Shown piece after piece: positions 1 through 64,000 of a DNA stretch of 64,000 nt. Under the pieces are notes generated by a model. The model searched no databases and had not been told where the DNA came from. It saw only the letters and a program-made list of their open reading frames with translations. The translations under genes and the position numbers were made by a program. Position 1 is the stretch's first letter. Each line of letters opens with the position of its first letter. Source of the DNA: Thermoleophilum album (GTDB taxonomy: Bacteria > Actinomycetota > Thermoleophilia > Solirubrobacterales > Thermoleophilaceae); assembly GCF_900108055.1 (NCBI RefSeq), contig NZ_FNWJ01000001.1, positions 434,001-498,000 on the forward strand, in the 5' to 3' direction.

Positions 1-107
1 TGCGACGCGAAGGGCACGAGCTCCTCGAGCTCAAACCCGCGCTCCTCCATCACGCGCAGGATCGTCTGGCCGACAGCGCCGGTAGCGCCGACTACCGCAA
101 CCCTCAT
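1..107 (-). CDS. asd: Aspartate-semialdehyde dehydrogenase, N-terminal fragment
   Basis: Only the first 35 codons lie in the window; the rest runs off the left edge. The protein opens with MRVAVVGATGAVGQ, the N-terminal Rossmann nucleotide-binding loop (GxxGxxG) typical of the NADPH-dependent enzyme that reduces aspartyl phosphate to aspartate semialdehyde for lysine, threonine, methionine and diaminopimelate synthesis. The ATG is 2 bp after the lysC stop codon on the same strand, the usual lysC-asd operon. The identification rests on a short segment plus context. Confidence 0.85.
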   Translation of the reverse strand, partial: MRVAVVGATGAVGQTILRVMEERGFELEELVPFAS

Positions 108-109
108 CG

Positions 110-1399
110 CTAGCCGCTCTCCTCGCGCGCCTGGGCGGCCCGACCGGAAGCGATCAGTGTCTCCTCGTCGGGTGGCCCCTCGCCCAAACCAAAAGCATCG
201 TGCAGCGCCCTCACTGCGCGCGGAACATCCTCTTCCCGAATCACGCAGGAGATCTTGATCGGTGAGGTCGAGATCATCTCGATGTTGATGCCTGCGTCAC
301 CGAGCACGCTGAAGGCCTTGGCGGCTACACCGGGATGGCTCTTCATTCCCGCGCCGATCAGCGAAACCGTGCCCATCCGCTCGTCGGTCGCGATCTCGCC
401 GAAACCGAGCTCCTCCCGAAGTGGCTCCAACGTCGCCCGCGCCAACTCGAGATCGGAACGGGGAACGGTGAACGACATGTCGGCCCGATGCCCCTCCGAG
501 GCCGGCTCGTTCTGAATGATCATGTCGACGTTGATCGCCCGTTCGGCCAGAGCGGTCATCACGCGACCAGCGATGCCCGGCCGATCGGGGAGACCGGTGA
601 GCGTGATCCGTGCCTCATCGGTGGAGTGCGTAACTGCGGTTACAAGCGGTCGTTCCATCGTCGTCGCCTCGTCGACAACGAAGGTACCGGGTCCGTCCTC
701 GAAGCTTGACCGACAGTGAATCGTCACGCCGTGGTTGCGCGCGTACTCGACCGAACGCAGCTGCAGTACGCGCGCCCCAGAAGCGGCCATCTCGAGCATC
801 TCTTCGAACGTCAATAGAGGCAGTTTGCGAGCGTCCGGCACGATCCGTGGATCGGCGCTGAAGACTCCGGGCACGTCGGTGAAGATCTCGCAGACCTCCG
901 CACCGAGCGCTGCAGCCAGCGCCACCGCCGTCGTGTCGGAGCCGCCGCGCCCGAGCGTGGTGACATCGAGGGAATCCTGCGACACCCCCTGGAAACCGGC
1001 CACCAGCACGATCTTGCCCTCGTCGAGGGCGCGACGAATGCGGTCCGCGCGAACGTCGATGATGCGGGCCTTCGTGTGCGTGCTGTCGGTGACGATCCCC
1101 GCCTGCGAGCCAGACAACGAGATCGCTTCGTAGCCGAGGTCGTTAATCGCCATCGCAGCCAGCGCGCACGAGATGCGCTCACCGGTGGAGAGCAGCATGT
1201 CCATCTCGCGCGGGTGCGGGCGCGACGAGACCTCGTGAGCGAGCGCGATCAGCTCGTCCGTGTGCTTGCCGCGCGCCGAGAGCACCGCGACGACCCGATT
1301 ACCCTGCGCCCGCCGCTCGGCGATGCGACGCGCGGCACGCTTGATGCGCTCAGCGTCGGCCACCGAAGTGCCGCCGAACTTCATGACGACGATCGGCAC
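110..1399 (-). CDS. lysC: Aspartate kinase
   Basis: Phosphorylates aspartate, the first step of the aspartate amino-acid family. The N-terminus carries the kinase signature KFGGTSV (residues 7-13). The amino-acid kinase fold runs to about residue 250 and is followed by two ACT domains (around 270-330 and 350-410), the normal allosteric lysine/threonine-binding region. The reading frame stays open upstream to 2059, but that part is low-complexity antisense of the divergent gene. The GTG at 1399 (V-P-I-V-V-M-K) gives 429 residues, close to the family length; an ATG at 1384 is the alternative. It is followed 2 bp later by asd. Some actinobacteria make a separate beta subunit from an internal start; I did not find decisive evidence for one here. 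Confidence 0.95.
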   Translation of the reverse strand: MPIVVMKFGGTSVADAERIKRAARRIAERRAQGNRVVAVLSARGKHTDELIALAHEVSSRPHPREMDMLLSTGERISCALAAMAINDLGYEAISLSGSQAGIVTDSTHTKARIIDVRADRIRRALDEGKIVLVAGFQGVSQDSLDVTTLGRGGSDTTAVALAAALGAEVCEIFTDVPGVFSADPRIVPDARKLPLLTFEEMLEMAASGARVLQLRSVEYARNHGVTIHCRSSFEDGPGTFVVDEATTMERPLVTAVTHSTDEARITLTGLPDRPGIAGRVMTALAERAINVDMIIQNEPASEGHRADMSFTVPRSDLELARATLEPLREELGFGEIATDERMGTVSLIGAGMKSHPGVAAKAFSVLGDAGINIEMISTSPIKISCVIREEDVPRAVRALHDAFGLGEGPPDEETLIASGRAAQAREESG

Positions 1400-1493
1400 G
1401 TCGTCACTCCGCCGCGGCGGACGGTGGTCGCTTAGGTGCGAGCGCTCCTCGGGTCCGCCGGTCGACACGCGGCCGAAAGATACCCTGCCGACG

Positions 1494-2792
1494 GTGCCCA
1501 CAGACGGTGTTGGACGTGCGCGGCGGCGACTCGTAACCAGGCGCGGACGTCTCGCGCTTGCCGCTACCGGCATCCTTGCCACGGCGGCGCTCGCGGCAGG
1601 GCTGTTCGTCGGCTCGCGCCACCAGGAGCGCCCCCCATCGCCGCGCCCGCTCTCACAGGAGCGCCCGCTGGTGTCGTTCCTGGCGCGCATCATCCCGCCG
1701 CTGCCGTCGCCCGCCGAGGAACGCGTCGCGGCCCTGCCACGAACGCTCGCCGAGCTGGTACGCGGACTGCCCCCGGAGGCGGCAGCAGCGCAGGTGCTCG
1801 CGGTCTCCCCGCGCGCCACCGCTGACCCCTCGGAGGTCGAGCGGCTGGCCCGCGGCGGCTTCGGCGCAGTGATCCTCCGCAGGGACGACTGGCGGGGAGC
1901 GCGTGCGGTTCGTGACTTCGTCGTACGGCTGCGCGCGGCGGTCGCCCGCGCCCGCACGATCCAGCCGCTGGTGCTCGTGGTCCAACCCGGGGGATCGGCC
2001 AACTCCTTCCCCGGCCTACCGCCAGAGCGACCGCCCGCCGAGTTCGACACCGCCCGCACCGCAGCAGCGGCTTACGGTCGCGCAGCCCTCACCCTGCGAC
2101 GGTTGGGAGTCGAGGGTTTGATCGGCTTGCCTGCCGACGTCGCGGCGGGCGAGGAATCGGTGCTTGGCACGCGCGTCTTCTCCTCCGACCCAGCCGAGGT
2201 CGCGACGTTTGTGGATCTCGCCTTGCGCGCTTGCCAGGCCGCGCGCTTCTTGTGCGTTCCCGGCAGCTTCCCGGGAATCGGCGCCGCCGACCGACCACCC
2301 GAGGCTGGTCCGGTCAGCGTCGGCCTGGGACTGGGGGACCTCCGCAAACGGGACTTGCTGGCCTTCCGCGCCGCGGTCGATACCGGCGCCGCGGCGCTCT
2401 TGGTCGGGCACGCCCTGTACCCGTTCGAGAACTTCGCCGTGCCAGCGTCGATGTCGCGGCGTGTGCTCGTCGACTTGCTGCGCGGCGAGATGCGCTACCC
2501 CGGGATCGCGATCACCGACGACTTCGCTTCGCCCGCCGTGCGCGACTTTGTTCGCCCTGACGATGCGGCGGTCGCCGCGCTGCGCGCCGGCGCCGACCTG
2601 GTTTGGATCTCCGAGCCCGCGGGCTCCCAGCAAGCCGCCTTCGCAGCGGTTTTGCGTGCCCTGCGCGACGGTCGCCTGCAGCGGGCGCGGATCGACCAGG
2701 CCGTGCAGCGCATCCTCGCCCTCAAGCGAACCCTCGGCTTGGTGGCGCTACCCGCTCAGCGCGGGCGCGGGCAGGGGCGCGCGCGTCGCTGA
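1494..2792 (+). CDS. Secreted or membrane-anchored glycoside hydrolase family 3-like protein
   Basis: A 432-residue protein with an N-terminal membrane segment (about residues 20-42) after an arginine-rich start, then a GH3 (NagZ-like) barrel. The nucleophile region is recognisable as GIAITDDF, matching the family's SDD/TDD motif. The segment matching NagZ KHFPGxGxxxxDSH reads VPGSFPGIGAADRP, so the Lys-His and the Asp-x-His acid/base dyad are missing. It may be an inactive or re-purposed GH3 protein acting outside the membrane on peptidoglycan or glycans. The start is the GTG at 1494; longer starts would run antisense over lysC. Its 3' end overlaps the convergent neighbour by 37 bp. Confidence 0.75.
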   Translation: MPTDGVGRARRRLVTRRGRLALAATGILATAALAAGLFVGSRHQERPPSPRPLSQERPLVSFLARIIPPLPSPAEERVAALPRTLAELVRGLPPEAAAAQVLAVSPRATADPSEVERLARGGFGAVILRRDDWRGARAVRDFVVRLRAAVARARTIQPLVLVVQPGGSANSFPGLPPERPPAEFDTARTAAAAYGRAALTLRRLGVEGLIGLPADVAAGEESVLGTRVFSSDPAEVATFVDLALRACQAARFLCVPGSFPGIGAADRPPEAGPVSVGLGLGDLRKRDLLAFRAAVDTGAAALLVGHALYPFENFAVPASMSRRVLVDLLRGEMRYPGIAITDDFASPAVRDFVRPDDAAVAALRAGADLVWISEPAGSQQAAFAAVLRALRDGRLQRARIDQAVQRILALKRTLGLVALPAQRGRGQGRARR

Positions 2793-3952
2793 CCGCGAAC
2801 GTCCGCCGCCCTCCGCGCGCAGCGCACAGCGGAGAAAGCGAGTTGGGCGGCGCTGCCAGCGAGTCCTCGTCGTGCGAGCAGGAGCGAGCGCATTGCGCGG
2901 CGATCTGGCCAGAGCGGAGCCATCGCATCGTTGTCGACGCTGCAGCACGAGTCGACTAGCTGCTCCCGGCGAGTTTCCAGGAACAGCCGCTCGAACTCGA
3001 GGTCGAGGAGGCGCCCCGGCGCGAAGCGCGCCAGCTCGGCGTCGTAGCCACGCTTGAAGCCGAAAAGCTGACCGCCGGCGGCAAGCGCCGAGGCGAAGGC
3101 GACGGGACGCCCCGCTGCCTCCAGGGTCACCAAAAATAGGGCGTCGCGAGCGGCAAAACGGCGCAGCACCGTCGTGAAGAAGGTGACGTGGCGTTGGTCG
3201 CAGGCGATCGCGCTGCCCGCAGAGCCTTTCCAGCCGCTGGCCTCGAGCGTGAGGATCGTTTGCAAGGTCGCGCGATCCGGGCTGCGCAGGACCGCCGCAA
3301 CGGTTCCCTGCGAGTACTCCTCCAAGCGGCGCAGGCGACGCCGCAGTTCCGCTCGCAACTTCCGCGCCAACCGGTCCGCGGGCCGCGATGAAGCGACTGC
3401 GCGACTCAACAGCGAACGCTCCCAGCGGCGTTCAAACACGACCTGGTAGTCGCCTTGAGCTAATAGCCCCGACAGGAGGGCGCGGCTCGCCCGGCAGTCG
3501 ACGAGATCGGGCAACCAGACGGCCGCCGGGCGCAATTCGACAAGCGCACTCGCTAACGCCCTCGCGACGGCTGCGGGCCGGGCGCCGGCGACCAGCGGCG
3601 TCGCGTTAAAGCAGTAAGGGTGGACCAGCGCGCGGACCACGCACCGTGGCCTCCGCAGAACTAGCTCGATCGGCAAACAACCGACCCACTCGCGACCCTG
3701 TACCGCGACTAACAAAGCGGCGCGCTCGCGGTCGAAGAGCAGACCGGCGGCCGCCTCCACGAGGTCCGGATGCCAGAAGGGGTTGGGCGGTGCGCTGCGC
3801 TCGCAGAGGCGCGCCCAAGCCGCTCGCTCGGCTGGGGAGAGCTCGGCGAGCGGTCGCAGTAGCGCGGTCGGTTCGCGGGACGAGACGTGCGGTGCACCGC
3901 GCGCAGGCGGCGCCCCAGTGGATACCGGCAGGGTGACGGTGGGGACGGGCAT
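2756..3952 (-). CDS. CelD/BcsL-type GNAT acetyltransferase
   Basis: A 398-residue protein resembling the Acetyltransf_6 (CelD/BcsL, FemAB-like) family. A first GNAT-like half (HPDLVEAAA, then WVGCLPIEL) is followed by a basic helix (RKLRAELRRRLRRLEE) and a second GNAT half with FFTTVLRRF, LFLVTLEAAGRPVAFA and the FKRGYD motif near residue 300. Such proteins are usually linked to acylation of envelope polysaccharide or peptidoglycan; the substrate cannot be told from sequence. ATG at 3952 was chosen; a TTG at 3976 would add 8 residues. The gene stands alone and converges on the GH3-like gene. Confidence 0.7.
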   Translation of the reverse strand: MPVPTVTLPVSTGAPPARGAPHVSSREPTALLRPLAELSPAERAAWARLCERSAPPNPFWHPDLVEAAAGLLFDRERAALLVAVQGREWVGCLPIELVLRRPRCVVRALVHPYCFNATPLVAGARPAAVARALASALVELRPAAVWLPDLVDCRASRALLSGLLAQGDYQVVFERRWERSLLSRAVASSRPADRLARKLRAELRRRLRRLEEYSQGTVAAVLRSPDRATLQTILTLEASGWKGSAGSAIACDQRHVTFFTTVLRRFAARDALFLVTLEAAGRPVAFASALAAGGQLFGFKRGYDAELARFAPGRLLDLEFERLFLETRREQLVDSCCSVDNDAMAPLWPDRRAMRSLLLARRGLAGSAAQLAFSAVRCARRAADVRGQRRARPCPRPR

Positions 3953-4133
3953 GGGGCTTGGGCCGTCGTCGAGCAAGTCGCGCCCGGGCAGGGGAGGCGC
4001 GAGCTCGGCGCCAGCGTAACGCAGCCACGCGTGTTTCGCAGGGACGCTCGACGGATGAGTGATGCGCGAGCTCCGCTTGCGGGTGGCGCGCCGATGCGGG
4101 TACAGGGGCCGAACGCCGGGCTCCTAGAACCCT

Positions 4134-4733
4134 TCAGAGCGCGTGACGACCGCGCAGTGCTCGGCTCACGGTGATCTCGTCGGCGTACTCGAGGTCGGAT
4201 CCCGCCGGCAGACCGGTGGCCAGGCGGGTCACGCGCAAGGCGGGGAAGCGGCGGTGTAGCTCCTCGGCGAGGAACAGGGCGGTCGCCTCGCCGGCTGTGG
4301 TGGCGTTGGTAGCCACCACCACCTCGTCGATTCCCTCGCGCTCGATCCTCGCCAAGAGCTCCTCGACGTGGAGGTCGTCGGGTTCGACGCCGTCGATCGG
4401 CGACAACGCCCCCCCAAGCACGTGGTAACGGCCCCGGAACTCACCGGTGCGCTCGATCGTCACGATGTCGCTCGGCTGCTCGACGACGCAGACCACCGAG
4501 CTGTCGCGGCGCTCGTCGGAGCAGATCTCGCAGCGTTCGCCCTCGGCGAAGTTGAAACAAACCGCGCACTCCCGCACCTTGTGCTTGAGGTCGAGGAGGG
4601 CAGAAGCCAGCGCCGCGACTTCCTCCTCGCGTCGCGACATCAGGAAGAACACGAGCCGCTGCGCGGTCCTGCGGCCGATTCCGGGCAGCCGCGACAGTTC
4701 CGTGATCGCTCGCTCGATCGGCTCCGCCGTCAT
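4134..4733 (-). CDS. recR: Recombination mediator protein RecR
   Basis: A 199-residue RecR. It has an N-terminal helix-hairpin-helix (LPGIGRRTAQRLVFFL), a four-cysteine zinc finger (CAVC and CEIC, about residues 57-72), a Toprim domain beginning VCVVEQPSDIVTIE, and the C-terminal VTRLATGLPAGSDLEYAD segment. It acts with RecF and RecO to load RecA at gaps. ATG at 4733 is preferred over the adjacent GTG at 4736. It lies downstream of ybaB and dnaX on the same strand, the widespread dnaX-ybaB-recR order. Confidence 0.96.
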   Translation of the reverse strand: MTAEPIERAITELSRLPGIGRRTAQRLVFFLMSRREEEVAALASALLDLKHKVRECAVCFNFAEGERCEICSDERRDSSVVCVVEQPSDIVTIERTGEFRGRYHVLGGALSPIDGVEPDDLHVEELLARIEREGIDEVVVATNATTAGEATALFLAEELHRRFPALRVTRLATGLPAGSDLEYADEITVSRALRGRHAL

Positions 4734-4787
4734 CACCGCCTACCGTTTCAAACTCTCCAGGCCAACTGGCGAGCGACTCGTCGAACG

Positions 4788-5138
4788 CTAGAGGCCCGGG
4801 GGCCGCAGGTCGCCCGGGAGCAGGTCGGCGAATCCGCCGGTCGCCGCCCCGAGCTTGCGGTTTGCGAGCTCTTGCGCGCCCCGCAGCGCCTCGTTCACGG
4901 CCGCCATCACCATCTCTGCGAGCAGTTCGGCATCCTCGGGGTCGATGGCGCGCGGATCGATCTTGAGCTCGCGTAGCTCGAGGTCGCCGCTAACCACCGC
5001 CTTGACCATCCCGCCCCCGGCGCTGGCCTCCACGGTCGCCACGCGCAGTTCCTCCTGCGCCTTGGCGACGTCCGCCTGCAGGCGCTGCGCTTGCTTCATC
5101 AAATCGCCGAGGTTGGTTTGTCTTGCGCCCTTTTTCAC
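4788..5138 (-). CDS. ybaB: YbaB/EbfC family nucleoid-associated protein
   Basis: A 116-residue DNA-binding protein of the YbaB/EbfC family. The core begins NLGDLMKQAQRLQADVAKAQ and continues with the conserved VKAVVSGDLELRELKIDP strand segment and a C-terminal helix. The GTG start at 5138 overlaps the dnaX TGA as GTGA, indicating translational coupling. A later ATG at the MKQAQ position is less likely because the preceding residues fit the family. These proteins form dimers that bind the nucleoid; the link to DnaX and RecR is positional. Confidence 0.93.
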   Translation of the reverse strand: MKKGARQTNLGDLMKQAQRLQADVAKAQEELRVATVEASAGGGMVKAVVSGDLELRELKIDPRAIDPEDAELLAEMVMAAVNEALRGAQELANRKLGAATGGFADLLPGDLRPPGL

Positions 5139-6883
5139 GTTGCCTCCTGCTCGCCGCTCGGTTCCTCGATTTCCTGGGCTCCGAGCTCTCGCTTGAGCCG
5201 CTCGATCAGTTGCTCCTTGGTGAGCGCACTCGGGCCAGTTGTCGCCGGTTCGCCCTCGTCGAGCTCGAAGATCGGCACGAGCCGCGCACCGAAGACCCGC
5301 TTGAGCAACTCGGCGACGCGTTCGCGTTGAGCCGACACCTTGCGGTAACCGACCGCCCAGCCAGGCGGGAAGGTGATCGTCAGCTGGCCTTCCTGAAGAC
5401 GCGTCGGACGCGCCTCGGCGAGCCAATGCGAAAGCGCGTGATTGAGCTCACGCGCGGCCTCGCAGACCGCCGGCCAAAGCGCGGCGATGCGCTCGAGATC
5501 GGGTTCGTTAGCCGGATCGGCTGGGCGCGCGGCGGTGGACGCCGCGTCCTGCTCGTGCTCGCCCGTCTCTTCCGTCGCTGCGACGCCCGCTGGGCCGGCG
5601 CCTCCCGGTGGCCGTGCAGGTGGTTGCGCTGAGGTCACTCGCGCAGTCGGCTTTGCGGCGTCTCGCGCAGTCGGCGTCGCGGCCGCATCGCCCGTGTCGC
5701 CGTTCGCACTCTCGACGCTTCCGCCCGCTGCCGCCAGACGCCGTTCCAGGTCTTCGATGCGTAGAAGCAAAGCGCGCAACGAGGGCTCGACCGTCCGATC
5801 GCACGCCTTCACCAGCGCAAGCTCGAGCTGCAGCCGCGGCTCGGCACCCTCACGGATGCGGGCAAGCGCCTCACCGAGGTGGTCAAGAACACGGATCGCG
5901 ATCGCGACCGGGCAGTGCGAGGCTTGCCTTGCGACCGCTTCTCGCTCCTCGGGGGTGATCGCCAACTCCTCCGGCAACGTTCCGACCGTCCCGGCCAGGA
6001 GTAGAAGCCGGAAGTGGTGGCCGAGATCGCGAGCCAACCGTTCCGGATCGCCGCCTTCGTCGCAGGCGCGTGCCAGTGCGCGCAGGGCGCGGGCGGCGTC
6101 GCCAGCAATCGCAGCAGCGGCGATCTCCTCCAGGTGCTCCTCGTCGGTGAAGCCGAGCACCTCGCGCACCTGTTGGAGCTCGATGCGCGTACCGCCGTAG
6201 GTCACCAGCTGCTCGAGCGTGCCGAGCGCGTCTCGGAAACTTCCCGACGCCGCGCGCGCGATCAAGGCGAGTGCCGCATCCGGCACCTCGATCCCCTCCT
6301 GCTCGGCCACCCGGCGCAACACTTTGCGTAGTTGCTCGCTGCCCGGACGCCTGAAATCGAAGCGGTGACAGCGATCGACGATCGTCGCCGGAACCTTGTG
6401 CGCCTCGGTCGTGCAAAGCACGAACACGACGTGCGGCGGGGGTTCCTCGAGCGTTTTCAAGAAGGCATTCCAAGCCGCGCTCGAGAGCATGTGCGCCTCG
6501 TCAAGGATGTAGACCCGGCGGCCACCCTCGAGGGGGGCCAGGTGAACGCTGTCACGAAGCTCGCGGATGTCGTCGACTGAGTTGTGCGAGGCGGCGTCCA
6601 TTTCGACGACGTCCATCGAGCCCCCCGCCATGATCTCGCGGCAGCGGGGATCGTCGGGGTCGAAATCGGTGCGCGGCGCGCCGCTGCAGTTCAGCGCGCA
6701 GGCGAGCAGCTTCGCCATGCTGGTCTTGCCGGTTCCGCGCGACCCAACGAAGAGGTAGGCGTGGTGGACCCGATCTCGCTCGATCGCGTTCTTGAGGGTC
6801 CGCACGACGTGCTCCTGACCAACCACCTCATCGAAGGTGCGAGGCCGGTGGCGGCGGTAGAGGGAGCGCATCGGAAAGTGCAT
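5135..6883 (-). CDS. dnaX: DNA polymerase III subunit gamma/tau
   Basis: Clamp-loader ATPase of 582 residues. Domain I has YRRHRPRTFDEVVGQ at the N-terminus, Walker A GSRGTGKT (47-54), the Walker B/DEAH element ILDEAHML and the LEEPPPHVVF segment. Domains II and III follow to about residue 370. A low-complexity Ala/Pro/Thr-rich linker then leads to a C-terminal domain with GWAVGYRKV. The zinc-binding module after Walker A is reduced to CALNC plus one cysteine in PRCREI, where four cysteines are usual. The ATG at 6883 (MHFPMRS) is preferred; ATG at 6871 is possible. It is divergent from ridA with 35 bp between starts. Confidence 0.96.
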   Translation of the reverse strand: MHFPMRSLYRRHRPRTFDEVVGQEHVVRTLKNAIERDRVHHAYLFVGSRGTGKTSMAKLLACALNCSGAPRTDFDPDDPRCREIMAGGSMDVVEMDAASHNSVDDIRELRDSVHLAPLEGGRRVYILDEAHMLSSAAWNAFLKTLEEPPPHVVFVLCTTEAHKVPATIVDRCHRFDFRRPGSEQLRKVLRRVAEQEGIEVPDAALALIARAASGSFRDALGTLEQLVTYGGTRIELQQVREVLGFTDEEHLEEIAAAAIAGDAARALRALARACDEGGDPERLARDLGHHFRLLLLAGTVGTLPEELAITPEEREAVARQASHCPVAIAIRVLDHLGEALARIREGAEPRLQLELALVKACDRTVEPSLRALLLRIEDLERRLAAAGGSVESANGDTGDAAATPTARDAAKPTARVTSAQPPARPPGGAGPAGVAATEETGEHEQDAASTAARPADPANEPDLERIAALWPAVCEAARELNHALSHWLAEARPTRLQEGQLTITFPPGWAVGYRKVSAQRERVAELLKRVFGARLVPIFELDEGEPATTGPSALTKEQLIERLKRELGAQEIEEPSGEQEAT

Positions 6884-6918
6884 GCTAACCCTGCCGCAAG
6901 CAAGTAACGGGAGGGTCG

Positions 6919-7314
6919 ATGAGCGAGATCCGCAAAATCGCGACCGACGCGGCACCGGCTGCGATCGGTCCTTACACCCAGGCGATCGTCCACGGCGGTG
7001 TTCTCTACTGCTCCGGTCAGATCGCGCTCGATCCGCAAAGCGGGGAGCTGGTCAAGAGCGACGTCGAGGGCCAAACACGCCGTTGCCTCGAGAACCTGGA
7101 GGCGGTTTGTCGTGCGGCCGGCACGACGCTGGCGCGCGCCTTGCGGATCACCATTTACGCCACCGACCTCGCGCGCTTTGCGGCGATCAACTCTGCTTAC
7201 GAGGGCTTCTTCGCCGAGATCGGCGGGCAGCCGCCGGCACGTGTCACGGTCGGGGTGGCGGAGCTCCCGCGCGGCGCCGACGTCGAGATCGACGCGATCG
7301 TCGCCCTGCGTTGA
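6919..7314 (+). CDS. ridA: RidA family enamine/imine deaminase
   Basis: A 131-residue RidA/YjgF/UK114 protein that hydrolyses reactive enamine/imine intermediates such as 2-aminoacrylate. The family features are AIGPYTQAI near the N-terminus, SGQIALDP, the helix TRRCLENLEAV and the C-terminal PPARVTVGVAELPRGADVEIDAI with the conserved Arg and the Pro-x-Gly region. The length is normal. Start ATG at 6919 follows GGGAGG. Transcribed away from dnaX; the SRP RNA gene faces it downstream. Confidence 0.93.
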   Translation: MSEIRKIATDAAPAAIGPYTQAIVHGGVLYCSGQIALDPQSGELVKSDVEGQTRRCLENLEAVCRAAGTTLARALRITIYATDLARFAAINSAYEGFFAEIGGQPPARVTVGVAELPRGADVEIDAIVALR

Positions 7315-7348
7315 CGCTCAAAACGGCTCCGCAAGCGGATTGAACAGT

Positions 7349-7619
7349 GGACCGTGCACCCGCCTCCGAGGCCGCCCCGCGCCTCCCCGCGACCTTCCGG
7401 CTCCGGCCAGGCTTGCCCGCGGCGCGAGGACGCTACCGCTTAAGGCTGCTTCCTCCCGGACCTGACCTGGTTCACGGGCGCCCACCGCGCGGGACCCGGC
7501 CATCTACGCCTTCCAGCCTCGGGACCGACCCAGGACCGCACCCCTCGGGCGGGAGTTCGGCCCCGCTAGAGCGGATTGCGGGTGACAGGGCACCGCTACC
7601 TCCCCGCCTAGCACGGTCC
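7349..7619 (-). ncRNA. ffs: Signal recognition particle RNA, large bacterial type with Alu domain
   Basis: On the minus strand the ends form a perfect 9-bp terminal helix (GGACCGTGC at 7619-7611 with GCACGGTCC at 7357-7349). The 5' part holds the Alu-domain pattern of the large bacterial class: GCGGTGCCC, then TGTCAC (the UGUNR-type element), then two small hairpins with CCGC/GCGG stems. The apical S domain has the near-universal CAGGTCAGGTCCGGGAGGAA and GCAGCC around 7464-7444. CCCGCC and CGAGG on the 5' side pair with CCTCG and GGCGGG on the 3' side, extending helix 5. The total is 271 nt. Exact ends are inferred from the pairing. Confidence 0.93.
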
Positions 7620-7685
7620 GCCACGAGCTTACCGCGACGCGCCTCGCGCCACCCGCAGCGCGGCTAGACTGCGCTGCGGTCGCGC

Positions 7686-7757
7686 GGGCGCGTAGCTCAG
7701 TGGGAGAGCGCTCCCCTCACACGGGAGAGGTCGCTGGTTCGAGTCCAGCCGCGCCCA
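7686..7757 (+). tRNA. tRNA-Val (CAC)
   Basis: Full cloverleaf: acceptor GGGCGCG/CGCGCCC with discriminator A, D arm GCTCAGTGGGAGAGC, anticodon stem CTCCC/GGGAG around loop CTCACAC (anticodon CAC, reading GUG), T arm GCTGG-TTCGAGT-CCAGC. The 3' CCA is not encoded; the sequence after the discriminator is TCG. Confidence 0.97.
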
Positions 7758-7783
7758 TCGAAGGGCGTGGGGCGCCAGCGGCT

Positions 7784-8152
7784 TCAGCGTTGGTCGGTCT
7801 CGGGTGAGCGCTGACCGTCGTTGCCGCTTCGGTAGGCGATGACCTCAACGCGCTCGAGCGTCACCAGCCCCTCCTCGACCATCTCGTCCAAGATCGGTAG
7901 CACGGCATCGATTCGCTGCTCGCTGTCGACCACCTCGATGACGATCGGCAAGTCCTCCGACAGCCGCAGCAAGCGGTAGGTGTGCAGCCGACTGTGCGCC
8001 CCGAAACCTTCGATTCCGCGTAGAACCGTCGCCCCCGCGAGCCCGTGCTCGCGGAGCGTCTCGACGATCACTTGGTAGAGCGGCTTGCCCCCGCGACGGT
8101 CGGACTCGCCGATGAAGATGCGCAGCAGCTTCCCGGGTCCTTCGATTCGCAT
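7784..8152 (-). CDS. DUF190 family protein (PII-like, fluoride-channel associated)
   Basis: A 122-residue protein of the DUF190 family: GKLLRIFIGESDRRGGKPLY near the N-terminus, ETLREHGLAGATVLRGIEGFG in the centre, then SEDLPIVIEVVDS. The fold is PII-like (ferredoxin-like trimer), and these genes commonly sit beside crcB, as here (4 bp downstream of it on the same strand). A regulatory or accessory role for fluoride export is inferred from that association. Confidence 0.88.
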   Translation of the reverse strand: MRIEGPGKLLRIFIGESDRRGGKPLYQVIVETLREHGLAGATVLRGIEGFGAHSRLHTYRLLRLSEDLPIVIEVVDSEQRIDAVLPILDEMVEEGLVTLERVEVIAYRSGNDGQRSPETDQR

Positions 8153-8156
8153 CCGC

Positions 8157-8528
8157 TCACACCACCCTTCCGACCCCGACCCCGAGCGCCGCCGCTAGCA
8201 GCCCGAGCGCGAGCGACAAGGCGACGTTCAAGAGCGCTTCGCCCACCGCGCCGCTCTCGAGCATCCTCAAGGTCTCGTAAGTGAACGTAGAGAAGGTCGT
8301 GAACGCCCCAAGAAAGCCGATTCCGAGAGCTATCCGCCACTCCGCGGGTAGCACCATGCGGTTGGTCGTGAGCTCCACCAGCGCACCCAGGGCGAACGAA
8401 CCGGCGATGTTGACCACCAGCGTGCCCCAAGGGAACTGTCCAGCCGTGGCCCGCGAAACGGCGCCGTCGACCGCGTAGCGGGCGACGGCGCCAAGGGCTC
8501 CGAAGGCCGCCACCGCCAGATAGCGCAT
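8157..8528 (-). CDS. crcB: Fluoride-specific ion channel CrcB/Fluc
   Basis: A 123-residue, four-helix membrane protein that exports fluoride. Fluc motifs are present: GALGAVARY at the N-terminus, GTLVVNIAGSFALG in helix 2, and GFLGAFTTFSTFTYE (with the Phe-box and TM3 break) in the third segment. The ATG at 8528 gives the normal length. Only one crcB is present, so it would act as a homodimer. No fluoride-riboswitch consensus was found upstream. The DUF190 gene follows. Confidence 0.95.
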   Translation of the reverse strand: MRYLAVAAFGALGAVARYAVDGAVSRATAGQFPWGTLVVNIAGSFALGALVELTTNRMVLPAEWRIALGIGFLGAFTTFSTFTYETLRMLESGAVGEALLNVALSLALGLLAAALGVGVGRVV

Positions 8529-8578
8529 CACGCCCGCGCAGCCTAGCCCTCGAGCGCCAGCTGGCGCCCCGCCACGGC

Positions 8579-9109
8579 TCAGTTGAGCGCGGGGTCCGAG
8601 GGCATCGTGGCGAGCAGGGCGTAGGGGCCGCCCTTGCGCCTCAGTACTACGCGCCAAAGGTCGCCGTCCAAGAACGGGTCCTCCGGGCTTGCGGCCTCGA
8701 CAATCCAAGCCTCTTGCTCGAGCTCACGCTCGAGCTGACCCGGCGCCCAGCCCGCGTAGCCGGCGTAGACCCGGATCCGCGCCAGGCTCGTGGGCGGCCG
8801 CTCCGGATCGAGCACCCCGAGCGTTCCCACCACGATCGAGCTCGCTTCCTCGGGATCGCCAAACTCGCCGAGGGCGATCACAGCCGTTGGCTGCACCGGG
8901 CCCCCGATGAACAGCTGTTCGTCGCCAAAGCCGAGCTCCGCAAGCGCCGGGACCGCATCCGCGACGCGGACATCGGAGGGTCGATTGAGGATCACGCCGA
9001 GCGCGCCCTCAGCGCCGTGCTCGACCACCAGCACCACCGACCGCCGGAAGTAGTCCTGCAGAACGGGGGCGGCGATCAGTAGCTTGCCCCTCAGCGACTG
9101 CCCGCCCAT
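8579..9109 (-). CDS. YqgE/AlgH family protein
   Basis: A 176-residue member of the UPF0301/AlgH family. Family hallmarks are LRGKLLIAAPVLQDYFRRSVVLVVEHGAEG (described by parts: LRGKLLIAAP then FRRSVV), GVILNRPS, LFIGGPVQP and a C-terminal YAGYAGWAPGQLE. The molecular function is unsettled; some homologs were described as transcriptional regulators. The ATG at 9109 (MGGQSLRGK) matches the family start; upstream in-frame sequence looks non-coding. Confidence 0.92.
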   Translation of the reverse strand: MGGQSLRGKLLIAAPVLQDYFRRSVVLVVEHGAEGALGVILNRPSDVRVADAVPALAELGFGDEQLFIGGPVQPTAVIALGEFGDPEEASSIVVGTLGVLDPERPPTSLARIRVYAGYAGWAPGQLERELEQEAWIVEAASPEDPFLDGDLWRVVLRRKGGPYALLATMPSDPALN

Positions 9110-9234
9110 ACCACGAGTGATAGCCGAGGCCGTGCGAGCAGCGCCGCTAAGTCCAGTGACCCTCGCGAAGCAGCTACCGTCCGTGCTCGAGCCGCCACGG
9201 GCCAAGGCTCCGGCAGCGTCCAGGCGACGTCGAG

Positions 9235-9498
9235 ATGGATCGTCGAACCGAGAGAGTGCGTGTGGAAACCGACCGCTTCCGAATCGTCGGGGAACTCAGT
9301 CTGCCGGAACAGGGTTACGGCAGCCGCCTATCGGACCATGTCAACCGGCGCGAGGTCGACTTCCTGGTGCTGCGCCACGCAAAGGTCACCGCGCTCGCGG
9401 GCGAAGCGACCGGCGACGAATGGACCACGCCGGTGGTTCTGGTCGGTCTGCGGCACGCCCGGCTGATCATCCCCGACCCGGATCGGACCGACCCCTGA
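9235..9498 (+). CDS. Small conserved protein, DUF6812-like
   Basis: An 87-residue acidic protein with a predicted beta-rich core: RVRVETDRFRIVGELSLPEQ, then SRLSDHVNRREVDFLVLRHA and VLVGLRHARLIIPD. This resembles small proteins recurrent in Thermoleophilia (DUF6812-type as I recall; not verified). No signal peptide or membrane helix. It stands alone between algH, on the opposite strand, and the tRNA-Ser gene. Function unknown. Confidence 0.7.
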   Translation: MDRRTERVRVETDRFRIVGELSLPEQGYGSRLSDHVNRREVDFLVLRHAKVTALAGEATGDEWTTPVVLVGLRHARLIIPDPDRTDP

Positions 9499-9556
9499 TC
9501 GCTTGGTCGGGCCGACCCCTAGTCACCGGCGTTCCCGCGGTGACCTGTCGCCTGAG

Positions 9557-9646
9557 CGGAGAGGGTGGGATTCGAACCCACGAGGCGGCTTGTGGCCGCC
9601 CACGCGATTTCCAGTCGCGCACCTTAAGCCACTCGGTCACCTCTCC
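9557..9646 (-). tRNA. tRNA-Ser (GGA)
   Basis: Class II tRNA of 90 nt with acceptor GGAGAGG/CCTCTCC, anticodon stem CGCGA/TCGCG around loop CTGGAAA (anticodon GGA, reading UCC/UCU), a long variable arm (GGGCGGCC...) and T arm GTGGG-TTCGAAT-CCCAC. Discriminator G, as expected for serine. First of four tRNA-Ser genes in the window. Confidence 0.97.
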
Positions 9647-9702
9647 GGACGGGCCCAAGCGTAGCCCGAGCAGCGCCCGCACCAGTCCTCGCTGACGGGG
9701 TC

Positions 9703-10485
9703 TTAGACGCCCTCGCTGAAGGCGCCCTCGGCGGCCGCGGCGCGCTCCGCCAGGCGCGCTCTTGCCCGCTCGACGAGCTCGCGAAGCAGCGGTGAGAACG
9801 GTCGCTCTTCCTCGGTGTGCCATTGCACGCCGCAGACGAAGTCGCGCTCCGGAACCTCGATCGCCTCCACGATCCCGTCGGGGAGCGAGCGCCCGACCGC
9901 GACCAACCCATCGCCGAGCTCGTCGACCGCCTGGTGGTGGTGCGAGTGGACGACGATGCGCTCGGCGCCGATCGTCCGCGCGACGAGCGAGCCGGCGACG
10001 AGCTCGACCTCGTGCGAGCCGTAGGTGCCGAGCTCGGGCAGGTGGCGCTCGTCGCCGACCACGTCCGGCACGTGCTGGATCAGCGTCCCTCCGAGGGCGA
10101 CGTTCAGCACCTGTACGCCGCGGCAGATCCCGAGCACCGGCAGGTCGGCCTCGACCGCGGCGTAGCAGAGCGCGAGCTCGAAGCGGTCGCGCTCGCCGTC
10201 ACCGGTGATCGTCGCCTGGTGTGGCCGGGCACCGTAGCTTGCCGGGTCGAGGTCGAGCCCGCCCGTCAGCACGAGGCCGTCGAGGTGCTCCAGGAGGTAC
10301 TCCGGCGCCAGCGCCGACTCGTCGTCGGGCGGCAGCAGGATCGGCATTCCGCCGGCGTCGCGCACCTGATCGATGTAGGTACGCGCAACAACGGCGGCCT
10401 CGGCCTGCCAGACGCTCCAGCGGGCGCGCTCGATCGCCCCCGTGATGCCGATGATCGGTCGTCTGCCGGCGGTATGGCGAGTCAT
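9703..10485 (-). CDS. Gamma-glutamyl-gamma-aminobutyrate hydrolase family protein (PuuD-like, peptidase C26)
   Basis: A 260-residue class I glutamine amidotransferase-like hydrolase. It opens RPIIGITGAIE, contains GGLDLDPASYG, the nucleophile elbow LGICRGVQVLN (catalytic Cys) and the C-terminal GVQWHTEEE (catalytic His and Glu). Relatives cleave gamma-glutamyl-GABA in the putrescine-degradation pathway, but other gamma-glutamyl amide substrates are possible because no other puu gene is nearby. ATG at 10485 chosen. Transcribed divergently from the small membrane-protein gene at 10509. Confidence 0.88.
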   Translation of the reverse strand: MTRHTAGRRPIIGITGAIERARWSVWQAEAAVVARTYIDQVRDAGGMPILLPPDDESALAPEYLLEHLDGLVLTGGLDLDPASYGARPHQATITGDGERDRFELALCYAAVEADLPVLGICRGVQVLNVALGGTLIQHVPDVVGDERHLPELGTYGSHEVELVAGSLVARTIGAERIVVHSHHHQAVDELGDGLVAVGRSLPDGIVEAIEVPERDFVCGVQWHTEEERPFSPLLRELVERARARLAERAAAAEGAFSEGV

Positions 10486-10508
10486 CGTCGCTAGATTGGC
10501 TGATTGGC

Positions 10509-10730
10509 GTGGTAGTCGGGTCGCTGATCGTAATCGGCCACTTCGGCCATTGGTACATCTCGCTTCCCGTGTACCTCGGCCCGGCACTCGCCATCGTGCT
10601 CTGGCTGTGGCTCGGTGACCGACGGGAACGCTCGCGTGCCGCCAGCGCTGCGCCTGTAAACGACGACAGTGCGAGCGACGAGCTAGCACGAGCGAGCGGG
10701 CCCGGCGCCCCGCCCGAGCCCGGACGCTGA
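10509..10730 (+). CDS. Small single-pass membrane protein upstream of ctaG
   Basis: A 73-residue protein with one hydrophobic stretch (about residues 17-35, LPVYLGPALAIVLWLWLG) followed by a charged, disordered tail. It starts with GTG at 10509 and ends 6 bp before the CtaG gene on the same strand. Its role is not recognisable; co-transcription with ctaG suggests an oxidase-assembly or respiratory context. Confidence 0.55.
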   Translation: MVVGSLIVIGHFGHWYISLPVYLGPALAIVLWLWLGDRRERSRAASAAPVNDDSASDELARASGPGAPPEPGR

Positions 10731-10736
10731 GCGACG

Positions 10737-11564
10737 ATGCCAGAGCCGGGGGGCGTCGTCGTCGTAGCCTCGACGGTGGCGCTTTTTGTCATCGGCTACC
10801 GGCGCGCACGGGCGCGCGGGCTCGCTCCCGGTGTCGCCCGAGCGCTCGTTGCCGGACCTGCGGTCGGGGCATTAGCGCTGGCGCTGCTCTCGCCCCTCGA
10901 CAGCCTCGCCCACCGATCGATCGCCGCACATATGGCACAGCACGTGCTGCTTGCCGACATCGCAGTGCCGCTGTTGCTGATCGCCTTCCGAGCCCCGATC
11001 GGCGCCCTCGCCGCACCACCGACGCTCGTTGCCGGCTTCGGTCGTGCACGGCGACTGCGTCGCGCAATGGCTTGGCTGGTGCGCCCGACGCACGCTGTCC
11101 CGATCTACGCGCTGGTCTTGCTCGGCTGGCATCTCGGACCGGCCTTCGAGGCGGCGCTTCACTGGCCGCTCTTACACGCGCTACAGCATCAGTCGTTCGT
11201 GGTTGCGAGCGTTTTGGTCTGGTGGCCGATCATCGAGCCTGTCCGTCGACGGCCGCGCCACGCGCTTTGGAAACTGCCGTATCTCTTCGCCGCTCGCTTC
11301 GCCGGCATGGCGTTGGCGATGGGCATCGCGGCGATGCGCAGCCCGCTCTACTCCGGCGCCTATGGGCTTGGTGAGCGGTGGCCCGGTCTCGACCCGCTCA
11401 GCGATCAACGGCTCGGTGCGGCGCTCATGTTTTCGACTGACGTAGTCGTGCTGGGGGTCGGCCTGACGCTCCTCTTTTTCGCGGCGGCGCGGGCGGACCA
11501 GGGGGGCGGCGAGACGCCGCGGATGGCGCGGCCCTCCAGTCGTGAGCTCGGACGCGCCCTGTAG
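10737..11564 (+). CDS. ctaG: CtaG-type cytochrome c oxidase assembly factor
   Basis: A 275-residue polytopic membrane protein of the caa3-type CtaG family, with about seven hydrophobic segments. Characteristic features are SPLDSLAHRSIAAHMAQHVLL (split as LDSLAHRSI and AHMAQHVLL), LHALQHQSFVVASVLVWWPI and DQRLGAALM. The conserved His residues in helices are compatible with copper or haem-related maturation of terminal oxidase. The DsbA-like and VKOR genes follow, suggesting an envelope redox operon. Confidence 0.85.
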   Translation: MPEPGGVVVVASTVALFVIGYRRARARGLAPGVARALVAGPAVGALALALLSPLDSLAHRSIAAHMAQHVLLADIAVPLLLIAFRAPIGALAAPPTLVAGFGRARRLRRAMAWLVRPTHAVPIYALVLLGWHLGPAFEAALHWPLLHALQHQSFVVASVLVWWPIIEPVRRRPRHALWKLPYLFAARFAGMALAMGIAAMRSPLYSGAYGLGERWPGLDPLSDQRLGAALMFSTDVVVLGVGLTLLFFAAARADQGGGETPRMARPSSRELGRAL

Positions 11565-11592
11565 TTTCTTCGCCCTTGTCCCGGAAGGTCTC

Positions 11593-12297
11593 GTGAATTC
11601 GTCCCGCAAAACTCGGTTCGTAGCGGTCGTTGCGGCTGCGGCGGTCCTGGCCGGGGTCGCGATCGCGGCGAGCTTGCTTGGTAGCGAGCGCAGCTCGCCC
11701 TCGGGGTCTGGCGTCACCGGCGCCCGCGAGGTGCGCTCACTTTTGCAGGGAATCCTGCAGTCAGGTTACGCGCTCGGTGATCCACGCGCGCCCGCGACAG
11801 TCGTCGAGTTCGTGGACCTCCAATGCCCCTTTTGCGCACGCCTCGCCAGCGAAGCACTGCCCGACCTGATCCGCCGCGAGGTGCGCAGCGGTCGGCTGCG
11901 CCTCGAGCTGCGCGTACTTGCGTTCATCGGTCCCGACTCCGAGCGGGCCGCGCGCTTCGCCGCGGGCGCTGCGCGCCAGTACAAGGTCTGGCAGTTCACC
12001 GAGCTCTTTTTCCGCAATCAGGGACGCGAGAACTCGGGCTACGTGACCGATAACTTCCTGCGGCGGATCGGCGCCGCCATCCCCGGCTTCGACGTCGATC
12101 GGGCGCTGGCGTTCGCCCAGCGTCCAGAGGCAGAAGACGACCTCGAGCGCGCGCGACTGGCGGCCGGGCGATTGCGCGTGAGCTCAACGCCGACGCTGTT
12201 CTTGGTGCCGCGCGGGGGTCAGCCGCGCAAGCTCGAGTTGTCGGATCTCACGGCATCCGCGCTGAGGGAGGCTATCCGCGCTGCAGCCGTCCGCTAG
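11593..12297 (+). CDS. DsbA family thiol-disulfide oxidoreductase, membrane anchored
   Basis: A 234-residue protein with an N-terminal membrane anchor (residues 8-30) and a thioredoxin/DsbA domain. The active site is CPFC at residues 78-81 in FVDLQCPFC, and the cis-proline loop is SSTPTLFL. It probably oxidises cysteines in exported proteins. GTG at 11593 has GGAAGG 6 nt upstream and gives a clean signal anchor; a GTG at 11542 overlapping ctaG is less likely. The VKOR gene 10 bp downstream would re-oxidise it. Confidence 0.88.
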   Translation: MNSSRKTRFVAVVAAAAVLAGVAIAASLLGSERSSPSGSGVTGAREVRSLLQGILQSGYALGDPRAPATVVEFVDLQCPFCARLASEALPDLIRREVRSGRLRLELRVLAFIGPDSERAARFAAGAARQYKVWQFTELFFRNQGRENSGYVTDNFLRRIGAAIPGFDVDRALAFAQRPEAEDDLERARLAAGRLRVSSTPTLFLVPRGGQPRKLELSDLTASALREAIRAAAVR

Positions 12298-12307
12298 GGC
12301 TGCGGCG

Positions 12308-12766
12308 ATGGCCGGCCCGTTTGCGAGTAACAACCGCGATCGGCAACTGCGGGCCGCAGCGATCTTGCTCGCCCTGCTGGGGGCGGGGATCGCCGGCTAC
12401 CTCACTTACGTCCATTACGCCGGTACCGCGCCCGTGTGTGTCGCCGGCGGGGGCGCTTGCGAGCGTGTTCAGACGTCTCGCTACGCGGAATTGGCGGGGG
12501 TGCCGGTGGCCCTGCTCGGCCTTGTCGCCTACCTGATGATCTTGGTGACCACGATCGCCCGCCACCCGTTGGCGGTTTCGATCGCAGCGATGGTGGCGGC
12601 CGCGGGCTTTGCCTTCAGCGTCTACCTAACGTTCATCGAGCTCTTCGTGATCCGCGCGATCTGTCAGTGGTGTGTGGCGAGCGCCCTCACGATGACAGCG
12701 CTCGCGGTCGTCACGGCGTGTCGCGTGATCGTCGGCGGCGAGGTGTTGGTCGAAGAGGAGCGCTGA
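12308..12766 (+). CDS. Vitamin K epoxide reductase (VKOR) family protein
   Basis: A 152-residue membrane protein with four predicted helices. It carries the VKOR loop cysteines C44 and C51 (VCVAGGGACERV), S57 of the conserved Ser, and the quinone-side redox motif CQWC at 119-122. Bacterial VKOR passes electrons from DsbA-type proteins to quinone, replacing DsbB. The adjacent DsbA-like gene makes this pairing very likely. No fused thioredoxin domain is present. Confidence 0.92.
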   Translation: MAGPFASNNRDRQLRAAAILLALLGAGIAGYLTYVHYAGTAPVCVAGGGACERVQTSRYAELAGVPVALLGLVAYLMILVTTIARHPLAVSIAAMVAAAGFAFSVYLTFIELFVIRAICQWCVASALTMTALAVVTACRVIVGGEVLVEEER

Positions 12767-13496
12767 AACGGGCGGGCACCCGGGGCGACAGGTGCCCGCG
12801 CTGAGCGCGGCTCGGGCGCACCGCCGAGAAGCGAGCGATCGCGACGATCGAAGCCGCAGAGCCGACGACCAATGTCGCTGCAGCGATCGCCGCGACGCGC
12901 CAGAACGACTCCGGGAACAGCCGTATCAGCGTGGAATCGCTGGCGAAGCGCCAGTTCCCTTGAGGGAACAGGAGCGCGTGAAAAGCTTCGAATAGGGGAC
13001 CGAAGGCGAGGACCGCAAGCAGCGCGAGCGAAGCGGCGAAGACCAACGCGCCTGTTGCGCCTAGGCGAACGCAGCGCAGGAGTGCCGTGCGGTCACCGCG
13101 CAGCGTGTAAGCGCCGACGACAGCAGCCATCGCGGCGGCGGCGAGGGTCGCCCAGGCGGCTCGCAGCACCGTGCGCACGTCGCGCAAGTGCGCCCGTTCG
13201 TCCTCGCTCAACGCGAGTCCCGCGCTCGCGCGCGGATCGAGGGTGAAGTCGCCACCGTCGTAGAGATCACCGACGATCGCCGCGCTTGCGCGCTCGACCG
13301 CGAACTCGGGTACGCCGAGCGGATCCACGCCGACCAGATCTTGGAGAGCCGCGACCGACGCGGGGGCCACGAGCAGGAGCGGACCGGCCAACACGAGAGC
13401 GACACCAACGCCGCCCGAAAGCGCGAGCTGCGCCCCCCGCCGGCGACCGGCGGTTCCCGTTGCGTGTTCGCAGCGCCTGACCCCCACCCCCGACAA
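12711..13496 (-). CDS. DUF1461 (TIGR01906) integral membrane protein
   Basis: About 261 residues with four to five membrane segments. The family signature is clear: an extracytoplasmic helix with ERAHLRDVRTV, then FEAFHALLFPQGNWRFASDS and LIRLFPESFW. Function unknown. The start is uncertain: TTG at 13496 is the longest reasonable choice. The C-terminal basic tail runs 56 bp antisense into the VKOR gene. Confidence 0.85.
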   Translation of the reverse strand: MSGVGVRRCEHATGTAGRRRGAQLALSGGVGVALVLAGPLLLVAPASVAALQDLVGVDPLGVPEFAVERASAAIVGDLYDGGDFTLDPRASAGLALSEDERAHLRDVRTVLRAAWATLAAAAMAAVVGAYTLRGDRTALLRCVRLGATGALVFAASLALLAVLAFGPLFEAFHALLFPQGNWRFASDSTLIRLFPESFWRVAAIAAATLVVGSAASIVAIARFSAVRPSRAQRGHLSPRVPARFSAPLRPTPRRRRSRDTP

Positions 13497-13591
13497 GTCT
13501 GACCGACCGCGCTCCGGCGGTGCGCTGGCAGACGGATCTCCGCACCCCGCCCCCGAGCAAGCGGTGATCGTGGTCAGAGCCCGGAGCGCGA

Positions 13592-14959
13592 TCAGACCGG
13601 CTCACCCACCGTCGCCGGCGGGATGTAGTGGTTGCCGCGGAACAGCTCGCCGGGGTCGTAGGCCGCCTTCACCATGCGCAGACGGGCCCAGGTCTCGGGA
13701 TCGAAGAACGCGCTTGCGTCGGCCGGCCGGGTGACGAAGTTCCCGTACTCGCCGCACACGTGCCGTGCGACGGCCCGGTCGACCGCGCGCAGGTAGCGGT
13801 CCGCGGTCGCCGCCGACTCGGCGTCGGACGGCACGCCCAGGGCCAACAGGCAGTAGTTGCCAGGCAGCGTGGCGCGCGCACCGGCGTGCGGCGCTAGCCG
13901 CGCCATCGCCTCGCCCATCTGCCGCAGCTGGACCAAGGCCAGCGGCGATCCCGAGTCCGGGCCGACGGCCGCGAGCAGCTCCGCGATGGGGACCTCGTTG
14001 AGCAGCGCGGAGGTCAGGGCGAGTGGCAGCGGCATCGGCGGGTCCATCGCCAGGTCGCCCAGCGCCGCCGGTGGAACTAGCGCGAAGGTGTCGATCACTG
14101 GCCCGAGCTGCCGGACGGCGCCCAGCAGCTCCCGGCCGTCTTGCTCATCGCCCAGGTAGGCGCCCAGCACGACGGCGAAGGAGCCGCCGCGAACGGGTTC
14201 GGGCACGAACGGGAGGTCGGGGAACTGGAACAGCGAGCACCAGGTCATCAGCTCCTCGGGCGCCGATGGCGCCAGCTCAGTCCAGGCGCGCAGCACCTCC
14301 TCCGCCCGCTCGAACGGGAAGAACAGCGCGCCCGCGTACAGCTCCTCCACGGGGTAGGCGCGGAACTCGATAGCTGTGACGACCCCGTAGTTGCCGTTCC
14401 CGCCCCGCAACGCCCAGAACAGGTCCGGCTCGTCTGCGGCGTCGACGCGTCGCAGTGCCCCGTCGGCGGTGACGACCTCGATAGCGGTGACGCTCGAGGC
14501 CTGAAGACCGTACTTGCGGCTGAGCCACCCCATGCCGCCGCCGAGCGAGTAGCCGGCCACGCCGACCTCGGGCGACGACCCATGCAGAACAGCGAGCCCG
14601 TGCTCGGAGAGGACAGGGGTGACGCGCCCCCACTTGACGCCGGCACCGGTGCGCACGCGCTGGCCGCCCGGGTCGATCGCGAGCTCCTGCAGACGGCGGA
14701 CGTCCACGAGCATCGTGTCGTCGAGCGCCGCGCCGAAGGCCTCCGCGTTGTGGCCGGTCGCCTGGGGCGCCACTCGCAGCCCGCGCTCGCGTGCATACTC
14801 GATCGCCACGGCAACCTCTGCGGCGTTGCGCGGCAGGGCGATCCCCGCCGGCCGCAGATCGAACGCGAGGTTGAAGACCTGGCGCGTGGCGTCCCAGTCC
14901 GGGTCCGACGGACCGACGATCTTGACGGCTGTGGTGCTGGGTGTGCTGATGATCGACAT
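13592..14959 (-). CDS. FAD-binding oxidoreductase, BBE-like
   Basis: A 455-residue flavoprotein of the PCMH-type FAD-binding / berberine-bridge-enzyme group. It has PRNAAEVAVAIEYARERGL, the His of QATGHNAEAFG (the residue usually joined covalently to FAD), GVAGYSLGGGMGWLSRKYG, LRGGNGNYGVVTAIEF and the C-terminal BBE motif MVKAAYDPGELFRGNHYIPP. The usual second Cys attachment site is replaced by Val/Ala, so a single His link is expected. Substrate unknown. Its ATG at 14959 is 121 bp from a divergent, now disrupted, LuxR-type regulator gene. Confidence 0.9.
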   Translation of the reverse strand: MSIISTPSTTAVKIVGPSDPDWDATRQVFNLAFDLRPAGIALPRNAAEVAVAIEYARERGLRVAPQATGHNAEAFGAALDDTMLVDVRRLQELAIDPGGQRVRTGAGVKWGRVTPVLSEHGLAVLHGSSPEVGVAGYSLGGGMGWLSRKYGLQASSVTAIEVVTADGALRRVDAADEPDLFWALRGGNGNYGVVTAIEFRAYPVEELYAGALFFPFERAEEVLRAWTELAPSAPEELMTWCSLFQFPDLPFVPEPVRGGSFAVVLGAYLGDEQDGRELLGAVRQLGPVIDTFALVPPAALGDLAMDPPMPLPLALTSALLNEVPIAELLAAVGPDSGSPLALVQLRQMGEAMARLAPHAGARATLPGNYCLLALGVPSDAESAATADRYLRAVDRAVARHVCGEYGNFVTRPADASAFFDPETWARLRMVKAAYDPGELFRGNHYIPPATVGEPV

Positions 14960-15080
14960 GACAGCGATCCTCGCCCGCCACAACCGTTCCGAACATCCCG
15001 CGAGTTGAGGATCCTTGCCGCGTTCGACCCCCTCATCTGCGGGGGTGACAACCCGCGTGCGCGGGTGTCGCTTCGCTGGC

Positions 15081-15804
15081 ATGATGCTCGCGTCGCCGGA
15101 GCGCGCGCTCGAGGGGATCGAGCGCCTGGTCGACGGCGGCCTCACCGCCCAGGATCTGCTCGAGCAGGCGGCGGAGCGAATCGCGCGCGTCGTGCCGGCC
15201 GACGGGCAGTTCTTCGCGGCGACCGACCCGTCGACCACGCTGCCCATGGGGCCGGGGCTGCTGCGGAACCTACCCGTCGAGCTCTGCCGGGTCCACTGGA
15301 ACTACGAGTTCCTCGTCCCCGACTACTTGAAGTTCGGCGATATCGCTTGGAGCACGCGACCAGTGGCGGACCTGCACGACGCGACCGGCGGACGCCCCGA
15401 GCGCTCGGCGCGGTGGCGGGAGGTCAGCCTCTATACGGGCTTTCGCGCGGAGGTGCGCATGGTCTTCGCCGTAGACGGCGCCGTGTGGGGAGTCGGCCAG
15501 CTCGACCGGCTGAGCCAGCCGCGCTTCTCCGACGAGGAGAAGGCTTGGCTCGAGCGCGTCGCGCCGGTGCTCGCGCGCGGCCTACGGGCTGACGCGCCGC
15601 GAAGTCGACGTCGCCCGGCGCATCGCCCGCGGGATGACCACCTCGAAAATCGCCAGCGACTTGCATCTGTCCCCGCACACCGTGCGCGACCACGTGAAGA
15701 CGATCTTCGCGAAGATGGGCGTCGGCAGCCGTGGCGAGCTCGTCGCCAAGGTGTTCGCCGACAACTACGCCGAGCCCGACCGACGGTACCGGCCTGGGGA
15801 CTGA
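15081..15804 (+). pseudogene. GAF-like / LuxR-type transcriptional regulator, internally deleted and frameshifted
   Basis: The N-terminal part in one frame (from ATG 15081: MMLASPERALEGIERLVDG to EEKAWLERVAPVLARG) is the sensor region of a large actinobacterial LuxR family. At about 15575-15580 the frame breaks. The next frame (15580-15804) reads AAYGLTRREVDVARRIARG, SDLHLSPHTVRDHVKTIFAK and ends at TGA 15804: a complete LuxR helix-turn-helix. Family members normally have a long linker domain between the two parts, so roughly a hundred or more residues appear deleted as well. The first frame otherwise continues to 16124 with junk-like sequence. It is divergent from the flavoprotein gene it probably once controlled. 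Confidence 0.75.
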
Positions 15805-15990
15805 GGACCGTCTTTGCGAAGCGCTCGGGCGTGCGCCTCGCCGAATACCTCCCCGCGCATCCCGTTCCAGCACGTCATCTCGCCGCGCGCGCAAAACCGC
15901 GGCGAACGCCAGCGCAAGCTTGGGCTCGTCGGACTTCCGACGCGCGGCGCCGCGCGGTGGGCTTGCTGACGCCGCGCTTCAGTTTGGAGG
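15805..15990. other. Intergenic remnant, no recognisable gene
   Basis: Between the LuxR remnant and tRNA-Ser(CGA). Frames are open because of GC content, but none gives a recognisable protein. I see no RNA or repeat here. Confidence 0.5.
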
Positions 15991-16079
15991 CGGAGGGGGA
16001 GGGATTCGAACCCTCGAGGGACCTATCGGCCCCTAACGGTTTTCGAGACCGCCCCGTTCAGCCACTCCGGCACCCCTCC
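15991..16079 (-). tRNA. tRNA-Ser (CGA)
   Basis: Class II tRNA of 89 nt: acceptor GGAGGGG/CCCCTCC, anticodon stem GCGGT/ACCGT around loop CTCGAAA (anticodon CGA, reading UCG), long variable arm, T arm GAGGG-TTCGAAT-CCCTC, discriminator G. Confidence 0.96.
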
Positions 16080-16120
16080 GGGAGTGAGCACGCCGGCGGG
16101 CGTGCGGGCGCCGGCGAAGG

Positions 16121-16585
16121 CTAGCGCCGCGCACGGAAAAAGGCGCGCAGCAGCTCGCCACACTCGTCGGCCAAGAGGCCACCCGCAACCTCTGGCCGGT
16201 GGTTGAGACGGCGCTCGCCAGTCACATCGAGCACGCTGCCACAAGCGCCTGCTTTGGGATCGGGGGCGCCGTAAACGACACGCGGCACCCGCGCCAGCAC
16301 GATCGCACCGGCGCACATCGCGCACGGCTCGAGCGTGACGTACAGCACGGTCTCCAGCAGTCGCCAGGAGCGCAGCTTCCGAGCCGCTTCTCGCAGCGCC
16401 AGGATCTCCGCATGCGCGGTCGGATCTTGGCGCAGTTCGCGCTCGTTTCGGCCCGCTCCGATCACCTCTCCCCGGTGCACGATCACACAACCAATCGGCA
16501 CGTCGTCGTGAGCCGGCGCGCGCTCCGCCTCGCGGAGCGCGAGCCGCATGAAGTACTCGTCGCGGGGAAAGAAGCGATCGCTCAA
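16121..16585 (-). CDS. tadA: tRNA-adenosine deaminase TadA
   Basis: A 154-residue cytidine-deaminase-fold enzyme that converts A34 to inosine in tRNA-Arg(ACG). Zinc and catalytic motifs: TAHAEI (His ligand and proton-shuttle Glu) and PCAMCAGAI (two Cys ligands). The N-terminus DEYFMRLALREAERA and DVPIGCVIV fit TadA rather than other deaminases. Its substrate tRNA-Arg(ACG) is encoded at 20846-20918. ATG at 16585. Confidence 0.93.
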   Translation of the reverse strand: MSDRFFPRDEYFMRLALREAERAPAHDDVPIGCVIVHRGEVIGAGRNERELRQDPTAHAEILALREAARKLRSWRLLETVLYVTLEPCAMCAGAIVLARVPRVVYGAPDPKAGACGSVLDVTGERRLNHRPEVAGGLLADECGELLRAFFRARR

Positions 16586-16711
16586 CTTCGTTTACCGGAC
16601 TCCGCGCCGGCGCCGCAAAGCGCGCCGGCGATGCTCGGAACTACAGCAACCAGCCGACCGCCACAACCACCGCCGGTGAGCGGTGTTTCTCTCTGTGCCG
16701 AACAAGCCAGG

Positions 16712-18268
16712 ATGGTCGTGGACAAAGCTGAGCGGGAGAACCGTCTGCGACACCTGGGATGGCTTGCGAAAGAACGGGAAACGTTGATCGGGAAGAGCTT
16801 GGCAGGCGGCGCAGCGCGCGGATCGCGCGGTGCGGAGGCAGACACTCGCGCGACACGAGCAGCGGGCTCGCGAGCAGCGTGCTCCCTTGCAGCGCTTGCG
16901 GCGTGCGCCCTCGCCGGCTTCTTCGGGCAGAGCTCGCAGGCAGCGCCTAGTCATAAACCGGTGCTACGGGTGGCGCTGCGGGAGGCGATCGAGTCGGCCC
17001 CTTGGGCGCGCGCCGAAGTGATCGTCCGCTGGCGGGCGAGCGTCGCGCCGCGCCTGCGATCGGCACTGCTGCGGGGAGTTCGGGCCCGAGTGATCGATCG
17101 TGGCGCCGACGGCAGCGCGTTGCTTCGGCTACGCAACGCTTCCGAGGCCGCGAGCGCGGCGGTCCGACTCGAAGCCAGCGGTGCGGTGCGTTGGGCAACC
17201 CCCAACTATCGAGCGCACGCCAGCTTCGTGCCGAACGACCCTGCCTTCAGCCGCCAGTGGCACCTATCGAGAGCGCGCGGCATCGATGCACCGGCCGCCT
17301 GGGACCTAGCGAGCCAACGCGGAGCTCCCGGCGGCGCGGGCGTAACAGTCGCGGTCGTGGACACCGGTGTCGCCTACGGCAACTACCGGCGCTGCAGATG
17401 TCGTCGGGCGCCCGATCTCGGAACGATCGTCCGCGGCTACGACTTCGTCGACGACGACCGCTACCCGTACGACTTCAACGGCCATGGCACGCACGTCGCC
17501 GAGACGATCGTCGAGCGCACCAACAATGAGCGCGCAGGAGCGGGCATCGCCTATCGGGCGAAAGTCATGCCGGTGCGGGTCCTGGACGATCTCGGCGGGG
17601 GTACGGCGTGGACGGTTGCTGAAGGCGTGCGCTACGCGGTGCGCCACGGCGCGCGCATCATCAACCTGAGCGTCACGCTCGATGAGCGCGACCGGCGCGA
17701 GGGCGGGATAGGGGAGCTGCAATCGGCCCTCGCGGAGGCGGAGCGCAGGGGCGTGCTGGTCGTGGCCGCCGCGGGCAACGATGGCCGGCCGACGGTTTCG
17801 CTGCCCGCGCGGCAACCGACGGTCCTGGCGGTCGGCGCGGTGACGTCGAACGGTTGTCTCGCCGCCTTCTCCAACTACGGCAAGCGACTGGACCTCGTCG
17901 CGCCTGGGGGTGGCTCCGATTCGCGACCCGGGAAAAACAGCTGGGACGCCGCCCACTGTCGGGCGGGACGGGCCGGCCTCGACATCTTCCAGGAGACGTT
18001 CCTGGTGCCTGGTCGCTTCGACCGCTTCGGCTTGCCCGCTGGTTACAACGGCACCTCGATGGCAGCAGCCCAGGTCTCGGCCGTGGCCGCGCTGGTCATC
18101 GCGGCAGGCGTGCTCGGTCCCGAGCCGCGACCAGCGGCGCTGCGCGACTGGCTCCGGCGAACCGCCACTGACATCGGCGCCCGCGGCCGCGATGCCCGCT
18201 ACGGGGCAGGTCTGTTGAACGCCCGCGCTGCCCTAACCGCGCCGGAACCCGCCACCGGCGGACAGTAA
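16712..18268 (+). CDS. Secreted subtilisin-like serine protease (S8)
   Basis: About 518 residues. It has a hydrophobic export segment (CSLAALAACALAGFFG), a propeptide-like region with VAPRLRSALL and the YRAHASFVPNDPAFSRQWHL junction, then the S8 catalytic domain. The triad is Asp in VAVVDTGVAYG, His in FNGHGTHVAE and Ser in NGTSMAAAQVSAVAA; the oxyanion Asn lies in VVAAAGNDGRP. It should act outside the cell. The N-terminus is uncertain: ATG at 16712 leaves a long n-region, and a TTG at 16784 would give a more ordinary one. It stands alone, downstream of divergent tadA. Confidence 0.88.
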   Translation: MVVDKAERENRLRHLGWLAKERETLIGKSLAGGAARGSRGAEADTRATRAAGSRAACSLAALAACALAGFFGQSSQAAPSHKPVLRVALREAIESAPWARAEVIVRWRASVAPRLRSALLRGVRARVIDRGADGSALLRLRNASEAASAAVRLEASGAVRWATPNYRAHASFVPNDPAFSRQWHLSRARGIDAPAAWDLASQRGAPGGAGVTVAVVDTGVAYGNYRRCRCRRAPDLGTIVRGYDFVDDDRYPYDFNGHGTHVAETIVERTNNERAGAGIAYRAKVMPVRVLDDLGGGTAWTVAEGVRYAVRHGARIINLSVTLDERDRREGGIGELQSALAEAERRGVLVVAAAGNDGRPTVSLPARQPTVLAVGAVTSNGCLAAFSNYGKRLDLVAPGGGSDSRPGKNSWDAAHCRAGRAGLDIFQETFLVPGRFDRFGLPAGYNGTSMAAAQVSAVAALVIAAGVLGPEPRPAALRDWLRRTATDIGARGRDARYGAGLLNARAALTAPEPATGGQ

Positions 18269-18276
18269 CCGGTGCT

Positions 18277-18720
18277 CTAGGTAGTGCGGATGATCAGCAC
18301 GCTGCAGGGAGCGTGATGCGAAACCTTGTTCGGGACGCTTCCCAGCAAAAACCGCTTGGCGCCGGTCATGCCCTTGTTGCCGACGACGATGAGGTCCGCA
18401 CCGACCTCCTCGGCAACGTCGAGGATGGCGTCCGCGGCATCGCCTTCGCGCGGGTGCAAGAACACCTCAGCGCCCTTCTGCTTGATCAGCGCCGCCGCAT
18501 CATCGAGCACGGCGTTTACCTCCTCCCGGGGGTTGATCGCCCACTCGATGTCCTCCGGCGCCTGCTGGCGTTCAATGCGCAACCGCGACTCGGGGATCGG
18601 CTCGTAAGCGCTCACCACGTGCACGCTCGCGCCCAGCGCCGCGGCTAGCTCCGCGGCTTGACGGACCGCCTCTCGGGCGGTCGCGGACCCGTCGGTGCCG
18701 ACGACCATCGTCTTGAACAT
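18277..18720 (-). CDS. Universal stress protein (UspA family)
   Basis: A 147-residue single-domain Usp. The N-terminus MFKTMVVGTDGSATAREAV and the C-terminal nucleotide-binding stretch VVGNKGMTGAKRFLLGSVP fit the ATP-binding subtype (G-2x-G-9x-G-S). Likely a cytoplasmic homodimer in stress responses. ATG at 18720 follows GGAGAGGAGG on the minus strand. It converges on the subtilase gene with a gap of only 8 bp. Confidence 0.93.
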   Translation of the reverse strand: MFKTMVVGTDGSATAREAVRQAAELAAALGASVHVVSAYEPIPESRLRIERQQAPEDIEWAINPREEVNAVLDDAAALIKQKGAEVFLHPREGDAADAILDVAEEVGADLIVVGNKGMTGAKRFLLGSVPNKVSHHAPCSVLIIRTT

Positions 18721-18779
18721 CAGCCTCCTCTCCCCTGCGCCCCGAGCTGGCGAGGCAACCTCACGCAAGCGACGCCATC

Positions 18780-20033
18780 TTAAGCGCGGTGCCGTACGCT
18801 GCGCTCGTGCGGCTCCCCCGCTTCTGGCTCGTGATGCAGGTGCTGATCGTCATTTTCGTGACGATTGGCATCGTGATCGCGCTCACCAAGCTCTACTAGC
18901 GGTTCGCCAGCCGCCTTCGTAGTGGCCGCTGGCCACGGTTCAAAAACCATGTTGTCGCGCGCGTAGGCCGCCAGCTCGCGCAGCATCGCCGCGACCGGCA
19001 AGGCCACTAATGCGCCGGTGATGCCGTATAGGTGCCCTCCGAAGAGCAGCGCGAAGATGACAAGCAGAGGGTTGATGCGCAGGGCACGGCCAAACACGTT
19101 GGGGGCGACGACGTGACCTTCGAGCTGCTGCAGTGCGACGAAGGCAAGACCAACCCAAACCGCCGATAGCGGACTCTCGAGGAGCGCAACGACGATCGGC
19201 GGGATCGCTCCCAGTACCGGCCCGATAAACGGCAACAACTCCATGACACCGAAGAAGACGCCGAAGAAGACCGCGTAGTCGCGCCCGGCCGAGAACACGC
19301 CGAGGAAACCGAGCAACCACAACATGAGCGCGGCGCTCGCGCCCATGATCGTTGAAAAGGCGAGTTGGCCACCGATGTAACGCGCCACCGAGTGCTCGAT
19401 GCGCGCGGGCAGATCGCGTTCGCGATCGCCGGGCTCCGCCGCCGGTAATAACCGCCGCACCTGGCCAGCGAAGCGCGGCCCGTAGATCAGCATGTAGATC
19501 GAGATCACGATCACCAAAACGAGCGAAAACAAGCCCTCGATGACGCGTTGGACGAGGTCGCGCGTGAACGTCACGAGCTCCCCGGACCGCGACGTTAGAT
19601 CGCGCTCGAGGCGCGACAGCGCGCTCTCGCCACCGCGACTCAGATTGACCTTGATGCCCCGCTGGTCGAGCCAGTCCTGGGCTTCAGTGAGACCTCGTTC
19701 GGCGCTACGCACGTAGTTCGGGACGCTCTGTCGGAACGATTCGACCTGGCCCGCTACGGGATTCGCAAGCAGCGCGATGACGCCCGCCAGGAGCGCCACG
19801 AACGCTAAGTAGACGACCGCGATGGCGACCCCGCGGGGCAGCCGCGCCCGCTGAAATAAGCGCACCAGCGGGTTGAGGATCAAAGCCACTACCGCAGCGA
19901 CCACGAACAGCAAGAGCACGCGACCGGCCGCGTTCGCCACCGCCCAAGCACCGATAACCAGGAGCGGCAAGCCGACCAGCTGTACCCAGCGGGGAACGAC
20001 GATCACGTCCCGTGGCACTTGCCGACGCTCCAT
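18780..20033 (-). CDS. AI-2E family transporter
   Basis: A 417-residue permease with about eight membrane segments in the AI-2E (PF01594) pattern: two N-terminal helices, the extracytoplasmic coiled region ESFRQSVPNYVRSAERGLTE (given in part), a central LVLVIVISIYMLIYGPRF and the C-terminal GVMELLPFIGPVLGAIPP and LEGHVVAPNVFGRALRINPL. Substrates of such proteins vary (ions, quorum signal, unknown). The last 50 residues are charged and low-complexity because this frame reads through the antisense of a small hydrophobic ORF (18807-18899). ATG at 20033; divergent from plsC. Confidence 0.88.
   Translation of the reverse strand: MERRQVPRDVIVVPRWVQLVGLPLLVIGAWAVANAAGRVLLLFVVAAVVALILNPLVRLFQRARLPRGVAIAVVYLAFVALLAGVIALLANPVAGQVESFRQSVPNYVRSAERGLTEAQDWLDQRGIKVNLSRGGESALSRLERDLTSRSGELVTFTRDLVQRVIEGLFSLVLVIVISIYMLIYGPRFAGQVRRLLPAAEPGDRERDLPARIEHSVARYIGGQLAFSTIMGASAALMLWLLGFLGVFSAGRDYAVFFGVFFGVMELLPFIGPVLGAIPPIVVALLESPLSAVWVGLAFVALQQLEGHVVAPNVFGRALRINPLLVIFALLFGGHLYGITGALVALPVAAMLRELAAYARDNMVFEPWPAATTKAAGEPLVELGERDHDANRHENDDQHLHHEPEAGEPHERSVRHRA
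18807..18899 (+). CDS. Candidate 30-residue membrane microprotein
   Basis: GTG at 18807 to TAG at 18899 encodes VRLPRFWLVMQVLIVIFVTI followed by a second hydrophobic half ending ALTKLY. A basic N-terminus and one uninterrupted transmembrane helix give a typical small membrane protein. It lies fully antisense to the 3' tail of the AI-2E gene, whose protein there is implausibly hydrophilic and repetitive, as expected if this strand is under coding selection. No conserved family is recognised. Confidence 0.45.
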   Translation: MRLPRFWLVMQVLIVIFVTIGIVIALTKLY

Positions 20034-20063
20034 GGAACCTGTCCGGACGGTACTAGTAGTCGC

Positions 20064-20795
20064 GTGACCAATCGTGAGGCGCACGAATTCGCCCGCAAAA
20101 GGGGCGTCTCTCCGCTCCTGTACAGGATCGTGCGGGCACTCACGCTGGCCTTCATGCGGCTGTGGTTTCGTCTTGAGATCCAGGGCGCTGAGCACATCCC
20201 GAGACGCGGCGCCGCGATCATTTGCCCGAACCACAAGAGCTTCTGGGACGCCTTCTTCGTGGGCGCCGCGACCACCCGGCCACTGCGCTACATGGCTAAG
20301 ACGGAGCTCATCGAGGGGCCGTTCGGATCCCTACTCGTGAGGCTCGGAGCATTCCCGGTCAAGCGCGGGCAGTCGGACCGCGAAGCGCTCCAAACGGCCC
20401 GACACCTGCTCGAGCAGGGCGAGCTGTTGGTGATCTTTCCGGAGGGCACGCGCGTTCGCGATCCGGAGCGCCTCGGCCAGCCCCACCGGGGCGCCGGCAG
20501 GTTGGCGATCGAAACCCAGGCGCCGATCGTCCCCGCTGCGATCGCCGGCAGCGACCATCTCTTCCTCGGGCCCCTGCCGAAGCCGCGCAAGGTGCGGGTC
20601 GCCTTCGGCCGGCCGCTACCGCCGCCGCCGGTTCCTGCAACACCGGACGCGGCCCGGGAGTTTGTGGACCGCGCCCTGTGGCCGCGCGTAGAGGTCGAGT
20701 ATCGGCGCCTGCGCGAGCGGCGCGGATTGCTGGCGACGATCTTCGCGCTGCTGGGGCTAGGCGGCTACACGCTGCTTAGGAAGCGCCGTCGCTGA
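20064..20795 (+). CDS. plsC: 1-acyl-sn-glycerol-3-phosphate acyltransferase (PlsC-type)
   Basis: A 243-residue acyltransferase. Motif I NHKSFWD (NHxxxxD), the YMAKTEL/GPFG segment, GAFPVKRG, motif III FPEGTR and the VPAAIAGS segment are all present. A hydrophobic C-terminal helix (LLATIFALLGLGGYTLL) and basic tail probably anchor it to the membrane. It would make phosphatidate from lysophosphatidate. GTG at 20064 (VTNREAHEF) is preferred; an in-frame ATG at 20019 would overlap the divergent AI-2E gene. Confidence 0.9.
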   Translation: MTNREAHEFARKRGVSPLLYRIVRALTLAFMRLWFRLEIQGAEHIPRRGAAIICPNHKSFWDAFFVGAATTRPLRYMAKTELIEGPFGSLLVRLGAFPVKRGQSDREALQTARHLLEQGELLVIFPEGTRVRDPERLGQPHRGAGRLAIETQAPIVPAAIAGSDHLFLGPLPKPRKVRVAFGRPLPPPPVPATPDAAREFVDRALWPRVEVEYRRLRERRGLLATIFALLGLGGYTLLRKRRR

Positions 20796-20845
20796 CAGCC
20801 GCCCAGCCCAAAGCCGCGAGTCGGCGGCTGGTCGCGAACCTCAAG

Positions 20846-20918
20846 CGCGCCCGGGAGGATTCGAACCCCCGACCTTGCGGTCCGTAGCCGCACGCTCTAT
20901 CCACTGAGCTACGGGCGC
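20846..20918 (-). tRNA. tRNA-Arg (ACG)
   Basis: 73 nt: acceptor GCGCCCG/CGGGCGC, D arm GCTCAGTGGATAGAGC, anticodon stem TGCGG/CCGCA with loop CTACGGA (anticodon ACG, A34 expected to become inosine through TadA), T arm GGGGG-TTCGAAT-CCTCC. Discriminator G. Confidence 0.96.
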
Positions 20919-20975
20919 AGACAGGCCCAAGGGTACCGAGGACGGTCGGCTCGACGACCGCTGGAAGCCCCAGCG

Positions 20976-22226
20976 TCAGCGCCTAGCCGCAAGCGGCGAT
21001 GTACCCATCAGCCCGGGTAGGCGCTCGCAGAGTCCCCGCGGCATCATGAACCAGGAGTGGTAGCGCGGCTCGTAGAGGCGCGTCTCCAGCTCCGGCTCGC
21101 GCCGCACGATCCACGGCTCCCAGCGGCGGGAGCCAATCGTGAAAGTCCACCACGCTCCGGGATATGAAGGCACGACTCCCCACGTGACCGACACCTCCTT
21201 GAAGTGTCGACCGATCGCCTCGTAGCACGCGCGCAGAGTCTCGGCATGCCACCACGCCGACTCGGTCTGCGCGCTCAACATTCCGCCGTCCGCGAGAGCG
21301 TCCTTGCAACGCGCGTAGAAGTCCTCCCCGAACAAGCGCTCGGCCGAGCCAATCGGATCGGGGACGTCGCAGAGGATCACGTCGGGACGGAAGTCGAGGT
21401 CAGCGAGGGTGTCGAAGGCGTCGCCGATGATCAGTTCGACGCGCGGATTGCCGAACGCTTCCTGGGCCACCTCGAAGTGCCTCTTCGCCAACTCGACGAT
21501 CCCGCGATCGAGCTCGAGCACGGCGACCTTCTCAATCACCTCGTGCTTGAGGACCTCAGCGAGCGTGTGACCGTCGCCGCCGCCGACGATCGCCACCGTC
21601 CTCGGCTCCGGGTGCGCGTGCAGTGGCGGATGGGCTAGCAACTCGTGGTAGACGAACGCATCACGCTCGGTTAGTTGCACGATGTCGTCGATCGCGAGCA
21701 CCCGACCGAGGCCGGGACTCTCGAAAACAGCCGCTGTCTGGTAGTCGGTGCGCACCGCCTCGAGCAGACGGCGCACCGGATAGACCGCGCGGATCGGCGA
21801 CGCCGGCTCCCGCTCCTCGAACACCCAGACTCGGTCGTCGAGGTCGGCGCGCTCGGCCGCCCCATCTTCGCCGGTGACGGTCTCGGTCTCGGGATGCACG
21901 CCACGCTCGATCGTCCGCCGCTGCGTCCAGGCAGGCCGGTACGCCTCGAGCATCACATCGATCATCGCGTCGAGATCAGTGTCGCCACAGGTGAACACGT
22001 CGACGGCCGCGTAGCCGTGCTCGGGCCACGTGTGGAGAGCGAGGTGACTCTCGGCAATCACCGCGACGCCGGAGACCCCCCAGGGCGAAAAGCGGTGCAC
22101 TTCAAGCCGGACCAGCGTCGCTCCGCCCGCCTCGACGGCGCGCCGCAGCGCAGTTCGCGCGAGCTCCTCATCGTCGAGACCTTGAGCACCCCAGAACTCG
22201 CAGAGAACTTGCCGTCCGAGAGCCAT
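20976..22226 (-). CDS. SpeD-SpeE fusion: S-adenosylmethionine decarboxylase-like + spermidine synthase
   Basis: 416 residues with two enzyme domains. Residues 1-115 are a bacterial class 1 SpeD: HRFSPWGVSGVAVIAESH with the self-cleavage pair E59-S60 (Ser becomes the pyruvoyl group), H65 in HTWPEHG and C80 in VDVFTCGD. After a linker, residues ~135-416 are an aminopropyltransferase: VFESPGLGRVLAIDD, VGGGDGHTLAEVLKH, VELDRGIVELAK-type binding strand and CDVPDPIGSAERLF, which keeps the catalytic Asp. Together it could decarboxylate AdoMet and transfer the aminopropyl group to putrescine or agmatine. ATG at 22226 follows AAAGGGGGTGA and is 3 bp after the bpsA stop. Confidence 0.92.
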   Translation of the reverse strand: MALGRQVLCEFWGAQGLDDEELARTALRRAVEAGGATLVRLEVHRFSPWGVSGVAVIAESHLALHTWPEHGYAAVDVFTCGDTDLDAMIDVMLEAYRPAWTQRRTIERGVHPETETVTGEDGAAERADLDDRVWVFEEREPASPIRAVYPVRRLLEAVRTDYQTAAVFESPGLGRVLAIDDIVQLTERDAFVYHELLAHPPLHAHPEPRTVAIVGGGDGHTLAEVLKHEVIEKVAVLELDRGIVELAKRHFEVAQEAFGNPRVELIIGDAFDTLADLDFRPDVILCDVPDPIGSAERLFGEDFYARCKDALADGGMLSAQTESAWWHAETLRACYEAIGRHFKEVSVTWGVVPSYPGAWWTFTIGSRRWEPWIVRREPELETRLYEPRYHSWFMMPRGLCERLPGLMGTSPLAARR

Positions 22227-22229
22227 CTC

Positions 22230-23207
22230 TCACCCCCTTTCCTTGCTCGCGATTGCGAAATAGTGCTCGTCGGCGATTGGGTCGCCGGGAAGCGGCCGCG
22301 GGTTGCGCGGCACGAAGCCGTCCAGCGTCTCGAGCCGCCACAGTGCCGACCGGTACCACGGTGCCTTCGCCTTCCGCTCAAAGGCGACGTGCCCGAAAGC
22401 GCGCGCCTCCTCGAGCTGCGTCGGCCAGTTTTCGTAGAAGCCTTGCTCGGGCCGGATCTGACTGATGACCACCGGCTGGGCCGCGAGCCACGCCTGTAGC
22501 TCGCGCCACTTCTCGTAGTCGGACTCGACAAGCGTCACCCCGAAGTAGCCGGCGCGACCGGCGCCGGGCGCAAGGGCCGAGAGGCCGCGGCCGACGAACA
22601 TGCGCAGACCGGCCCGCGTCTCTGAGGGATCGCAAACGAAGACGTCGTAGCGACCGCGGTGAGACCGCGGCAACGGTTTGCGCAGGTCGTGCGTGTAAAC
22701 CTCGACGGGCAGCCGATGGCGCTCCGCCAGCTCCCCGATGAAGGCCGTGAGGCGCTCGTCAATCTCGAATACCGTGACCTTCGCCGGCGCTCCGCTCAGC
22801 CCAAGGGCGATCGAAAACAGGTCGTCATCGCCCATCACGGCGATGCGCACGCCCTCAAAGAGATCGCCCCACGCGGCGAGCTCGGCCACCCGGTCCATCA
22901 AGCTCTCGAGCGTCAGGTGGCCCTGATCGAAAGCATCGGTCGCCGCGGGACGCTCGGCGGCGAGCTTGCGATATCTGCGTGCAAGCGCTGCTAGAGCGCG
23001 GCCGTCGAAACGCACGAGACGCGGCGCACGCTCGCGTCCCTCCGCGGTCAGCGTCAGGCGCCCGGGCGCAGCTTCGACGAGCCCCCGCTCCTCGAGGTCG
23101 CGCAGCATCCCGACGAGCACCGGGAACGGTACGCGTGCCCGGCCCGCCAATTCCCACGGGTCGGCGGTCTCCGCGAGCAGCGCGAGCAGGCGTTCTTCGG
23201 GATGCAG
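22230..23207 (-). CDS. bpsA: Branched-chain polyamine synthase BpsA (N4-bis(aminopropyl)spermidine synthase)
   Basis: An N-terminal winged-helix-like region (about 1-70, LVGMLRDLEERGLVEAAPG) is followed by a Rossmann methyltransferase-like aminopropyltransferase. The BpsA motifs GDDDLFSIA (126-134) and VCDPSETRAGL are present. In characterised thermophile enzymes the GDDD aspartates are catalytic, and the enzyme adds aminopropyl groups to spermidine to make branched polyamines. The strong Shine-Dalgarno AAAGGAGGTGA lies 5 nt before an in-frame CTG at 23207, which I take as start (325 residues); GTG at 23213 overlaps the SD itself, and the longer ATG at 23255 lies upstream of it. Co-transcribed with the SpeD-SpeE fusion. 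Confidence 0.88.
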   Translation of the reverse strand: MHPEERLLALLAETADPWELAGRARVPFPVLVGMLRDLEERGLVEAAPGRLTLTAEGRERAPRLVRFDGRALAALARRYRKLAAERPAATDAFDQGHLTLESLMDRVAELAAWGDLFEGVRIAVMGDDDLFSIALGLSGAPAKVTVFEIDERLTAFIGELAERHRLPVEVYTHDLRKPLPRSHRGRYDVFVCDPSETRAGLRMFVGRGLSALAPGAGRAGYFGVTLVESDYEKWRELQAWLAAQPVVISQIRPEQGFYENWPTQLEEARAFGHVAFERKAKAPWYRSALWRLETLDGFVPRNPRPLPGDPIADEHYFAIASKERG

Positions 23208-23209
23208 CT

Positions 23210-23220
23210 TCACCTCCTTT
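23210..23220 (-). promoter_or_regulatory. Perfect Shine-Dalgarno that decides the bpsA start
   Basis: AAAGGAGGTGA on the minus strand matches the anti-SD almost end to end. The GTG formed by its own last bases cannot easily serve as start; CTG at 23207-23205 sits 5 nt after the GGAGG core. Confidence 0.7.
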
Positions 23221-23235
23221 CGCGACCGAGGATGC

Positions 23236-23252
23236 GGCGGCTTCCTGCCGCC
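23236..23252 (-). promoter_or_regulatory. Hairpin in the bpsA leader
   Basis: GGCGGC and GCCGCC flank a 5-nt loop about 16 nt upstream of the bpsA Shine-Dalgarno. It could affect translation of the polyamine operon, or be a chance GC-rich stem. Confidence 0.35.
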
Positions 23253-23277
23253 CAAAGCGGGACGCCGTGACCAGCGC

Positions 23278-23301
23278 GGCGCGGCCGGCAGTGGCCGCGC
23301 C
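23278..23301 (-). terminator. Possible transcription terminator hairpin after the dioxygenase gene
   Basis: A perfect 9-bp inverted repeat (GGCGCGGCC / GGCCGCGCC) with a 6-nt loop lies 21 nt past the stop codon of the ring-cleaving dioxygenase gene. No U-tract follows, so it would act as a weak or Rho-assisted terminator if at all. Confidence 0.45.
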
Positions 23302-23321
23302 GGCCGAAGGTCTTCAAGGTA

Positions 23322-24257
23322 CTAACTGCGCGTCCGCACCGTCCGCTCGGCACGCGGATCAGGCAACGGCGCAAGCGTCCGCTCGAGCTGCTCGCGCAGC
23401 GGCTCGAAGCGCGGTGGCAAGCTCAGCCGTTCGCCTAACCGCTCGGGCGGTTCGTCGACGGCGAACCCTGGCCCGATCGTCGCGATCTCGAACAGCACGC
23501 CGCTCGGTTCGCGGAAGTAGATCGAGCGGAAGTAGTGGCGATCGATGATCGGTGTCGCCCGCGCGCCGCCAGCGAGCGCACGCTCGCGCCAGACAGCGTG
23601 GTCCTCCGGGTGCGACGCGAAGGCGACGTGGTGGACGGTCCCCGCACCTGGCACCCCGGGCTCCCTAGGCGGCGGATCGTAGACGTAGAGCGCCGACCGC
23701 TCACTGCCAGCTACGCGCCACGCGTGCGATGAGACCGGCTCGAAGGCGAGCTGATCCTCGAGCAGCGAACGACTGCGCTCGGGATTCGAAGCGTACGCGC
23801 GCACGCCATCGAACCCCTGCAGCGCGAACTCCAGCGGGACGTCGGGAGCCCGAGCGCGCAACGGCCGCTCCGGCCCCTCGTAGACAACGAGCTCGTGCGC
23901 CAGCCCTTCGGGGTCAGCGAACCGCAGCTTGTCGCCGCGGCGCTCCGCAGGAAAACCTTCACGTTCGAGACGCTCGCCCCAGAAGTCGAGAGCGGCAAGC
24001 GAGCCGACTCTCCAAACCACCGTGTGCACCATCCCGTCGCCCGGCCGACCCAGCGGGGTTCCCGGATATTCGAAGAACGTGATGTCGGCTCCGGGGCTTC
24101 CCTCCTCGTCGCCGTAGAAGAGGTGGTACACGCTCGGGTCGTCTTGATTGACCGTGCGCTTGACCAGCCGCAAGCCGAGCGTGCCGACGTAGAAACGAAC
24201 GTTGCGCGGTGCGTCGGCGCAGATCGCGGTGACGTGGTGTATCCCCTCGAGCCTCAT
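23322..24257 (-). CDS. Ring-cleaving dioxygenase / glyoxalase superfamily (MhqO-like)
   Basis: A 311-residue protein of two tandem VOC (glyoxalase/extradiol dioxygenase) modules. The N-terminal LEGIHHVTAIC, RFYVGTLGLRLVKRTVNQDDP and YHLFYGDEEGSPGADITFFE, and the second-module GTVHHVAFAS and HYFRSIYFREPSGVLFEIAT, match the MhqO/LinE-like group. Metal-ligand His residues occur in each HHV motif and a Glu in LFEIAT. A hydroquinone- or aromatic-ring-cleaving role is likely, substrate unknown. ATG at 24257; an adjacent GTG is at 24260. Confidence 0.87.
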   Translation of the reverse strand: MRLEGIHHVTAICADAPRNVRFYVGTLGLRLVKRTVNQDDPSVYHLFYGDEEGSPGADITFFEYPGTPLGRPGDGMVHTVVWRVGSLAALDFWGERLEREGFPAERRGDKLRFADPEGLAHELVVYEGPERPLRARAPDVPLEFALQGFDGVRAYASNPERSRSLLEDQLAFEPVSSHAWRVAGSERSALYVYDPPPREPGVPGAGTVHHVAFASHPEDHAVWRERALAGGARATPIIDRHYFRSIYFREPSGVLFEIATIGPGFAVDEPPERLGERLSLPPRFEPLREQLERTLAPLPDPRAERTVRTRS

Positions 24258-24320
24258 CACTCCCTCCCCGTCGCCCGGGGGTCTGAATCCCCAGCCGGCC
24301 CTCGCCTTGACGGCCCGTAG

Positions 24321-24393
24321 TGCGCCCGGCAGGAGTCGAACCTGCGGCCTCCACCTCCGCAGGGTGGCGCTCTATCCGCTGAGCTACGGGCGC
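24321..24393 (-). tRNA. tRNA-Arg (GCG)
   Basis: 73 nt: acceptor GCGCCCG/CGGGCGC with discriminator A, D arm GCTCAGCGGATAGAGC, anticodon stem CCACC/GGTGG with loop CTGCGGA (anticodon GCG, reading CGC and CGU), T arm GCAGG-TTCGACT-CCTGC. The GCG anticodon is uncommon in bacteria, which normally read these codons with ACG; an ACG gene is also present 3.4 kb away. Confidence 0.93.
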
Positions 24394-24469
24394 CTCGCAG
24401 GAGTCCGAGGCTAGCGCCCGCGGCAATGTCTTCATCATTTCATGTAACACCGTTCGGTACGCTTGTTGC

Positions 24470-25270
24470 GTGAAGCAAGCGAACGGCGCTTCCTCTGCCC
24501 GCAGCGATGTCGAAGAACAAGCGGAGCTGACGATCGATCAGCTCGCCCAGCGTACGGGCATGACCGTGCGCAACATCCGCGCCTACCAGTCGCGCGGGCT
24601 GCTGCCACCGCCGGAGGTCCGCGGCCGCACCGGCTACTACGGACCCGAACACGTCGCCCGTATCGAGCTGATCAAGGAGCTGCAGGCGGACGGCTTCAAA
24701 CTCGACCACATCCGCCGCCTGCTAGACGGTGCCGCGGGGTCGAGTCACGAGGTCCTGCGCTTCACCCGCATGTTGAGAATGCCGTTCGGCGACGAGCGCA
24801 CGGAAGTCGTGACCGTCGAGGATCTCGCCGCCCGCTGGCGCAGCCGCGATCCGTCCTTGCTCGAGCGGGCTATTCGCCTCGGACTGCTGCGACCGCTCGG
24901 CGACGGGCGCTACGAGGACCTCAGCCCGACCCTCTCGCGCGCCGGCCAGGAACTGGTCGAGATCGGCATCCCGATCGAGGAGGCATTGGCGACCCTCGAA
25001 GCGGTCAAGCGCCACGCGGACGCCATCGCCCGCAGCTTCGTCAAGTTGTTCCTCGAGCACATCTGGTTGCCGTTCGAGCGCGAGGGCACACCGGAGGAAC
25101 GCTGGCCGGAGATCGCTGACGTGCTCGAACGGCTCCGTCCGCTCGCGCTGGAGTCGGTTATGGCGGTCTTCCGGCTGGCGATGACCGAAGCCACCGAGCG
25201 CGCCTTCGGGCGCGAGCTGCAGCGCTTCAGGCGGCGGCTGCGTGACGAAGAACGCCGAGCCCGCGCCTGA
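24470..25270 (+). CDS. MerR family transcriptional regulator
   Basis: A 266-residue regulator. The N-terminal MerR winged helix is clear (residues ~19-75): LTIDQLAQRTGMTVRNIRAY, SRGLLPPPEV, GYYGPEHVARIELIKELQ and FKLDHIRRLL. The rest is a long helical effector region without the metal-binding cysteines of CueR-type proteins, so an organic or acyl ligand is more likely. GTG start at 24470. It faces an acyl-CoA dehydrogenase gene across a bidirectional hairpin; both upstream regions contain ATGTAACA, suggesting joint control. Confidence 0.9.
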   Translation: MKQANGASSARSDVEEQAELTIDQLAQRTGMTVRNIRAYQSRGLLPPPEVRGRTGYYGPEHVARIELIKELQADGFKLDHIRRLLDGAAGSSHEVLRFTRMLRMPFGDERTEVVTVEDLAARWRSRDPSLLERAIRLGLLRPLGDGRYEDLSPTLSRAGQELVEIGIPIEEALATLEAVKRHADAIARSFVKLFLEHIWLPFEREGTPEERWPEIADVLERLRPLALESVMAVFRLAMTEATERAFGRELQRFRRRLRDEERRARA

Positions 25271-25316
25271 AACCCGAGGAGGTCCGGCCCTATAAGCGTT
25301 TAGGTGAACAACGCGT

Positions 25317-25346
25317 GGTGGGGCGCGCCGCCGGGCGCGCCCCACC
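25317..25346. terminator. Strong bidirectional hairpin between convergent genes
   Basis: GGTGGGGCGCGCC pairs perfectly over 13 bp with GGCGCGCCCCACC around a 4-nt loop. It lies between the MerR gene and the convergent acyl-CoA dehydrogenase gene, the right place for a shared terminator. No T-run flanks it. Confidence 0.75.
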
Positions 25347-25390
25347 CGCTTCCGCCGCTCGCACCTCGCGAACGGTCTAGCCCGAGATCG

Positions 25391-26653
25391 TCAGCGGATG
25401 TAGGTGCCCGAGATCGCGCGTGCGATCACGAGCCGCTGGATCTCGGAGGTCCCCTCGAAGATCGTGTAGACCTTGGCGTCGCGGTGCATCCGCTCGACGG
25501 GGTACTCGCGGGTGTACCCGTTGCCGCCGAGGATCTGCATCGCCCGCTCGGTCACCCATACGGCGACCTCGCCGGCCTTCAGCTTCGACATCGAGCCCTC
25601 GGCGTTCTGGAACTCCTTGCCGGTGCGCCCCATCCACGAAGCGCGCCACACCAGCAGGCGGGCACAGTCGATCTCCATCTTCATGTCCGCAAGCATGAAG
25701 GCGATCGCTTGGTTCTCGATGATCGGGCGACCGAACTGGACCCGCTGCTTCGCGTACTCCAGTGCGTACTCGTAGGCGGCGCGAGCGATCCCGACTGCCT
25801 GCGCGCCGACCGTCGGACGCGAAAGCTCGAAGGTGCGCATCGCCGCGTGCTGCTTCGCGCGCTTGCCTTCGCGGGCACGGGCGAGGCGCTCGTCGAGCTT
25901 CTCCTTGCCGCCTAGCAGACAGCGACCGGGGACGCGGCAGTCATCGAGGAACACCTCGGCCGTGTGCGAGGCCCGCAGACCGTGCTTCTTGAGCTTCTGG
26001 CCGGGTGTCAGACCCTTCGTGCCGGGCGGGATGATGAACGCCGCCTGGCCACGCGCTCCGAGTTCGGGCTCGACCGAGGCGACGACCACGTGCACGTTGG
26101 CGATCCCACCGTTAGTCGCCCAGGCCTTCTGCCCGTTCAGGACCCACTCGTCCTTGGCCTCGTCGTAGCGCGCTCGTGTGCGCAGTGACGAGACATCGGA
26201 GCCAGCATCCGGTTCGGAGACGCAGAAGGCGGCGACCTTCGGGTCGTCGGGCGTGCCATAGCACTGCGGGATCCATTCGGCCATCTGCTCCGGCGTACCC
26301 GAGGCGTAGATGCCGGCGACGGCGAGGGTCGTGCCCATGATCGCCATCGCGATCCCGGCATCACCCCAGAACAGCTCCTCGTTGACGATCGGGAGCATCA
26401 GACCCGTCGGGTCGGCGTAGAACTGCGCGAGCGCCTCGAACCCGTAAAGGCCGATCTTCGCGGCCTCCTGGATGATCGGCCACGGCGTCTCCTCGCGCTC
26501 GTCCCACTCGTGCGCCGCCGGCCGGATCACGTTCTCGGCGAAACCGTGGACCCAGTCGCGGATCTCGCGCTGCTCCTCAGACAGCTCCATCGAGAAAGGA
26601 GCGTCCGGTGCTTGCTTGGGAAGTGCGGATTCGATTGCGGCGGAAGCGTCCAT
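25391..26653 (-). CDS. Acyl-CoA dehydrogenase
   Basis: A 420-residue FAD enzyme that desaturates acyl-CoA. The N-terminal helical domain starts [19 protein letters not shown]. The FAD/substrate signature is [11 protein letters not shown] with [14 protein letters not shown]. The C-terminal domain carries [39 protein letters not shown] and [11 protein letters not shown] with the catalytic Glu. An insertion of charged residues near 255-275 ([20 protein letters not shown]) is a small oddity. The ATG at 26653 lies 6 nt after a good -10 box, suggesting a leaderless transcript. Confidence 0.93.
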
Positions 26654-26659
26654 GCGTTG

Positions 26660-26689
26660 ATAGTACTACACATGCTGATGTAACATCAA
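26660..26689 (-). promoter_or_regulatory. Promoter of the acyl-CoA dehydrogenase gene
   Basis: On the minus strand, -35 TTGATG (26689-26684), an 18-nt spacer and -10 TACTAT (26665-26660), with ATG starting 6 nt further. This spacing places transcription start at or next to the ATG. Confidence 0.5.
26676..26688. promoter_or_regulatory. Palindromic operator candidate TGATGTAACATCA
   Basis: A perfect 6+1+6 palindrome overlapping the -35 box of the acyl-CoA dehydrogenase promoter. A related ATGTAACA lies at 24442-24449 just upstream of the MerR gene. Binding by the MerR protein or another regulator would repress transcription here. Confidence 0.6.
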
Positions 26690-26795
26690 GCACTGCAATA
26701 TCTCGACGAAGGTCTTGCCGCTCACGAACAGCGGGCAAGTGCAAACGAAAGCGGTCGATGAACGACGGGCAACCGCAGGGGGTAAGGGTTCTGCG

Positions 26796-28820
26796 ATGAA
26801 GCGAGGGCGGGCAACGCGAGGGCGGGAAACTTCGAAGACGGGTCGCGCGGGGGTGAAGACGGACCGCGCAAGGGTGGCCACGCTGCGCCGTGCGACCGCC
26901 GCTGCGGCGAGTGCACTGGCCGCTTGCTTGGCGCTAGCAGCACCCGCTTGGGGCGGCCCTGGCAGCGCCGCGCCGTCGGCTGGCGGCGCCGCGCTCGACC
27001 AGGTCGCGATCGCCACCAGCGCTGGCCTTTTGGTGACTGGCCTACTGCTCTGGCTCGGGCTACGGCACCGTAGTGGCCGCTCGCGAGCGCTCGAGCGAGC
27101 CGCCGAGTTCGCATCCCGCCTGACCGGCATGCCCGGTTTCGTTGCCTTGCCCGCAGCGATCAGCACGATCTCCCTTCAGGCGGCGGCGCTCGGGCTGTAT
27201 TGGGACATCTCCCTGCACATCGACAACGGACGCGACCCGGGGCCGCTCGCCAACCCCTCGCACTACTTCATCCTCTTGGGGCTGCTTGGCGTCTTCGCCG
27301 CGGGCTGGCTCGCGATGGTTTTGCCGAAGGGGCGCCCCAGCCCGGCCGCGGTGCGCCTGGCAGGCGACTGGTGGGCACCGCTTGGGGGCATCCTGCTGGC
27401 AGCCTGCGGATCGTTCGCGCTGCTTGGCTTCCCACTAGACGACATCTCGCACCGACTGTTCGGTCAGGACGTCACCTTGTGGGGACCGACCCACTTGATG
27501 ATGCTGGGCGGCGCGGCGATGAGCCTCGTCGCGATGCTGGTGCTCTTCACCGAGGGCCGACTGGCACTGCGCTCGGCCAGCGCGGCAGAGCCCCCGCCGG
27601 TGCGTGCCGGTCGCGTGCGTTTGACGGCCGAACGGCTGCGTCGGATCCGCTTGATCTTCACGAGCGGCGGCCTGCTGATCGGTCTGTCGATCTTCCAGGG
27701 CGAGTTCGACTTCGGCGTGCCGCAGTTCAACCAGCTCTTCCAGCCCGCGCTGATCGCCCTGGCGGCTGGCTGGGCGCTTCTGTGTGCGCGGCTGATCGGC
27801 GGCCGCGGTGCGTCGTTCGCGGCGGTCGGCCTGTACTTGCTCGTCCGCGGCGCCCTGTCGGCGATTGTCGGTGGCGTCTTCGGCGAGACACTCCCGCACT
27901 TCCCCCTTTATCTGGCGGAGGCAGCGGCGGTCGAACTCGCTGCGCTGGCCGTCGGCACCCGCCGTCCCTATCGCCTCGCGCTGGTGGCCGGCCTTTCGAT
28001 CGGCACCGTCGGAACGGTGGCGGAGTACGGCTGGTCGCACGTCTGGATGCCACTCCCGTGGCCGGCGGCCGTGTTTCCCGAGGTCTTGGTGGTGGGCGTC
28101 GTCGGCGGTGTCGCCGGAGCGATCGTCGGTGCTTTCACCGCTTCCGGCGTGCGCCTCGATCCGCGCAACGTCGCGGCGCCGCGGCCGCTGGCCCTGGTCG
28201 TCGCGGCAGCGCTGGCGGTCGGTGGGCTCTTCGCCTACCTCGGGTCGACCACTGCACCGCGCAACGCACGTGTCCTGGGCACGATCGAGCAGACCACTGC
28301 CGGACCGACGCGCGAGGGCTACCTGACCGTGCGAGTCGTGCCAGCCTCTTTGGTGAAAGACCCCAACTGGTTCAACGTGACCTCGTGGCAAGGGCGCACC
28401 CACCTGCGTCTGACCCGGCTCGTACAGGTGGCACCGGGCATCTGGCGAAGCGAACGACCGGTACCGCTGAGCGGACACTGGAAGTCGATGATCCGCTTCC
28501 ACCAGGGGCGCACGCTCGCCGCCGTCCCCGTCTATTTGCCGGCTGATCGAGCAATCCCTGCACCCGAGGTACCGGCGAGTGGGCGCTTCGACCGCGCCTT
28601 CGTACCCGACCGCCAGGTTCTGCAGCGCGAGCGCAAGCGCGACGTGCCGGGTTGGCTTTGGGGTACGGCCGGAGCGATCGTACTGATGCTTTCGAGCCTG
28701 CTGCTGGCGGCACTGGCCGGCGGACTCGTGCGGCTTTCGCGGGCCGAACTCCAGCGGGTGCAAAAGTCGGGCGCCAGCGCCAAGCCAGTGACCCCGACGG
28801 CAACCACTGTCAGCCGGTGA
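26796..28820 (+). CDS. Uncharacterised polytopic membrane protein with extracytoplasmic C-terminal domain
   Basis: A 674-residue protein: basic N-terminus, a signal-like helix (AASALAACLALAAPAWG), then about eleven to twelve hydrophobic segments. Polar motifs are embedded in or next to helices: LYWDISLHIDNGRDPG, NPSHYFILLG, DDISHRLFGQD and LWGPTHLMMLGG, all rich in His and Asp and suggestive of metal or proton handling. Residues ~510-620 form a predicted beta domain (GYLTVRVVP, WKSMIRFHQGRTLAAVPVYLP) reminiscent of FixH/YtkA-like modules, followed by one last membrane helix. Function not recognised. ATG at 26796 follows GGGGGTAAGGG. The next gene begins 11 bp downstream. Confidence 0.75.
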   Translation: MKRGRATRGRETSKTGRAGVKTDRARVATLRRATAAAASALAACLALAAPAWGGPGSAAPSAGGAALDQVAIATSAGLLVTGLLLWLGLRHRSGRSRALERAAEFASRLTGMPGFVALPAAISTISLQAAALGLYWDISLHIDNGRDPGPLANPSHYFILLGLLGVFAAGWLAMVLPKGRPSPAAVRLAGDWWAPLGGILLAACGSFALLGFPLDDISHRLFGQDVTLWGPTHLMMLGGAAMSLVAMLVLFTEGRLALRSASAAEPPPVRAGRVRLTAERLRRIRLIFTSGGLLIGLSIFQGEFDFGVPQFNQLFQPALIALAAGWALLCARLIGGRGASFAAVGLYLLVRGALSAIVGGVFGETLPHFPLYLAEAAAVELAALAVGTRRPYRLALVAGLSIGTVGTVAEYGWSHVWMPLPWPAAVFPEVLVVGVVGGVAGAIVGAFTASGVRLDPRNVAAPRPLALVVAAALAVGGLFAYLGSTTAPRNARVLGTIEQTTAGPTREGYLTVRVVPASLVKDPNWFNVTSWQGRTHLRLTRLVQVAPGIWRSERPVPLSGHWKSMIRFHQGRTLAAVPVYLPADRAIPAPEVPASGRFDRAFVPDRQVLQRERKRDVPGWLWGTAGAIVLMLSSLLLAALAGGLVRLSRAELQRVQKSGASAKPVTPTATTVSR

Positions 28821-28831
28821 AGGAGGCGCCG

Positions 28832-28981
28832 ATGCTCGTCCTGCCGATCGCGCACCACGCTCTTGTCGAGGGGCTCGCGTTCGCGATACCAGGGCTCTTG
28901 ATTCCCGCCGTGCTGGCGGTGATGGTGCTGCGCGATCGTGTCCGAGAGTGGCGCACCGGCGCCGGGGGGAAAGCGCGTTGA
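28832..28981 (+). CDS. Small single-helix membrane protein
   Basis: 49 residues, MLVLPIAHHALVEGLAFAIP and then a hydrophobic continuation and a basic tail. A strong AAGGAGG Shine-Dalgarno lies 6 nt before the ATG. It sits 11 bp after the large membrane protein gene and its stop overlaps the next start as TTGA, so it belongs to a three-gene operon. Function unknown. Confidence 0.7.
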   Translation: MLVLPIAHHALVEGLAFAIPGLLIPAVLAVMVLRDRVREWRTGAGGKAR

Positions 28982-29388
28982 CCGGAACGCCCGACGCAAC
29001 CTGCGACGGGTCGAACCGCGCCCAGGGTCGACTCGCTTCGGTGCCATTGGTGCGGGTGCTCGCGCTGTTGGTCGCCTTGGCGATGGCGGTGGGTAGCGCC
29101 GGGCTCTGGATCGCAACACCGCTGGCAGCGCTCTGGGTGGGCTCGCGGGTGCAGGCCGCGACGGGATCGATGGGGAGCGCCCTGATCGTCGCCTTCGCGG
29201 TCGCCGCCGCGACCGCGATTGCACTCGCCCTGGCGCTCGCCCGCCTCGACCAGGCCTACCGAGCTTTGCGCGGCGGACGCAGCGCCCTCGAACGGATGCT
29301 GGTCATCTCCGCGGCGATCGCCGTTACCGGCTTCACAATCTGGTTCTTCGGCTTCGCCGGTCCGGGGCCGTTGATCGCTCCCCGCTAG
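28978..29388 (+). CDS. Small integral membrane protein
   Basis: 136 residues from TTG 28978 with about three hydrophobic segments (LVRVLALLVALAMAVGSAGL, a second over VAFAVAAATAIALALAL, a third at the C-terminus VISAAIAVTGFTIWFFGFAG). Start codon TTG overlaps the preceding stop; a GGGGGGAAAG lies upstream. The C-terminal pattern is seen in small proteins of unknown role. Likely works with the two genes before it. Confidence 0.65.
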   Translation: MTGTPDATCDGSNRAQGRLASVPLVRVLALLVALAMAVGSAGLWIATPLAALWVGSRVQAATGSMGSALIVAFAVAAATAIALALALARLDQAYRALRGGRSALERMLVISAAIAVTGFTIWFFGFAGPGPLIAPR

Positions 29389-29456
29389 CTGCGCCGGCCG
29401 CCGCCCGGCGACAGATCGGTCGGACCGGCGACAGGTCGGCGCAACATCGCAACTGC

Positions 29457-29485
29457 TTGCGTAAAGCCGCAATGCGTGGTACAAA
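29457..29485 (+). promoter_or_regulatory. Promoter candidate for the secreted repeat protein
   Basis: -35 TTGCGT (29457-29462), 17-nt spacer, -10 TACAAA (29480-29485). Transcription would start near 29492, about 100 nt before the chosen TTG start. Confidence 0.45.
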
Positions 29486-29588
29486 CCGTGTAGGCAGGAA
29501 CCCCACCCGGTCGACGCGGCTTGCACCGCCGGTCGATCGGTCAAGCAACCACCCCACGCAACACCCCAAGCAGCCACGGAGGACAAGG

Positions 29589-32500
29589 TTGAGGCAAGGC
29601 ACCCCCTGGACGGGCAGGACTACCAGTTGTTGGCGCCGCGCGCGACTCCTTCTCGCTCTCGTCTTGTCCGCCGCGGGGTGGTCGGCTTTTGCTGCCTCCG
29701 CGCATGCCGCAGTGTCGATCAGTTCGCTGACCGTCAACCCCTCGACGCCGCAAGCGAACTCGCATCCCAATTTGACGGTCGCGATGGGCTTCCAGTACTC
29801 GCCCTCGAGCGATGACCTCAAAAACCTGACGATCACGCTTCCGCCGGGCCTGGTCGGCAACCCCCGGGCGCTGCCACAGTGCAGCTCTAGCCAGTTCGCA
29901 GCCGATAACTGCCCGAGCCAAAGCGCCGTCGGCAGCACCTCGGTTCGCACCGAAGTAAGCGGCGTGCCCCTGGTAAGCGCGCTCGACGCGAGTGGAACCG
30001 TCTACAACCTCCAACCTCAGCCCGGTGAGCCGGGACGTCTGGGCGTGATCGTCCGGCCATCGTTTCCGCTCGCCACCATCGACAAGATCTTCCTGCAAGC
30101 GCCGATCGTCGTGCGTCCAGATAAGGACTACGCACTCGAGACGACGATCTCGAACATCCCTCGACAGACTCGGGTGGTTGTAGGACTCGTGCCGACAACG
30201 GCCGAGATCACGATCACTCAGATGAGCCTGACTCTCAACGATCAGGTCAACGGCCAGAACTTCCTGACGATGCCGTCGAGTTGCGCTACGGGAAACCTCG
30301 CGGCCCAGGCGAGTTCGTGGGACCAGGCGTCCGTTATCGCCACGCGCAGCGCCACGATCACCCCGAGCGGCTGCGGATCGCTCGCCTTCAACCCCGGGTT
30401 TGCCTTCTCCGTTCAGACCACGCGCGCCGAGACCCCGACGGGAGCCGACGTACAGATCACCTTGCCGGCCGACAGTCCGACCCTGAAGAGCGCCGTCGTG
30501 ACGCTCCCGACCGGTATGACCATCAACCCAGCTTCGGCTGACGGACTGACCGCTTGCACCGACGCCCAGTTCGGGGTCGGGTCGAACAGCGCCCCAACGT
30601 GCCCGTCAACCTCGCAAGTCGGGACCGTACAGTTCGACACGCCGCTGCTCGGCCTACTCAGCGGCTCCGTCTTCTTCGCGCAACCGACGCCTTCGCGGCC
30701 GTGGGGGCTATTCGTTGCGATCGCGGGACCGGGCTTCTACGCGAAGCTCGTCGGCAACGTCGCGATCGACGAGCAGACCGGTCGCGTGACGACCACCTTC
30801 GACGGCCTGCCGCAAGTCCCGTTTACGAGCTTTCGCTTGATCTTCAACGGTGGCGACCGCGCGCTTCTAACCACGCCGAGCAGCTGCGGCGCCGCGCAGG
30901 CACAGGCGCAACTCACACCCTGGAGCTCGGCGAGCGCGGTCAGTCGAGGCGCCTCAATCACTGTCAGCTGGGACGGCGCCGGCGCTGCCTGCCCCGACCC
31001 TCGCCCCTTCTCGCCGGGGTTGGCTCTGACGCTCTCCGACACGAGCGCAGCTGCCAATCCCGCGATGACGCTTGCCGTCACACGGCCCGACCGAGACCAA
31101 CCGCTGCGCGACCTGCGCGTCTCGCTGCCGCCCGGCCTACTGGGGTATCTCGCGATGCCCGGCCTCGACCTCTGCTCGAACGCCGACGCGGTGGCGGGTA
31201 ACTGCCCGGCGAGCTCGCGCGTCGGATCGGTGACCGTGCAGAGCGGACCAGGTAACGCGCCCGTAACGCTCTCCGGCAGCGTTTACCTCACACAGCCGTC
31301 GCGACCCGGAGCGATCGCCGGCTTGTCGGTCGTGATCCCCGCACAGGTCGGCCCCGTCGACCTCGGGCGGGTGATCGTCGCCAACGCGCTCGTCCTGCGA
31401 CCGGGCGACTTCGGGCTCGACGTCGAGAGCGACCCCTTGCCGACCATGCTGCGCGGCATCCCGCTCGCTGTGCGATCGCTGACAATCACGCTCGACCGGC
31501 CTGGCTTCCTGCGTAACCCGACGCGTTGCGGCGACCTCCAGGCGAACGCAACACTCGGGGCCAGTGACGGCCGCACGGTGCAACGCCCGGCGAGCGTCAC
31601 GATCTCCGGTTGCGACGGTCTGCCCTTCGCTCCGTCGCTCGACGGGACCCTCGGCAGCGCCGACAACGTCGGCGGCGGAGCGCTCGGCGTGCCGCTCACC
31701 ACGCGCATCACTCTGCCCGCGGGCAACGCAGCACTCAGGCGCGTGCGAGTGCAGCTGCCAGGCTCCTTGGTTCCCGACATCACGGCGATCTCGCGCACCT
31801 GCCCGATCGCACAGGTGACGGCTGGAACCTGCCCGGACACCGCCAAGGTCGGGACCGCACGGGTCGTGACGCCGCTGCTCGCGCTCCCGCTTGAAGCGCC
31901 CGTGTTGCTGGCCGAGAATCCGGGGGGCCTGCCCCGTCTCGCGGTGCCGCTCCTGGGGACGGTGCTCCACGGCGACGTAAGCCTCGACGGCGGAAAGATC
32001 GCGACGACCTTCGACAATCTCCCGGACATCCCGCTTTCGAGCTTCGAGCTGGCGATCGCAGGCGGACCGAACGGTCTCTTGCGCGCACCACAGACGATCT
32101 GCGCACCGAACGACGCGACCGCCGCGGCCGTCCTCGACGCGCACAGCGGTGGGTCGGTCGCGCTCACGCGCGCCCTCACCCGCCCCGACTGCACGGCGCC
32201 AACCGGCAACATCGGTCAAAACGGCGGAACGCAAGGCGGTCCGCCGTCCGCCGGTGGCTCGGGACAAGCGAATCGCGGCGGGGCACGGCGCGCTGCCATG
32301 CGCCCCACCGTGAGGGGCTCGCTCGTAGTGCGTCGCGGGCTCGCAACGCTGAGCCTGAGCGTGCGCCAACCGGCGAGCCTGCCGGCCCTCGGACGCGTGC
32401 GGATCGTCTTGCCGAGATCCCTGCGACCGACACGAGGCGTGCGCCCCGTCGCTCGGGCACCGCGCCGGCTCGCCGCGCGCGCAGTCAGCGTGCGTGGGCG

Positions 32501-32693
32501 CACGCTCCAGATTCGCCTGTCACGAGCAACCAGAACGCTCACCGTCAAGCTCACGCGCATTCGCCTCGCAGCGAAGCTCAAACGAGCGCTCGCCCGACGC
32601 AAGGCGGCAACCCTCAAGGTGCCGCTGACGGTCGTCGACCGCAGCGGCCATAGCTGGCGCATCACGCTCGTGGTTCGGCCCCGCGGGCGCTGA
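29589..32693 (+). CDS. Large secreted repeat protein (Thermoleophilia-type)
   Basis: 1034 residues with a clean signal peptide (RRARLLLALVLSAAG ... SAHA). The body is at least four diverged repeats of about 200-230 residues. Each has a strand ending in LPPGL or an equivalent (LPPGLVGNP, LPTGMTINP, LPPGLLGYL, LPGSLVPD), then a Cys-containing segment closing with a CPxxSxVG-type motif (CPSQSAVG, CPSTSQVG, CPASSRVG, CPDTAKVG). The C-terminal ~170 residues are highly basic, after a Gly/Gln/Asn linker, and may contact the wall. TTG at 29589 follows GGAGG by 6 nt; upstream in-frame ATG 29472 would spoil the signal peptide. Likely a surface or matrix protein; function unknown. Confidence 0.8.
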   Translation: MRQGTPWTGRTTSCWRRARLLLALVLSAAGWSAFAASAHAAVSISSLTVNPSTPQANSHPNLTVAMGFQYSPSSDDLKNLTITLPPGLVGNPRALPQCSSSQFAADNCPSQSAVGSTSVRTEVSGVPLVSALDASGTVYNLQPQPGEPGRLGVIVRPSFPLATIDKIFLQAPIVVRPDKDYALETTISNIPRQTRVVVGLVPTTAEITITQMSLTLNDQVNGQNFLTMPSSCATGNLAAQASSWDQASVIATRSATITPSGCGSLAFNPGFAFSVQTTRAETPTGADVQITLPADSPTLKSAVVTLPTGMTINPASADGLTACTDAQFGVGSNSAPTCPSTSQVGTVQFDTPLLGLLSGSVFFAQPTPSRPWGLFVAIAGPGFYAKLVGNVAIDEQTGRVTTTFDGLPQVPFTSFRLIFNGGDRALLTTPSSCGAAQAQAQLTPWSSASAVSRGASITVSWDGAGAACPDPRPFSPGLALTLSDTSAAANPAMTLAVTRPDRDQPLRDLRVSLPPGLLGYLAMPGLDLCSNADAVAGNCPASSRVGSVTVQSGPGNAPVTLSGSVYLTQPSRPGAIAGLSVVIPAQVGPVDLGRVIVANALVLRPGDFGLDVESDPLPTMLRGIPLAVRSLTITLDRPGFLRNPTRCGDLQANATLGASDGRTVQRPASVTISGCDGLPFAPSLDGTLGSADNVGGGALGVPLTTRITLPAGNAALRRVRVQLPGSLVPDITAISRTCPIAQVTAGTCPDTAKVGTARVVTPLLALPLEAPVLLAENPGGLPRLAVPLLGTVLHGDVSLDGGKIATTFDNLPDIPLSSFELAIAGGPNGLLRAPQTICAPNDATAAAVLDAHSGGSVALTRALTRPDCTAPTGNIGQNGGTQGGPPSAGGSGQANRGGARRAAMRPTVRGSLVVRRGLATLSLSVRQPASLPALGRVRIVLPRSLRPTRGVRPVARAPRRLAARAVSVRGRTLQIRLSRATRTLTVKLTRIRLAAKLKRALARRKAATLKVPLTVVDRSGHSWRITLVVRPRGR

Positions 32694-33285
32694 GCGTCAA
32701 CACCGACACCTCTCTCCGTCGCGCGAGGCAACGCGAAGCGAAGCCGCGGGCAGCGAGCGCCGCCAAGAACTCGAGCGTGCGGGGGCGGCCGGGGTCGGCA
32801 AGCCAGAGCTCTGCGCGGTTGCCAAGAAGCTTCGGCACGAGCGCGAGCAGTTGGCGCACCGCCCGCCGTTCATAGAGGACGTCGGCCGCCAGCACGAGGT
32901 CGAACGGGGCGCTTGCCAGCAACGCTTCCGGCTGCCCCCAATCGGCTCGCAGCACGCGCAGCGCGAGACCGTTGCGCGCGGCGTTTGCGCGCAGACAGCG
33001 CACCGCCGGGGCCGACCAGTCGTTGGCGACCACCTCCGCTCCGCGCGCTGCGGCCACCAGACTGGGGAGGCCGAGCCCGGCGCCCAGCTCGAGCACACGC
33101 CGCCCCGGCACGCTCGGACTTTTTGCCACCCACTCGGCCAGCAAGCGCCCACTCGGCCACAACTCGGCCCAGTAGGGGAGCAAGGATTCGTCGGCGAAGG
33201 CCTCTTCGCGCAAAAGCGACTCAGGATCGGCGGGGCGGCCGAGTCGTAGACGCACCCCGCCCACCGCGACCTCTTCGACAGGCAT
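32662..33285 (-). CDS. SAM-dependent methyltransferase, METTL20/ETFBKMT-like
   Basis: A 207-residue class I methyltransferase: PYWAELWPSGRLLAEWV upstream of motif I (VLELGAGLGLPSLVAAARGA), VVANDWSAPAVRCLRANAARN (motif II), FDLVLAADVLYERRAV with the acidic-D-x-Y post-I element. This architecture is found in lysine/nicotinamide-type methyltransferases of the METTL family; the target cannot be deduced. ATG at 33285. Its 3' end overlaps the convergent repeat-protein gene by 32 bp. Confidence 0.82.
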   Translation of the reverse strand: MPVEEVAVGGVRLRLGRPADPESLLREEAFADESLLPYWAELWPSGRLLAEWVAKSPSVPGRRVLELGAGLGLPSLVAAARGAEVVANDWSAPAVRCLRANAARNGLALRVLRADWGQPEALLASAPFDLVLAADVLYERRAVRQLLALVPKLLGNRAELWLADPGRPRTLEFLAALAARGFASRCLARRREVSVLTLSARGAEPRA

Positions 33286-33418
33286 CAGCTTTCTTCCGAT
33301 CTTTGCGGCAAATGACGATACGTTGCGATCGCTCCTGGGCAAGTAAGAGACGTGACCGGCGAATCGTTCAGGAGCCCTCGAGGTTTCTTGTTTCGCTGGC
33401 CACTCACGCCGGGGCGGT

Positions 33419-34519
33419 GTGTCGAATGCCTCGGAACGGGTACTCTCGGAAGCGATGGAGGCCGCCACGGGGACACTCGACGACGCCGTCGAGCAGCGTT
33501 TGCAGGAACTGATCGAGAGGGGCGAGGAAGAGGGCTGCGTGCCGCTGTCTGAGATCAACAAGCTGATCGAGGAGCTAGAGCTCGAAGAGGAACAGGCGGA
33601 CCTGGTTCATCAGCGCCTGCAAGCGCTGGGGATCGAAGTCACCGACGACTGCGGCCGCACCGAGATCGCGCCCGGCCCGGAGTTTGAGAACGGCCAGCTA
33701 GCGGACACCACCAGCGATGCGCTCGCCTTATTCCTGCGCGATATTCGACGTTACCCGCTGCTGACGGCGCGTGAGGAAATCGAACTTGCCAAGCGCATCG
33801 AGCAGGGCGACCTCGAAGCCAAAGAGCGGATGATCAATTCCAACCTCCGGCTCGTCGTCTCCATCGCTAAGAAGTACCAAGGGCAGGAGCTTTCGCTGCT
33901 GGACCTCATCCAGGAGGGCATCCTCGGCCTGATCAGAGCGGTCGAGAAGTTCGACTGGCGGCGCGGATACAAGTTCTCGACCTACGCGACCTTCTGGATC
34001 CGGCAAGCGATACAGCGTGGACTGGCGAACGCCGCCCGCACGATTCGCGTACCGGTCCACATCGGCCAGCGGCAGCGCAAGATCGCGCGTGCCGAGCGTG
34101 AGCTGCAAGCGCAGTTGGGACGCGAGCCGACCGACGAGGAGCTCGCGCGGGCGACCGGACTCACAGTGGACCAGATAATCGAGACGCGCGAAGTCCACCG
34201 CGCCGTGACGAGCCTCGAACGCCCAGACGGCGAGACCGAGCTCGGCGATCTCCTCCCGGCGGAACAGCCGGAACCCCACGAAGAGGTCGAACTAAGCCTG
34301 CGCGACGAGAGCGTGCGCAAGGCGATCGAGCAACTGCCGGAGCGCGAGCGTCAGGTGATCAAGCTGCGCTTCGGTATCGACGGCGACGAGCCGACGCCAC
34401 TGCGGGAGACCGGGCGACGGCTTGGCCTCTCCCCCGAGGGCGTGCGGAGGATCGAGCGCGAGGCACTCCGCAAGCTTGCCGAGAAGCGCGAACTCGCGGC
34501 GCTCGCCGAAGCCGCCTAG
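33419..34519 (+). CDS. rpoD: RNA polymerase sigma factor, RpoD/SigA type
   Basis: A 366-residue sigma-70. A region-1.1-like domain ([20 protein letters not shown]) is followed by region 1.2 ([21 protein letters not shown]), region 2 ([48 protein letters not shown]), region 3 ([23 protein letters not shown]) and region 4 ([35 protein letters not shown]). This is complete for a primary sigma factor, though a close group 2 paralog cannot be excluded. GTG at 33419 or ATG at 33455 may be the start. No neighbour appears functionally linked. Confidence 0.92.
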
Positions 34520-34548
34520 GCGGCACCGTAGCCGCCTCCACGGGGCCC

Positions 34549-35472
34549 TCAGCGAAGCGCTCGGGCGACTGCCCAGTAGGCCGGCTTCGGGTGCAGCAGC
34601 GGGTCGAAAAGGGTGGCGTCGACGAGCGCGCCGCGCGTCAGATCGCGCCACCACGTGTAGCGGTCGGAAAGCCCCCAAAAGACCACCGTGTCGCAAGCGG
34701 GGTCGCGGCGGCATGCCTTGACCGCCTGTGCGAAAGCAGCACCCTGCCGCTCGCGGTCGTTGGCGGAGGCGCCCGCAGGCAGCGGCAGGTCGAGCTCGGT
34801 GATGGCCCAGCGGAGACCGAGCTTCCGCACCCAGCGCGTCAAGCCGACGTAATCGGGCGGATTGCCGCCCAGCAGGTGGCCCTGAAAGCCAACCCCGTCG
34901 ATCGGCACGCCGCAGCGTCGGAGGCGTTCGACCAAGCGCATGATCGCTCGGCACTTGACGACCTCGGAGCACGCCTGCCGGCCCGTAGCACCAGGGTAGG
35001 CGTAGGGATGTGGGTCGTAGTTATCGAACTCGCCACCGATCGCCTCGGAGGCAGCGGGCATCGCGCCTTCCAGATAGTCGTTGTAGAAGAGCCGCGCTCG
35101 CGGGCCCGCGGCCTCTCTCGTGAAACGAAATGCCCAATCGATGTAGTCGTTGCCGATCCAGCGCTGCCAGATCGTCCGTCGCAGCGTGCCGTCGTTGTCT
35201 ACCGCCTCGTTGACCACGTCCCAGTCACGCACCAACCCCGGATAGCGGCGCCGGAAGTGGCCGACGACGCGGTGGATGTGCTCCCGCAGCAAGCGCTGCG
35301 CGAGCCTGCGCAGAGATGGCTGCGCTGCTGTGTGCGCGGTGGCGGCCGCCGATCGGTGGCCGCTCGTGGCGCGTGCCTGGTCGTGAGTCGTCGCAGCCAG
35401 CGCGAGGCCGCTCACCGCAAGGGCCGCTAGGGCTCCGCAAACGCGCCACGACCGTCGGCGCGCGTTCGTCAC
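34549..35472 (-). CDS. Secreted GH10 endo-xylanase-like protein with N-terminal barrel deletion
   Basis: 307 residues: signal peptide (1-35), then the second part of a GH10 barrel. The acid/base Glu89 is in WDVVNEA, and the nucleophile Glu226 is in AITELDLP; FYNDY, VGFQGHL and VFWGLSDRYTWW are also present. However the first about 85-90 residues of the usual catalytic domain, including beta1-beta3 and the RGHTLxWH motif, are absent: homology starts at the helix before WDVVNEA. The GTG start overlaps the upstream stop (GTGA), so the missing part is not encoded elsewhere upstream. Either a degenerate enzyme or an altered fold; xylanase activity is doubtful. Confidence 0.82.
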   Translation of the reverse strand: MTNARRRSWRVCGALAALAVSGLALAATTHDQARATSGHRSAAATAHTAAQPSLRRLAQRLLREHIHRVVGHFRRRYPGLVRDWDVVNEAVDNDGTLRRTIWQRWIGNDYIDWAFRFTREAAGPRARLFYNDYLEGAMPAASEAIGGEFDNYDPHPYAYPGATGRQACSEVVKCRAIMRLVERLRRCGVPIDGVGFQGHLLGGNPPDYVGLTRWVRKLGLRWAITELDLPLPAGASANDRERQGAAFAQAVKACRRDPACDTVVFWGLSDRYTWWRDLTRGALVDATLFDPLLHPKPAYWAVARALR

Positions 35473-36443
35473 CCCCCGCTCACCACAGCCAGACGCCTAC
35501 CCGCGATCGGCGCCAGGAATTCGAGCTGGTCGGCCAAGAACCGCTCGCGCCACTCTCCCCGGTAGGCGTCGAAGTGTCCGCAGTCGTACTCCCGCAGGCG
35601 ACCGTTCGGCAGCCGCAGAGCCATGCGCCGCGCAGCCGCGGGCGGCGTCACTCGGTCGCGTCGGGCGACTTGCACCAGCACCGGCGCCGTAACTCGCCGC
35701 GCCCGCCGAATCGGCGAGTACCGCACCACTTCGATCAGCGAGCGTGCGGCCACGCGGTTCTCCCAGGGTTCTTCGCCGAACATCGCCGAATAGCCAGGCA
35801 GTGCGTCGGCCGAGGTCATCGCTGCAAGGCTGCCGGGAGGGCCGACGATCGGGATGTAGCGCGGTTCGTCAGCGCGCGCGGCGCGGATCAGATCGGCGAT
35901 CGCGCTCCAGACCTGTCGCACTGCCGTGCGGGGCGGCACGCGCAGGGCGGTCGCCAGCCCGCTGACGTGGGGAACCTGACTGACCACCGCTGCCACCCGC
36001 TGATCGTCCGCTGCCACGGAGATCACGTGCCCGCCGCTGAACGATGTGCCCCACAGCACGATGCGGTCGGGATCGACGCCCGCCAACGACCGCGCGTAAG
36101 CGACTGCGGCATGCCAATCCTCGAGCTGCTCCCGCACGTCCACGAGCTGCCGCGGCAGACCCCCGCTCTCCCCGAAGTGCCGGTAGTCGAACAGCAGAAC
36201 CGCCATCCCGGCTCGAGCGAACGCCTGAGCGAAGCGGAGGAGCCCGCCGCGCCGCGTGGCACCGAAGCCGTGCGCCATCACCACGCAAGCAACGGGCCCG
36301 TCCCCCTGCGCTCCCTGAGCCCCTGGGACCCCGTGCGCAGCAGTGGGCCAAATGAGCCATCCCGCGCACTCTTCTGCGCCCGAGGTGAACCGAACCTCGG
36401 TTAGCTCGAGCTCGCTGGCGACCCTCACCGACCCACTTGACAT
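35469..36443 (-). CDS. Alpha/beta hydrolase
   Basis: A 324-residue serine hydrolase: oxyanion loop VMAHGFGATRRGGL, strand FDYRHFGESGG, nucleophile elbow LWGTSFSGGH (Ser), acid region VLVQVARRDRVTPP and catalytic His in YDCGHFDAY. It resembles a group of actinobacterial esterases of unknown substrate. ATG at 36443 is 51 bp from a divergent TetR gene, and the xylanase-like gene is translationally coupled downstream. Confidence 0.87.
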   Translation of the reverse strand: MSSGSVRVASELELTEVRFTSGAEECAGWLIWPTAAHGVPGAQGAQGDGPVACVVMAHGFGATRRGGLLRFAQAFARAGMAVLLFDYRHFGESGGLPRQLVDVREQLEDWHAAVAYARSLAGVDPDRIVLWGTSFSGGHVISVAADDQRVAAVVSQVPHVSGLATALRVPPRTAVRQVWSAIADLIRAARADEPRYIPIVGPPGSLAAMTSADALPGYSAMFGEEPWENRVAARSLIEVVRYSPIRRARRVTAPVLVQVARRDRVTPPAAARRMALRLPNGRLREYDCGHFDAYRGEWRERFLADQLEFLAPIAGRRLAVVSGG

Positions 36444-36455
36444 ACGGAGTTGTCA
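36438..36455. promoter_or_regulatory. Inverted-repeat operator candidate between hydrolase and TetR genes
   Basis: TGACA-8 nt-TGTCA, part of a longer imperfect repeat ACTTGACA...TGTCAGAGT, in the 51-bp divergent spacer. Spacing and position suit a TetR dimer controlling both genes. A further TGTCAA half-site lies at 36480. Confidence 0.5.
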
Positions 36456-36494
36456 GAGTGTTCCAGTTGCCAGCGGCGCTGTCAAGATGGCCTC

Positions 36495-37151
36495 GTGGTG
36501 CAACCCCAGAAGTCCCGCGACGCTACCGACGCCGCTCCCGAAGGGCGCCCCTACGGGGGCGTTCCGGCGAGTGAGCGTCGCGCCGCGCGACGCGCCCGGT
36601 TGATCGAGGCTGGACTCGATTTGATCGGCACGGTCGGTTTCGATCGCACCACCGTGCGCGGCGTTTGCCGGCGCGCGGGCCTCACCGAGCGCTACTTCTA
36701 CGAGCACTTCGAGAACCGCGACGACCTTCTGGCAGCGGTTTACGAGCACGTGATCGAAAGCGTCCGCGCCGAGACGCTGGCGGCGCTCGCCGAGGCACCG
36801 GCGACCCTCGAGGACCGTGTGCGGGCCGGCGTTTCGGCTTTCGTCGGCGCGCTCGACCGCGACCGCCGCCGGGCCCGCGTGCAGCTGCTCGAGAGCGTCG
36901 GACGGGACGAGCAACTGGAACATCGCCGACGCGAGGTGATGCACGAGTTCGCGGCCCTGCTCGAGGAGATGTCGGCGGGTCTTCTCCCAGCCGACCGTAA
37001 CGACCCCGACGAGCGGCGCATCGCCGCACTCGCCTTGGTCGGAGCAACCAACGAGGTCGTAATCGATTGGGTGCTCGGTTATCTCGAGGTGCCGCGGGAA
37101 CGACTGGTCGAGGTGCTCGTGCGCATCTACTTGGCGGTCGCCCGCGGCTGA
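36495..37151 (+). CDS. TetR family transcriptional regulator
   Basis: A 218-residue regulator with an N-terminal TetR helix-turn-helix: ARRARLIEAGLDLIGTVGFD, RTTVRGVCRRAGLTERYFYEHF and ENRDDLLAAVYEHV. The rest is a helical ligand-binding domain with IAALALVGATNEVVIDWVLG. GTG at 36495 or 36498 are both plausible starts. Divergent from the alpha/beta hydrolase gene, which it probably represses. Confidence 0.9.
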   Translation: MVQPQKSRDATDAAPEGRPYGGVPASERRAARRARLIEAGLDLIGTVGFDRTTVRGVCRRAGLTERYFYEHFENRDDLLAAVYEHVIESVRAETLAALAEAPATLEDRVRAGVSAFVGALDRDRRRARVQLLESVGRDEQLEHRRREVMHEFAALLEEMSAGLLPADRNDPDERRIAALALVGATNEVVIDWVLGYLEVPRERLVEVLVRIYLAVARG

Positions 37152-37213
37152 ACGCCGCCGCGCCATTCCCGCGCGACACCGCGGGCCACATCTCGTCGGC
37201 CGGCGCGAGTGAA

Positions 37214-37303
37214 CGGAGAGGGAGGGATTCGAACCCTCGAAGGAGCTTGCCGCCCCTTACTCGCTTAGCAGGCGAGTGCCTTCAGCCACTCGGCCACCTC
37301 TCC
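37214..37303 (-). tRNA. tRNA-Ser (GCT)
   Basis: Class II tRNA, 90 nt: acceptor GGAGAGG/CCTCTCC, anticodon stem CTCGC/GCGAG with loop CTGCTAA (anticodon GCT, reading AGC/AGU), long variable arm, T arm GAGGG-TTCGAAT-CCCTC, discriminator G. Confidence 0.97.
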
Positions 37304-37320
37304 GCGAGAATCCCGATTGT

Positions 37321-37935
37321 ATGCCGCGCCGGCGCGCCTTCGGAATTGCCTTGCTCGTGCTCGCAGCCACGCTCCTCGGCGGGCAGCTCGTCGCCCCGCG
37401 GATTGCCGAGAAACGCGTCGCCGACCGCCTGGAGCGCGAAGGCGGCCAAGCGACCGTTCACGTACGGGCACTACCGTGGGTGCTGCTGCTCGTTGGGCGC
37501 GGTCAAGAGCTGTCGGTGCGGGGTCACGGTCTGCGTCTGCCGCTCGGCGGCGGACAGCTCGGCCGGCTCGATGGCTTTCGCCGCGTCGCGGTCGTCATCG
37601 AGCGCTCGCAGCTCGGTCCGCTCGCGGTGTCGCGCCTGGAGATCAGGAGCGTCGCCGGGAAGCCGCGTCGCTACCTCGTCGGCCTGCGAGGTAGTGCGTC
37701 GCCGGCCGCCCTCGGCGGTCTTGCCGGCGAGGCTCTCGGCGGTCCGCTCGGCGGCGCGATCGGTTCGGTCGCTGGCGGCCTGGCCGGCGACACCCCACTA
37801 CCGTTCGCCGCTCGCGCGCTGCTGGAGAGCGAGAACGGACGCCCACGCACGATCGGCGCCGAGGGAACGGTCGCCGGCGTACCCGCAGGTGGGCTCATCG
37901 AGCTCGCCGCACAAGCGCTCGCATCGCGTCTTTAG
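37321..37935 (+). CDS. DUF2993 family (LmeA-like) protein
   Basis: A 204-residue protein with an N-terminal signal/anchor helix (FGIALLVLAATLLGGQLV), then the DUF2993 pattern: APRIAEKRVADRLEREGGQATVHV (in part), PWVLLLVGRGQELSV and a small Gly-rich C-terminal region (LGGPLGGAIGSVAGGLAG). The family is typical of actinobacteria and includes phospholipid-binding periplasmic proteins of mannan metabolism; the exact role here is unknown. The 3' end overlaps the convergent ogt gene by 41 bp. Confidence 0.8.
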   Translation: MPRRRAFGIALLVLAATLLGGQLVAPRIAEKRVADRLEREGGQATVHVRALPWVLLLVGRGQELSVRGHGLRLPLGGGQLGRLDGFRRVAVVIERSQLGPLAVSRLEIRSVAGKPRRYLVGLRGSASPAALGGLAGEALGGPLGGAIGSVAGGLAGDTPLPFAARALLESENGRPRTIGAEGTVAGVPAGGLIELAAQALASRL

Positions 37936-38479
37936 TCGGGCCGGAGAGGTCTCGGCGAAGCGCTCCTTCCGCTTCCAACAGGCGCTCCTTTTGCCGCCTC
38001 CCGCCGGCACTGAACCCGCCGAGCGAGCCATCTGCAGCGACCACTCGGTGGCAAGGCACGAGCAGAGGCACCGGATTCGCTCGCAGCGCTTGCCCGACGG
38101 CGCGCGCAGCACCCGGGCGACCGAGCGCCGAAGCGACCTCTCCGTAGGTGCGGACAGCTCCCCGAGGAATCGTCGAGACGTACTCGAGCACGGCGCGCGT
38201 GAAGCCGTGCACCGCCCCCCAAGCGATCGTCGGGAGTTCGTGCCGGGCGACCGTGTCACCGCGCGCCAGCGCGGCGATCACCGGCCCGACCTCGCTGGCG
38301 AAGGCGCGGCCACTCGTGTCGCGCAAGCCGGGCAGCTCGGAAGGTGGCTGCGAGCTGTCTGGCGCAGGCAGGATCACCCTGCGCACACCGTCGGGTGTCC
38401 CGCAAACGAGCACTGTGCCGAGAACAGTCGCGATCGCGCACCACCGCTCCCGCATCTCGCCGCTCGCCGCGCGCGCCAC
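37895..38479 (-). CDS. ogt: Methylated-DNA--protein-cysteine methyltransferase
   Basis: A 194-residue suicide repair protein removing O6-alkyl groups from guanine. The C-terminal domain has VSTIPRGAVRTYGEVASALG, GQALRANPVPLLVPCHRVVAADGSLGGFS (in part) with the acceptor Cys in PCHRV. The N-terminal domain is weakly conserved, and the usual second motif region is normal. GTG at 38479 is the longest start; ATG 38455 is an alternative. It follows the L,D-transpeptidase gene by 9 bp. Confidence 0.93.
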   Translation of the reverse strand: MARAASGEMRERWCAIATVLGTVLVCGTPDGVRRVILPAPDSSQPPSELPGLRDTSGRAFASEVGPVIAALARGDTVARHELPTIAWGAVHGFTRAVLEYVSTIPRGAVRTYGEVASALGRPGAARAVGQALRANPVPLLVPCHRVVAADGSLGGFSAGGRRQKERLLEAEGALRRDLSGPTKDAMRALVRRAR

Positions 38480-38488
38480 GCCGCTCGT

Positions 38489-39913
38489 CTACCGGTGAAT
38501 GAAAACCGGTGTTCCCAGTGGCACCTTTCGGATCAGCCAACGCATCGCGCTCGGCTGGGCGCGCAAACAACCGAGGCTCACCGCGCGACCGATCGAGGAT
38601 GGATCGGTCGTCGCGTGGATCGCCAGGCGGTCGCCACCAGGCCAGCCCGGCGGCAAGCGGGGCTGATGCCCGGTGAGCGCCAATACGCAGCAGCCGTAAG
38701 GCGACCCGCGATCAGCGACGCGTAGCCGGTCGGTGACGGCGAAGCGACCAATCGGCGTGGGGTTCTGTGGTCGGCCCACACCGACTCGGATCTTGCGCAC
38801 GGGAGTGCCCGATCGGCGCACCACCAGGAGGCGCCGCGAGAGATCGACGTGTAGCGACCAACGGACACAGCCGATACGACCGGCGTTGCGTCGCACCCAA
38901 CCGACCTCGCCGTTGCGCAGTTCGGGCGCCAGCACACCGAGCCAGTCGCCACGCACGGCGACGATCGAGAGGACTCGGGGCGAACCCCACTCGGTGCGGC
39001 GGCCGATTTGTGCGATTACGCGGCCGTTGGGAGCGGAACGCAGGGAGGTCGCCCGGTCGAGCGCCAGCGTGCCGTAGCACTCGCCCTGGGAGGGATCGGA
39101 CGGGAAGGGCAGAGCCAGTGGACCCCCTCCTTGCGGCACGAAGCGGCGCGGCTGGTCCGGAGCCTGCGCCACCTGCCTGCTATCGGAACCACCCCGCAAC
39201 AGCAGCAGGGCAGCGACCGCCAGCGTTAGGCCGATAACCGCTCCCAGTCCCAAGAGCAGTGGAGAGAGGCGCATTGCGAAGGGCCACCGCGTGGCGCTGG
39301 GCTCGTAGTCGGCGTAGGACTGCGCGGTCGTCGCCGACGCGGGCTCGCCGGGCCTACCACCGTGCGGCGGCTGCGGCTCCTGACCCTCCGCGAGGGTGCG
39401 AACCGAGCGCGGATCAGCGGTCTCGCTCAGCGCCCCTTGGCTCGCTGACCCCTGGTCGGTCGCCGTGGTCCGCTTAGCGGGTTCGTCGCGACCGTCTTCG
39501 GGTCCGCGCGTGCGGAGCGGGACGACGGGCGCCGCCGACCCTTCCGCCTCGAAGCGCCCCCTTCCCGCTCCCTGCCACGGCCGCGGCGACGCACTCTCTT
39601 TGGTGGTCGGCTCGGCGGTCTCGTCAGCCAGATCACGCGACCGTCGTAGCCGGTCGAGTTCGTTCCAGGAGTCGGGTTCGAGCAGTGACGCAAGCACCGC
39701 CCCGAGCTCCTCGCCACGCTCCAGTTCGAGGATGGCCGCGAGCTCGTCAATGGCGAGCGCGCGGCGGCGCGCCACGTCGGCGATCGGACAGCCGAGGATG
39801 CGCGCGAGCGAGTGATCGGGTACGCGCCGGCGCAACGACAGCTCGAGCACCTCGACGTGCCGGGGGTCGAGAGCGTCGAGCGCGGTCGCGAGCTTTTCAG
39901 CGGATACGAGCAT
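38489..39913 (-). CDS. L,D-transpeptidase with N-terminal HTH-like domain
   Basis: 474 residues in an unusual order. Residues 1-75 resemble a sigma-70 region-4-type helix-turn-helix (LDALDPRHVEVLELSLRRRV, SLARILGCPIADVARR). A charged disordered linker of ~130 residues leads to one transmembrane helix (218-239). Outside lies an SH3-like region (GRVIAQIGRRTEWGSPRV) and a YkuD catalytic domain ending IHATTDPSSIGRAVSLGCLR with catalytic His and Cys, and a final GTPVFIHR. It should make 3-3 peptidoglycan crosslinks or attach proteins outside while exposing a DNA-binding-like domain inside. ATG at 39913. Confidence 0.85.
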   Translation of the reverse strand: MLVSAEKLATALDALDPRHVEVLELSLRRRVPDHSLARILGCPIADVARRRALAIDELAAILELERGEELGAVLASLLEPDSWNELDRLRRSRDLADETAEPTTKESASPRPWQGAGRGRFEAEGSAAPVVPLRTRGPEDGRDEPAKRTTATDQGSASQGALSETADPRSVRTLAEGQEPQPPHGGRPGEPASATTAQSYADYEPSATRWPFAMRLSPLLLGLGAVIGLTLAVAALLLLRGGSDSRQVAQAPDQPRRFVPQGGGPLALPFPSDPSQGECYGTLALDRATSLRSAPNGRVIAQIGRRTEWGSPRVLSIVAVRGDWLGVLAPELRNGEVGWVRRNAGRIGCVRWSLHVDLSRRLLVVRRSGTPVRKIRVGVGRPQNPTPIGRFAVTDRLRVADRGSPYGCCVLALTGHQPRLPPGWPGGDRLAIHATTDPSSIGRAVSLGCLRAQPSAMRWLIRKVPLGTPVFIHR

Positions 39914-39975
39914 TGCCTGGGAGTGGCCGTGGCGCGCGTGCCCGCACGCCCGGGCGGCCGGACGCGCGGCTCTGG

Positions 39976-41229
39976 CTAGCGTACCGTCGTCTCGCGCTGC
40001 TTCCCGACGGCGACCTCTAGTTGTCCCGCCGTGGTCGCTGTGGCGCTCCCTGGACGCAGCTCGCGCGCCTGCGCGACGAGTCCTTCGGCGAGTTCCTCGA
40101 CGTCGATCGCGCGCTCGAGTTTGCGCAGTTCTTCCACCCTCGCCCTGGTCTCTGCCTGTCGATGGGCGAACAGTTGGCAGCAGTCTTCATCCGGCAAGCG
40201 CGAGACCTCGAAGGTGCCGAGCTCTTCGGCCTGGGCGATGATCTCCGCTTTGTCGAAAGCGAGCAGCGGGCGCAAAAGCGGCAGTTCGGCGGCGTCGTCG
40301 ACGACGGCGAGGTTGGCCAGCGTCTGGCTGGCAACCTGGCCGAGCGCGTCACCGGTGACCAGCGCGGCCGCCCCCACTCGTTCGGCGAGCCGCGACGCGA
40401 CCCGTACCATCAGCCGCCGCTGAGCCATCACCTGGAGCCGCCCAGCACCGGCCGCGGCAATCATCCGCTGGGCGCGCCCGAAGGGGACCACCCACAGGCG
40501 CGATCCGCCTTGAAAGCGGTCGAGCGTACGGACGTTGGCGTAGGCCTTGTAGATCGACTCGGGACCGGTGAACGGCTCGCCCGAGAAGTGCACGAAGTCG
40601 CAGCGCAGCCCGCGTCGCATCGCGCGGTAAGCGGCAACCTGCGAGTCGATTCCGCCAGAGATCAACACGACCGCGCGGCCACTGACGCCAACCGGTAGTC
40701 CACCACGCCCTCGTAGGCGTTCGGTAAACACAAAGATCTCGCGTTCGTCGACCTCGAGGTGAACGGTGCAGCCGGGGTTGTCGAGGTCGACGGGCAGCCC
40801 GAGCTCGCGTTGCACCGCAGCACCCACCACGATCGCCAGCTCGCGTGACGAGAGCGGAAAACGCTTGTCGCGACGACGCGCACGAATCGCGAAGCTGCCT
40901 TGGTGGTCACGCAGCAGCCCGACAGCCGCAGCGCTCGCTGCCTCGGGTTGTTTGTCGACCGCGACCGCCGGGTGGAGTACGGCAATCCCGAGCACGTCGC
41001 GCGCGCGCTCCAAAAGCTCGCGGACACCTTCCGTGAGCTCGCCTGCCGAGGGTTCGTTGCCGTGGGGGCGACCCTCCGGAAACAGCACGAACGCCCCCGC
41101 GCGCTGTTCGATCGCGACGCCATCGCCGAGCCGACGCCTCAGGTTGCGACGCAGGCGCGCCACGAAACGGGGCCGGTTACGACCCTTGAGCGCAAGCTCC
41201 CCGTATTTGGCTACGACGCAGTAACGCAT
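39976..41229 (-). CDS. thiI: tRNA 4-thiouridine synthetase / thiamine thiazole sulfur carrier enzyme ThiI
   Basis: A 417-residue ThiI. It has the N-terminal ferredoxin-like/THUMP region (KYGELALKGRNRPRFVARL, ELTEGVRELLERARDVLGIA), the PP-loop AVVLISGGIDSQVAAY, FHSGEPFTGP-type segment and the LPDEDCCQLF motif with the acceptor Cys. It ends after this domain; there is no C-terminal rhodanese domain, so a separate sulfur donor is needed. It adenylates U8 of tRNA for s4U. ATG at 41229. Confidence 0.93.
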   Translation of the reverse strand: MRYCVVAKYGELALKGRNRPRFVARLRRNLRRRLGDGVAIEQRAGAFVLFPEGRPHGNEPSAGELTEGVRELLERARDVLGIAVLHPAVAVDKQPEAASAAAVGLLRDHQGSFAIRARRRDKRFPLSSRELAIVVGAAVQRELGLPVDLDNPGCTVHLEVDEREIFVFTERLRGRGGLPVGVSGRAVVLISGGIDSQVAAYRAMRRGLRCDFVHFSGEPFTGPESIYKAYANVRTLDRFQGGSRLWVVPFGRAQRMIAAAGAGRLQVMAQRRLMVRVASRLAERVGAAALVTGDALGQVASQTLANLAVVDDAAELPLLRPLLAFDKAEIIAQAEELGTFEVSRLPDEDCCQLFAHRQAETRARVEELRKLERAIDVEELAEGLVAQARELRPGSATATTAGQLEVAVGKQRETTVR

Positions 41230-41335
41230 CCGCGAGAGCGTGGGAGAAGGACCTCTGGCCGAACGCCGCCGGGGCCGACCGGCCGCGCCTACCCCAGAGT
41301 AGCCGCAAGCGTGCCCCACGACCGGCGTGGGGGAG

Positions 41336-41422
41336 CGGAGGGGGAGGGATTCGAACCCTCGGACCGGTTGCCCGGTCAGCGGTTTTCAAGACCGCCGCAT
41401 TCGACCGCTCTGCCACCCCTCC
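41336..41422 (-). tRNA. tRNA-Ser (TGA)
   Basis: Class II tRNA, 87 nt: acceptor GGAGGGG/CCCCTCC, anticodon stem GCGGT/ACCGC with loop CTTGAAA (anticodon TGA, reading UCA and others), long variable arm (CCGGGC...), T arm GAGGG-TTCGAAT-CCCTC, discriminator G. Confidence 0.97.
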
Positions 41423-41469
41423 GAGCGAACCGCCGAGCGGCTTAGCCGCAGCGGTTAAGTTTGCCCGCC

Positions 41470-41871
41470 GTGAAGGATTTCCGCGATTTCGCGCTGAAAA
41501 GCAACTTCCTCGATCTGGCCGTAGCGGTCGTCGTCGGCGCAGCGCTGGCGACGCTCGTCCGGTCCTTCGTCACCAACATCCTCACGCCCGCGATCGCCGC
41601 TGTTGGCGGCTATCCCGACATCTCCTCCCTCGAGCTAAAGGTCGGCGGAGCAGTCTTTCGCTACGGCGCCTTCCTGACCGCTCTGATCGCGTTCGTGATG
41701 ACACTGGCCGTCGTCTTCTTCCTGCTGGTGCGGCCCGTCCAGAGGTTGCGCGCGCGCAGCGCACGCAAGGAAGCCGAGAGCGCACGCGAGTGCCCTTACT
41801 GCCTGACCAAGATCCCGAAGGCTGCGAAGCGCTGTGCCGCCTGCTGCGCTGCGCTCGAGCCCGCACCCTGA
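41470..41871 (+). CDS. mscL: Large-conductance mechanosensitive channel MscL with C-terminal zinc ribbon
   Basis: A 133-residue channel. The N-terminal amphipathic segment KDFRDFALKSNFLDLAVAVV leads into TM1 with the VVGAA pore, the periplasmic loop (GGYPDISSLELKVGGAVFRYG) and TM2 (FLTALIAFVMTLAVVFFLLV). The C-terminus differs from E. coli MscL: CPYCLTKIPKAAKRCAACCA is a four-cysteine zinc-ribbon-like element. GTG at 41470 (VKDFRDF) is preferred over the TTG at 41461. Confidence 0.93.
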   Translation: MKDFRDFALKSNFLDLAVAVVVGAALATLVRSFVTNILTPAIAAVGGYPDISSLELKVGGAVFRYGAFLTALIAFVMTLAVVFFLLVRPVQRLRARSARKEAESARECPYCLTKIPKAAKRCAACCAALEPAP

Positions 41872-41953
41872 GCGCCCGTCGACGCTCACGCGACTGCGGC
41901 CACGGCGAGCGGTGAGCCGCTCCGAACCCGCGATCCGCTAGCTTGCCCGACTC

Positions 41954-42340
41954 GTGGACGACCAGACGCTCTGGCAGCTCGTTCGTTTCTTGCACCTGCT
42001 GGCGATGGCGTTCTTCGTCGGCGGTCAGCTGCTGCTCGCCGCGGCGGTCGTACCGGTTCTGCGCGGCAACGACCCGAGCGGCGCGATGAGGCGCATCGCC
42101 CGCAGCTTCGGATGGGGCACGCTGGTGGCGATCGGCGTGTTGTTCGCCACCGGCGCAGCGATGGCTGGACAGTACGGCCGCTGGTCGGATCCGCAGCTGC
42201 ACGTCAAGCTCGCGCTGGTTGGGCTGGTCGCGGCGCTGATCGTGTGGCACATGCGGCGACCGGATCTGCGCGTGATCGACGGGCTCATCTTTTTGCTCTC
42301 GCTCGTGATCGTGTGGCTCGGCATCGGCCTCGCGCACTGA
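41954..42340 (+). CDS. Four-helix CopD-like membrane protein
   Basis: 128 residues with four membrane segments: LWQLVRFLHLLAMAFFVGGQLLL, WGTLVAIGVLFATGAAM, LHVKLALVGLVAALIVWHM and LIFLLSLVIVWLGIGLAH (each quoted in part). The LxxLHLLAMAFFVGG opening and HVKLALV segment fit the CopD/copper-resistance-D-like or DUF2269-type group. Role uncertain; copper uptake is one guess. GTG at 41954. Confidence 0.65.
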   Translation: MDDQTLWQLVRFLHLLAMAFFVGGQLLLAAAVVPVLRGNDPSGAMRRIARSFGWGTLVAIGVLFATGAAMAGQYGRWSDPQLHVKLALVGLVAALIVWHMRRPDLRVIDGLIFLLSLVIVWLGIGLAH

Positions 42341-42426
42341 CCAGCCAGGCGCCGCACCGGTCTTCTTAGCAGCCAAGCTCGAGCGCGAGCCGAGCACCGG
42401 CCGAGCGCCCCGCCAGCACCTGGCGC

Positions 42427-43668
42427 TCAGAGGGGGCGAATCTCCGTCGGGGCCCCGTAGGGATGCAGGATCTCCGGAACCTCGACGGTCCCATCGTCGC
42501 GTTGGTGGTTCTCGAGGATCGCAATGATCGTGCGACCGACGGCGACCGCCGTGCCGTTCAGGGTGTGGACGTATCGCGGCGGCCCGCCGTCGCTCGGCCG
42601 GTAGCGAACCTCCAGACGCCGCGCCTGGAAATCGGTGGTATTCGAGCACGAGGTGATTTCCCGGAAGCGACCCTCGCCGGGCAGCCAAGCTTCCAGATCG
42701 ATCTTCTTCGCGGCCGGAGCGCCGAGATCGTCGACCGCGATGTCGACGACTCGGTAGGGGATCTCGAGCGCCTGGTAGATGCGCTCTTGGATCGCCACCA
42801 ACCGCTCGTGCTCGGATGCCGAATCCTGTGGGCGCACGAAGCAGAACATCTCGACCTTGTCGAACTGGTGGACGCGGAAGATGCCGCGCGTGTCGCGGCC
42901 CGCGGCGCCCGCCTCGCGCCGGAAGCACGGCGAGAAGCCCCCGTAACGAAGGGGTAGATCTTGCTCAGCGAGGATCGCGTCGGCGTGCAGCGAGGCGAGC
43001 GGGACCTCAGCAGTCCCGACTAGGAAGAGATCGTCCTCGGCGAGCCGGTAAACCTGCTGCTCCGTGTCCGGCCAGAAGCCGGTGCCGAAAAGCGCTCGCT
43101 CACGCACCAAAACCGGCGGGATCACCGGCACGTGCTGCTCGCCCTCGAGCAGCTCCAACGCCCACCGCACGAGCGCGAGCTCGAGCATCACGAGCGGTCC
43201 CTTCAGATAGACGAAGCGCGAGCCCGAGGTGCGCGCCGCCGCTTCGAGATCGAGCCAGCGCCCCGCGAGCTCGACGTGGTCGCGCCCGCGACGGCCGGCC
43301 TCACCCCAACTGCGCAACACGCGCGGCTCGTCCGGAACGTCGTCGAACGGCAGATTCGGCATCGCCGCCAGCACGCGTTCACGCTCTGCCTCCACCGCCT
43401 GCAGTTCCTGTTCGAGGGCGCGCTCACGCTGCGCGGTCGTGCGCATCTCCGCGATCGCCGCGCTGGCGTCCTCGCCGCGCCGCTGACGTTCTCCGATCTC
43501 TCGACTCGCGCGCCGCTTGGTTGCGCGCAGACCTTCGAGTTCAGGGAGGAGCTGCCGGCGGCGCTTGTCGAGTTCGAGGAAGCGGTCGACCAGCTCCGCC
43601 GCCCCCCGACGAGCGAGCGCGGCGCGGACCCGTTCCGGATCCTCGCGCAGCAGCTTCGGGTCGAGCAA
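42427..43668 (-). CDS. serS: Seryl-tRNA synthetase
   Basis: A 413-residue class II synthetase. The N-terminal coiled-coil arm for the long variable arm of tRNA-Ser (~25-100, ELDKRRRQLLPELEGLRATK) is followed by the catalytic core with motif 2 (LRYGGFSPCFRREAGAAGRD), the serine-binding EMFCF, and ITSCSNTTDFQARRL; motif 3 is LNGTAVAVGRTIIAILE. Start TTG at 43668 (MLDPKLLRE). It follows the cytochrome c gene by 4 bp on the same strand. All four tRNA-Ser genes lie within 34 kb of this gene. Confidence 0.96.
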   Translation of the reverse strand: MLDPKLLREDPERVRAALARRGAAELVDRFLELDKRRRQLLPELEGLRATKRRASREIGERQRRGEDASAAIAEMRTTAQRERALEQELQAVEAERERVLAAMPNLPFDDVPDEPRVLRSWGEAGRRGRDHVELAGRWLDLEAAARTSGSRFVYLKGPLVMLELALVRWALELLEGEQHVPVIPPVLVRERALFGTGFWPDTEQQVYRLAEDDLFLVGTAEVPLASLHADAILAEQDLPLRYGGFSPCFRREAGAAGRDTRGIFRVHQFDKVEMFCFVRPQDSASEHERLVAIQERIYQALEIPYRVVDIAVDDLGAPAAKKIDLEAWLPGEGRFREITSCSNTTDFQARRLEVRYRPSDGGPPRYVHTLNGTAVAVGRTIIAILENHQRDDGTVEVPEILHPYGAPTEIRPL

Positions 43669-43672
43669 GGCG

Positions 43673-44104
43673 CTACTTGTCGGCGTCGCAGACGGCTCGG
43701 TTGCGTCGCCCCGAGCACGTCGCCAGGAAATCGGCGATCAGCTCCGCATCACGCCCGACGACGATGTTCGCGGGCATGATCTGACCCGAGAAACCACCGT
43801 TGCGGATCGCGAACAGCACGTCGTCGCGCTTGACGCGGCGCACGTTGAAGTTGGGGCCGTTCGTGCGCTCACCGGGCTCGAGCTGACCCGGAGGCTTCGA
43901 TCCGTAAGCGTTCGCGGCGTCGAGCGAGTGACAGACCGAGCAGCGCTCGTTGAACAGCTCGGCACCACGGCGCAAGGTTGGATCGCTCTTGGTTACCGTG
44001 ATCTTGCCCCCGCAACCGGCAAGCAGTGCGGCGGCACCGATGGCCAGCGCTGAGGCGCGGAGGGCCCGCCCGGCGCTGCGGCGAGTACGCGGCTCGGAGC
44101 TCAC
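43673..44104 (-). CDS. Class I cytochrome c, lipoprotein anchored
   Basis: A 143-residue protein with a lipobox (LLAGCGG) after a hydrophobic export segment, so probably a membrane-anchored cytochrome. The haem motif is CSVCH (ERCSVCHSLD), with PPGQLEPGERTNGPNF between the sites and the axial Met likely in GQIMPANIV. It would carry electrons on the outer membrane face. GTG at 44104. Divergent from the cupredoxin gene by 39 bp. Confidence 0.9.
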   Translation of the reverse strand: MSSEPRTRRSAGRALRASALAIGAAALLAGCGGKITVTKSDPTLRRGAELFNERCSVCHSLDAANAYGSKPPGQLEPGERTNGPNFNVRRVKRDDVLFAIRNGGFSGQIMPANIVVGRDAELIADFLATCSGRRNRAVCDADK

Positions 44105-44143
44105 GTGGCGGCATATTATCCGCGTCGCCTCAGAGGCATCGCG

Positions 44144-44623
44144 ATGCCAACCGTTCGGAACTCCTCTGCGATCGTGGGCGCGGCTCGAAAAGCCGTGCAC
44201 CTCGCCCGGTCTCCCGCGGGCCGTCGCCCCCGCCCGCTCCCCGTCTGGTCGCTGCTGATGGCAGCGGGCATCGTCGCCGCCTCCGGTTGCGGTCAGGTCG
44301 AGCGTGGGGGGCGTGGCTTCGCGCGGGCCGTCCCCGGCGCCTCGGTACAAGTGACCGCTCGCGAGTACGGCTTCACTCCCGCGCGCATCGACCTGGCGCG
44401 AGCGGGACGGCTGCGGTTCGTCGTGCGCAACGTCGGGTCGCTGCCGCACGATCTGCGCTTGCGCGACGAGCGGGGTCGCGAGCTCGGTGGCACACCCGCA
44501 TTCGAGCGCGGTTCGCGGACGGTCACCTTCGTGCTGCGCCCCGGTCGCTACACGTACTACTGCAGCATCGGTGACCACGAGCAGCTCGGGATGCGGGGGG
44601 TGCTGGTCGTTCGGACGCGCTAG
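44144..44623 (+). CDS. Cupredoxin (plastocyanin-like) lipoprotein
   Basis: A 159-residue protein with a hydrophobic export segment ending in the lipobox ASGCGQ, then a cupredoxin fold. The type 1 copper ligands are His in SLPHDL and Cys, His and Met in YYCSIGDHEQLGM. It should carry electrons at the membrane surface. ATG at 44144. Divergent from the cytochrome c lipoprotein gene and close upstream of nuo, suggesting a respiratory electron-transfer role. Confidence 0.87.
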   Translation: MPTVRNSSAIVGAARKAVHLARSPAGRRPRPLPVWSLLMAAGIVAASGCGQVERGGRGFARAVPGASVQVTAREYGFTPARIDLARAGRLRFVVRNVGSLPHDLRLRDERGRELGGTPAFERGSRTVTFVLRPGRYTYYCSIGDHEQLGMRGVLVVRTR

Positions 44624-44656
44624 ACGCCCGACCGCCGCAGCGATCGGCGCGGGCGC

Positions 44657-45097
44657 TCAGCCGCCGGTCTGCCAGGCACGCAGCGCCAGCGTCAGCACGA
44701 GCAGCGAGGCAATCGTCATCACTCCCAGCTCGCCCCGCGCGATCTGCTCCGCGATCTCGAGCTGGCGTTCCTCGGGAAGCTGGTCGAACTCCACCTGCTC
44801 GGGGAGCTCGGCCAGGTGCCGCTGAGCAACTCCGGCGCGCATACCCTCTGCCACCACGTTGACAAGCAGCGCCGCGATGCCGTAAGCGAGGTGCAGGTCG
44901 TCAGCGGGGCGTCGACCACCCGCCAGCAAGACCATGCCGAGCACCGCCTGTAGCGCGACGGCCGCCTGGGCAACCCGTAGCAGCGGCCAGAACACCACAC
45001 CCGGCCGCCGCGCGAACCAGCTCACCGCGCCGACCGCGGCGGCTCCCGCGCTCGCGATCAGTACGGCTATCCCCAGGTACCCGTGGAGCTCGCTCAG
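44657..45097 (-). CDS. Small membrane protein, probable CTG start
   Basis: About 146 residues. The GTG at 45025 would cut off the first membrane helix; in frame upstream, from CTG 45097, the sequence reads LSELHGYLGIAVLIASAGAA, a membrane helix with the HGYLG motif common to this protein type. GAAAGGG lies 6 nt before the CTG (ATT at 45100 is 3 nt nearer). Three further helices follow: AQAAVALQAVLGMVLL, AYGIAALLVNVVAEG and MTIASLLVLTLALRAW. A conserved DDLHLAYG follows helix 2. Function unknown; lies between the cupredoxin and nuo genes on the opposite strand. Confidence 0.7.
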   Translation of the reverse strand: MSELHGYLGIAVLIASAGAAAVGAVSWFARRPGVVFWPLLRVAQAAVALQAVLGMVLLAGGRRPADDLHLAYGIAALLVNVVAEGMRAGVAQRHLAELPEQVEFDQLPEERQLEIAEQIARGELGVMTIASLLVLTLALRAWQTGG

Positions 45098-45159
45098 AAT
45101 GCGCCCTTTCGCACTATGTAGCAGGTCGACACAAGCGTCGATATACCTGCGACCAGAGG

Positions 45160-45516
45160 ATGCTCAGAAGCTACCTACCGGGTCTCGTCTTCGTGCTGTT
45201 GGGAGCAGGGGTCGGCACCCTGTTCACCTTCCTCAACGGTCTGATCGGACCGCGTCGGCCGAACCCTCGCAAGCGCGAGCCCTACGAATGCGGGCTGCCC
45301 TCCGACGTACGGCGCAGCTTCCGCTTCGGGATCAGCTTCTACCTGGTAGCGATGCTGTTCATCCTCTTCGACGTTGAGGTCATCTTCCTCTACCCAATAG
45401 CCGTCCGGCTCGACGCCTTCGGGGCGTTTGCGCTCGTCGAGACGCTGATCTTCATTGCCCTGCTTCTGGTCGCACTCGTACACGTGTGGCGGCGGGGGGC
45501 TCTCGATTGGAAGTGA
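45160..45516 (+). CDS. nuoA: NADH-quinone oxidoreductase subunit A
   Basis: 118 residues, three membrane helices. The family signature [21 protein letters not shown] and the acidic [11 protein letters not shown] in helix 2 are intact. First gene of a 14-gene complex I operon. The stop codon overlaps the nuoB start as GTGA. Confidence 0.95.
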
Positions 45517-46148
45517 CGCGACAGCGCATCGACGCTGCGACGCTGCGGGAGCGTCAGCTCCGCGCCCGTGATCTCCTGCGCGGTCAGCTCGAGGGGCGCG
45601 ATCTCGAGCAGTTCGTGCAGGAGCGACTGCTTACGACCCGCTTCGACGAGGCTCTCCGCTGGGCGCGGCGCAACGCGATCTGGCCGCTCGGCTTCGGACT
45701 CGCCTGTTGCGCAATGGAGATGATCTCGATCGTCGGCTCTCCTCGAAACGACCTCGCCCGTTTCGGCGCCGAGGTCATTCGCTTCTCGCCTCGTCAAGCC
45801 GACCTTTTGATCCTCTCCGGTCGCGTCTCGATCAAGATGGCCCCGATCATCCGGCGCATCTACGACCAGATGCTGGAACCGAAGTGGGTGATCTCGATGG
45901 GCGCGTGCGCCTCGAGCGCCGGCATGTTCAATAACTACGCGTTGGTCGCTGGTGCCGACCGCTTTTTGCCGATCGACGTCTACGTGCCGGGCTGTCCGCC
46001 GCGTCCCGAGGCCCTCAACTACGGGATCCTCAAGCTCCAAGAGAAGATCGCCGGGGATCCCTCGCTCGGCTGGCGCGAGCGCTACCGTGCGCGCGGCACC
46101 GAAGAACCCGGCAACCTGTTCGACGTCGAGGAGACCGCCGGTGCCTGA
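45513..46148 (+). CDS. nuoB: NADH-quinone oxidoreductase subunit B
   Basis: 211 residues. It binds cluster N2, the last in the chain before quinone: [11 protein letters not shown] (tandem Cys), [13 protein letters not shown] and the [14 protein letters not shown] motif. The N-terminus is about 45 residues longer than in many homologs. GTG at 45513 is coupled to nuoA; the stop overlaps nuoC by 8 bp. Confidence 0.95.
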
Positions 46149-46662
46149 CGCCACGGCCCTCGAGCTACTGGCGCACCGGGTGCGCGACGCGGTCGCCGAG
46201 CAGGCGGTGGTAGCGACCGACCACGCGCACGGACGCGCGACACTCGAGGTCGCCCCCCAGCAGGTTCGCGAAGTGCTCGCCTACCTGCGTGACCGCGATC
46301 CCGAGCCCTGGCCGCTACTCGTGAGTCTCCACGGATGCGACTACTTGCCCGCGCAGCCGCGGCTCGGCGTGCACTACGAGCTGCTGTCGATGGAGCGTTG
46401 CGACCGTCTCTGTGTGAAGACGCGCGTCGGTGTCGACGACCCACGGCTGCCGTCGGTGGTCGATCTCTTCCCGGGCGCGAACTTCCAGGAGCGGGAGGTC
46501 TACGACATGTTCGGGGTGGTCTTCGAGGGCCACCCGGACCTGCGCCGGATCCTCATGCCGGAGGACTACGAAGGGCACCCGCAGCGCCGGGATTTCCCGA
46601 TCGGCGGCGAGCCCGTGCTGTTCACCTTCAACGAGCGGGAGCTACCGCGCTGGTATGAGTGA
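46141..46662 (+). CDS. nuoC: NADH-quinone oxidoreductase subunit C
   Basis: 173 residues, the 30-kDa subunit of the peripheral arm. The conserved C-terminal segment is present: [29 protein letters not shown] (in part) then [18 protein letters not shown] at 46141 overlaps nuoB by 8 bp, and nuoD starts inside its end, so translation is coupled. Confidence 0.94.
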
Positions 46663-47941
46663 GGCACAGGGCAACGGCTCGACATCGACGGCGCTCAGCG
46701 ATCCGACGCGGATCCCTTACCGCGAGCGCGAGCGCTCGGTCACGCTGGAGCGGATCGAGTCGGGCGAGGACCTGCACTCGGAGCTCCTGACGATCAACAT
46801 CGGCCCCCACCATCCGGCCACCCACGGGGTCCTACGTCTGCTCTGCACGCTCGAAGGCGAGGTCGTGCGCGACGTGGTGCCGATCGTCGGCTACGTCCAC
46901 ACCGGCATCGAGAAGAGCTGCGAACAGCAGCAGTACTGGAAGGTGATCCCGTTCGTCGAGCGCATGGATTACCTCTCGTACTACTTCAACGCGATGGCCT
47001 ACTGCACGGCCGTCGAACGGCTACTGGAGATCGAGGTACCGCCGCGCGCCCAGTACCTGCGGGTGATCCACCTCGAGCTCAACCGCATCGCAAGCCACCT
47101 TTTCTGGCTAGCGACGGCGGCGCTCGACATCGGTGCGATCACGATGCTCTGGTGGGGATTGCGCGACCGCGAGCACGTGATGGACCTCTTCGAGATGTCC
47201 TCGGGACAGCGGATGCACACCCGCTACTTCCAGATCGGCGGCGTGATCGAGGACATCCCGCCCGGATTCGAGCGCAAGTGCCGCGACTTCTGCGCCTTGC
47301 TGCCGACCCGACTGGACCAGTACGAGGCGCTGCTCGACCAAAACGAGATCTGGCTACAGCGGCTAAAGCACACTGGCGAAGTGCCCGCCGAACGGCTGCT
47401 CGCGCTCGGCGTTACGGGGCCGCTCTTGCGCGCCGCCGGTGTGCCCTGGGACCTGCGTAAGACGATGCCGTACTCGTCGTATGACCACTTCGACTTCAAG
47501 ATCCCGGTCGGCACCGTCGGCGACAACTACGACCGCTATCGCGTGCGGCTAGCCGAGATGCGCGAATCGGTGCGGATCGTCGAGCAAGCGCTCGACGGAC
47601 TGCCCGAGGGCCCCTACATCACCGGGAACCGCAAGGTCGCGTTGCCGCCCAGACACGAGCTCGCGACCTCGATGGAGGCGCTGATTCACCACTTCAAGCT
47701 CGTCACCGAGGGCTTCCGAGTGCCGCCCGGAGAGGTCTACTCGGCGATCGAATCGCCGCGCGGCGAGCTGGGCTGCTTCGTGCTCGCGGACGGCTCGGCG
47801 AAGCCTGCGCGTGTGCACATGCGCGACCCGAGCTTCGTGAACCTGCAGGCGCTACCAGAGATGGCGAGAGGCGGTCTGATCGCGGACCTGATCGCTTGCG
47901 TCGCGATGCTCGACCCGATCCTGGGAGGGATCGACCGGTGA
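46655..47941 (+). CDS. nuoD: NADH-quinone oxidoreductase subunit D
   Basis: 428 residues, the 49-kDa quinone-binding subunit. It has INIGPHHPATHGVLR (the HxxH-type loop lining the quinone site), GYVHTGIEKSCE, LELNRIASHLFWL, DYD-type loop KTMPYSSYDHFDF, and the C-terminal RDPSFVNLQALPEMARGG. Start ATG 46655 overlaps nuoC; its TGA overlaps the nuoE GTG. Confidence 0.96.
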   Translation: MSEAQGNGSTSTALSDPTRIPYRERERSVTLERIESGEDLHSELLTINIGPHHPATHGVLRLLCTLEGEVVRDVVPIVGYVHTGIEKSCEQQQYWKVIPFVERMDYLSYYFNAMAYCTAVERLLEIEVPPRAQYLRVIHLELNRIASHLFWLATAALDIGAITMLWWGLRDREHVMDLFEMSSGQRMHTRYFQIGGVIEDIPPGFERKCRDFCALLPTRLDQYEALLDQNEIWLQRLKHTGEVPAERLLALGVTGPLLRAAGVPWDLRKTMPYSSYDHFDFKIPVGTVGDNYDRYRVRLAEMRESVRIVEQALDGLPEGPYITGNRKVALPPRHELATSMEALIHHFKLVTEGFRVPPGEVYSAIESPRGELGCFVLADGSAKPARVHMRDPSFVNLQALPEMARGGLIADLIACVAMLDPILGGIDR

Positions 47942-48663
47942 CCTTCCTTGCCGGACCCGAGCGGGAGCCGCGGGTATCCCCTCCGGTGAGCGTCGACATG
48001 CCGGAGGGGTGGGCGCAGGCAACCGGTGGTCGTGACCCACAGGTGGTGCCGGATCCGGCGGAGGTCAAAGTCCCCGAAGACCTGCGCGAGCAGATCGAGC
48101 GGCTGATCGCCCGCTACCCCGACCGCCACTCGGCGGCGTTGCCCGCACTTAGCGCGGCCCAACAACGCTACGGGTGGTGCTCACCGCGTGCTCTGCTCGA
48201 GGTCGCCTGCGTGATGCAGGTGACACCGGCGTATCTAGCGGCCGTCGCGACCTTCTACGACATGCTCCGCACGCGTCCGGTGGGACGCCGCTACGTCTAC
48301 GTCTGCACGAGCGTTTCCTGCCATCTGCGCAACGCCCGCGCGGTGTATGAAGCACTCGCCGAGGAAGCCGGCAAGCAGGGGCTCGAGGACTGCGAAATCC
48401 GTGAGTTCGAATGCCTCGGCGCCTGCGACATGGCGCCGATGGCGTCGGTCGACGGACGCTACGTCGGGCCGCTGTCGGTGGCGGACGCCCGCGAGCTCGT
48501 GAGTGCGCTGCGCGAGGGCCGCGAGGTACTGCCGGGTCGAGGCCTTGGCGACGCAAACTACGCGCTCCCCTGGCAGCGGGGCGAGGAACATCCGCTTCCA
48601 GCCGGGCCGGTGCGCCCGCAGGTACATCCCGCCGGCGGCATCGCGGGGGAGATCAGCGAATGA
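47938..48663 (+). CDS. nuoE: NADH-quinone oxidoreductase subunit E
   Basis: 241 residues, thioredoxin-like [2Fe-2S] (N1a) subunit. Cluster ligands are in VCTSVSCHLRNA and FECLGACDMAP. An N-terminal ~45-residue extension and a C-terminal ~45-residue Pro/Gly-rich tail make it longer than usual. GTG at 47938 couples to nuoD, and its TGA overlaps the nuoF ATG. Confidence 0.94.
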   Translation: MTFLAGPEREPRVSPPVSVDMPEGWAQATGGRDPQVVPDPAEVKVPEDLREQIERLIARYPDRHSAALPALSAAQQRYGWCSPRALLEVACVMQVTPAYLAAVATFYDMLRTRPVGRRYVYVCTSVSCHLRNARAVYEALAEEAGKQGLEDCEIREFECLGACDMAPMASVDGRYVGPLSVADARELVSALREGREVLPGRGLGDANYALPWQRGEEHPLPAGPVRPQVHPAGGIAGEISE

Positions 48664-49991
48664 GCTTGGTGGAAGTCCTCACCCAGCACCTCGACGTGCC
48701 CAACGCGCACGAGATCGACGTCTACGAGCGCCTCGGTGGCTACCGAGCAGCGCGCAAAGCGCTGCTCGAGATGACGCCTGACCAGGTGCTGGCCGAGCTC
48801 GAATCGTCGGGACTGCGCGGTCGCGGCGGCGCCGGCTTCTCAATGGGGAAGAAGGCTTCTTTCATCCCCAAGGGGGCGATGGACAAGTACCTCTGTTGCA
48901 ACGCCGACGAGTCGGAGCCGGGGACCTTCAAGGACCGTCTGATCATGCAGCGCAAGCCGCACCTGCTGATCGAGGGCTGCATCATCGCCTCGGTCGCTGC
49001 CGGCGCCAATAAGGGTTTCATCTACATCCGCGGCGAGTACGAGCTTCAGGCGCGCGTGCTCGAGCGAGCGATTGCCCAGGCCTACGAGCGGGGCTACCTG
49101 GGACGCAACCTGCTCGGCTCTGGTCACGACTTCGAGCTGGTGCTGCATCGCGGCCAGGGCGCCTACATCTGCGGCGAGGAAACAGCGCTCCTCGACTCCC
49201 TCGAGGGGAAACGCGGCAACCCGCGCCTGAAGCCACCATTCCCAGCCAATCAGGGTCTCTATCGCGGGCCAACGCTGATCAACAACGTCGAGACGCTCTC
49301 TTGCACTCCGCTGATCATCGACCGCGGGGCGGAGTGGTTCCGCTCGCTCGGCTCGGAGCAGTCGACGGGACCGAAGATCGTCTCGGTCTCGGGCAACGTG
49401 CGGCGGCCCGGGAACTACGAGATCGAGCTCGGCACGCCGGTGCGCGAGATCATCTACGACATCGCCGGCGGACCGTGGCCGGGCAACGAGGTGAAGTGTT
49501 TCTTCCCCGGCGGTTCGTCGGCTGCCGTGCTCGGCCCCGAGCACCTTGACCTGCCCTACACCTTCGAGGCGATGCAGCAGGCCGGGTCGATGCTCGGCTC
49601 GGGCGCGATCATCGTGGTCGACGAGACCCAGCCGATCGTGCCTCTGGCCCTGCGGCTCGCCGAGTTCTACCGCCACGAGTCGTGCGGCAAGTGCGTCCCC
49701 TGCCGTGAAGGGACGAACTGGACGGTGAAGCTGCTCGCGCGCATCGAGCGCGGTGAAGCGACACCGATGGATCTCGACCTGCTGGCCTCGATCCAGGAGA
49801 ACATCATCGGCAACTGCCTCTGCGTGCTCGGGGACTCGATGGCGGTCCCGGTCAGCTCCCTGTTGCGCCGCTTCCGCAGCGAGTTCGAGGAGCACATCGA
49901 GCGCGCCCGCGCCGAGCGCGAGCGCGAGTTGGCGCGGGCGGCCGAGGCCGAGGTCGGGCTTGTAGCGCTTGCCGCTGGGGGTGATTCGTAG
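48660..49991 (+). CDS. nuoF: NADH-quinone oxidoreductase subunit F
   Basis: 443 residues, the NADH/FMN-binding 51-kDa subunit. It has GLRGRGGAGFSMGKKASFIP (NADH loop), YLCCNADESEPGTFKDR (FMN), GAYICGEETALLDSLEG, and cluster N3 ligands in HESCGKCVPCREG with a further Cys in NCLC. The site of hydride entry to complex I. TAG overlaps the nuoG GTG by 1 bp. Confidence 0.96.
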   Translation: MSLVEVLTQHLDVPNAHEIDVYERLGGYRAARKALLEMTPDQVLAELESSGLRGRGGAGFSMGKKASFIPKGAMDKYLCCNADESEPGTFKDRLIMQRKPHLLIEGCIIASVAAGANKGFIYIRGEYELQARVLERAIAQAYERGYLGRNLLGSGHDFELVLHRGQGAYICGEETALLDSLEGKRGNPRLKPPFPANQGLYRGPTLINNVETLSCTPLIIDRGAEWFRSLGSEQSTGPKIVSVSGNVRRPGNYEIELGTPVREIIYDIAGGPWPGNEVKCFFPGGSSAAVLGPEHLDLPYTFEAMQQAGSMLGSGAIIVVDETQPIVPLALRLAEFYRHESCGKCVPCREGTNWTVKLLARIERGEATPMDLDLLASIQENIIGNCLCVLGDSMAVPVSSLLRRFRSEFEEHIERARAERERELARAAEAEVGLVALAAGGDS

Positions 49992-52681
49992 TGGCGAGAC
50001 CCGAGCGGCGCGAGGTCACCTTCGAGATCGACGGGCGCGAGGTCCGGGCGCCCGAGGGCACGATGCTGGTCGACGCTGCCCGCATGGGCGACGTCGAGAT
50101 TCCTTACTTCTGCTACGAGCCGAAACTCGGCCAGCCGGTCGGTGCCTGCCGCATGTGCCTGGTGCAGATCGAGGGCATGCCAAAGCTGCAGACGGCGTGC
50201 TCGACACCGGTCAAAGAGGGAATGGTCGTGACGACCGTTTCGCCGGAGGTCAAGCAGGCGCAGAACGCGGTCGTCGAGTTTCTACTCGCCAACCACCCGC
50301 TCGACTGCCCGGTCTGCGACAAGGGTGGCGAGTGCCCGCTGCAAGACATCTCCTACGGCTGGGGTCCGGGAAGCTCGCGCTTCACCGAACCAAAACGCCA
50401 CTTCAAGAAACCGATCGAGCTTTCGCCGCTGATCGCGATCGACCGCGAGCGCTGCATCCTCTGCTACCGCTGCGTCCGCTTTTCACAGGAGGTCTCGGAA
50501 GATCACCAGCTGGTCTTTCTCGAGCGCGGCGACCGCACGTTCGTCGGGACCGCCGACGGTTCGCACTACATCGCGCCGTTCAGCGGCAACGTGATCGAGC
50601 TCTGCCCGGTCGGTGCGCTGACTTCGATCCCTTACCGCTTCCGCGCAAGGCCCTGGGACGTCGAGGAGGACGGCACCGTCTGCACGCTCTGCCCGAGCCA
50701 ATGCAACGTGCGCCTGACGATCCGTGACGATCGCCGCGTACTGCGTGTGCTGGCCCGCGACAACCCGGCCGTCGACGACGGCTGGCTGTGCGACCGCGGG
50801 CGCTTTGGCTACCAGGCGTTCCACAGTCGCGAACGCATCGTCCGACCGCTGGTGCGGGAGGGAACGGAACTCGTCGAGACCTCGTGGCCACGAGCGCTGG
50901 AAGCAGCCGCCGAGATCCTCGGGCGGGCCGGCACCAAGGCAGCAGCCCTGGTAGGCGGCTCCGCAACCAACGAAGAGGGCTATCTCGTGCAACGCTTGCT
51001 GCGCGAGGCGCTTGGGTCGCCACACATCGACTCGCGTCCTGCACCCGCGCCCGATCCCGAACTCCTACGGGCCTGCGCCCGGCCCGAGCTGGCAGCCACC
51101 GTCGCCGACATCGATCACGCCGACGCAGTGCTCGTGATCGGCTGCGAGCCGGTCGACGAGATGCCGATCCTCGACCTGCGCATCCGCAAGGCCGTTCGTC
51201 GCCACGGCACCAAGCTCTTGTTGATGACGCCGGCACCCTCGCGCCTCGACCCGCTCGCCCGCGTGGCGGTTCGCTACTTGCCGGGAGCGACCAGCGCCGC
51301 GATCGAGGCACTGCTCGCAGCGCTCGGCGAGGAGCAAGGGCCGGCGCCCGGTCTCTCCGCCCTGTGCGCGCAAGCAGGGCTCGTTCGCGGCGTGCGTCCG
51401 GGACCGCCGCTCGATGTGCGCTTCAACGGTGCGGCGGCGCGGCCGCTCGATCCGGAGCAGCCAGAGCGCGCAGCCGAGCACCCCGAAGAGCTCCTTGAAG
51501 CGCTCGCCGCACAGCTCCGCGCGGCAGGCGACGTGGTCGTGATCGTTGGCGAGCGAGCCCTCGTCGCCGGCGGCGAGGAAAGTCGAGCCCGCCGGGCTCT
51601 TCTCGCTCTGCTCCGGCGCCTTGGCGTCGGCGAGCAGACTGGCGCACGCCTGATCGAGGTTCCTTTCGGTGCGAACGGTCGCGGCCTCCGCGAGGTCGGC
51701 TGCCTACCGGGGCTGGCGCCGGGGTTGCAAAACGCCAGCTCACGTGGGCACGCCTGGGTCGACTTGCCCGCTGCGCTCGCAGCTGGCGAGGTGTCGGCGC
51801 TGCTTTTGTACGACAGCGACCCCCTGCGTGGCTGCGGCGACCGGATCGCCTGGGAGCGCGCGCTGCGCGCTCGCTCCGCGGGCGTTGTCGCGTTCGCGCG
51901 CTTCCGCGACGAAGTGGTGGAGCGCTACGCCCAGGTGGTGCTGCCCGCCGAGGTCTACGCGGAGAAGGACGGGACGGTCGTGCACCCCGATGGGCGGCTT
52001 CAGCGCGTACGGCAGGCAATCGCCCGCGCCGGCGAGGTGCGCTCCGGTCTGCGCGTACTGTGCGAACTGGCGCGCAAGCTCGGGGCCGATTTCGGCGAGG
52101 GGCTGCTGTCGAGCGAAGTGACAGCCCAGGTCGCCGCGGCGGTTCCCTTCTACGCCGGCGCTAACGCCGCTCGGATCGGTGGCAAGGGCATCCGTTGGCA
52201 AGAGCTGGCGGGCGCCGCCGCCCCCACTGCCGACGCTCCGCCCGCCGACGCGCCCCAGGCGCCTGCCCCGGCTGAGCACGCCGACGGCGCCGCCGGCGCG
52301 CCTGCTGGTGTCATCCAGGTAGCAGCGCAGCCGGCGCTGTGGGCTTGCGAGGAGACCCGGCGGGCTCCGGCCCTGCGGTTCTTGAGGCCCCGTCAGCGGC
52401 TCGCGATGTCCCCCGCCGACGCAAAACAGTGGAGCCTCGCGAACGGCGACCTGGTGCGTCTGCGGGTCGGCGACCACCAACTCGTGTGCGAGCTGGCGGT
52501 GCGCAGCGCGGTGCCGGCCGGGCGTGCGTTCCTGATCGAGGGGCTCGGGGCCGAGGGCGCAGAGGCGCTGCTGGGCGGGGCCGCTATGCGGGCGTGCTCG
52601 ATCGAACGGCTAGGACGCGCAGCGAAAGTGGCGGCGTCGGGCAACGGCCGCGTCGAGGCCTCCTCCCGACCGCGGAGGTGA
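49991..52681 (+). CDS. nuoG: NADH-quinone oxidoreductase subunit G
   Basis: 896 residues. The N-terminal part has N1b (CYEPKLGQPVGACRMC), N5 (HPLDCPVCDKGGEC, with His ligand) and N4 (CILCYRCVRFS). The CTLCPSQC plus later WLCDRG set matches an N7-type fourth cluster, as in E. coli and Thermus. The middle is a molybdopterin-oxidoreductase-like fold, and the C-terminal region (MSPADAKQWSLANGDLVRL) is the formate-dehydrogenase-like tail, separated by an Ala/Pro-rich linker around residues 740-775. Start GTG 49991. Confidence 0.94.
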   Translation: MARPERREVTFEIDGREVRAPEGTMLVDAARMGDVEIPYFCYEPKLGQPVGACRMCLVQIEGMPKLQTACSTPVKEGMVVTTVSPEVKQAQNAVVEFLLANHPLDCPVCDKGGECPLQDISYGWGPGSSRFTEPKRHFKKPIELSPLIAIDRERCILCYRCVRFSQEVSEDHQLVFLERGDRTFVGTADGSHYIAPFSGNVIELCPVGALTSIPYRFRARPWDVEEDGTVCTLCPSQCNVRLTIRDDRRVLRVLARDNPAVDDGWLCDRGRFGYQAFHSRERIVRPLVREGTELVETSWPRALEAAAEILGRAGTKAAALVGGSATNEEGYLVQRLLREALGSPHIDSRPAPAPDPELLRACARPELAATVADIDHADAVLVIGCEPVDEMPILDLRIRKAVRRHGTKLLLMTPAPSRLDPLARVAVRYLPGATSAAIEALLAALGEEQGPAPGLSALCAQAGLVRGVRPGPPLDVRFNGAAARPLDPEQPERAAEHPEELLEALAAQLRAAGDVVVIVGERALVAGGEESRARRALLALLRRLGVGEQTGARLIEVPFGANGRGLREVGCLPGLAPGLQNASSRGHAWVDLPAALAAGEVSALLLYDSDPLRGCGDRIAWERALRARSAGVVAFARFRDEVVERYAQVVLPAEVYAEKDGTVVHPDGRLQRVRQAIARAGEVRSGLRVLCELARKLGADFGEGLLSSEVTAQVAAAVPFYAGANAARIGGKGIRWQELAGAAAPTADAPPADAPQAPAPAEHADGAAGAPAGVIQVAAQPALWACEETRRAPALRFLRPRQRLAMSPADAKQWSLANGDLVRLRVGDHQLVCELAVRSAVPAGRAFLIEGLGAEGAEALLGGAAMRACSIERLGRAAKVAASGNGRVEASSRPRR

Positions 52682-52682
52682 C

Positions 52683-53669
52683 GTGGTGATCGAGACCGTC
52701 GCCGTGCAGATCGCCAAGTCGCTTGTGATCTTCCTCTTCGTGCTCCAAGTGGTGCCGCTCGTGCTGCTGGTGGAGCGCAAACTGCTGGGTCGTTTCCAGT
52801 CCCGCTTCGGACCGAATCGGGTGGGGCCCTTCGGGCTCCTACAGCCGCTCGCCGACGTGCTCAAGCTGATCTCCAAAGAGCAGTCCGCGCCCGCCACCGC
52901 GGTGCCCTGGCTGATGGCGCTCGCACCCGTGATCTCGATCACTTGTGCCGTCGCGACGCTTGCGATCATCCCCTTCGGGCCGTTCAACGCTTGGGGCGGC
53001 GAGTTCGGCCTGTACGGGATCGACGTGCCGATCGGCCTGCTTTGGTTCTTCGCCTTCGGCTCGCTGTCCTTCTACGCGTTCCTGCTCGGTGGTTGGGCGT
53101 CGGGGTCGAAGTACTCCTTCCTCGGTGCGATGCGGTCGGCCGCGCAGCTGATCTCCTATGAAGTGGCGCTCGTCCTCTCCCTCGTAGGCGTGGCGATGAC
53201 CGCGGGCTCCCTGTCGCTGGTCGACATCGTTGAGGCACAGCGCGACATGTGGTTCGTGGTGCCCCAGATCGTCGGCTTTTTGGTCTTCCTGGTGGCAGCC
53301 TTCGCGGAGACGGCGCGAGCACCGTTCGACCTGCCGGAAGCCGATGCCGAGATCGTCGCCGGCTACAACACCGAGTACGGCGGCATGCGCTTCGGCTCCT
53401 TCTTCATGGCCGAGTACATCGAGGTGATCGCCGTCTCCGGGGTTGCCGTTGCCTGCTTCCTCGGTGGCTGGCACGGACCCGGCCCGATCGCTCTAGCGCC
53501 GCTCTGGGTGGTGGTGAAGATGGCGGCCTTTGTTCTCCTTTTCATCTGGGTTCGGGCTACGCTGCCGCGGCTCCGCTACGACCAGCTGATGTCGTTCGGC
53601 TGGAAGGTGCTGCTGCCGCTGGCGACCGCCAACGTCGTGGTCACCGCAACGGTGCTGGCCCTGACCTGA
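52683..53669 (+). CDS. nuoH: NADH-quinone oxidoreductase subunit H
   Basis: 328 residues and eight membrane helices at the junction of peripheral and membrane arms. It has [20 protein letters not shown], the [11 protein letters not shown] segment, [20 protein letters not shown] and [15 protein letters not shown], all part of the quinone chamber. GTG at 52683 follows nuoG by 1 bp. Confidence 0.96.
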
Positions 53670-53689
53670 GCACCCAAAACAGTCAAGCG

Positions 53690-54223
53690 ATGCCTTACCC
53701 ACCGACAGACGACGTGATCGAAGTCCAGCGCGGGCCCGAGCCGGGCGGGCTGGGCGGGGCCTGGCGCGTCTTCGCAGCGACCCTGCGCGGCCTGCGTACC
53801 ACGCTCGCGCGAGTCGCCGAGGGTCCGGTGACGATCCAGTATCCGGAGCAGAAGACGCCCGTCTACCCGCGCTTCCGCGGGCGCCACAAGCTCCACCGGT
53901 TCGAGGACACCGGGCTTGAGAAGTGCGTCGGCTGCTCGCTCTGCGCGGCGGCCTGCCCGGCCGAGTGCATCCGCGTGGTCGCGGCCGAGAACGACCCGGA
54001 TAACCCGGTGTCGGCGGGAGAGCGCTACGCCGCCGTCTACGAGATCAACATGACGCGCTGCATCTTCTGCGGTTACTGCGAGCTCGCCTGCCCGTTCGAC
54101 GCGATCACGATGGGCAACGACTACGAGCTCGCCGATTACAGCCGCTCGGACCTGATCTTCACGAAGGAGATGCTGCTCGCGGATCCGCCCGAGCACACGC
54201 CGCTACGTCGCGAGGGGGAGTAG
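53690..54223 (+). CDS. nuoI: NADH-quinone oxidoreductase subunit I
   Basis: 177 residues with two [4Fe-4S] motifs, [12 protein letters not shown] and [12 protein letters not shown] (clusters N6a and N6b), and a C-terminal [13 protein letters not shown]. The N-terminal 60 residues form an amphipathic region ([16 protein letters not shown]). ATG at 53690, 20 bp after nuoH. Confidence 0.95.
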
Positions 54224-54227
54224 CGAG

Positions 54228-54848
54228 GTGCTGGCGGAACAGATCCTCTTTTTCCTCGCCGCCGCCGTCGCACTGGGGGGCGCACTGGGAGTCGTCGCCG
54301 CGCGCAATCCCTTCTACAGCGTCCTCAGTCTGGTCGTCCACCTGATCGCGCTGGCCGTGCTCTTCCTGCTGTTGCGGGCGCAGTTCGTGGCCGCCGCGCA
54401 GGTCGTCGTGTACGCCGGCGCGGTCGTCGTCATGTACCTCTTCGTGGTCGCCTACGTCGGCGGCGAGGCCGAGCGGATCGGCGAGGAACGAACGCCCATC
54501 GTGACGTCGCTGGCGCCCCTCTTCGCGGCCGCCCTGTTCATCGAGCTGTTGATCGCGATCGCTGGCTCCGGGCTCGCTGGGCTCGACACGAACGGGCCTC
54601 GCACCGGCCTCGGTTTCGGCGGGCCGGGCGAGATCGGCGAGCTCTTGCTCGAGCGCTTCCTGCTGCCATTTGAAGCGGTGAGCCTCGTGCTCCTTGCGGC
54701 GGCAGTCGGCGCCGTCGTGCTGGCGCGCCGGCGTCGCGGGCTCGAAGACCTCGAGCAGGAGCTCCGAGCCGAGCCCGTGGTCGAGTCCGACAGCGGCGCT
54801 TTTCGCCTCGGACCACTCGCGCGCGCGGGGGTGCACGGTGGCTGGTAA
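54228..54848 (+). CDS. nuoJ: NADH-quinone oxidoreductase subunit J
   Basis: 206 residues, five membrane helices: NPFYSVLSLVVHLIALAVLF, QVVVYAGAVVVMYLFVV (the unusual pi-helix segment in TM3) and AVSLVLLAAAVGAVVLARR at the end. Part of the membrane arm next to NuoK. GTG start at 54228, 4 bp after nuoI. Confidence 0.93.
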   Translation: MLAEQILFFLAAAVALGGALGVVAARNPFYSVLSLVVHLIALAVLFLLLRAQFVAAAQVVVYAGAVVVMYLFVVAYVGGEAERIGEERTPIVTSLAPLFAAALFIELLIAIAGSGLAGLDTNGPRTGLGFGGPGEIGELLLERFLLPFEAVSLVLLAAAVGAVVLARRRRGLEDLEQELRAEPVVESDSGAFRLGPLARAGVHGGW

Positions 54849-54902
54849 CGGCAAAAGCCTCGCTAGCGAGTGCGCGAGCCCTGCGCAGGAGGGAGGGGCG
54901 GC

Positions 54903-55202
54903 GTGAGCATCGGCTGGTATCTAAGCCTCGCCTCACTGCTCTTCGCAATCGGCGCGGGCGGCGTGCTCGTACGGCGCAATCCGCTCGTCGTACTGCTCTG
55001 TCTGGAACTCATGCTGAACGCCGGCAACCTCGCGCTGCTCGCCTTCGCACGGATGTGGGGCGACGGCGCCGGGCAGGTCTTCGCCTTGGTCGTGATGGTG
55101 ATCGCGGCCTGTGAAGTGGTCATCGGGCTTGGCATCGTCGTGGCTATGCACCGCCTGCGCGTACCGATCGACGTCGACGAGTTGAGGGGCCTGCGCGGAT
55201 GA
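54903..55202 (+). CDS. nuoK: NADH-quinone oxidoreductase subunit K
   Basis: 99 residues, three helices, with the conserved Glu of LLCLELMLNAGNLALLA (proton channel) and VIAACEVVIGLGIVVAM. GTG at 54903 has GGAGGGAGG upstream; a GTG at 54870 is unlikely because the extra residues are not hydrophobic. The stop overlaps the nuoL start. Confidence 0.94.
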   Translation: MSIGWYLSLASLLFAIGAGGVLVRRNPLVVLLCLELMLNAGNLALLAFARMWGDGAGQVFALVVMVIAACEVVIGLGIVVAMHRLRVPIDVDELRGLRG

Positions 55203-57208
55203 GCACCACTGCCTGGGGTTGGCTCGTTCTTGCCTGCCCGCTCGCCGGGCTACTGGTCGTGAGCGCTGGCTGGCCGCGCTGGCGCGGGGTGTCCGCGGGG
55301 GTGGTCGCGAGCGCCGCGATCTTGGCGAGCTTCGCGGCCAGCGTGGGAGCACTGCTCGCACTGCTCGACCACGCACCCGAGGCGCGCACCTTTACCGACT
55401 CGCTGTTCACCTACGCCGATGCCAGCGGTGTGCGCGTGGGGATGGAGATCCTCGTCGACCCGCTTTCGGTCTTGATGTGCCTGGTGGTGTCCGGAGTGTC
55501 GTTCCTGATCCACCTCTACTCGGTCGTTTACATGCGCTCCGACCGGGGCTACACGCGTTACTTCGCGTACCTCAACTTCTTCGTCTTCTCAATGCTGCTG
55601 CTGGTGCTTGCCGGCAACCTCGTACTGTTGATCGTCGGTTGGGCGTTCGTCGGCGCCGCCTCGTACCTCTTGATCTCCTTCTGGTATCGGCGTCGTACGG
55701 CTACCGCTGCTGGCGCTGAGGCGTTCGTGATCAACGTGATCGGCGATGTCGGCCTGGTGTTGGGCGCCTTCCTGCTCTTCGATCGCACCGGTGTACTCGA
55801 CTGGCAAGGCCTCTTCGAGCACGTCGGGAGCGATTTCGTGCGCAACGAGGGCACGCTCGTGGCGGCCTGTCTTCTGCTGCTGCTGGGCGCCTTCGCGAAG
55901 TCGGCGCAGCTGCCCCTCCACACCTGGCTACCGAATGCGATGGAGGGTCCCACGCCGGTCTCGGCGCTAATCCACGCGGCGACGATGGTGACCGCCGGTG
56001 TCTACCTGATCGCCCGCGCCCACCCGATCTTCGAACTGGCCCCCACCGCCAGCGACGTGGCGGCAGTCGTCGGCACCTTGACGCTTCTGTTCGCTGCCTC
56101 GGTGGCGCTCGCGGTGACCGACCTCAAACGGATCATCGCCTACTCGACGATGTCGCAGATCGGCTACATGATCCTCGGCGTCTCGGTCGCTGCCTACGGT
56201 GCGGGGCTCTTTCACCTCGTAACGCATGCCTTCTTTAAGGCCCTGCTGTTCATGGCTGCCGGTTCGGTGATCGGTGCCATGGGGGGCATTCAGGACATCG
56301 ACCGCATGGGTGGACTGCGCCGCGCGATGCCCTTCACTTACGCCTGCTTCGTGGCGGGCGCAGTCGCTCTCGCCGGACTACCGCTGACCAGCGGCTTCTT
56401 CTCCAAGGACGCGATCCTCGCCGCGACCTTCGAGCGGGGCGGTGGCTACACGTTGCTCGGAATCCTCGGTTATGGCGCCGCTCTTTTGACCGCGATCTAC
56501 GCCTTCCGCATGGTGTTCAGGGTCTTTCACGGTCGACCGGTGCCCGAAGCGCAGGCCCTCGAACGCGGCGAGCTCGCGCACCATGAGCCACACAACCCGC
56601 TAACCGGGGAGCCGGAGGACAACGACGTCGGCTACCCGGGTCCCGAGCATCACGTTGCCGAGCGCTCGCTCGCGATGAAGGCCGCGATGGCGCCGCTCGC
56701 GGTGCTTTCGCTGGTGGCAGGTGCACTGCAAATCCCGGGAGTGACGCACGTCATCGACACCTTCCTGGAACCGACCTTCCGCGACTCGGCTCTCAACGAT
56801 CTGCGACCGGCGCCCGGCGAGGAGTGGCTCGGCCTGGCGCTCGGTGCGGCGATCGCGCTCACCGGGCTGTGGCTCGCCCACCGAGCATGGGTCGCGCGGC
56901 CCGATTTGCCGACGCGGCTCCGTAGCCGCTTCGGCTTGCTGCACCGCGCACTAGTCGAGCGCTGGTACTTCGACCGCGCCTATCAGCTCGTTTTCGTTGA
57001 AGGCACGCAGCGACTGGCCGCGAGCGCTCGGCGCTTCATCGAGCAACCGGTGGTCGAGGGCGCCCTGGTGGGCGGCACGGTGGCACTGGTGCGCGCCGGT
57101 TCCGCCGTCGTGCGTGCCGCTCAAAGCGGCTTCGTTCGCGCCTACGCGTTCGGTGTCGTCGGCGGCGTGCTGGTGGCACTGCTCTGGTTCCTCGCGAGAT
57201 CGACCTAG
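55199..57208 (+). CDS. nuoL: NADH-quinone oxidoreductase subunit L
   Basis: 669 residues, the distal antiporter-like pump subunit with about sixteen helices. It has SFLIHLYSVVYM, GAFAKSAQLPLHTWLPNAMEGPTPVSALIH (in part; Lys and Glu pumping residues), LKRIIAYSTMSQIGYM and AFFKALLFMAAGSV, and a C-terminal amphipathic lateral helix region (RWYFDRAYQLV). Overlaps nuoK as ATGA. Confidence 0.96.
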   Translation: MSTTAWGWLVLACPLAGLLVVSAGWPRWRGVSAGVVASAAILASFAASVGALLALLDHAPEARTFTDSLFTYADASGVRVGMEILVDPLSVLMCLVVSGVSFLIHLYSVVYMRSDRGYTRYFAYLNFFVFSMLLLVLAGNLVLLIVGWAFVGAASYLLISFWYRRRTATAAGAEAFVINVIGDVGLVLGAFLLFDRTGVLDWQGLFEHVGSDFVRNEGTLVAACLLLLLGAFAKSAQLPLHTWLPNAMEGPTPVSALIHAATMVTAGVYLIARAHPIFELAPTASDVAAVVGTLTLLFAASVALAVTDLKRIIAYSTMSQIGYMILGVSVAAYGAGLFHLVTHAFFKALLFMAAGSVIGAMGGIQDIDRMGGLRRAMPFTYACFVAGAVALAGLPLTSGFFSKDAILAATFERGGGYTLLGILGYGAALLTAIYAFRMVFRVFHGRPVPEAQALERGELAHHEPHNPLTGEPEDNDVGYPGPEHHVAERSLAMKAAMAPLAVLSLVAGALQIPGVTHVIDTFLEPTFRDSALNDLRPAPGEEWLGLALGAAIALTGLWLAHRAWVARPDLPTRLRSRFGLLHRALVERWYFDRAYQLVFVEGTQRLAASARRFIEQPVVEGALVGGTVALVRAGSAVVRAAQSGFVRAYAFGVVGGVLVALLWFLARST

Positions 57209-57221
57209 CTCTAGAGACGAG

Positions 57222-58709
57222 ATGCATCTACCGCTCTGGATAACGATCGCCCTGCCCGCTGCCGCGGGACTCGTTGCGGCACTGATCGGGGGACGCCTGG
57301 GCCGCGCGGTCGCGGTCCTCGGCTCGCTTGCCGTCGCGGTCATCGCGCTCGACTACTTCTTCTCCTATCCGTTCGGGTCCGGAAGCCTCAAACACGTCGT
57401 CGACGAGCCCTGGATCCCGCAGCTCGGTGTGCGCTTCCGGCTCGGCCTTGACGGGCTGTCGCTCGCGCTATTCGCGATGACGGCGGTCGCTTGGCTGCCG
57501 GCGACCGTCTGGAGCGTGCTTCACCGCCCCGAGCGCGAGCGCCAATACCTGTTTTTGCTCGGGCTCGGCGAGGCCGCGGTGCTCGGTGCTTTCGCAGCAC
57601 AGGACCTCGCGCTCTTCGTCGTCTTCTTCGACCTCATGCTGCTGCCCTTCTACCTGCTGATCGGCAGCTGGGGAACGGGGCAGCGGGTGCGCGCCACCAC
57701 CTTGTTTGTCGTCTACACGCTGGTCGGCTCGCTGCTGATGCTCGCGGCGGCGATCGCGCTTGCCGTCTTGGCCACGCCGGCGGGCTCTGCCGTGTCTTTC
57801 TCACTGGCGGATCTCGCCAACCGACCGCTCGACGCCGACACCCAAAAGTGGGTCTTCGCGCTGTTCGCGCTCGCCTTCCTGATCAAGGCACCGGCTTTCC
57901 CCTTGCACGCCTGGGCACCGGCGGCCTATCGAGCAGCACCGTGGCCGGTGGCGGCGCTGCTCTCCGCGGTGCTCTCGAAGGTCGGTGTGTACGGCTTCCT
58001 GCGGTTGGCGTTGCCGCTGCTGCCACAGGGGGTCGAAACCTTCCAGGTGGCGATCGTCGTCGTCGCCGTCGCGTCGATCCTCTACGGCTCCGTGATGGCG
58101 CTCATTCAGGACAACGTGCGGCTGGTCGCGGTCTACTCGTCGATCGCCCAGCTCGGTTTCATCACGCTCGGCATCTTTTCGCTCGATCCCAAGGGCGCCC
58201 AGGGGGCGGTTTTCCAGATGGTCAACCACGGCCTGGTGTCGGTCCCGCTGTTCTTGATCCTCGCCGCCGTCGCGGCGCGCGCCGGCGGCTCCGAATCGCT
58301 GCGTGAGCTCGGTGGACTGGCAGTGCGCGCGCCAGTGCTCGCGACGGTCTTCTTGCTGGTGGCTCTGTCGAACCTGGCGATGCCGGGCACCCCGAACTTT
58401 GTGGGCGAACTGTTTGTGCTGTTCGGCGCGCTCGACGGCGTCGCGGTGGCCGGATTCGTGGCGAGCGTCGGCGTCGCGCTGGCGGCCGCCTACACGCTGC
58501 GGCTCTTCCAACGCACGATGCACAACCCACCCGGTCAGGCCGTGACCGCCCGCGAGCTCGGACGCGGCGAGCTCGCCGCGCTGGTTCCGATCGTGGCGGC
58601 GATCGTCGCGCTGGGCGTCTATCCGCAGGCGCTGCTTGGTCGCGCGAAGGCCGCAAGCGCCGCGCCGGTCGCCCAAGTCGTTGGCGCCAGCGAGAGGAGC
58701 ACACGGTGA
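57222..58709 (+). CDS. nuoM: NADH-quinone oxidoreductase subunit M
   Basis: 495 residues, antiporter-like subunit with about fourteen helices: FRLGLDGLSLALFAMTA, LFALAFLIKAPAFPLHAWAP (conserved Lys), VLSKVGVYGFLRL, VAVYSSIAQLGFITLG and FQMVNHGLVS. ATG at 57222, 13 bp after nuoL. Overlaps the nuoN GTG. Confidence 0.95.
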   Translation: MHLPLWITIALPAAAGLVAALIGGRLGRAVAVLGSLAVAVIALDYFFSYPFGSGSLKHVVDEPWIPQLGVRFRLGLDGLSLALFAMTAVAWLPATVWSVLHRPERERQYLFLLGLGEAAVLGAFAAQDLALFVVFFDLMLLPFYLLIGSWGTGQRVRATTLFVVYTLVGSLLMLAAAIALAVLATPAGSAVSFSLADLANRPLDADTQKWVFALFALAFLIKAPAFPLHAWAPAAYRAAPWPVAALLSAVLSKVGVYGFLRLALPLLPQGVETFQVAIVVVAVASILYGSVMALIQDNVRLVAVYSSIAQLGFITLGIFSLDPKGAQGAVFQMVNHGLVSVPLFLILAAVAARAGGSESLRELGGLAVRAPVLATVFLLVALSNLAMPGTPNFVGELFVLFGALDGVAVAGFVASVGVALAAAYTLRLFQRTMHNPPGQAVTARELGRGELAALVPIVAAIVALGVYPQALLGRAKAASAAPVAQVVGASERSTR

Positions 58710-60289
58710 AGGTGCTGCTCCTGCCGATCGTCGCGACCCTCGCGAACGGTCGCTTCGAGGCCCCCGAGATCGACTACGGGGACCTCGCGACGCTTTTTGT
58801 GCCGGTCGGCGGGGCGGTTGTGGTGCTGCTGGTCGCGCTGCTGCGCGGCCGCTTCGTCCGCAACCTGCTCGTTCCCGCCCTCGCTACCGTCACGCTGCTA
58901 GCGACGATCGGCGCGTCGCTTGCAACCTGGCAAGCCGGCCCGCGCGCGCCGACGCTGGCGGGAAGTTTCAAAGCCGACGCGCTGACCCTGGCGGTGGCGT
59001 TGATCAGCTCGGTCGCCGGACTGGTCGCGCTGGCGCTCGCCTCGCCCGCGCCGCCGAGCCCGGCCGCGCGGGCGAGACGCGAGGCTGGTCCCGGCGAGTG
59101 GGCGGCGCTGCTCTTGATCGCGATCGCAGGCATGGTGCTGCTGGCCGGGGCGTCGTCGCTGGTCAGCCTGTTCGTCGGTATCGAGCTGCTGTCGCTGCCT
59201 CTCTACGTGCTCTGCGCAACCGAGCTGCGGCGCCGACGCTCGCTTGAAGCGGGGCTCAAGTACTTGGTAGTCGGGTCGGTCGGTTCGGCGACGCTCCTCT
59301 TCGGCCTCACGTTGATCTACGGTGCGACCGGCGCGACCGAGTTCGCAGCCGTCGCCGATGCCGTTGGGCGACGCGTCGCCAGCGGCGATGCACTGCTTTT
59401 GAGTGGCCTCGGTTTGGTCTTGGCGGGCCTTGCCTTCAAGGCGTCGGTGGCGCCCTTCCACCAGTGGACTCCGGACGTCTACGAGGGCGCACCAACGCCG
59501 GTGACGACCTTCATGTCGGTCGCGACCAAGGCGGCCGCGTTGGTCGTGCTCGCGCGCCTGTTGGGTGAGGCGCTGCCCGCTCTCGAAGACGTCTGGATGC
59601 CGGCGCTCGCGGCCCTCGTGGTGGTGAGCACGCTGGTCGGTAACGTCGGCGCGCTCGGCCAGCGCTCGCTCAAGCGGATGCTCGGCTGGTCCGCGATCGG
59701 GCAAGCCGGGTACATGCTCGTGGGGCTGGCCGCCGGCGGTCGCGTGGGAGTGTCAGCGCTGAGCTTCTATTTGGCGGCCTACGCCCTGATGAACCTCGCC
59801 GCGTTCGCCATCGTCAGCGCCTACGAGGGGCGCGAGGGGCTCGCTGACGACCTCGACACGCTGCGCGGGCTCGGCCGCGAGAACCCGCTGTCGGCTTGGT
59901 CGATGACGATCGCGATGTTGGCGCTCGCGGGCTTCCCCGGGACGGTTGGGTTCGTCGGCAAGTTCACGCTGATCGACGCCGCGGTGAAGGGCGACCGGAC
60001 GTGGCTGGGAATCGTGATCGTGGTCGGGTCGATGATCTCGCTCGGCTACTACCTGCGCGTAGTCGCCACCGTTTGGATGAGTCCGGCTGCGGCCGCGCGT
60101 CCCGATCTGCCCGCTGTCGTCCCCGCTCCGGTCGCCGGCGGTTCGCCCGAGGTCGATCACCGCTCGCCCAAGCTCGCGCTGATCGTGGCAGCCGCCCTCG
60201 CGGCGCTCTGCGTCGCGGCGTTCGCGTGGCCCGAACCGTTGTTCGACCTGGCGCGCGACGCCGGTTCAGCGCTCGCGTTGCCGCGATAG
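58706..60289 (+). CDS. nuoN: NADH-quinone oxidoreductase subunit N
   Basis: 527 residues, antiporter-like subunit with about fourteen helices: EWAALLLIAIAGMVLLAGAS, LGLVLAGLAFKASVAPFHQWTPDVYEGAPTPVT (in part, conserved Lys), LKRMLGWSAIGQAGYMLVG and LAGFPGTVGFVGKFTLI. The last gene of the nuo operon. GTG start at 58706 overlaps the nuoM stop. Confidence 0.95.
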   Translation: MKVLLLPIVATLANGRFEAPEIDYGDLATLFVPVGGAVVVLLVALLRGRFVRNLLVPALATVTLLATIGASLATWQAGPRAPTLAGSFKADALTLAVALISSVAGLVALALASPAPPSPAARARREAGPGEWAALLLIAIAGMVLLAGASSLVSLFVGIELLSLPLYVLCATELRRRRSLEAGLKYLVVGSVGSATLLFGLTLIYGATGATEFAAVADAVGRRVASGDALLLSGLGLVLAGLAFKASVAPFHQWTPDVYEGAPTPVTTFMSVATKAAALVVLARLLGEALPALEDVWMPALAALVVVSTLVGNVGALGQRSLKRMLGWSAIGQAGYMLVGLAAGGRVGVSALSFYLAAYALMNLAAFAIVSAYEGREGLADDLDTLRGLGRENPLSAWSMTIAMLALAGFPGTVGFVGKFTLIDAAVKGDRTWLGIVIVVGSMISLGYYLRVVATVWMSPAAAARPDLPAVVPAPVAGGSPEVDHRSPKLALIVAAALAALCVAAFAWPEPLFDLARDAGSALALPR

Positions 60290-60306
60290 TGAGGTAAATG
60301 GAGCGC

Positions 60307-62439
60307 TCAGGCCGCAGCTGGCAGGCTGCCGCGCTCGATCACCGCAGCTAGCGCCTCGACGCAGGCTTCGTCGAACTGGGTTCCGGCGTGGCGCCGCAGC
60401 TCCTCGAGCGCCAGCGCGGCCGGCCGCCCTGGGCGGTAGGGGCGATCGGAAGTCATCGCTTCGAAGGCGTCGGCCACGAAGATGATCCGCGCCTCCAGCG
60501 GGATCGCTTCACCGCTCAGGCCGTCGGGGTAGCCGCGCCCATCGACCCGCTCGTGGTGATGAAGCACCCAATCCGCTTCGTCGGCGAGACCGGCCCCGGA
60601 GACGATCATGTGGCCGATCGTGGTGTGGCTCTTCATCACCTCGTACTCGTCGTCGGTAAGCGGACCCGGCTTATGGAGAATCGCGTCGGGGATCCCGATC
60701 TTGCCGACGTCGTGCAGTAGCCCGGCGGTGCGCAGCTTGGCGATCCGTTCTGCCGAGAGTCCCAACTCGCTCGCGATCAGCACGCACAACGCCGACACCG
60801 TCTCGCAGTGCGAACGGGTGTAGGAGTCCTTGGCATCAACCGCCCGCGCGAGCGCCGTCGAGAGCGCTGCGGTGTCGGCACCGAGAGCGTCGCTCGCTGA
60901 CGTCTCGCGTTCGATACCAGGCCCCCAGACGACCACGCCGCGCCGCGTCGCCCGAGCCGCCTCGAGGGCCGAGCGAGCGCGCTTGAGCAGCTCGTCGGAG
61001 CGCAGGCCAGGCGTGCGCTCGGCGACCCCGATCGACAGCGCCGCCCCCCGCGTTCCCGTGCGCGCTGCCGTGGCCTCGCTGATGCGCTCGGCGATCAGCA
61101 GCGCATGCCACGAGCGAGCGTCCGGCACGAGTACCGCGAACTGGTCGCCACCGGTGCGAAAAGCCTCCCCGTCGATACCCGCGGCGCGTCGAAGCGCGTC
61201 GCCGATCATGCGCAGATAGCGATCGCCTTCCTCGTGGCCGAGCTCGGCGTTGATCGCGCCGAGACCGACCACGTCGCAGAGCAACACGGCGAAGGTGCGG
61301 CGCGGGTTGCGCTCGAGCTCCGCCAAGCGCTGTTGGAACCGAGCGTGCGGCGGAAGTCCGGTAAGCGCATCGAGCGGGCCCGCCTTGGTGGGCAGTCCGC
61401 GGCGCGCTAGCTCGCTGAGCGAAAGCTCACGGACGGCGAGCGCCAAGCTCGCGCTCGCCGCCAGGGTTGCGAGCAGGGCGAGTAGCGCGGCGCCCCGCGG
61501 TAGCTGCGCGACCACGGTGACGCCGGCGAGCACCGCACCAAACAGCAGAAGCGCTGCCGGGATCGCGATTCTCGCGCGCGGCGGCGTTCTGATCGCGACC
61601 CGCGGCACCGCCGGTACGAGCGCAGCAGCGGCGATCAGGAGCGGTCTGAGAGTCCAGGCTGAGTCGACGACACCGCCCCCGCGCCAGATCCCATGGGTGG
61701 TTTCGGCGAGCCAAAACACGTCGGCCACCGCTCGCGCCGAGTAAGCGAGGGCGAGCAACCCCCACACCGCCCCCGGCCGCCCGCCGGTGAAGAGGAAGGC
61801 GGTAGCGATCGCCGTCAACACGGTCAGGTCACCGACGACGTAAGCGAAGTTGGTGATGATCGCTGCCTGCGACGCATCGATCGCGCGCGTGACCAGCGGC
61901 AAGGCGAAGGCGGTGGCGAGCCCCCAGACGATCAGGAACACCGCTGCTGCCTCGAGCGCAAGGCCAGCGTCCCGCCGCTGGACGTCGCGGACGTCGCGAC
62001 ACCTACGGAGCGTGGCGACCGCGAACAGGTCGGCGGCGTACACGATCAACCAGATGCCGTCGGCGAGCGACGGATAGGGGACCCGCGCGGCGTCGGCGTA
62101 CGCCGCCCAGTAAACGAGCCAACCGATTCCTGCGAGCGCAAGAGCGACCGCGAAGGACGCCCACGCGATGCGCTCGCGCGGCTCATAACGGACGCGCCAC
62201 GCGATCAGCGTCGCCGCGCCGAAGTAGATCGCCAGCTGGATCGCGCGACGCGCCGGATCGAGAGCGTCCAGACCTAGCCCTGAGAGGAAGTGCAAGAGCC
62301 AGAGCAGCGCGAGTGCGGCGAGCGCGAGCGCCCCGGGCGCCGCTCCACCCTCGATCCCGGAGAGCCCGCTCGTCAACCAGCTCGGTGCCCGTGCGACGAG
62401 CGCGCCCCGTTTCTCTGTTTCGGCTGTTGAATGACCCAC
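60307..62439 (-). CDS. Membrane protein with degenerate GGDEF and C-terminal HD-GYP domains
   Basis: 710 residues. About nine N-terminal hydrophobic segments (30-340) form a membrane sensor region. A GGDEF-type domain follows (~355-510: GPLDALTGLPPHARFQ, then FRTGGDQFAVLV, where the signature reads GGDQF). The C-terminal HD-GYP domain (~525-710) has the metal-binding HD in LLHDVGKIGIPDAI and HHHERVDGRGYPDGL with intact GYP. Predicted to hydrolyse cyclic di-GMP, with the GGDEF part likely a GTP-sensing or inactive module. GTG start at 62439. Convergent with nuoN. Confidence 0.88.
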   Translation of the reverse strand: MGHSTAETEKRGALVARAPSWLTSGLSGIEGGAAPGALALAALALLWLLHFLSGLGLDALDPARRAIQLAIYFGAATLIAWRVRYEPRERIAWASFAVALALAGIGWLVYWAAYADAARVPYPSLADGIWLIVYAADLFAVATLRRCRDVRDVQRRDAGLALEAAAVFLIVWGLATAFALPLVTRAIDASQAAIITNFAYVVGDLTVLTAIATAFLFTGGRPGAVWGLLALAYSARAVADVFWLAETTHGIWRGGGVVDSAWTLRPLLIAAAALVPAVPRVAIRTPPRARIAIPAALLLFGAVLAGVTVVAQLPRGAALLALLATLAASASLALAVRELSLSELARRGLPTKAGPLDALTGLPPHARFQQRLAELERNPRRTFAVLLCDVVGLGAINAELGHEEGDRYLRMIGDALRRAAGIDGEAFRTGGDQFAVLVPDARSWHALLIAERISEATAARTGTRGAALSIGVAERTPGLRSDELLKRARSALEAARATRRGVVVWGPGIERETSASDALGADTAALSTALARAVDAKDSYTRSHCETVSALCVLIASELGLSAERIAKLRTAGLLHDVGKIGIPDAILHKPGPLTDDEYEVMKSHTTIGHMIVSGAGLADEADWVLHHHERVDGRGYPDGLSGEAIPLEARIIFVADAFEAMTSDRPYRPGRPAALALEELRRHAGTQFDEACVEALAAVIERGSLPAAA

Positions 62440-62702
62440 CCGAGCGTCCCCGTCGGGCGGCGTCCCCGCAAACGCCGTACCGCCCTCAGAGCCGATGCGT
62501 TCCCACTCTCAACATCGGCACCACACGCCTCTCTCCGAAGTTACGGCCGCCTACGTCTACCTTCCGCCGAGGCGCCCGCCCGTTCAGCGAGCGCTCAACA
62601 CCCAGCTTCGCAGAGGTTGTGAGCTTCGTCACGCGCTCGAGCCAGCGACCGCGGCGCTCCTTAGACTCGCTCCCCACCGTCAGCTCCGCGCCGACGTCAC
62701 CG
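62440..62702. other. Divergent intergenic region with GC-rich inverted repeats
   Basis: A 263-bp spacer between the HD-GYP gene and the divergent ThyX-like gene. Two hairpins are visible on the minus strand upstream of the HD-GYP start: GCCGATG/CATCGGC at 62493-62521, and a GGCG/CGCC type stem at 62458-62486 with two GGGGACGC copies nearby. No cyclic di-GMP riboswitch consensus could be fitted, and no gene was recognised. Confidence 0.4.
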
Positions 62703-64000
62703 ATGCGCTTCGACTACCCAACCGAAAGCTTCTCCGCCGAGGAGCGCCGCCTGCTCGAACCGTTCTTTACGAACCTCGACCGCCCCGTCTTCGGCCTGCG
62801 CAACCTCCCGGAGACCGTCAAGGGCGCGCTGTTCGCTCGTTACTCGCGCTACCCGGGCACGCTGCGGCGCTTGTTTCTCGAGGAGTTCGTCGACGGTCTC
62901 GACGTCGCTGCAGCGGCCCGTCTACCACTCGACGAGGGGGAGCGCGCACGCCGCCTTTACGAGCGCGTTTTCCTGGGCTACGGCGACGACTCGGTCGCTC
63001 AGCTGGGAGGCGCGCACATCGCCTGCGAGTGGGTGTCGAACGCCCTCACGAAGGTGCTGGAGCGGGGCCGCCTGGCCGCTTACCTAGAACAATCGACCCG
63101 CTACATCCCCTACGACCAGCCGATGCCGGACGGTCGCTTCCGCTACTGGCGCTGCCCGCAGCTCGGCGAGCCCTATGTGCGCACCATGGACCGCCTGTTC
63201 GAGCTCTACGGCGAGGCGCTCAGGCGCGCCGAGCACTGGGTCGCCGAGCGCTTCCCACGGCGCAGCGACGAGGACGAGCGGGCATGGCACCGAGCGGTAC
63301 GCGCCAAGGCGCTCGACTTGGTGCGCGGGCTGCTACCCGTAGCGTCGCTCTCGCACGTCGGCATCTTCGCCTCCGGTCAAGCTTACGAGCAGCTGCTGCT
63401 GCGGCTGTTTTCGAACCCCCTCCCGGAAGCTCAGCAGATCGGTGAGCTGCTGCTCGCCGAGCTGGAGTGCCTAATCCCGAGCTTCGTCGCGCGTGTGCGA
63501 CGAGCGGACCGCGGCGGCGTCTGGATCGACTACCTGCGCCGGCGCCGTGAGCAAGCCCGCAAGGCCGCCGAGCGTCTGGGAATTGCGGCCGGTCAGGAGC
63601 TCGACGAAGGCCCCTACGTGCGGCTCACGAACGCGCGCGGCAGCGAAGAGGAGGCGCTGGCGGCGCTGCTTTTCGAAGTCTGCGAGTTGCCGGAGCAGGA
63701 AATTCGCGCGGTCCTGCGCGGACTCGGCGAAAGCGACCGTGCAGCGCTCTGGGAGGAGCTGGTCGGCGAGCGACTGAACCGTCGACACCGGCCGGGTCGG
63801 GGGCTCGAAGCCCTTTCCTACCGCTTCGAGATCGTCTCCGACTACGGCGCTTTCCGCGACCTCCAGCGCCACCGCCTGCTCACCTGTCAGTGGCAGGCGC
63901 TGTCGCCGGCGCTCGGCGCCGAAGTGCCACCCGAGGCTGCCGCCGCAGGTATCGACGATCTCTTCGAGGAGGCGTTTGCGCTCTCGCGCGCGGAGTACGA
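62703..64000 (+). CDS. Tandem ThyX-like protein (FAD-dependent thymidylate synthase homolog), 3' truncated by window
   Basis: From ATG 62703 the frame is open to the window end (432 codons visible). The N-terminal half has GYGDDSVAQLGGAHIACEW and RGRLAAYLEQSTRYIPYD (121-138), matching ThyX E-x-S-x-R-Y but with RGR in place of RHR. The second half has SYRFEIVSDYGAFRDLQRHR (RHR at 389-391) followed by LLTCQWQALSP, which keeps RHR but lacks NExSxRY. This two-domain form exists in Thermus and actinobacteria; whether it makes dTMP is unknown. Transcribed away from the HD-GYP gene. Confidence 0.82.
   Translation, partial: MRFDYPTESFSAEERRLLEPFFTNLDRPVFGLRNLPETVKGALFARYSRYPGTLRRLFLEEFVDGLDVAAAARLPLDEGERARRLYERVFLGYGDDSVAQLGGAHIACEWVSNALTKVLERGRLAAYLEQSTRYIPYDQPMPDGRFRYWRCPQLGEPYVRTMDRLFELYGEALRRAEHWVAERFPRRSDEDERAWHRAVRAKALDLVRGLLPVASLSHVGIFASGQAYEQLLLRLFSNPLPEAQQIGELLLAELECLIPSFVARVRRADRGGVWIDYLRRRREQARKAAERLGIAAGQELDEGPYVRLTNARGSEEEALAALLFEVCELPEQEIRAVLRGLGESDRAALWEELVGERLNRRHRPGRGLEALSYRFEIVSDYGAFRDLQRHRLLTCQWQALSPALGAEVPPEAAAAGIDDLFEEAFALSRAEY

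Follow-up and report, generated by a model that had tools for sequence, protein, structure and literature searches.

The particulate methane, ammonia and hydrocarbon monooxygenases (pMMO, AMO and HMO) are copper membrane monooxygenases (CuMMOs) with PmoC, AmoC and HmoC (PF04896), respectively, as their subunit C. PmoA/AmoA (PF02461) is a separate subunit, and PmoB/AmoB (PF04744) supplies an extracytoplasmic beta domain to the membrane complex and carries the H-x-H of the CuB site. The actinobacterial system hmoCAB (e.g. of Mycolicibacterium chubuense NBB4) likewise consists of three separate subunits including PmoB, followed by a small single-TM protein with the sequence 'LAHGG...'. According to an excerpt of a recent study, the catalytic copper site of particulate methane monooxygenase is debated and CuD has recently been proposed; the PmoC ligands are given there as D156, H160 and H173 for CuC and as N227, H231 and H245 for CuD (PMC12576850). 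The CuD site is described as not universal among archaeal CuMMOs in a section of another report (PMC9038741).

Here we analyse a locus of Thermoleophilum album situated in a window of 64,000 nucleotides (contig NZ_FNWJ01000001.1, positions 434,001 to 498,000). The predicted product of its core gene, P0001, an unannotated membrane protein, contains within one long chain the part that binds copper in the enzymes oxidising methane and ammonia, and is therefore probably an unrecognised copper enzyme. No published description of the P0001 family was found in the open-licence literature, preprints excluded.

Results

The core protein has an N-terminal half resembling PmoC

The initial annotation described a 674-residue polytopic protein with the motifs LYWDISLHID, NPSHYFILL and LWGPTHLMML at the head of the locus. 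These motifs are all present in the reading frame, and the AlphaFold model, built with 48 homologues, shows many TM helices (pLDDT 89, pTM 0.88). The following parts were distinguished:

26796..28820, forward strand: core gene P0001, a fused PmoC-like/PmoA-like membrane protein with a FixH-like domain, 674 aa (open reading frame; homologues)
26973..27599, forward strand: N-terminal half, residues 60-268, PmoC/AmoC-like copper-site module (model, structural match, hhalign)
27591..28244, forward strand: second membrane half, residues 266-483, PmoA-like fold (VIA-align structural match only)
28248..28631, forward strand: extracytoplasmic FixH/Ig-like beta domain, residues 485-612 (model and structural matches)
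28650..28766, forward strand: C-terminal TM helix, residues 619-657 (AlphaFold secondary structure)

The start codon is uncertain, the frame being open from TTG 26715. Homologues share about 40-73% identity with it, and the family is found across actinobacteria, including many mycobacteria.

Searches of Pfam, NCBIfam and PDB sequences gave no clear match to any known family of transporters or assembly factors. P0001 matched no Pfam or NCBIfam family at or above the cut-off (the top NCBIfam match, heme A synthase, had an E-value of 0.066, below cut-off), 48 family members gave scattered weak matches to Pfam only, and PDB sequence searches with the single sequence and with the family returned nothing useful. 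The curated Pfam profiles AmoC, AMO and Monooxygenase_B matched none of these 48 members and none of six divergent members; PF04896 had no match in the host genome, and no PmoC relatives were found in viral contigs. Foldseek alone gave no match at E <= 0.001, either for the whole model or for the N-half model.

The profile and structure searches proposed in the initial annotation, negative with Pfam, NCBIfam and Foldseek, did lead to PmoC by two other routes. An hhalign comparison of ten divergent family members with PmoC gave P 1.4e-6 (probability 90%, 115 columns) with both copper sites in register, whereas the best of 48 control families reached P 0.012. The full family together with the divergent members gave P 0.001; the full family alone was weak (P 0.06). 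In structural comparison of the N-half model (AlphaFold, residues 60-268, pLDDT 91), the best matches were the PmoC chains 7s4m_C and 7s4h_C (Z 10.3, 175-179 of 209 residues), and PmoC/AmoC occupied ranks 1, 2 and 4-8, at Z values that are within reach of helical bundles, a designed bundle having reached 9.9. For 7s4h_C, both ends of the aligned segment fit the ligand register to within one residue.

Both copper sites of PmoC have conserved counterparts

Two segments of the N-terminal half correspond to the copper sites of PmoC:

27204..27263, forward strand: site 1, D137-x3-H141-x4-R146-D147-x8-H156, counterpart of PmoC CuC (D156, H160, H173; R165), in 109/109 sequences
27438..27494, forward strand: site 2, D215-x3-H219-x13-H233, counterpart of PmoC CuD (N227, H231, H245), in 109/109 sequences

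All six CuC/CuD ligand positions are kept, D215 replacing the CuD asparagine. W136, D137, H141, R146, D147, H156, D215, D216, H219 and H233 are identical in all 109 aligned family sequences, and the His/Asp clusters rank among the most conserved positions of the alignment. That such clusters suggest metal or proton handling had been noted before, and their coincidence with the PmoC/AmoC copper ligands supports metal binding. The double motif occurred in 111 of the 112 family proteins and in 9/9 PmoC/AmoC, but in none of 1,135 other proteins and none of 24,940 shuffled proteins. P0001 and PmoC/AmoC/HmoC share D-x3-H-x4-RD-...-H followed by [N/D]-x3-H-x13-H in the same order, with identical site 2 spacing in 9/9 PmoC/AmoC and a similar N-half fold, and divergent family members show a TPAH/TPSH context. 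P0001 differs from PmoC/AmoC in the exchange of the CuD Asn for Asp, in two extra site-1 loop residues, in the additional membrane half and beta domain fused into its chain, and in lying below Pfam detection. As judged from profiles and models, we show that the N-terminal half of P0001 is homologous to PmoC/AmoC with all ligand positions kept.

The second membrane half may correspond to PmoA

When the whole P0001 model was compared by VIA-align, the PmoA chain 7ev9_B matched the second membrane half with Z 13.0 (rmsd 3.6, 180 residues), the next row having Z 7.9. No significant sequence similarity accompanied this likeness: a PmoA match was sought for the second half with profiles, and at P >= 0.087 they gave no support. 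E303-F-D305 resembles D47-W-D49 of PmoA (two of three PmoA match), a likeness that is suggestive only. The model thus suggests a PmoA-like second half by fold only; unlike PmoA/AmoA it is not a separate subunit, and two membrane subunits would therefore be fused in one chain.

Alternatively, P0001 could be a polytopic metalloprotein of separate origin, such as a transporter, that came to resemble PmoC by convergence; the weak full-family profile scores and the middling structural Z values reached by helical bundles would allow this. We consider this highly improbable, since the order and spacing of the motifs, the Arg-Asp pair, the TPAH/TPSH context, the hhalign result of the divergent members relative to controls and the match to a second pMMO subunit are jointly unlikely by chance.

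A FixH-like domain stands at the C-terminus and no PmoB gene was found

An extracytoplasmic FixH/YtkA-like beta domain had been predicted at first reading. The domain itself was recovered, modelled at about residues 485-612, and its resemblance to FixH proved modest: it matched a chain of the cbb3-2 'NOH' complex with Z 7.5, and weak profile matches were obtained to FixH in two of 48 members (best E 0.65) and to YtkA in one of 48 (E 0.28). Although a FixH-like domain is present in the chain, the core is no FixH protein. Like PmoB/AmoB it supplies an extracytoplasmic beta domain to the membrane complex, but as one FixH/Ig-like domain at the C-terminus of the fused chain, in which the H-x-H copper motif of the CuB site is absent. 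No PmoB-like gene was present at the locus, and a PF04744 search of 199 genomes of the class detected no gene, the control genomes of the same search being silent too.

A small single-TM protein is a conserved neighbour

Two small genes follow the core gene:

28832..28981, forward strand: small single-TM partner P0002, 49 aa, with A-x-H before the TM helix and RDR after it (conserved neighbour; Shine-Dalgarno sequence AAGGAGG)
28948..29388, forward strand: third small membrane protein P0003, start GTG 28948 or TTG 28978 (homologues in own genus and L033)

The 49-residue gene, first noticed for its strong Shine-Dalgarno sequence and its coupling to the next gene, is real: AAGGAGG precedes its ATG, and the alternative start TTG 28978 of P0003 overlaps its stop. 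At 73 of 112 loci a member of the P0002 family lies next to the core gene, and P0002 is not a chance reading frame because it is kept there. Its plan is similar to that of the small protein following hmoCAB; as the two scored no more than 9 bits in a two-sequence database, this link is to be read as a parallel in plan.

P0003 was rejected as a conserved part of the system. Its homologues are found only in the host's genus (L004/L174) and the near relative L033, and judged by this distribution it is genus-restricted and peripheral. The three-gene membrane operon of the initial annotation is accordingly real and its neighbourhood conserved as regards P0002, but not as regards the third gene.

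Regulation and gene neighbourhood

Three features lie upstream of the core gene:

26676..26688, no strand assigned: palindrome TGATGTAACATCA, which may be the operator of this operon (single genome copy)
25391..26653, reverse strand: divergently oriented acyl-CoA dehydrogenase gene on the other side of the palindrome (NCBIfam best E 7e-91, below cut-offs)
24470..25270, forward strand: regulator of the MerR family that may control the core gene (PF13411, E 1.7e-22)

The palindrome is the only copy in the 2.2-Mb genome (one match in the window versus 0.02 expected). Of 112 loci, 18 have a copy with up to two mismatches close to the start of the core gene; such copies number 26 in 1.33 Mb overall. 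MerR relatives adjoin the core gene in four loci (L175, L176, L177 and L051). Rfam gave no match on 26000-30000.

The neighbours of the core gene vary between loci. Elsewhere it is accompanied by a cupredoxin lipoprotein and a polytopic 'LAHGLGG' protein (38 and 56 of the 80 named core loci, respectively), and in L099 and L191 core, small TM, cupredoxin and LAHGLGG genes form one tightly packed operon; in the host, the latter two genes both lie about 65 kb from the core gene. Whereas xmoCAB is a three-gene operon, these loci have one fused gene with small TM, cupredoxin and LAHGLGG genes, and the annotated stretch of hmoCAB is without the cupredoxin and LAHGLGG pair. The associated cupredoxin is comparable to PmoD, a separate cupredoxin accessory for pMMO, but has H-x-H...E-x-H instead of the CuA-forming Cx7MxHxnC given for PmoD in an excerpt of its description (PMC6189053). 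An acyl-CoA dehydrogenase family member is present in 8/80 named loci, and some loci have acyl-CoA dehydrogenase, SDR, aldehyde dehydrogenase or alpha/beta hydrolase genes beside the core.

The main rival to an oxygenase is a copper-handling protein with an inherited PmoC-type site, one that binds, imports or stores copper or delivers it to cuproenzymes. In its favour, LAHGLGG and the cupredoxin are also encoded as a pair where the core is lacking (of 199 genomes of the class, 72 have LAHGLGG and 25 have the core), and in some genomes copper chaperones are encoded nearby, with SCO1, caa3 CtaG and PCu(A)C among the neighbours; CopC/CopD lies between core and LAHGLGG in L171, and a plasmid of M. 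vanbaalenii bears a core copy inside a copper-resistance island with CopC, a CopY-type regulator, CbtA, DUF305 and heme-copper oxidase subunit III. The L171 and plasmid contexts are counted for a copper oxygenase too. A simple carrier, however, would need neither both copper sites with the site-1 Arg-Asp nor the PmoA-like half, all of which are kept, and the acyl-CoA dehydrogenase, SDR or hydrolase genes at many loci as well as a dedicated candidate operator unique in the genome also speak against copper handling, which we regard as rather unlikely.

An accessory or assembly complex of a respiratory oxidase would account for the FixH-like domain with its cbb3-2 counterpart, for LAHGLGG near caa3 CtaG and SCO1, and for the oxidase subunit III gene of the plasmid island. 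Yet it is PmoC, and not an oxidase or assembly factor, that the N-half and the conserved ligands resemble, and the core is missing from most genomes (present in 25/199 of the class and 43/396 of a phylum sample) and therefore fits poorly with a general respiratory function, so that we judge this explanation quite improbable. The initial suggestion of a novel transporter or oxidase-related assembly complex gives way, since profile and structure comparisons point to copper membrane monooxygenases rather than to a transporter or a component of a heme-copper oxidase.

In the host genome, an FA-desaturase-family protein scored best with a fatty-acid desaturase model, below cut-off, and a P450 matched no alkane-hydroxylase model; a link of either to alkane growth is speculation.

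Discussion

We favour the view that P0001 serves as the catalytic core in a hitherto undescribed branch of CuMMO relatives. From sequence and model, it is most likely a single-chain, PmoB-less CuMMO-like oxygenase with predicted activity on an unspecified hydrophobic substrate. Copper would be bound where the PmoC-like helices end on the extracytoplasmic side and then reduced, and the reduced copper would activate O2 and hydroxylate the substrate in the membrane. A FixH-like domain would end the chain in place of PmoB, the 49-aa single-TM P0002 would serve as accessory subunit, and the cupredoxin lipoprotein and the LAHGLGG protein may provide copper and/or electrons. Products may be handed on to dehydrogenases and hydrolases, whose genes are often neighbours of the core gene, and the palindrome would control expression, probably via the MerR neighbour. 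More tentatively, with chances that we put a little short of even, the family may represent an unrecognised actinobacterial copper monooxygenase lineage in which PmoC and PmoA functions are fused, PmoB and CuB are missing, and membrane-soluble substrates (alkanes, terpenes or lipids) are oxidised at a CuC/CuD-type site.

If true, this lineage would show that CuB is dispensable for copper monooxygenase chemistry. As the relatives of P0001 keep the CuC/CuD ligands in every aligned member and have no CuB subunit, the question of the catalytic site becomes directly testable in one polypeptide, and P0001 probably offers a simpler model of an oxidation that ranks among the hardest in biology. If it is an oxygenase, the known range of copper oxygenase chemistry would extend to thermophiles, mycobacteria and soil actinobacteria, in which annotation by profiles overlooks the P0001 family completely.

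Results

The three open reading frames named in the initial annotation are real and can be read directly in the window, which belongs to a 2.2-Mb genome in five contigs:

26796-28820, core gene P0001 (membrane protein of 674 aa)
28832-28981, P0002 (single-TM partner of 49 aa; AAGGAGG ahead of the ATG)
28948-29388, P0003 (third small membrane protein; overlaps P0002)

A second core copy (43% identity to P0001) is located on another contig of the host, and no small partner gene was detected beside it:

L127:9496-11688, second core copy (flanks read from ORFs: a TetR-like gene and leucyl-tRNA synthetase)

Neither Pfam nor NCBIfam assigned a family at cut-off to P0001, P0002 or P0003; 48 members of the P0001 family scanned singly against Pfam gave scattered weak matches and nothing more, and a PDB sequence search returned no useful match. 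Core matches were present in 25 of 199 genomes of a class sample and in 43 of 396 of a phylum sample. Of 221 loci found, 80 named ones were used; with the exception of 'Bacterium HR41', whose title names no phylum, all are actinobacterial by title, among them Solirubrobacterales, Actinomadura, Saccharopolyspora, Pseudonocardia and many mycobacteria.

The N-terminal half of P0001 is homologous to PmoC, and all copper ligand positions, as well as the partner genes, are conserved in the family. Identical in 109 aligned homologues are W136, D137, H141, R146, D147, H156, D215, D216, H219, the run G223-W229, P231, T232 and H233. At the two sites, an actinobacterial PmoC reads NQDGSWHQTAVRDTALTPAHIPMF and MNEWGHSLWITEEIFAVPFHWPF, and the pattern common to both is D-x3-H-x4-RD-...-P-x-H followed by [N/D]-x3-H-x13-H. 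According to the available text of PMC12576850, the pMMO ligands are D156/H160/H173 for CuC and N227/H231/H245 for CuD, with R165 close by. The combined pattern occurs in 111 of 112 family proteins (partial sequences included) and 9 of 9 PmoC/AmoC, and in none of 1,135 neighbouring or 24,940 residue-shuffled proteins; as it was composed with both families in view, these controls measure rarity and give no unbiased P value.

Compared alone with the nine PmoC/AmoC, the full family gave P 0.06. A phylum search using the alignment found further divergent members, for example DVAWHIDLGRDKELFTPAH ... PLDELWHRAYGIDVTMWGPTH, which is nearer to the FTPSH of PmoC. Ten of these matched PmoC with a probability of 90% (P 1.4e-6) over 115 columns that cover both sites in register, and the full family plus divergent members gave P 0.00096; the best P among 48 control families drawn from neighbouring genes was 0.012, and 7 of these families have at least three TM segments. 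The profiles exclude four of the fifteen divergent hits, which are ORF fragments or frame pieces (L179, L180, L183); the ten-member profile also omits L191. Three divergent members of 329-376 aa are without the beta domain, so that what the family conserves at its core is the membrane portion; they are possibly the minimal form that ties the family to PmoC:

L179:7792-8922, short divergent member
L181:7732-8817, short divergent member
L182:612-1601, short divergent member

The N-half modelled alone (pLDDT 91.2) matched PmoC/AmoC chains over 169-179 of 209 residues, with Z 10.3 for 7s4m_C and 7s4h_C, followed by 9cl2 (9.8), 7yzy (9.6), 9cl6 (9.6), 9cl1 (9.5), 7s4l (9.4), 9leg (7.2) and 9pxf (7.2); given the alignment tool's warning on helical bundles these values are not decisive alone, and the top unrelated match, a designed helical protein, reached Z 9.9 over 140 residues. 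Residues 7..209 aligned onto 86..279 of 7s4h_C with end offsets of 79 and 70, which differ by at most one residue from the ligand register (78 for D137/H141/R146, 71 for D215/H219/H233). For the whole model (pLDDT 89.4, pTM 0.88) the top VIA-align match was 7ev9_B (Z 13.0, rmsd 3.6, 180 residues, model 266-650; next row Z 7.9), which is PmoA judging from chain length, numbering and PDB sequence listing. The predicted structure thus suggests a PmoA-like second membrane half, for which profiles gave no support. Foldseek returned no significant E value for either model.

Of 112 core loci, 73 have the small TM gene next to the core gene, 47 of them on its downstream and 26 on its upstream side, frequently with a four-base overlap; most members carry A-x-H ahead of the helix and RDRR behind. 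Small single-TM 'LAHGGQ' proteins, annotated hypothetical and similar in plan to P0002, are encoded at the end of actinobacterial hmoCAB operons:

L116:7225-7440, 'LAHGGQ' protein
L196:6678-6974, 'LAHGGQ' protein
L197:6744-7001, 'LAHGGQ' protein

The named loci further contain a polytopic LAHGLGG protein of no known family (56/80; conserved H26, H374, H430, H438) and a cupredoxin lipoprotein (38/80; conserved H117, H119, E148, H150). Core, small TM, cupredoxin and LAHGLGG genes form one operon in L099 and L191. In the host the latter two are adjacent, approximately 65 kb from the window operon:

C1:525550-527324, cupredoxin and LAHGLGG genes
L126:8548-10475, the pair's region in the retrieved stretch of host C1

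Among the 199 class genomes, 72 encode LAHGLGG, including 24 of the 25 with a core (association p 3e-11 for the class but only 0.026 inside the order, uncorrected for relatedness). Away from the core, SCO1, PCu(A)C or caa3 CtaG genes lie close to the pair in several of the stretches examined; it is therefore probably copper-handling, and is by itself a candidate for supplying copper. On a Mycolicibacterium vanbaalenii JOB5 plasmid the core sits in a copper island, accompanied by CopC, a CopY-type regulator, CbtA, DUF305, heme-copper oxidase subunit III and a LAHGLGG protein 33% identical to that of the host.

No neighbour family is universal among core loci. Acyl-CoA dehydrogenase (8/80), SDR (27/80) and MerR regulator (12/80) genes recur, with alpha/beta hydrolase or aldehyde dehydrogenase near the core in some loci, and these enzymes would suit oxidation of an organic substrate. 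A palindrome, single-copy in the genome, separates the core from a divergent acyl-CoA dehydrogenase gene:

26676-26688, palindrome TGATGTAACATCA

Close to the start of the core gene, 18 of 112 loci (near-duplicates among them) carry a copy with at most two mismatches, mostly 17-40 bases upstream, at 154 in two loci, at 70 in one and 23 bases downstream in another; the 1.33 Mb scanned contain 26 such copies in total. The product of the often-adjacent MerR gene is its likely binder. Elsewhere in the window is an arrangement typical of thermophiles:

20976-23255, branched-chain polyamine synthase BpsA (PF01861, E 1e-66) beside an apparent fused SpeD/SpeE gene (by eye)

Discussion

In the open-licence literature, preprints excluded, we found no description of a fused actinobacterial CuMMO relative; the available text of PMC9038741, PMC12533140 and PMC10030591 treats canonical CuMMOs with separate subunits. 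No curated CuMMO profile matched the core family in the 48 members and 6 divergent ones scanned, neither PmoB nor an xmoCAB operon was detected, and P0001 is for these reasons left outside formal CuMMO membership. Most likely it nevertheless works like a CuMMO: the core protein would bind copper, activate O2 and hydroxylate a substrate, and the cupredoxin and LAHGLGG proteins may supply it with copper or electrons.
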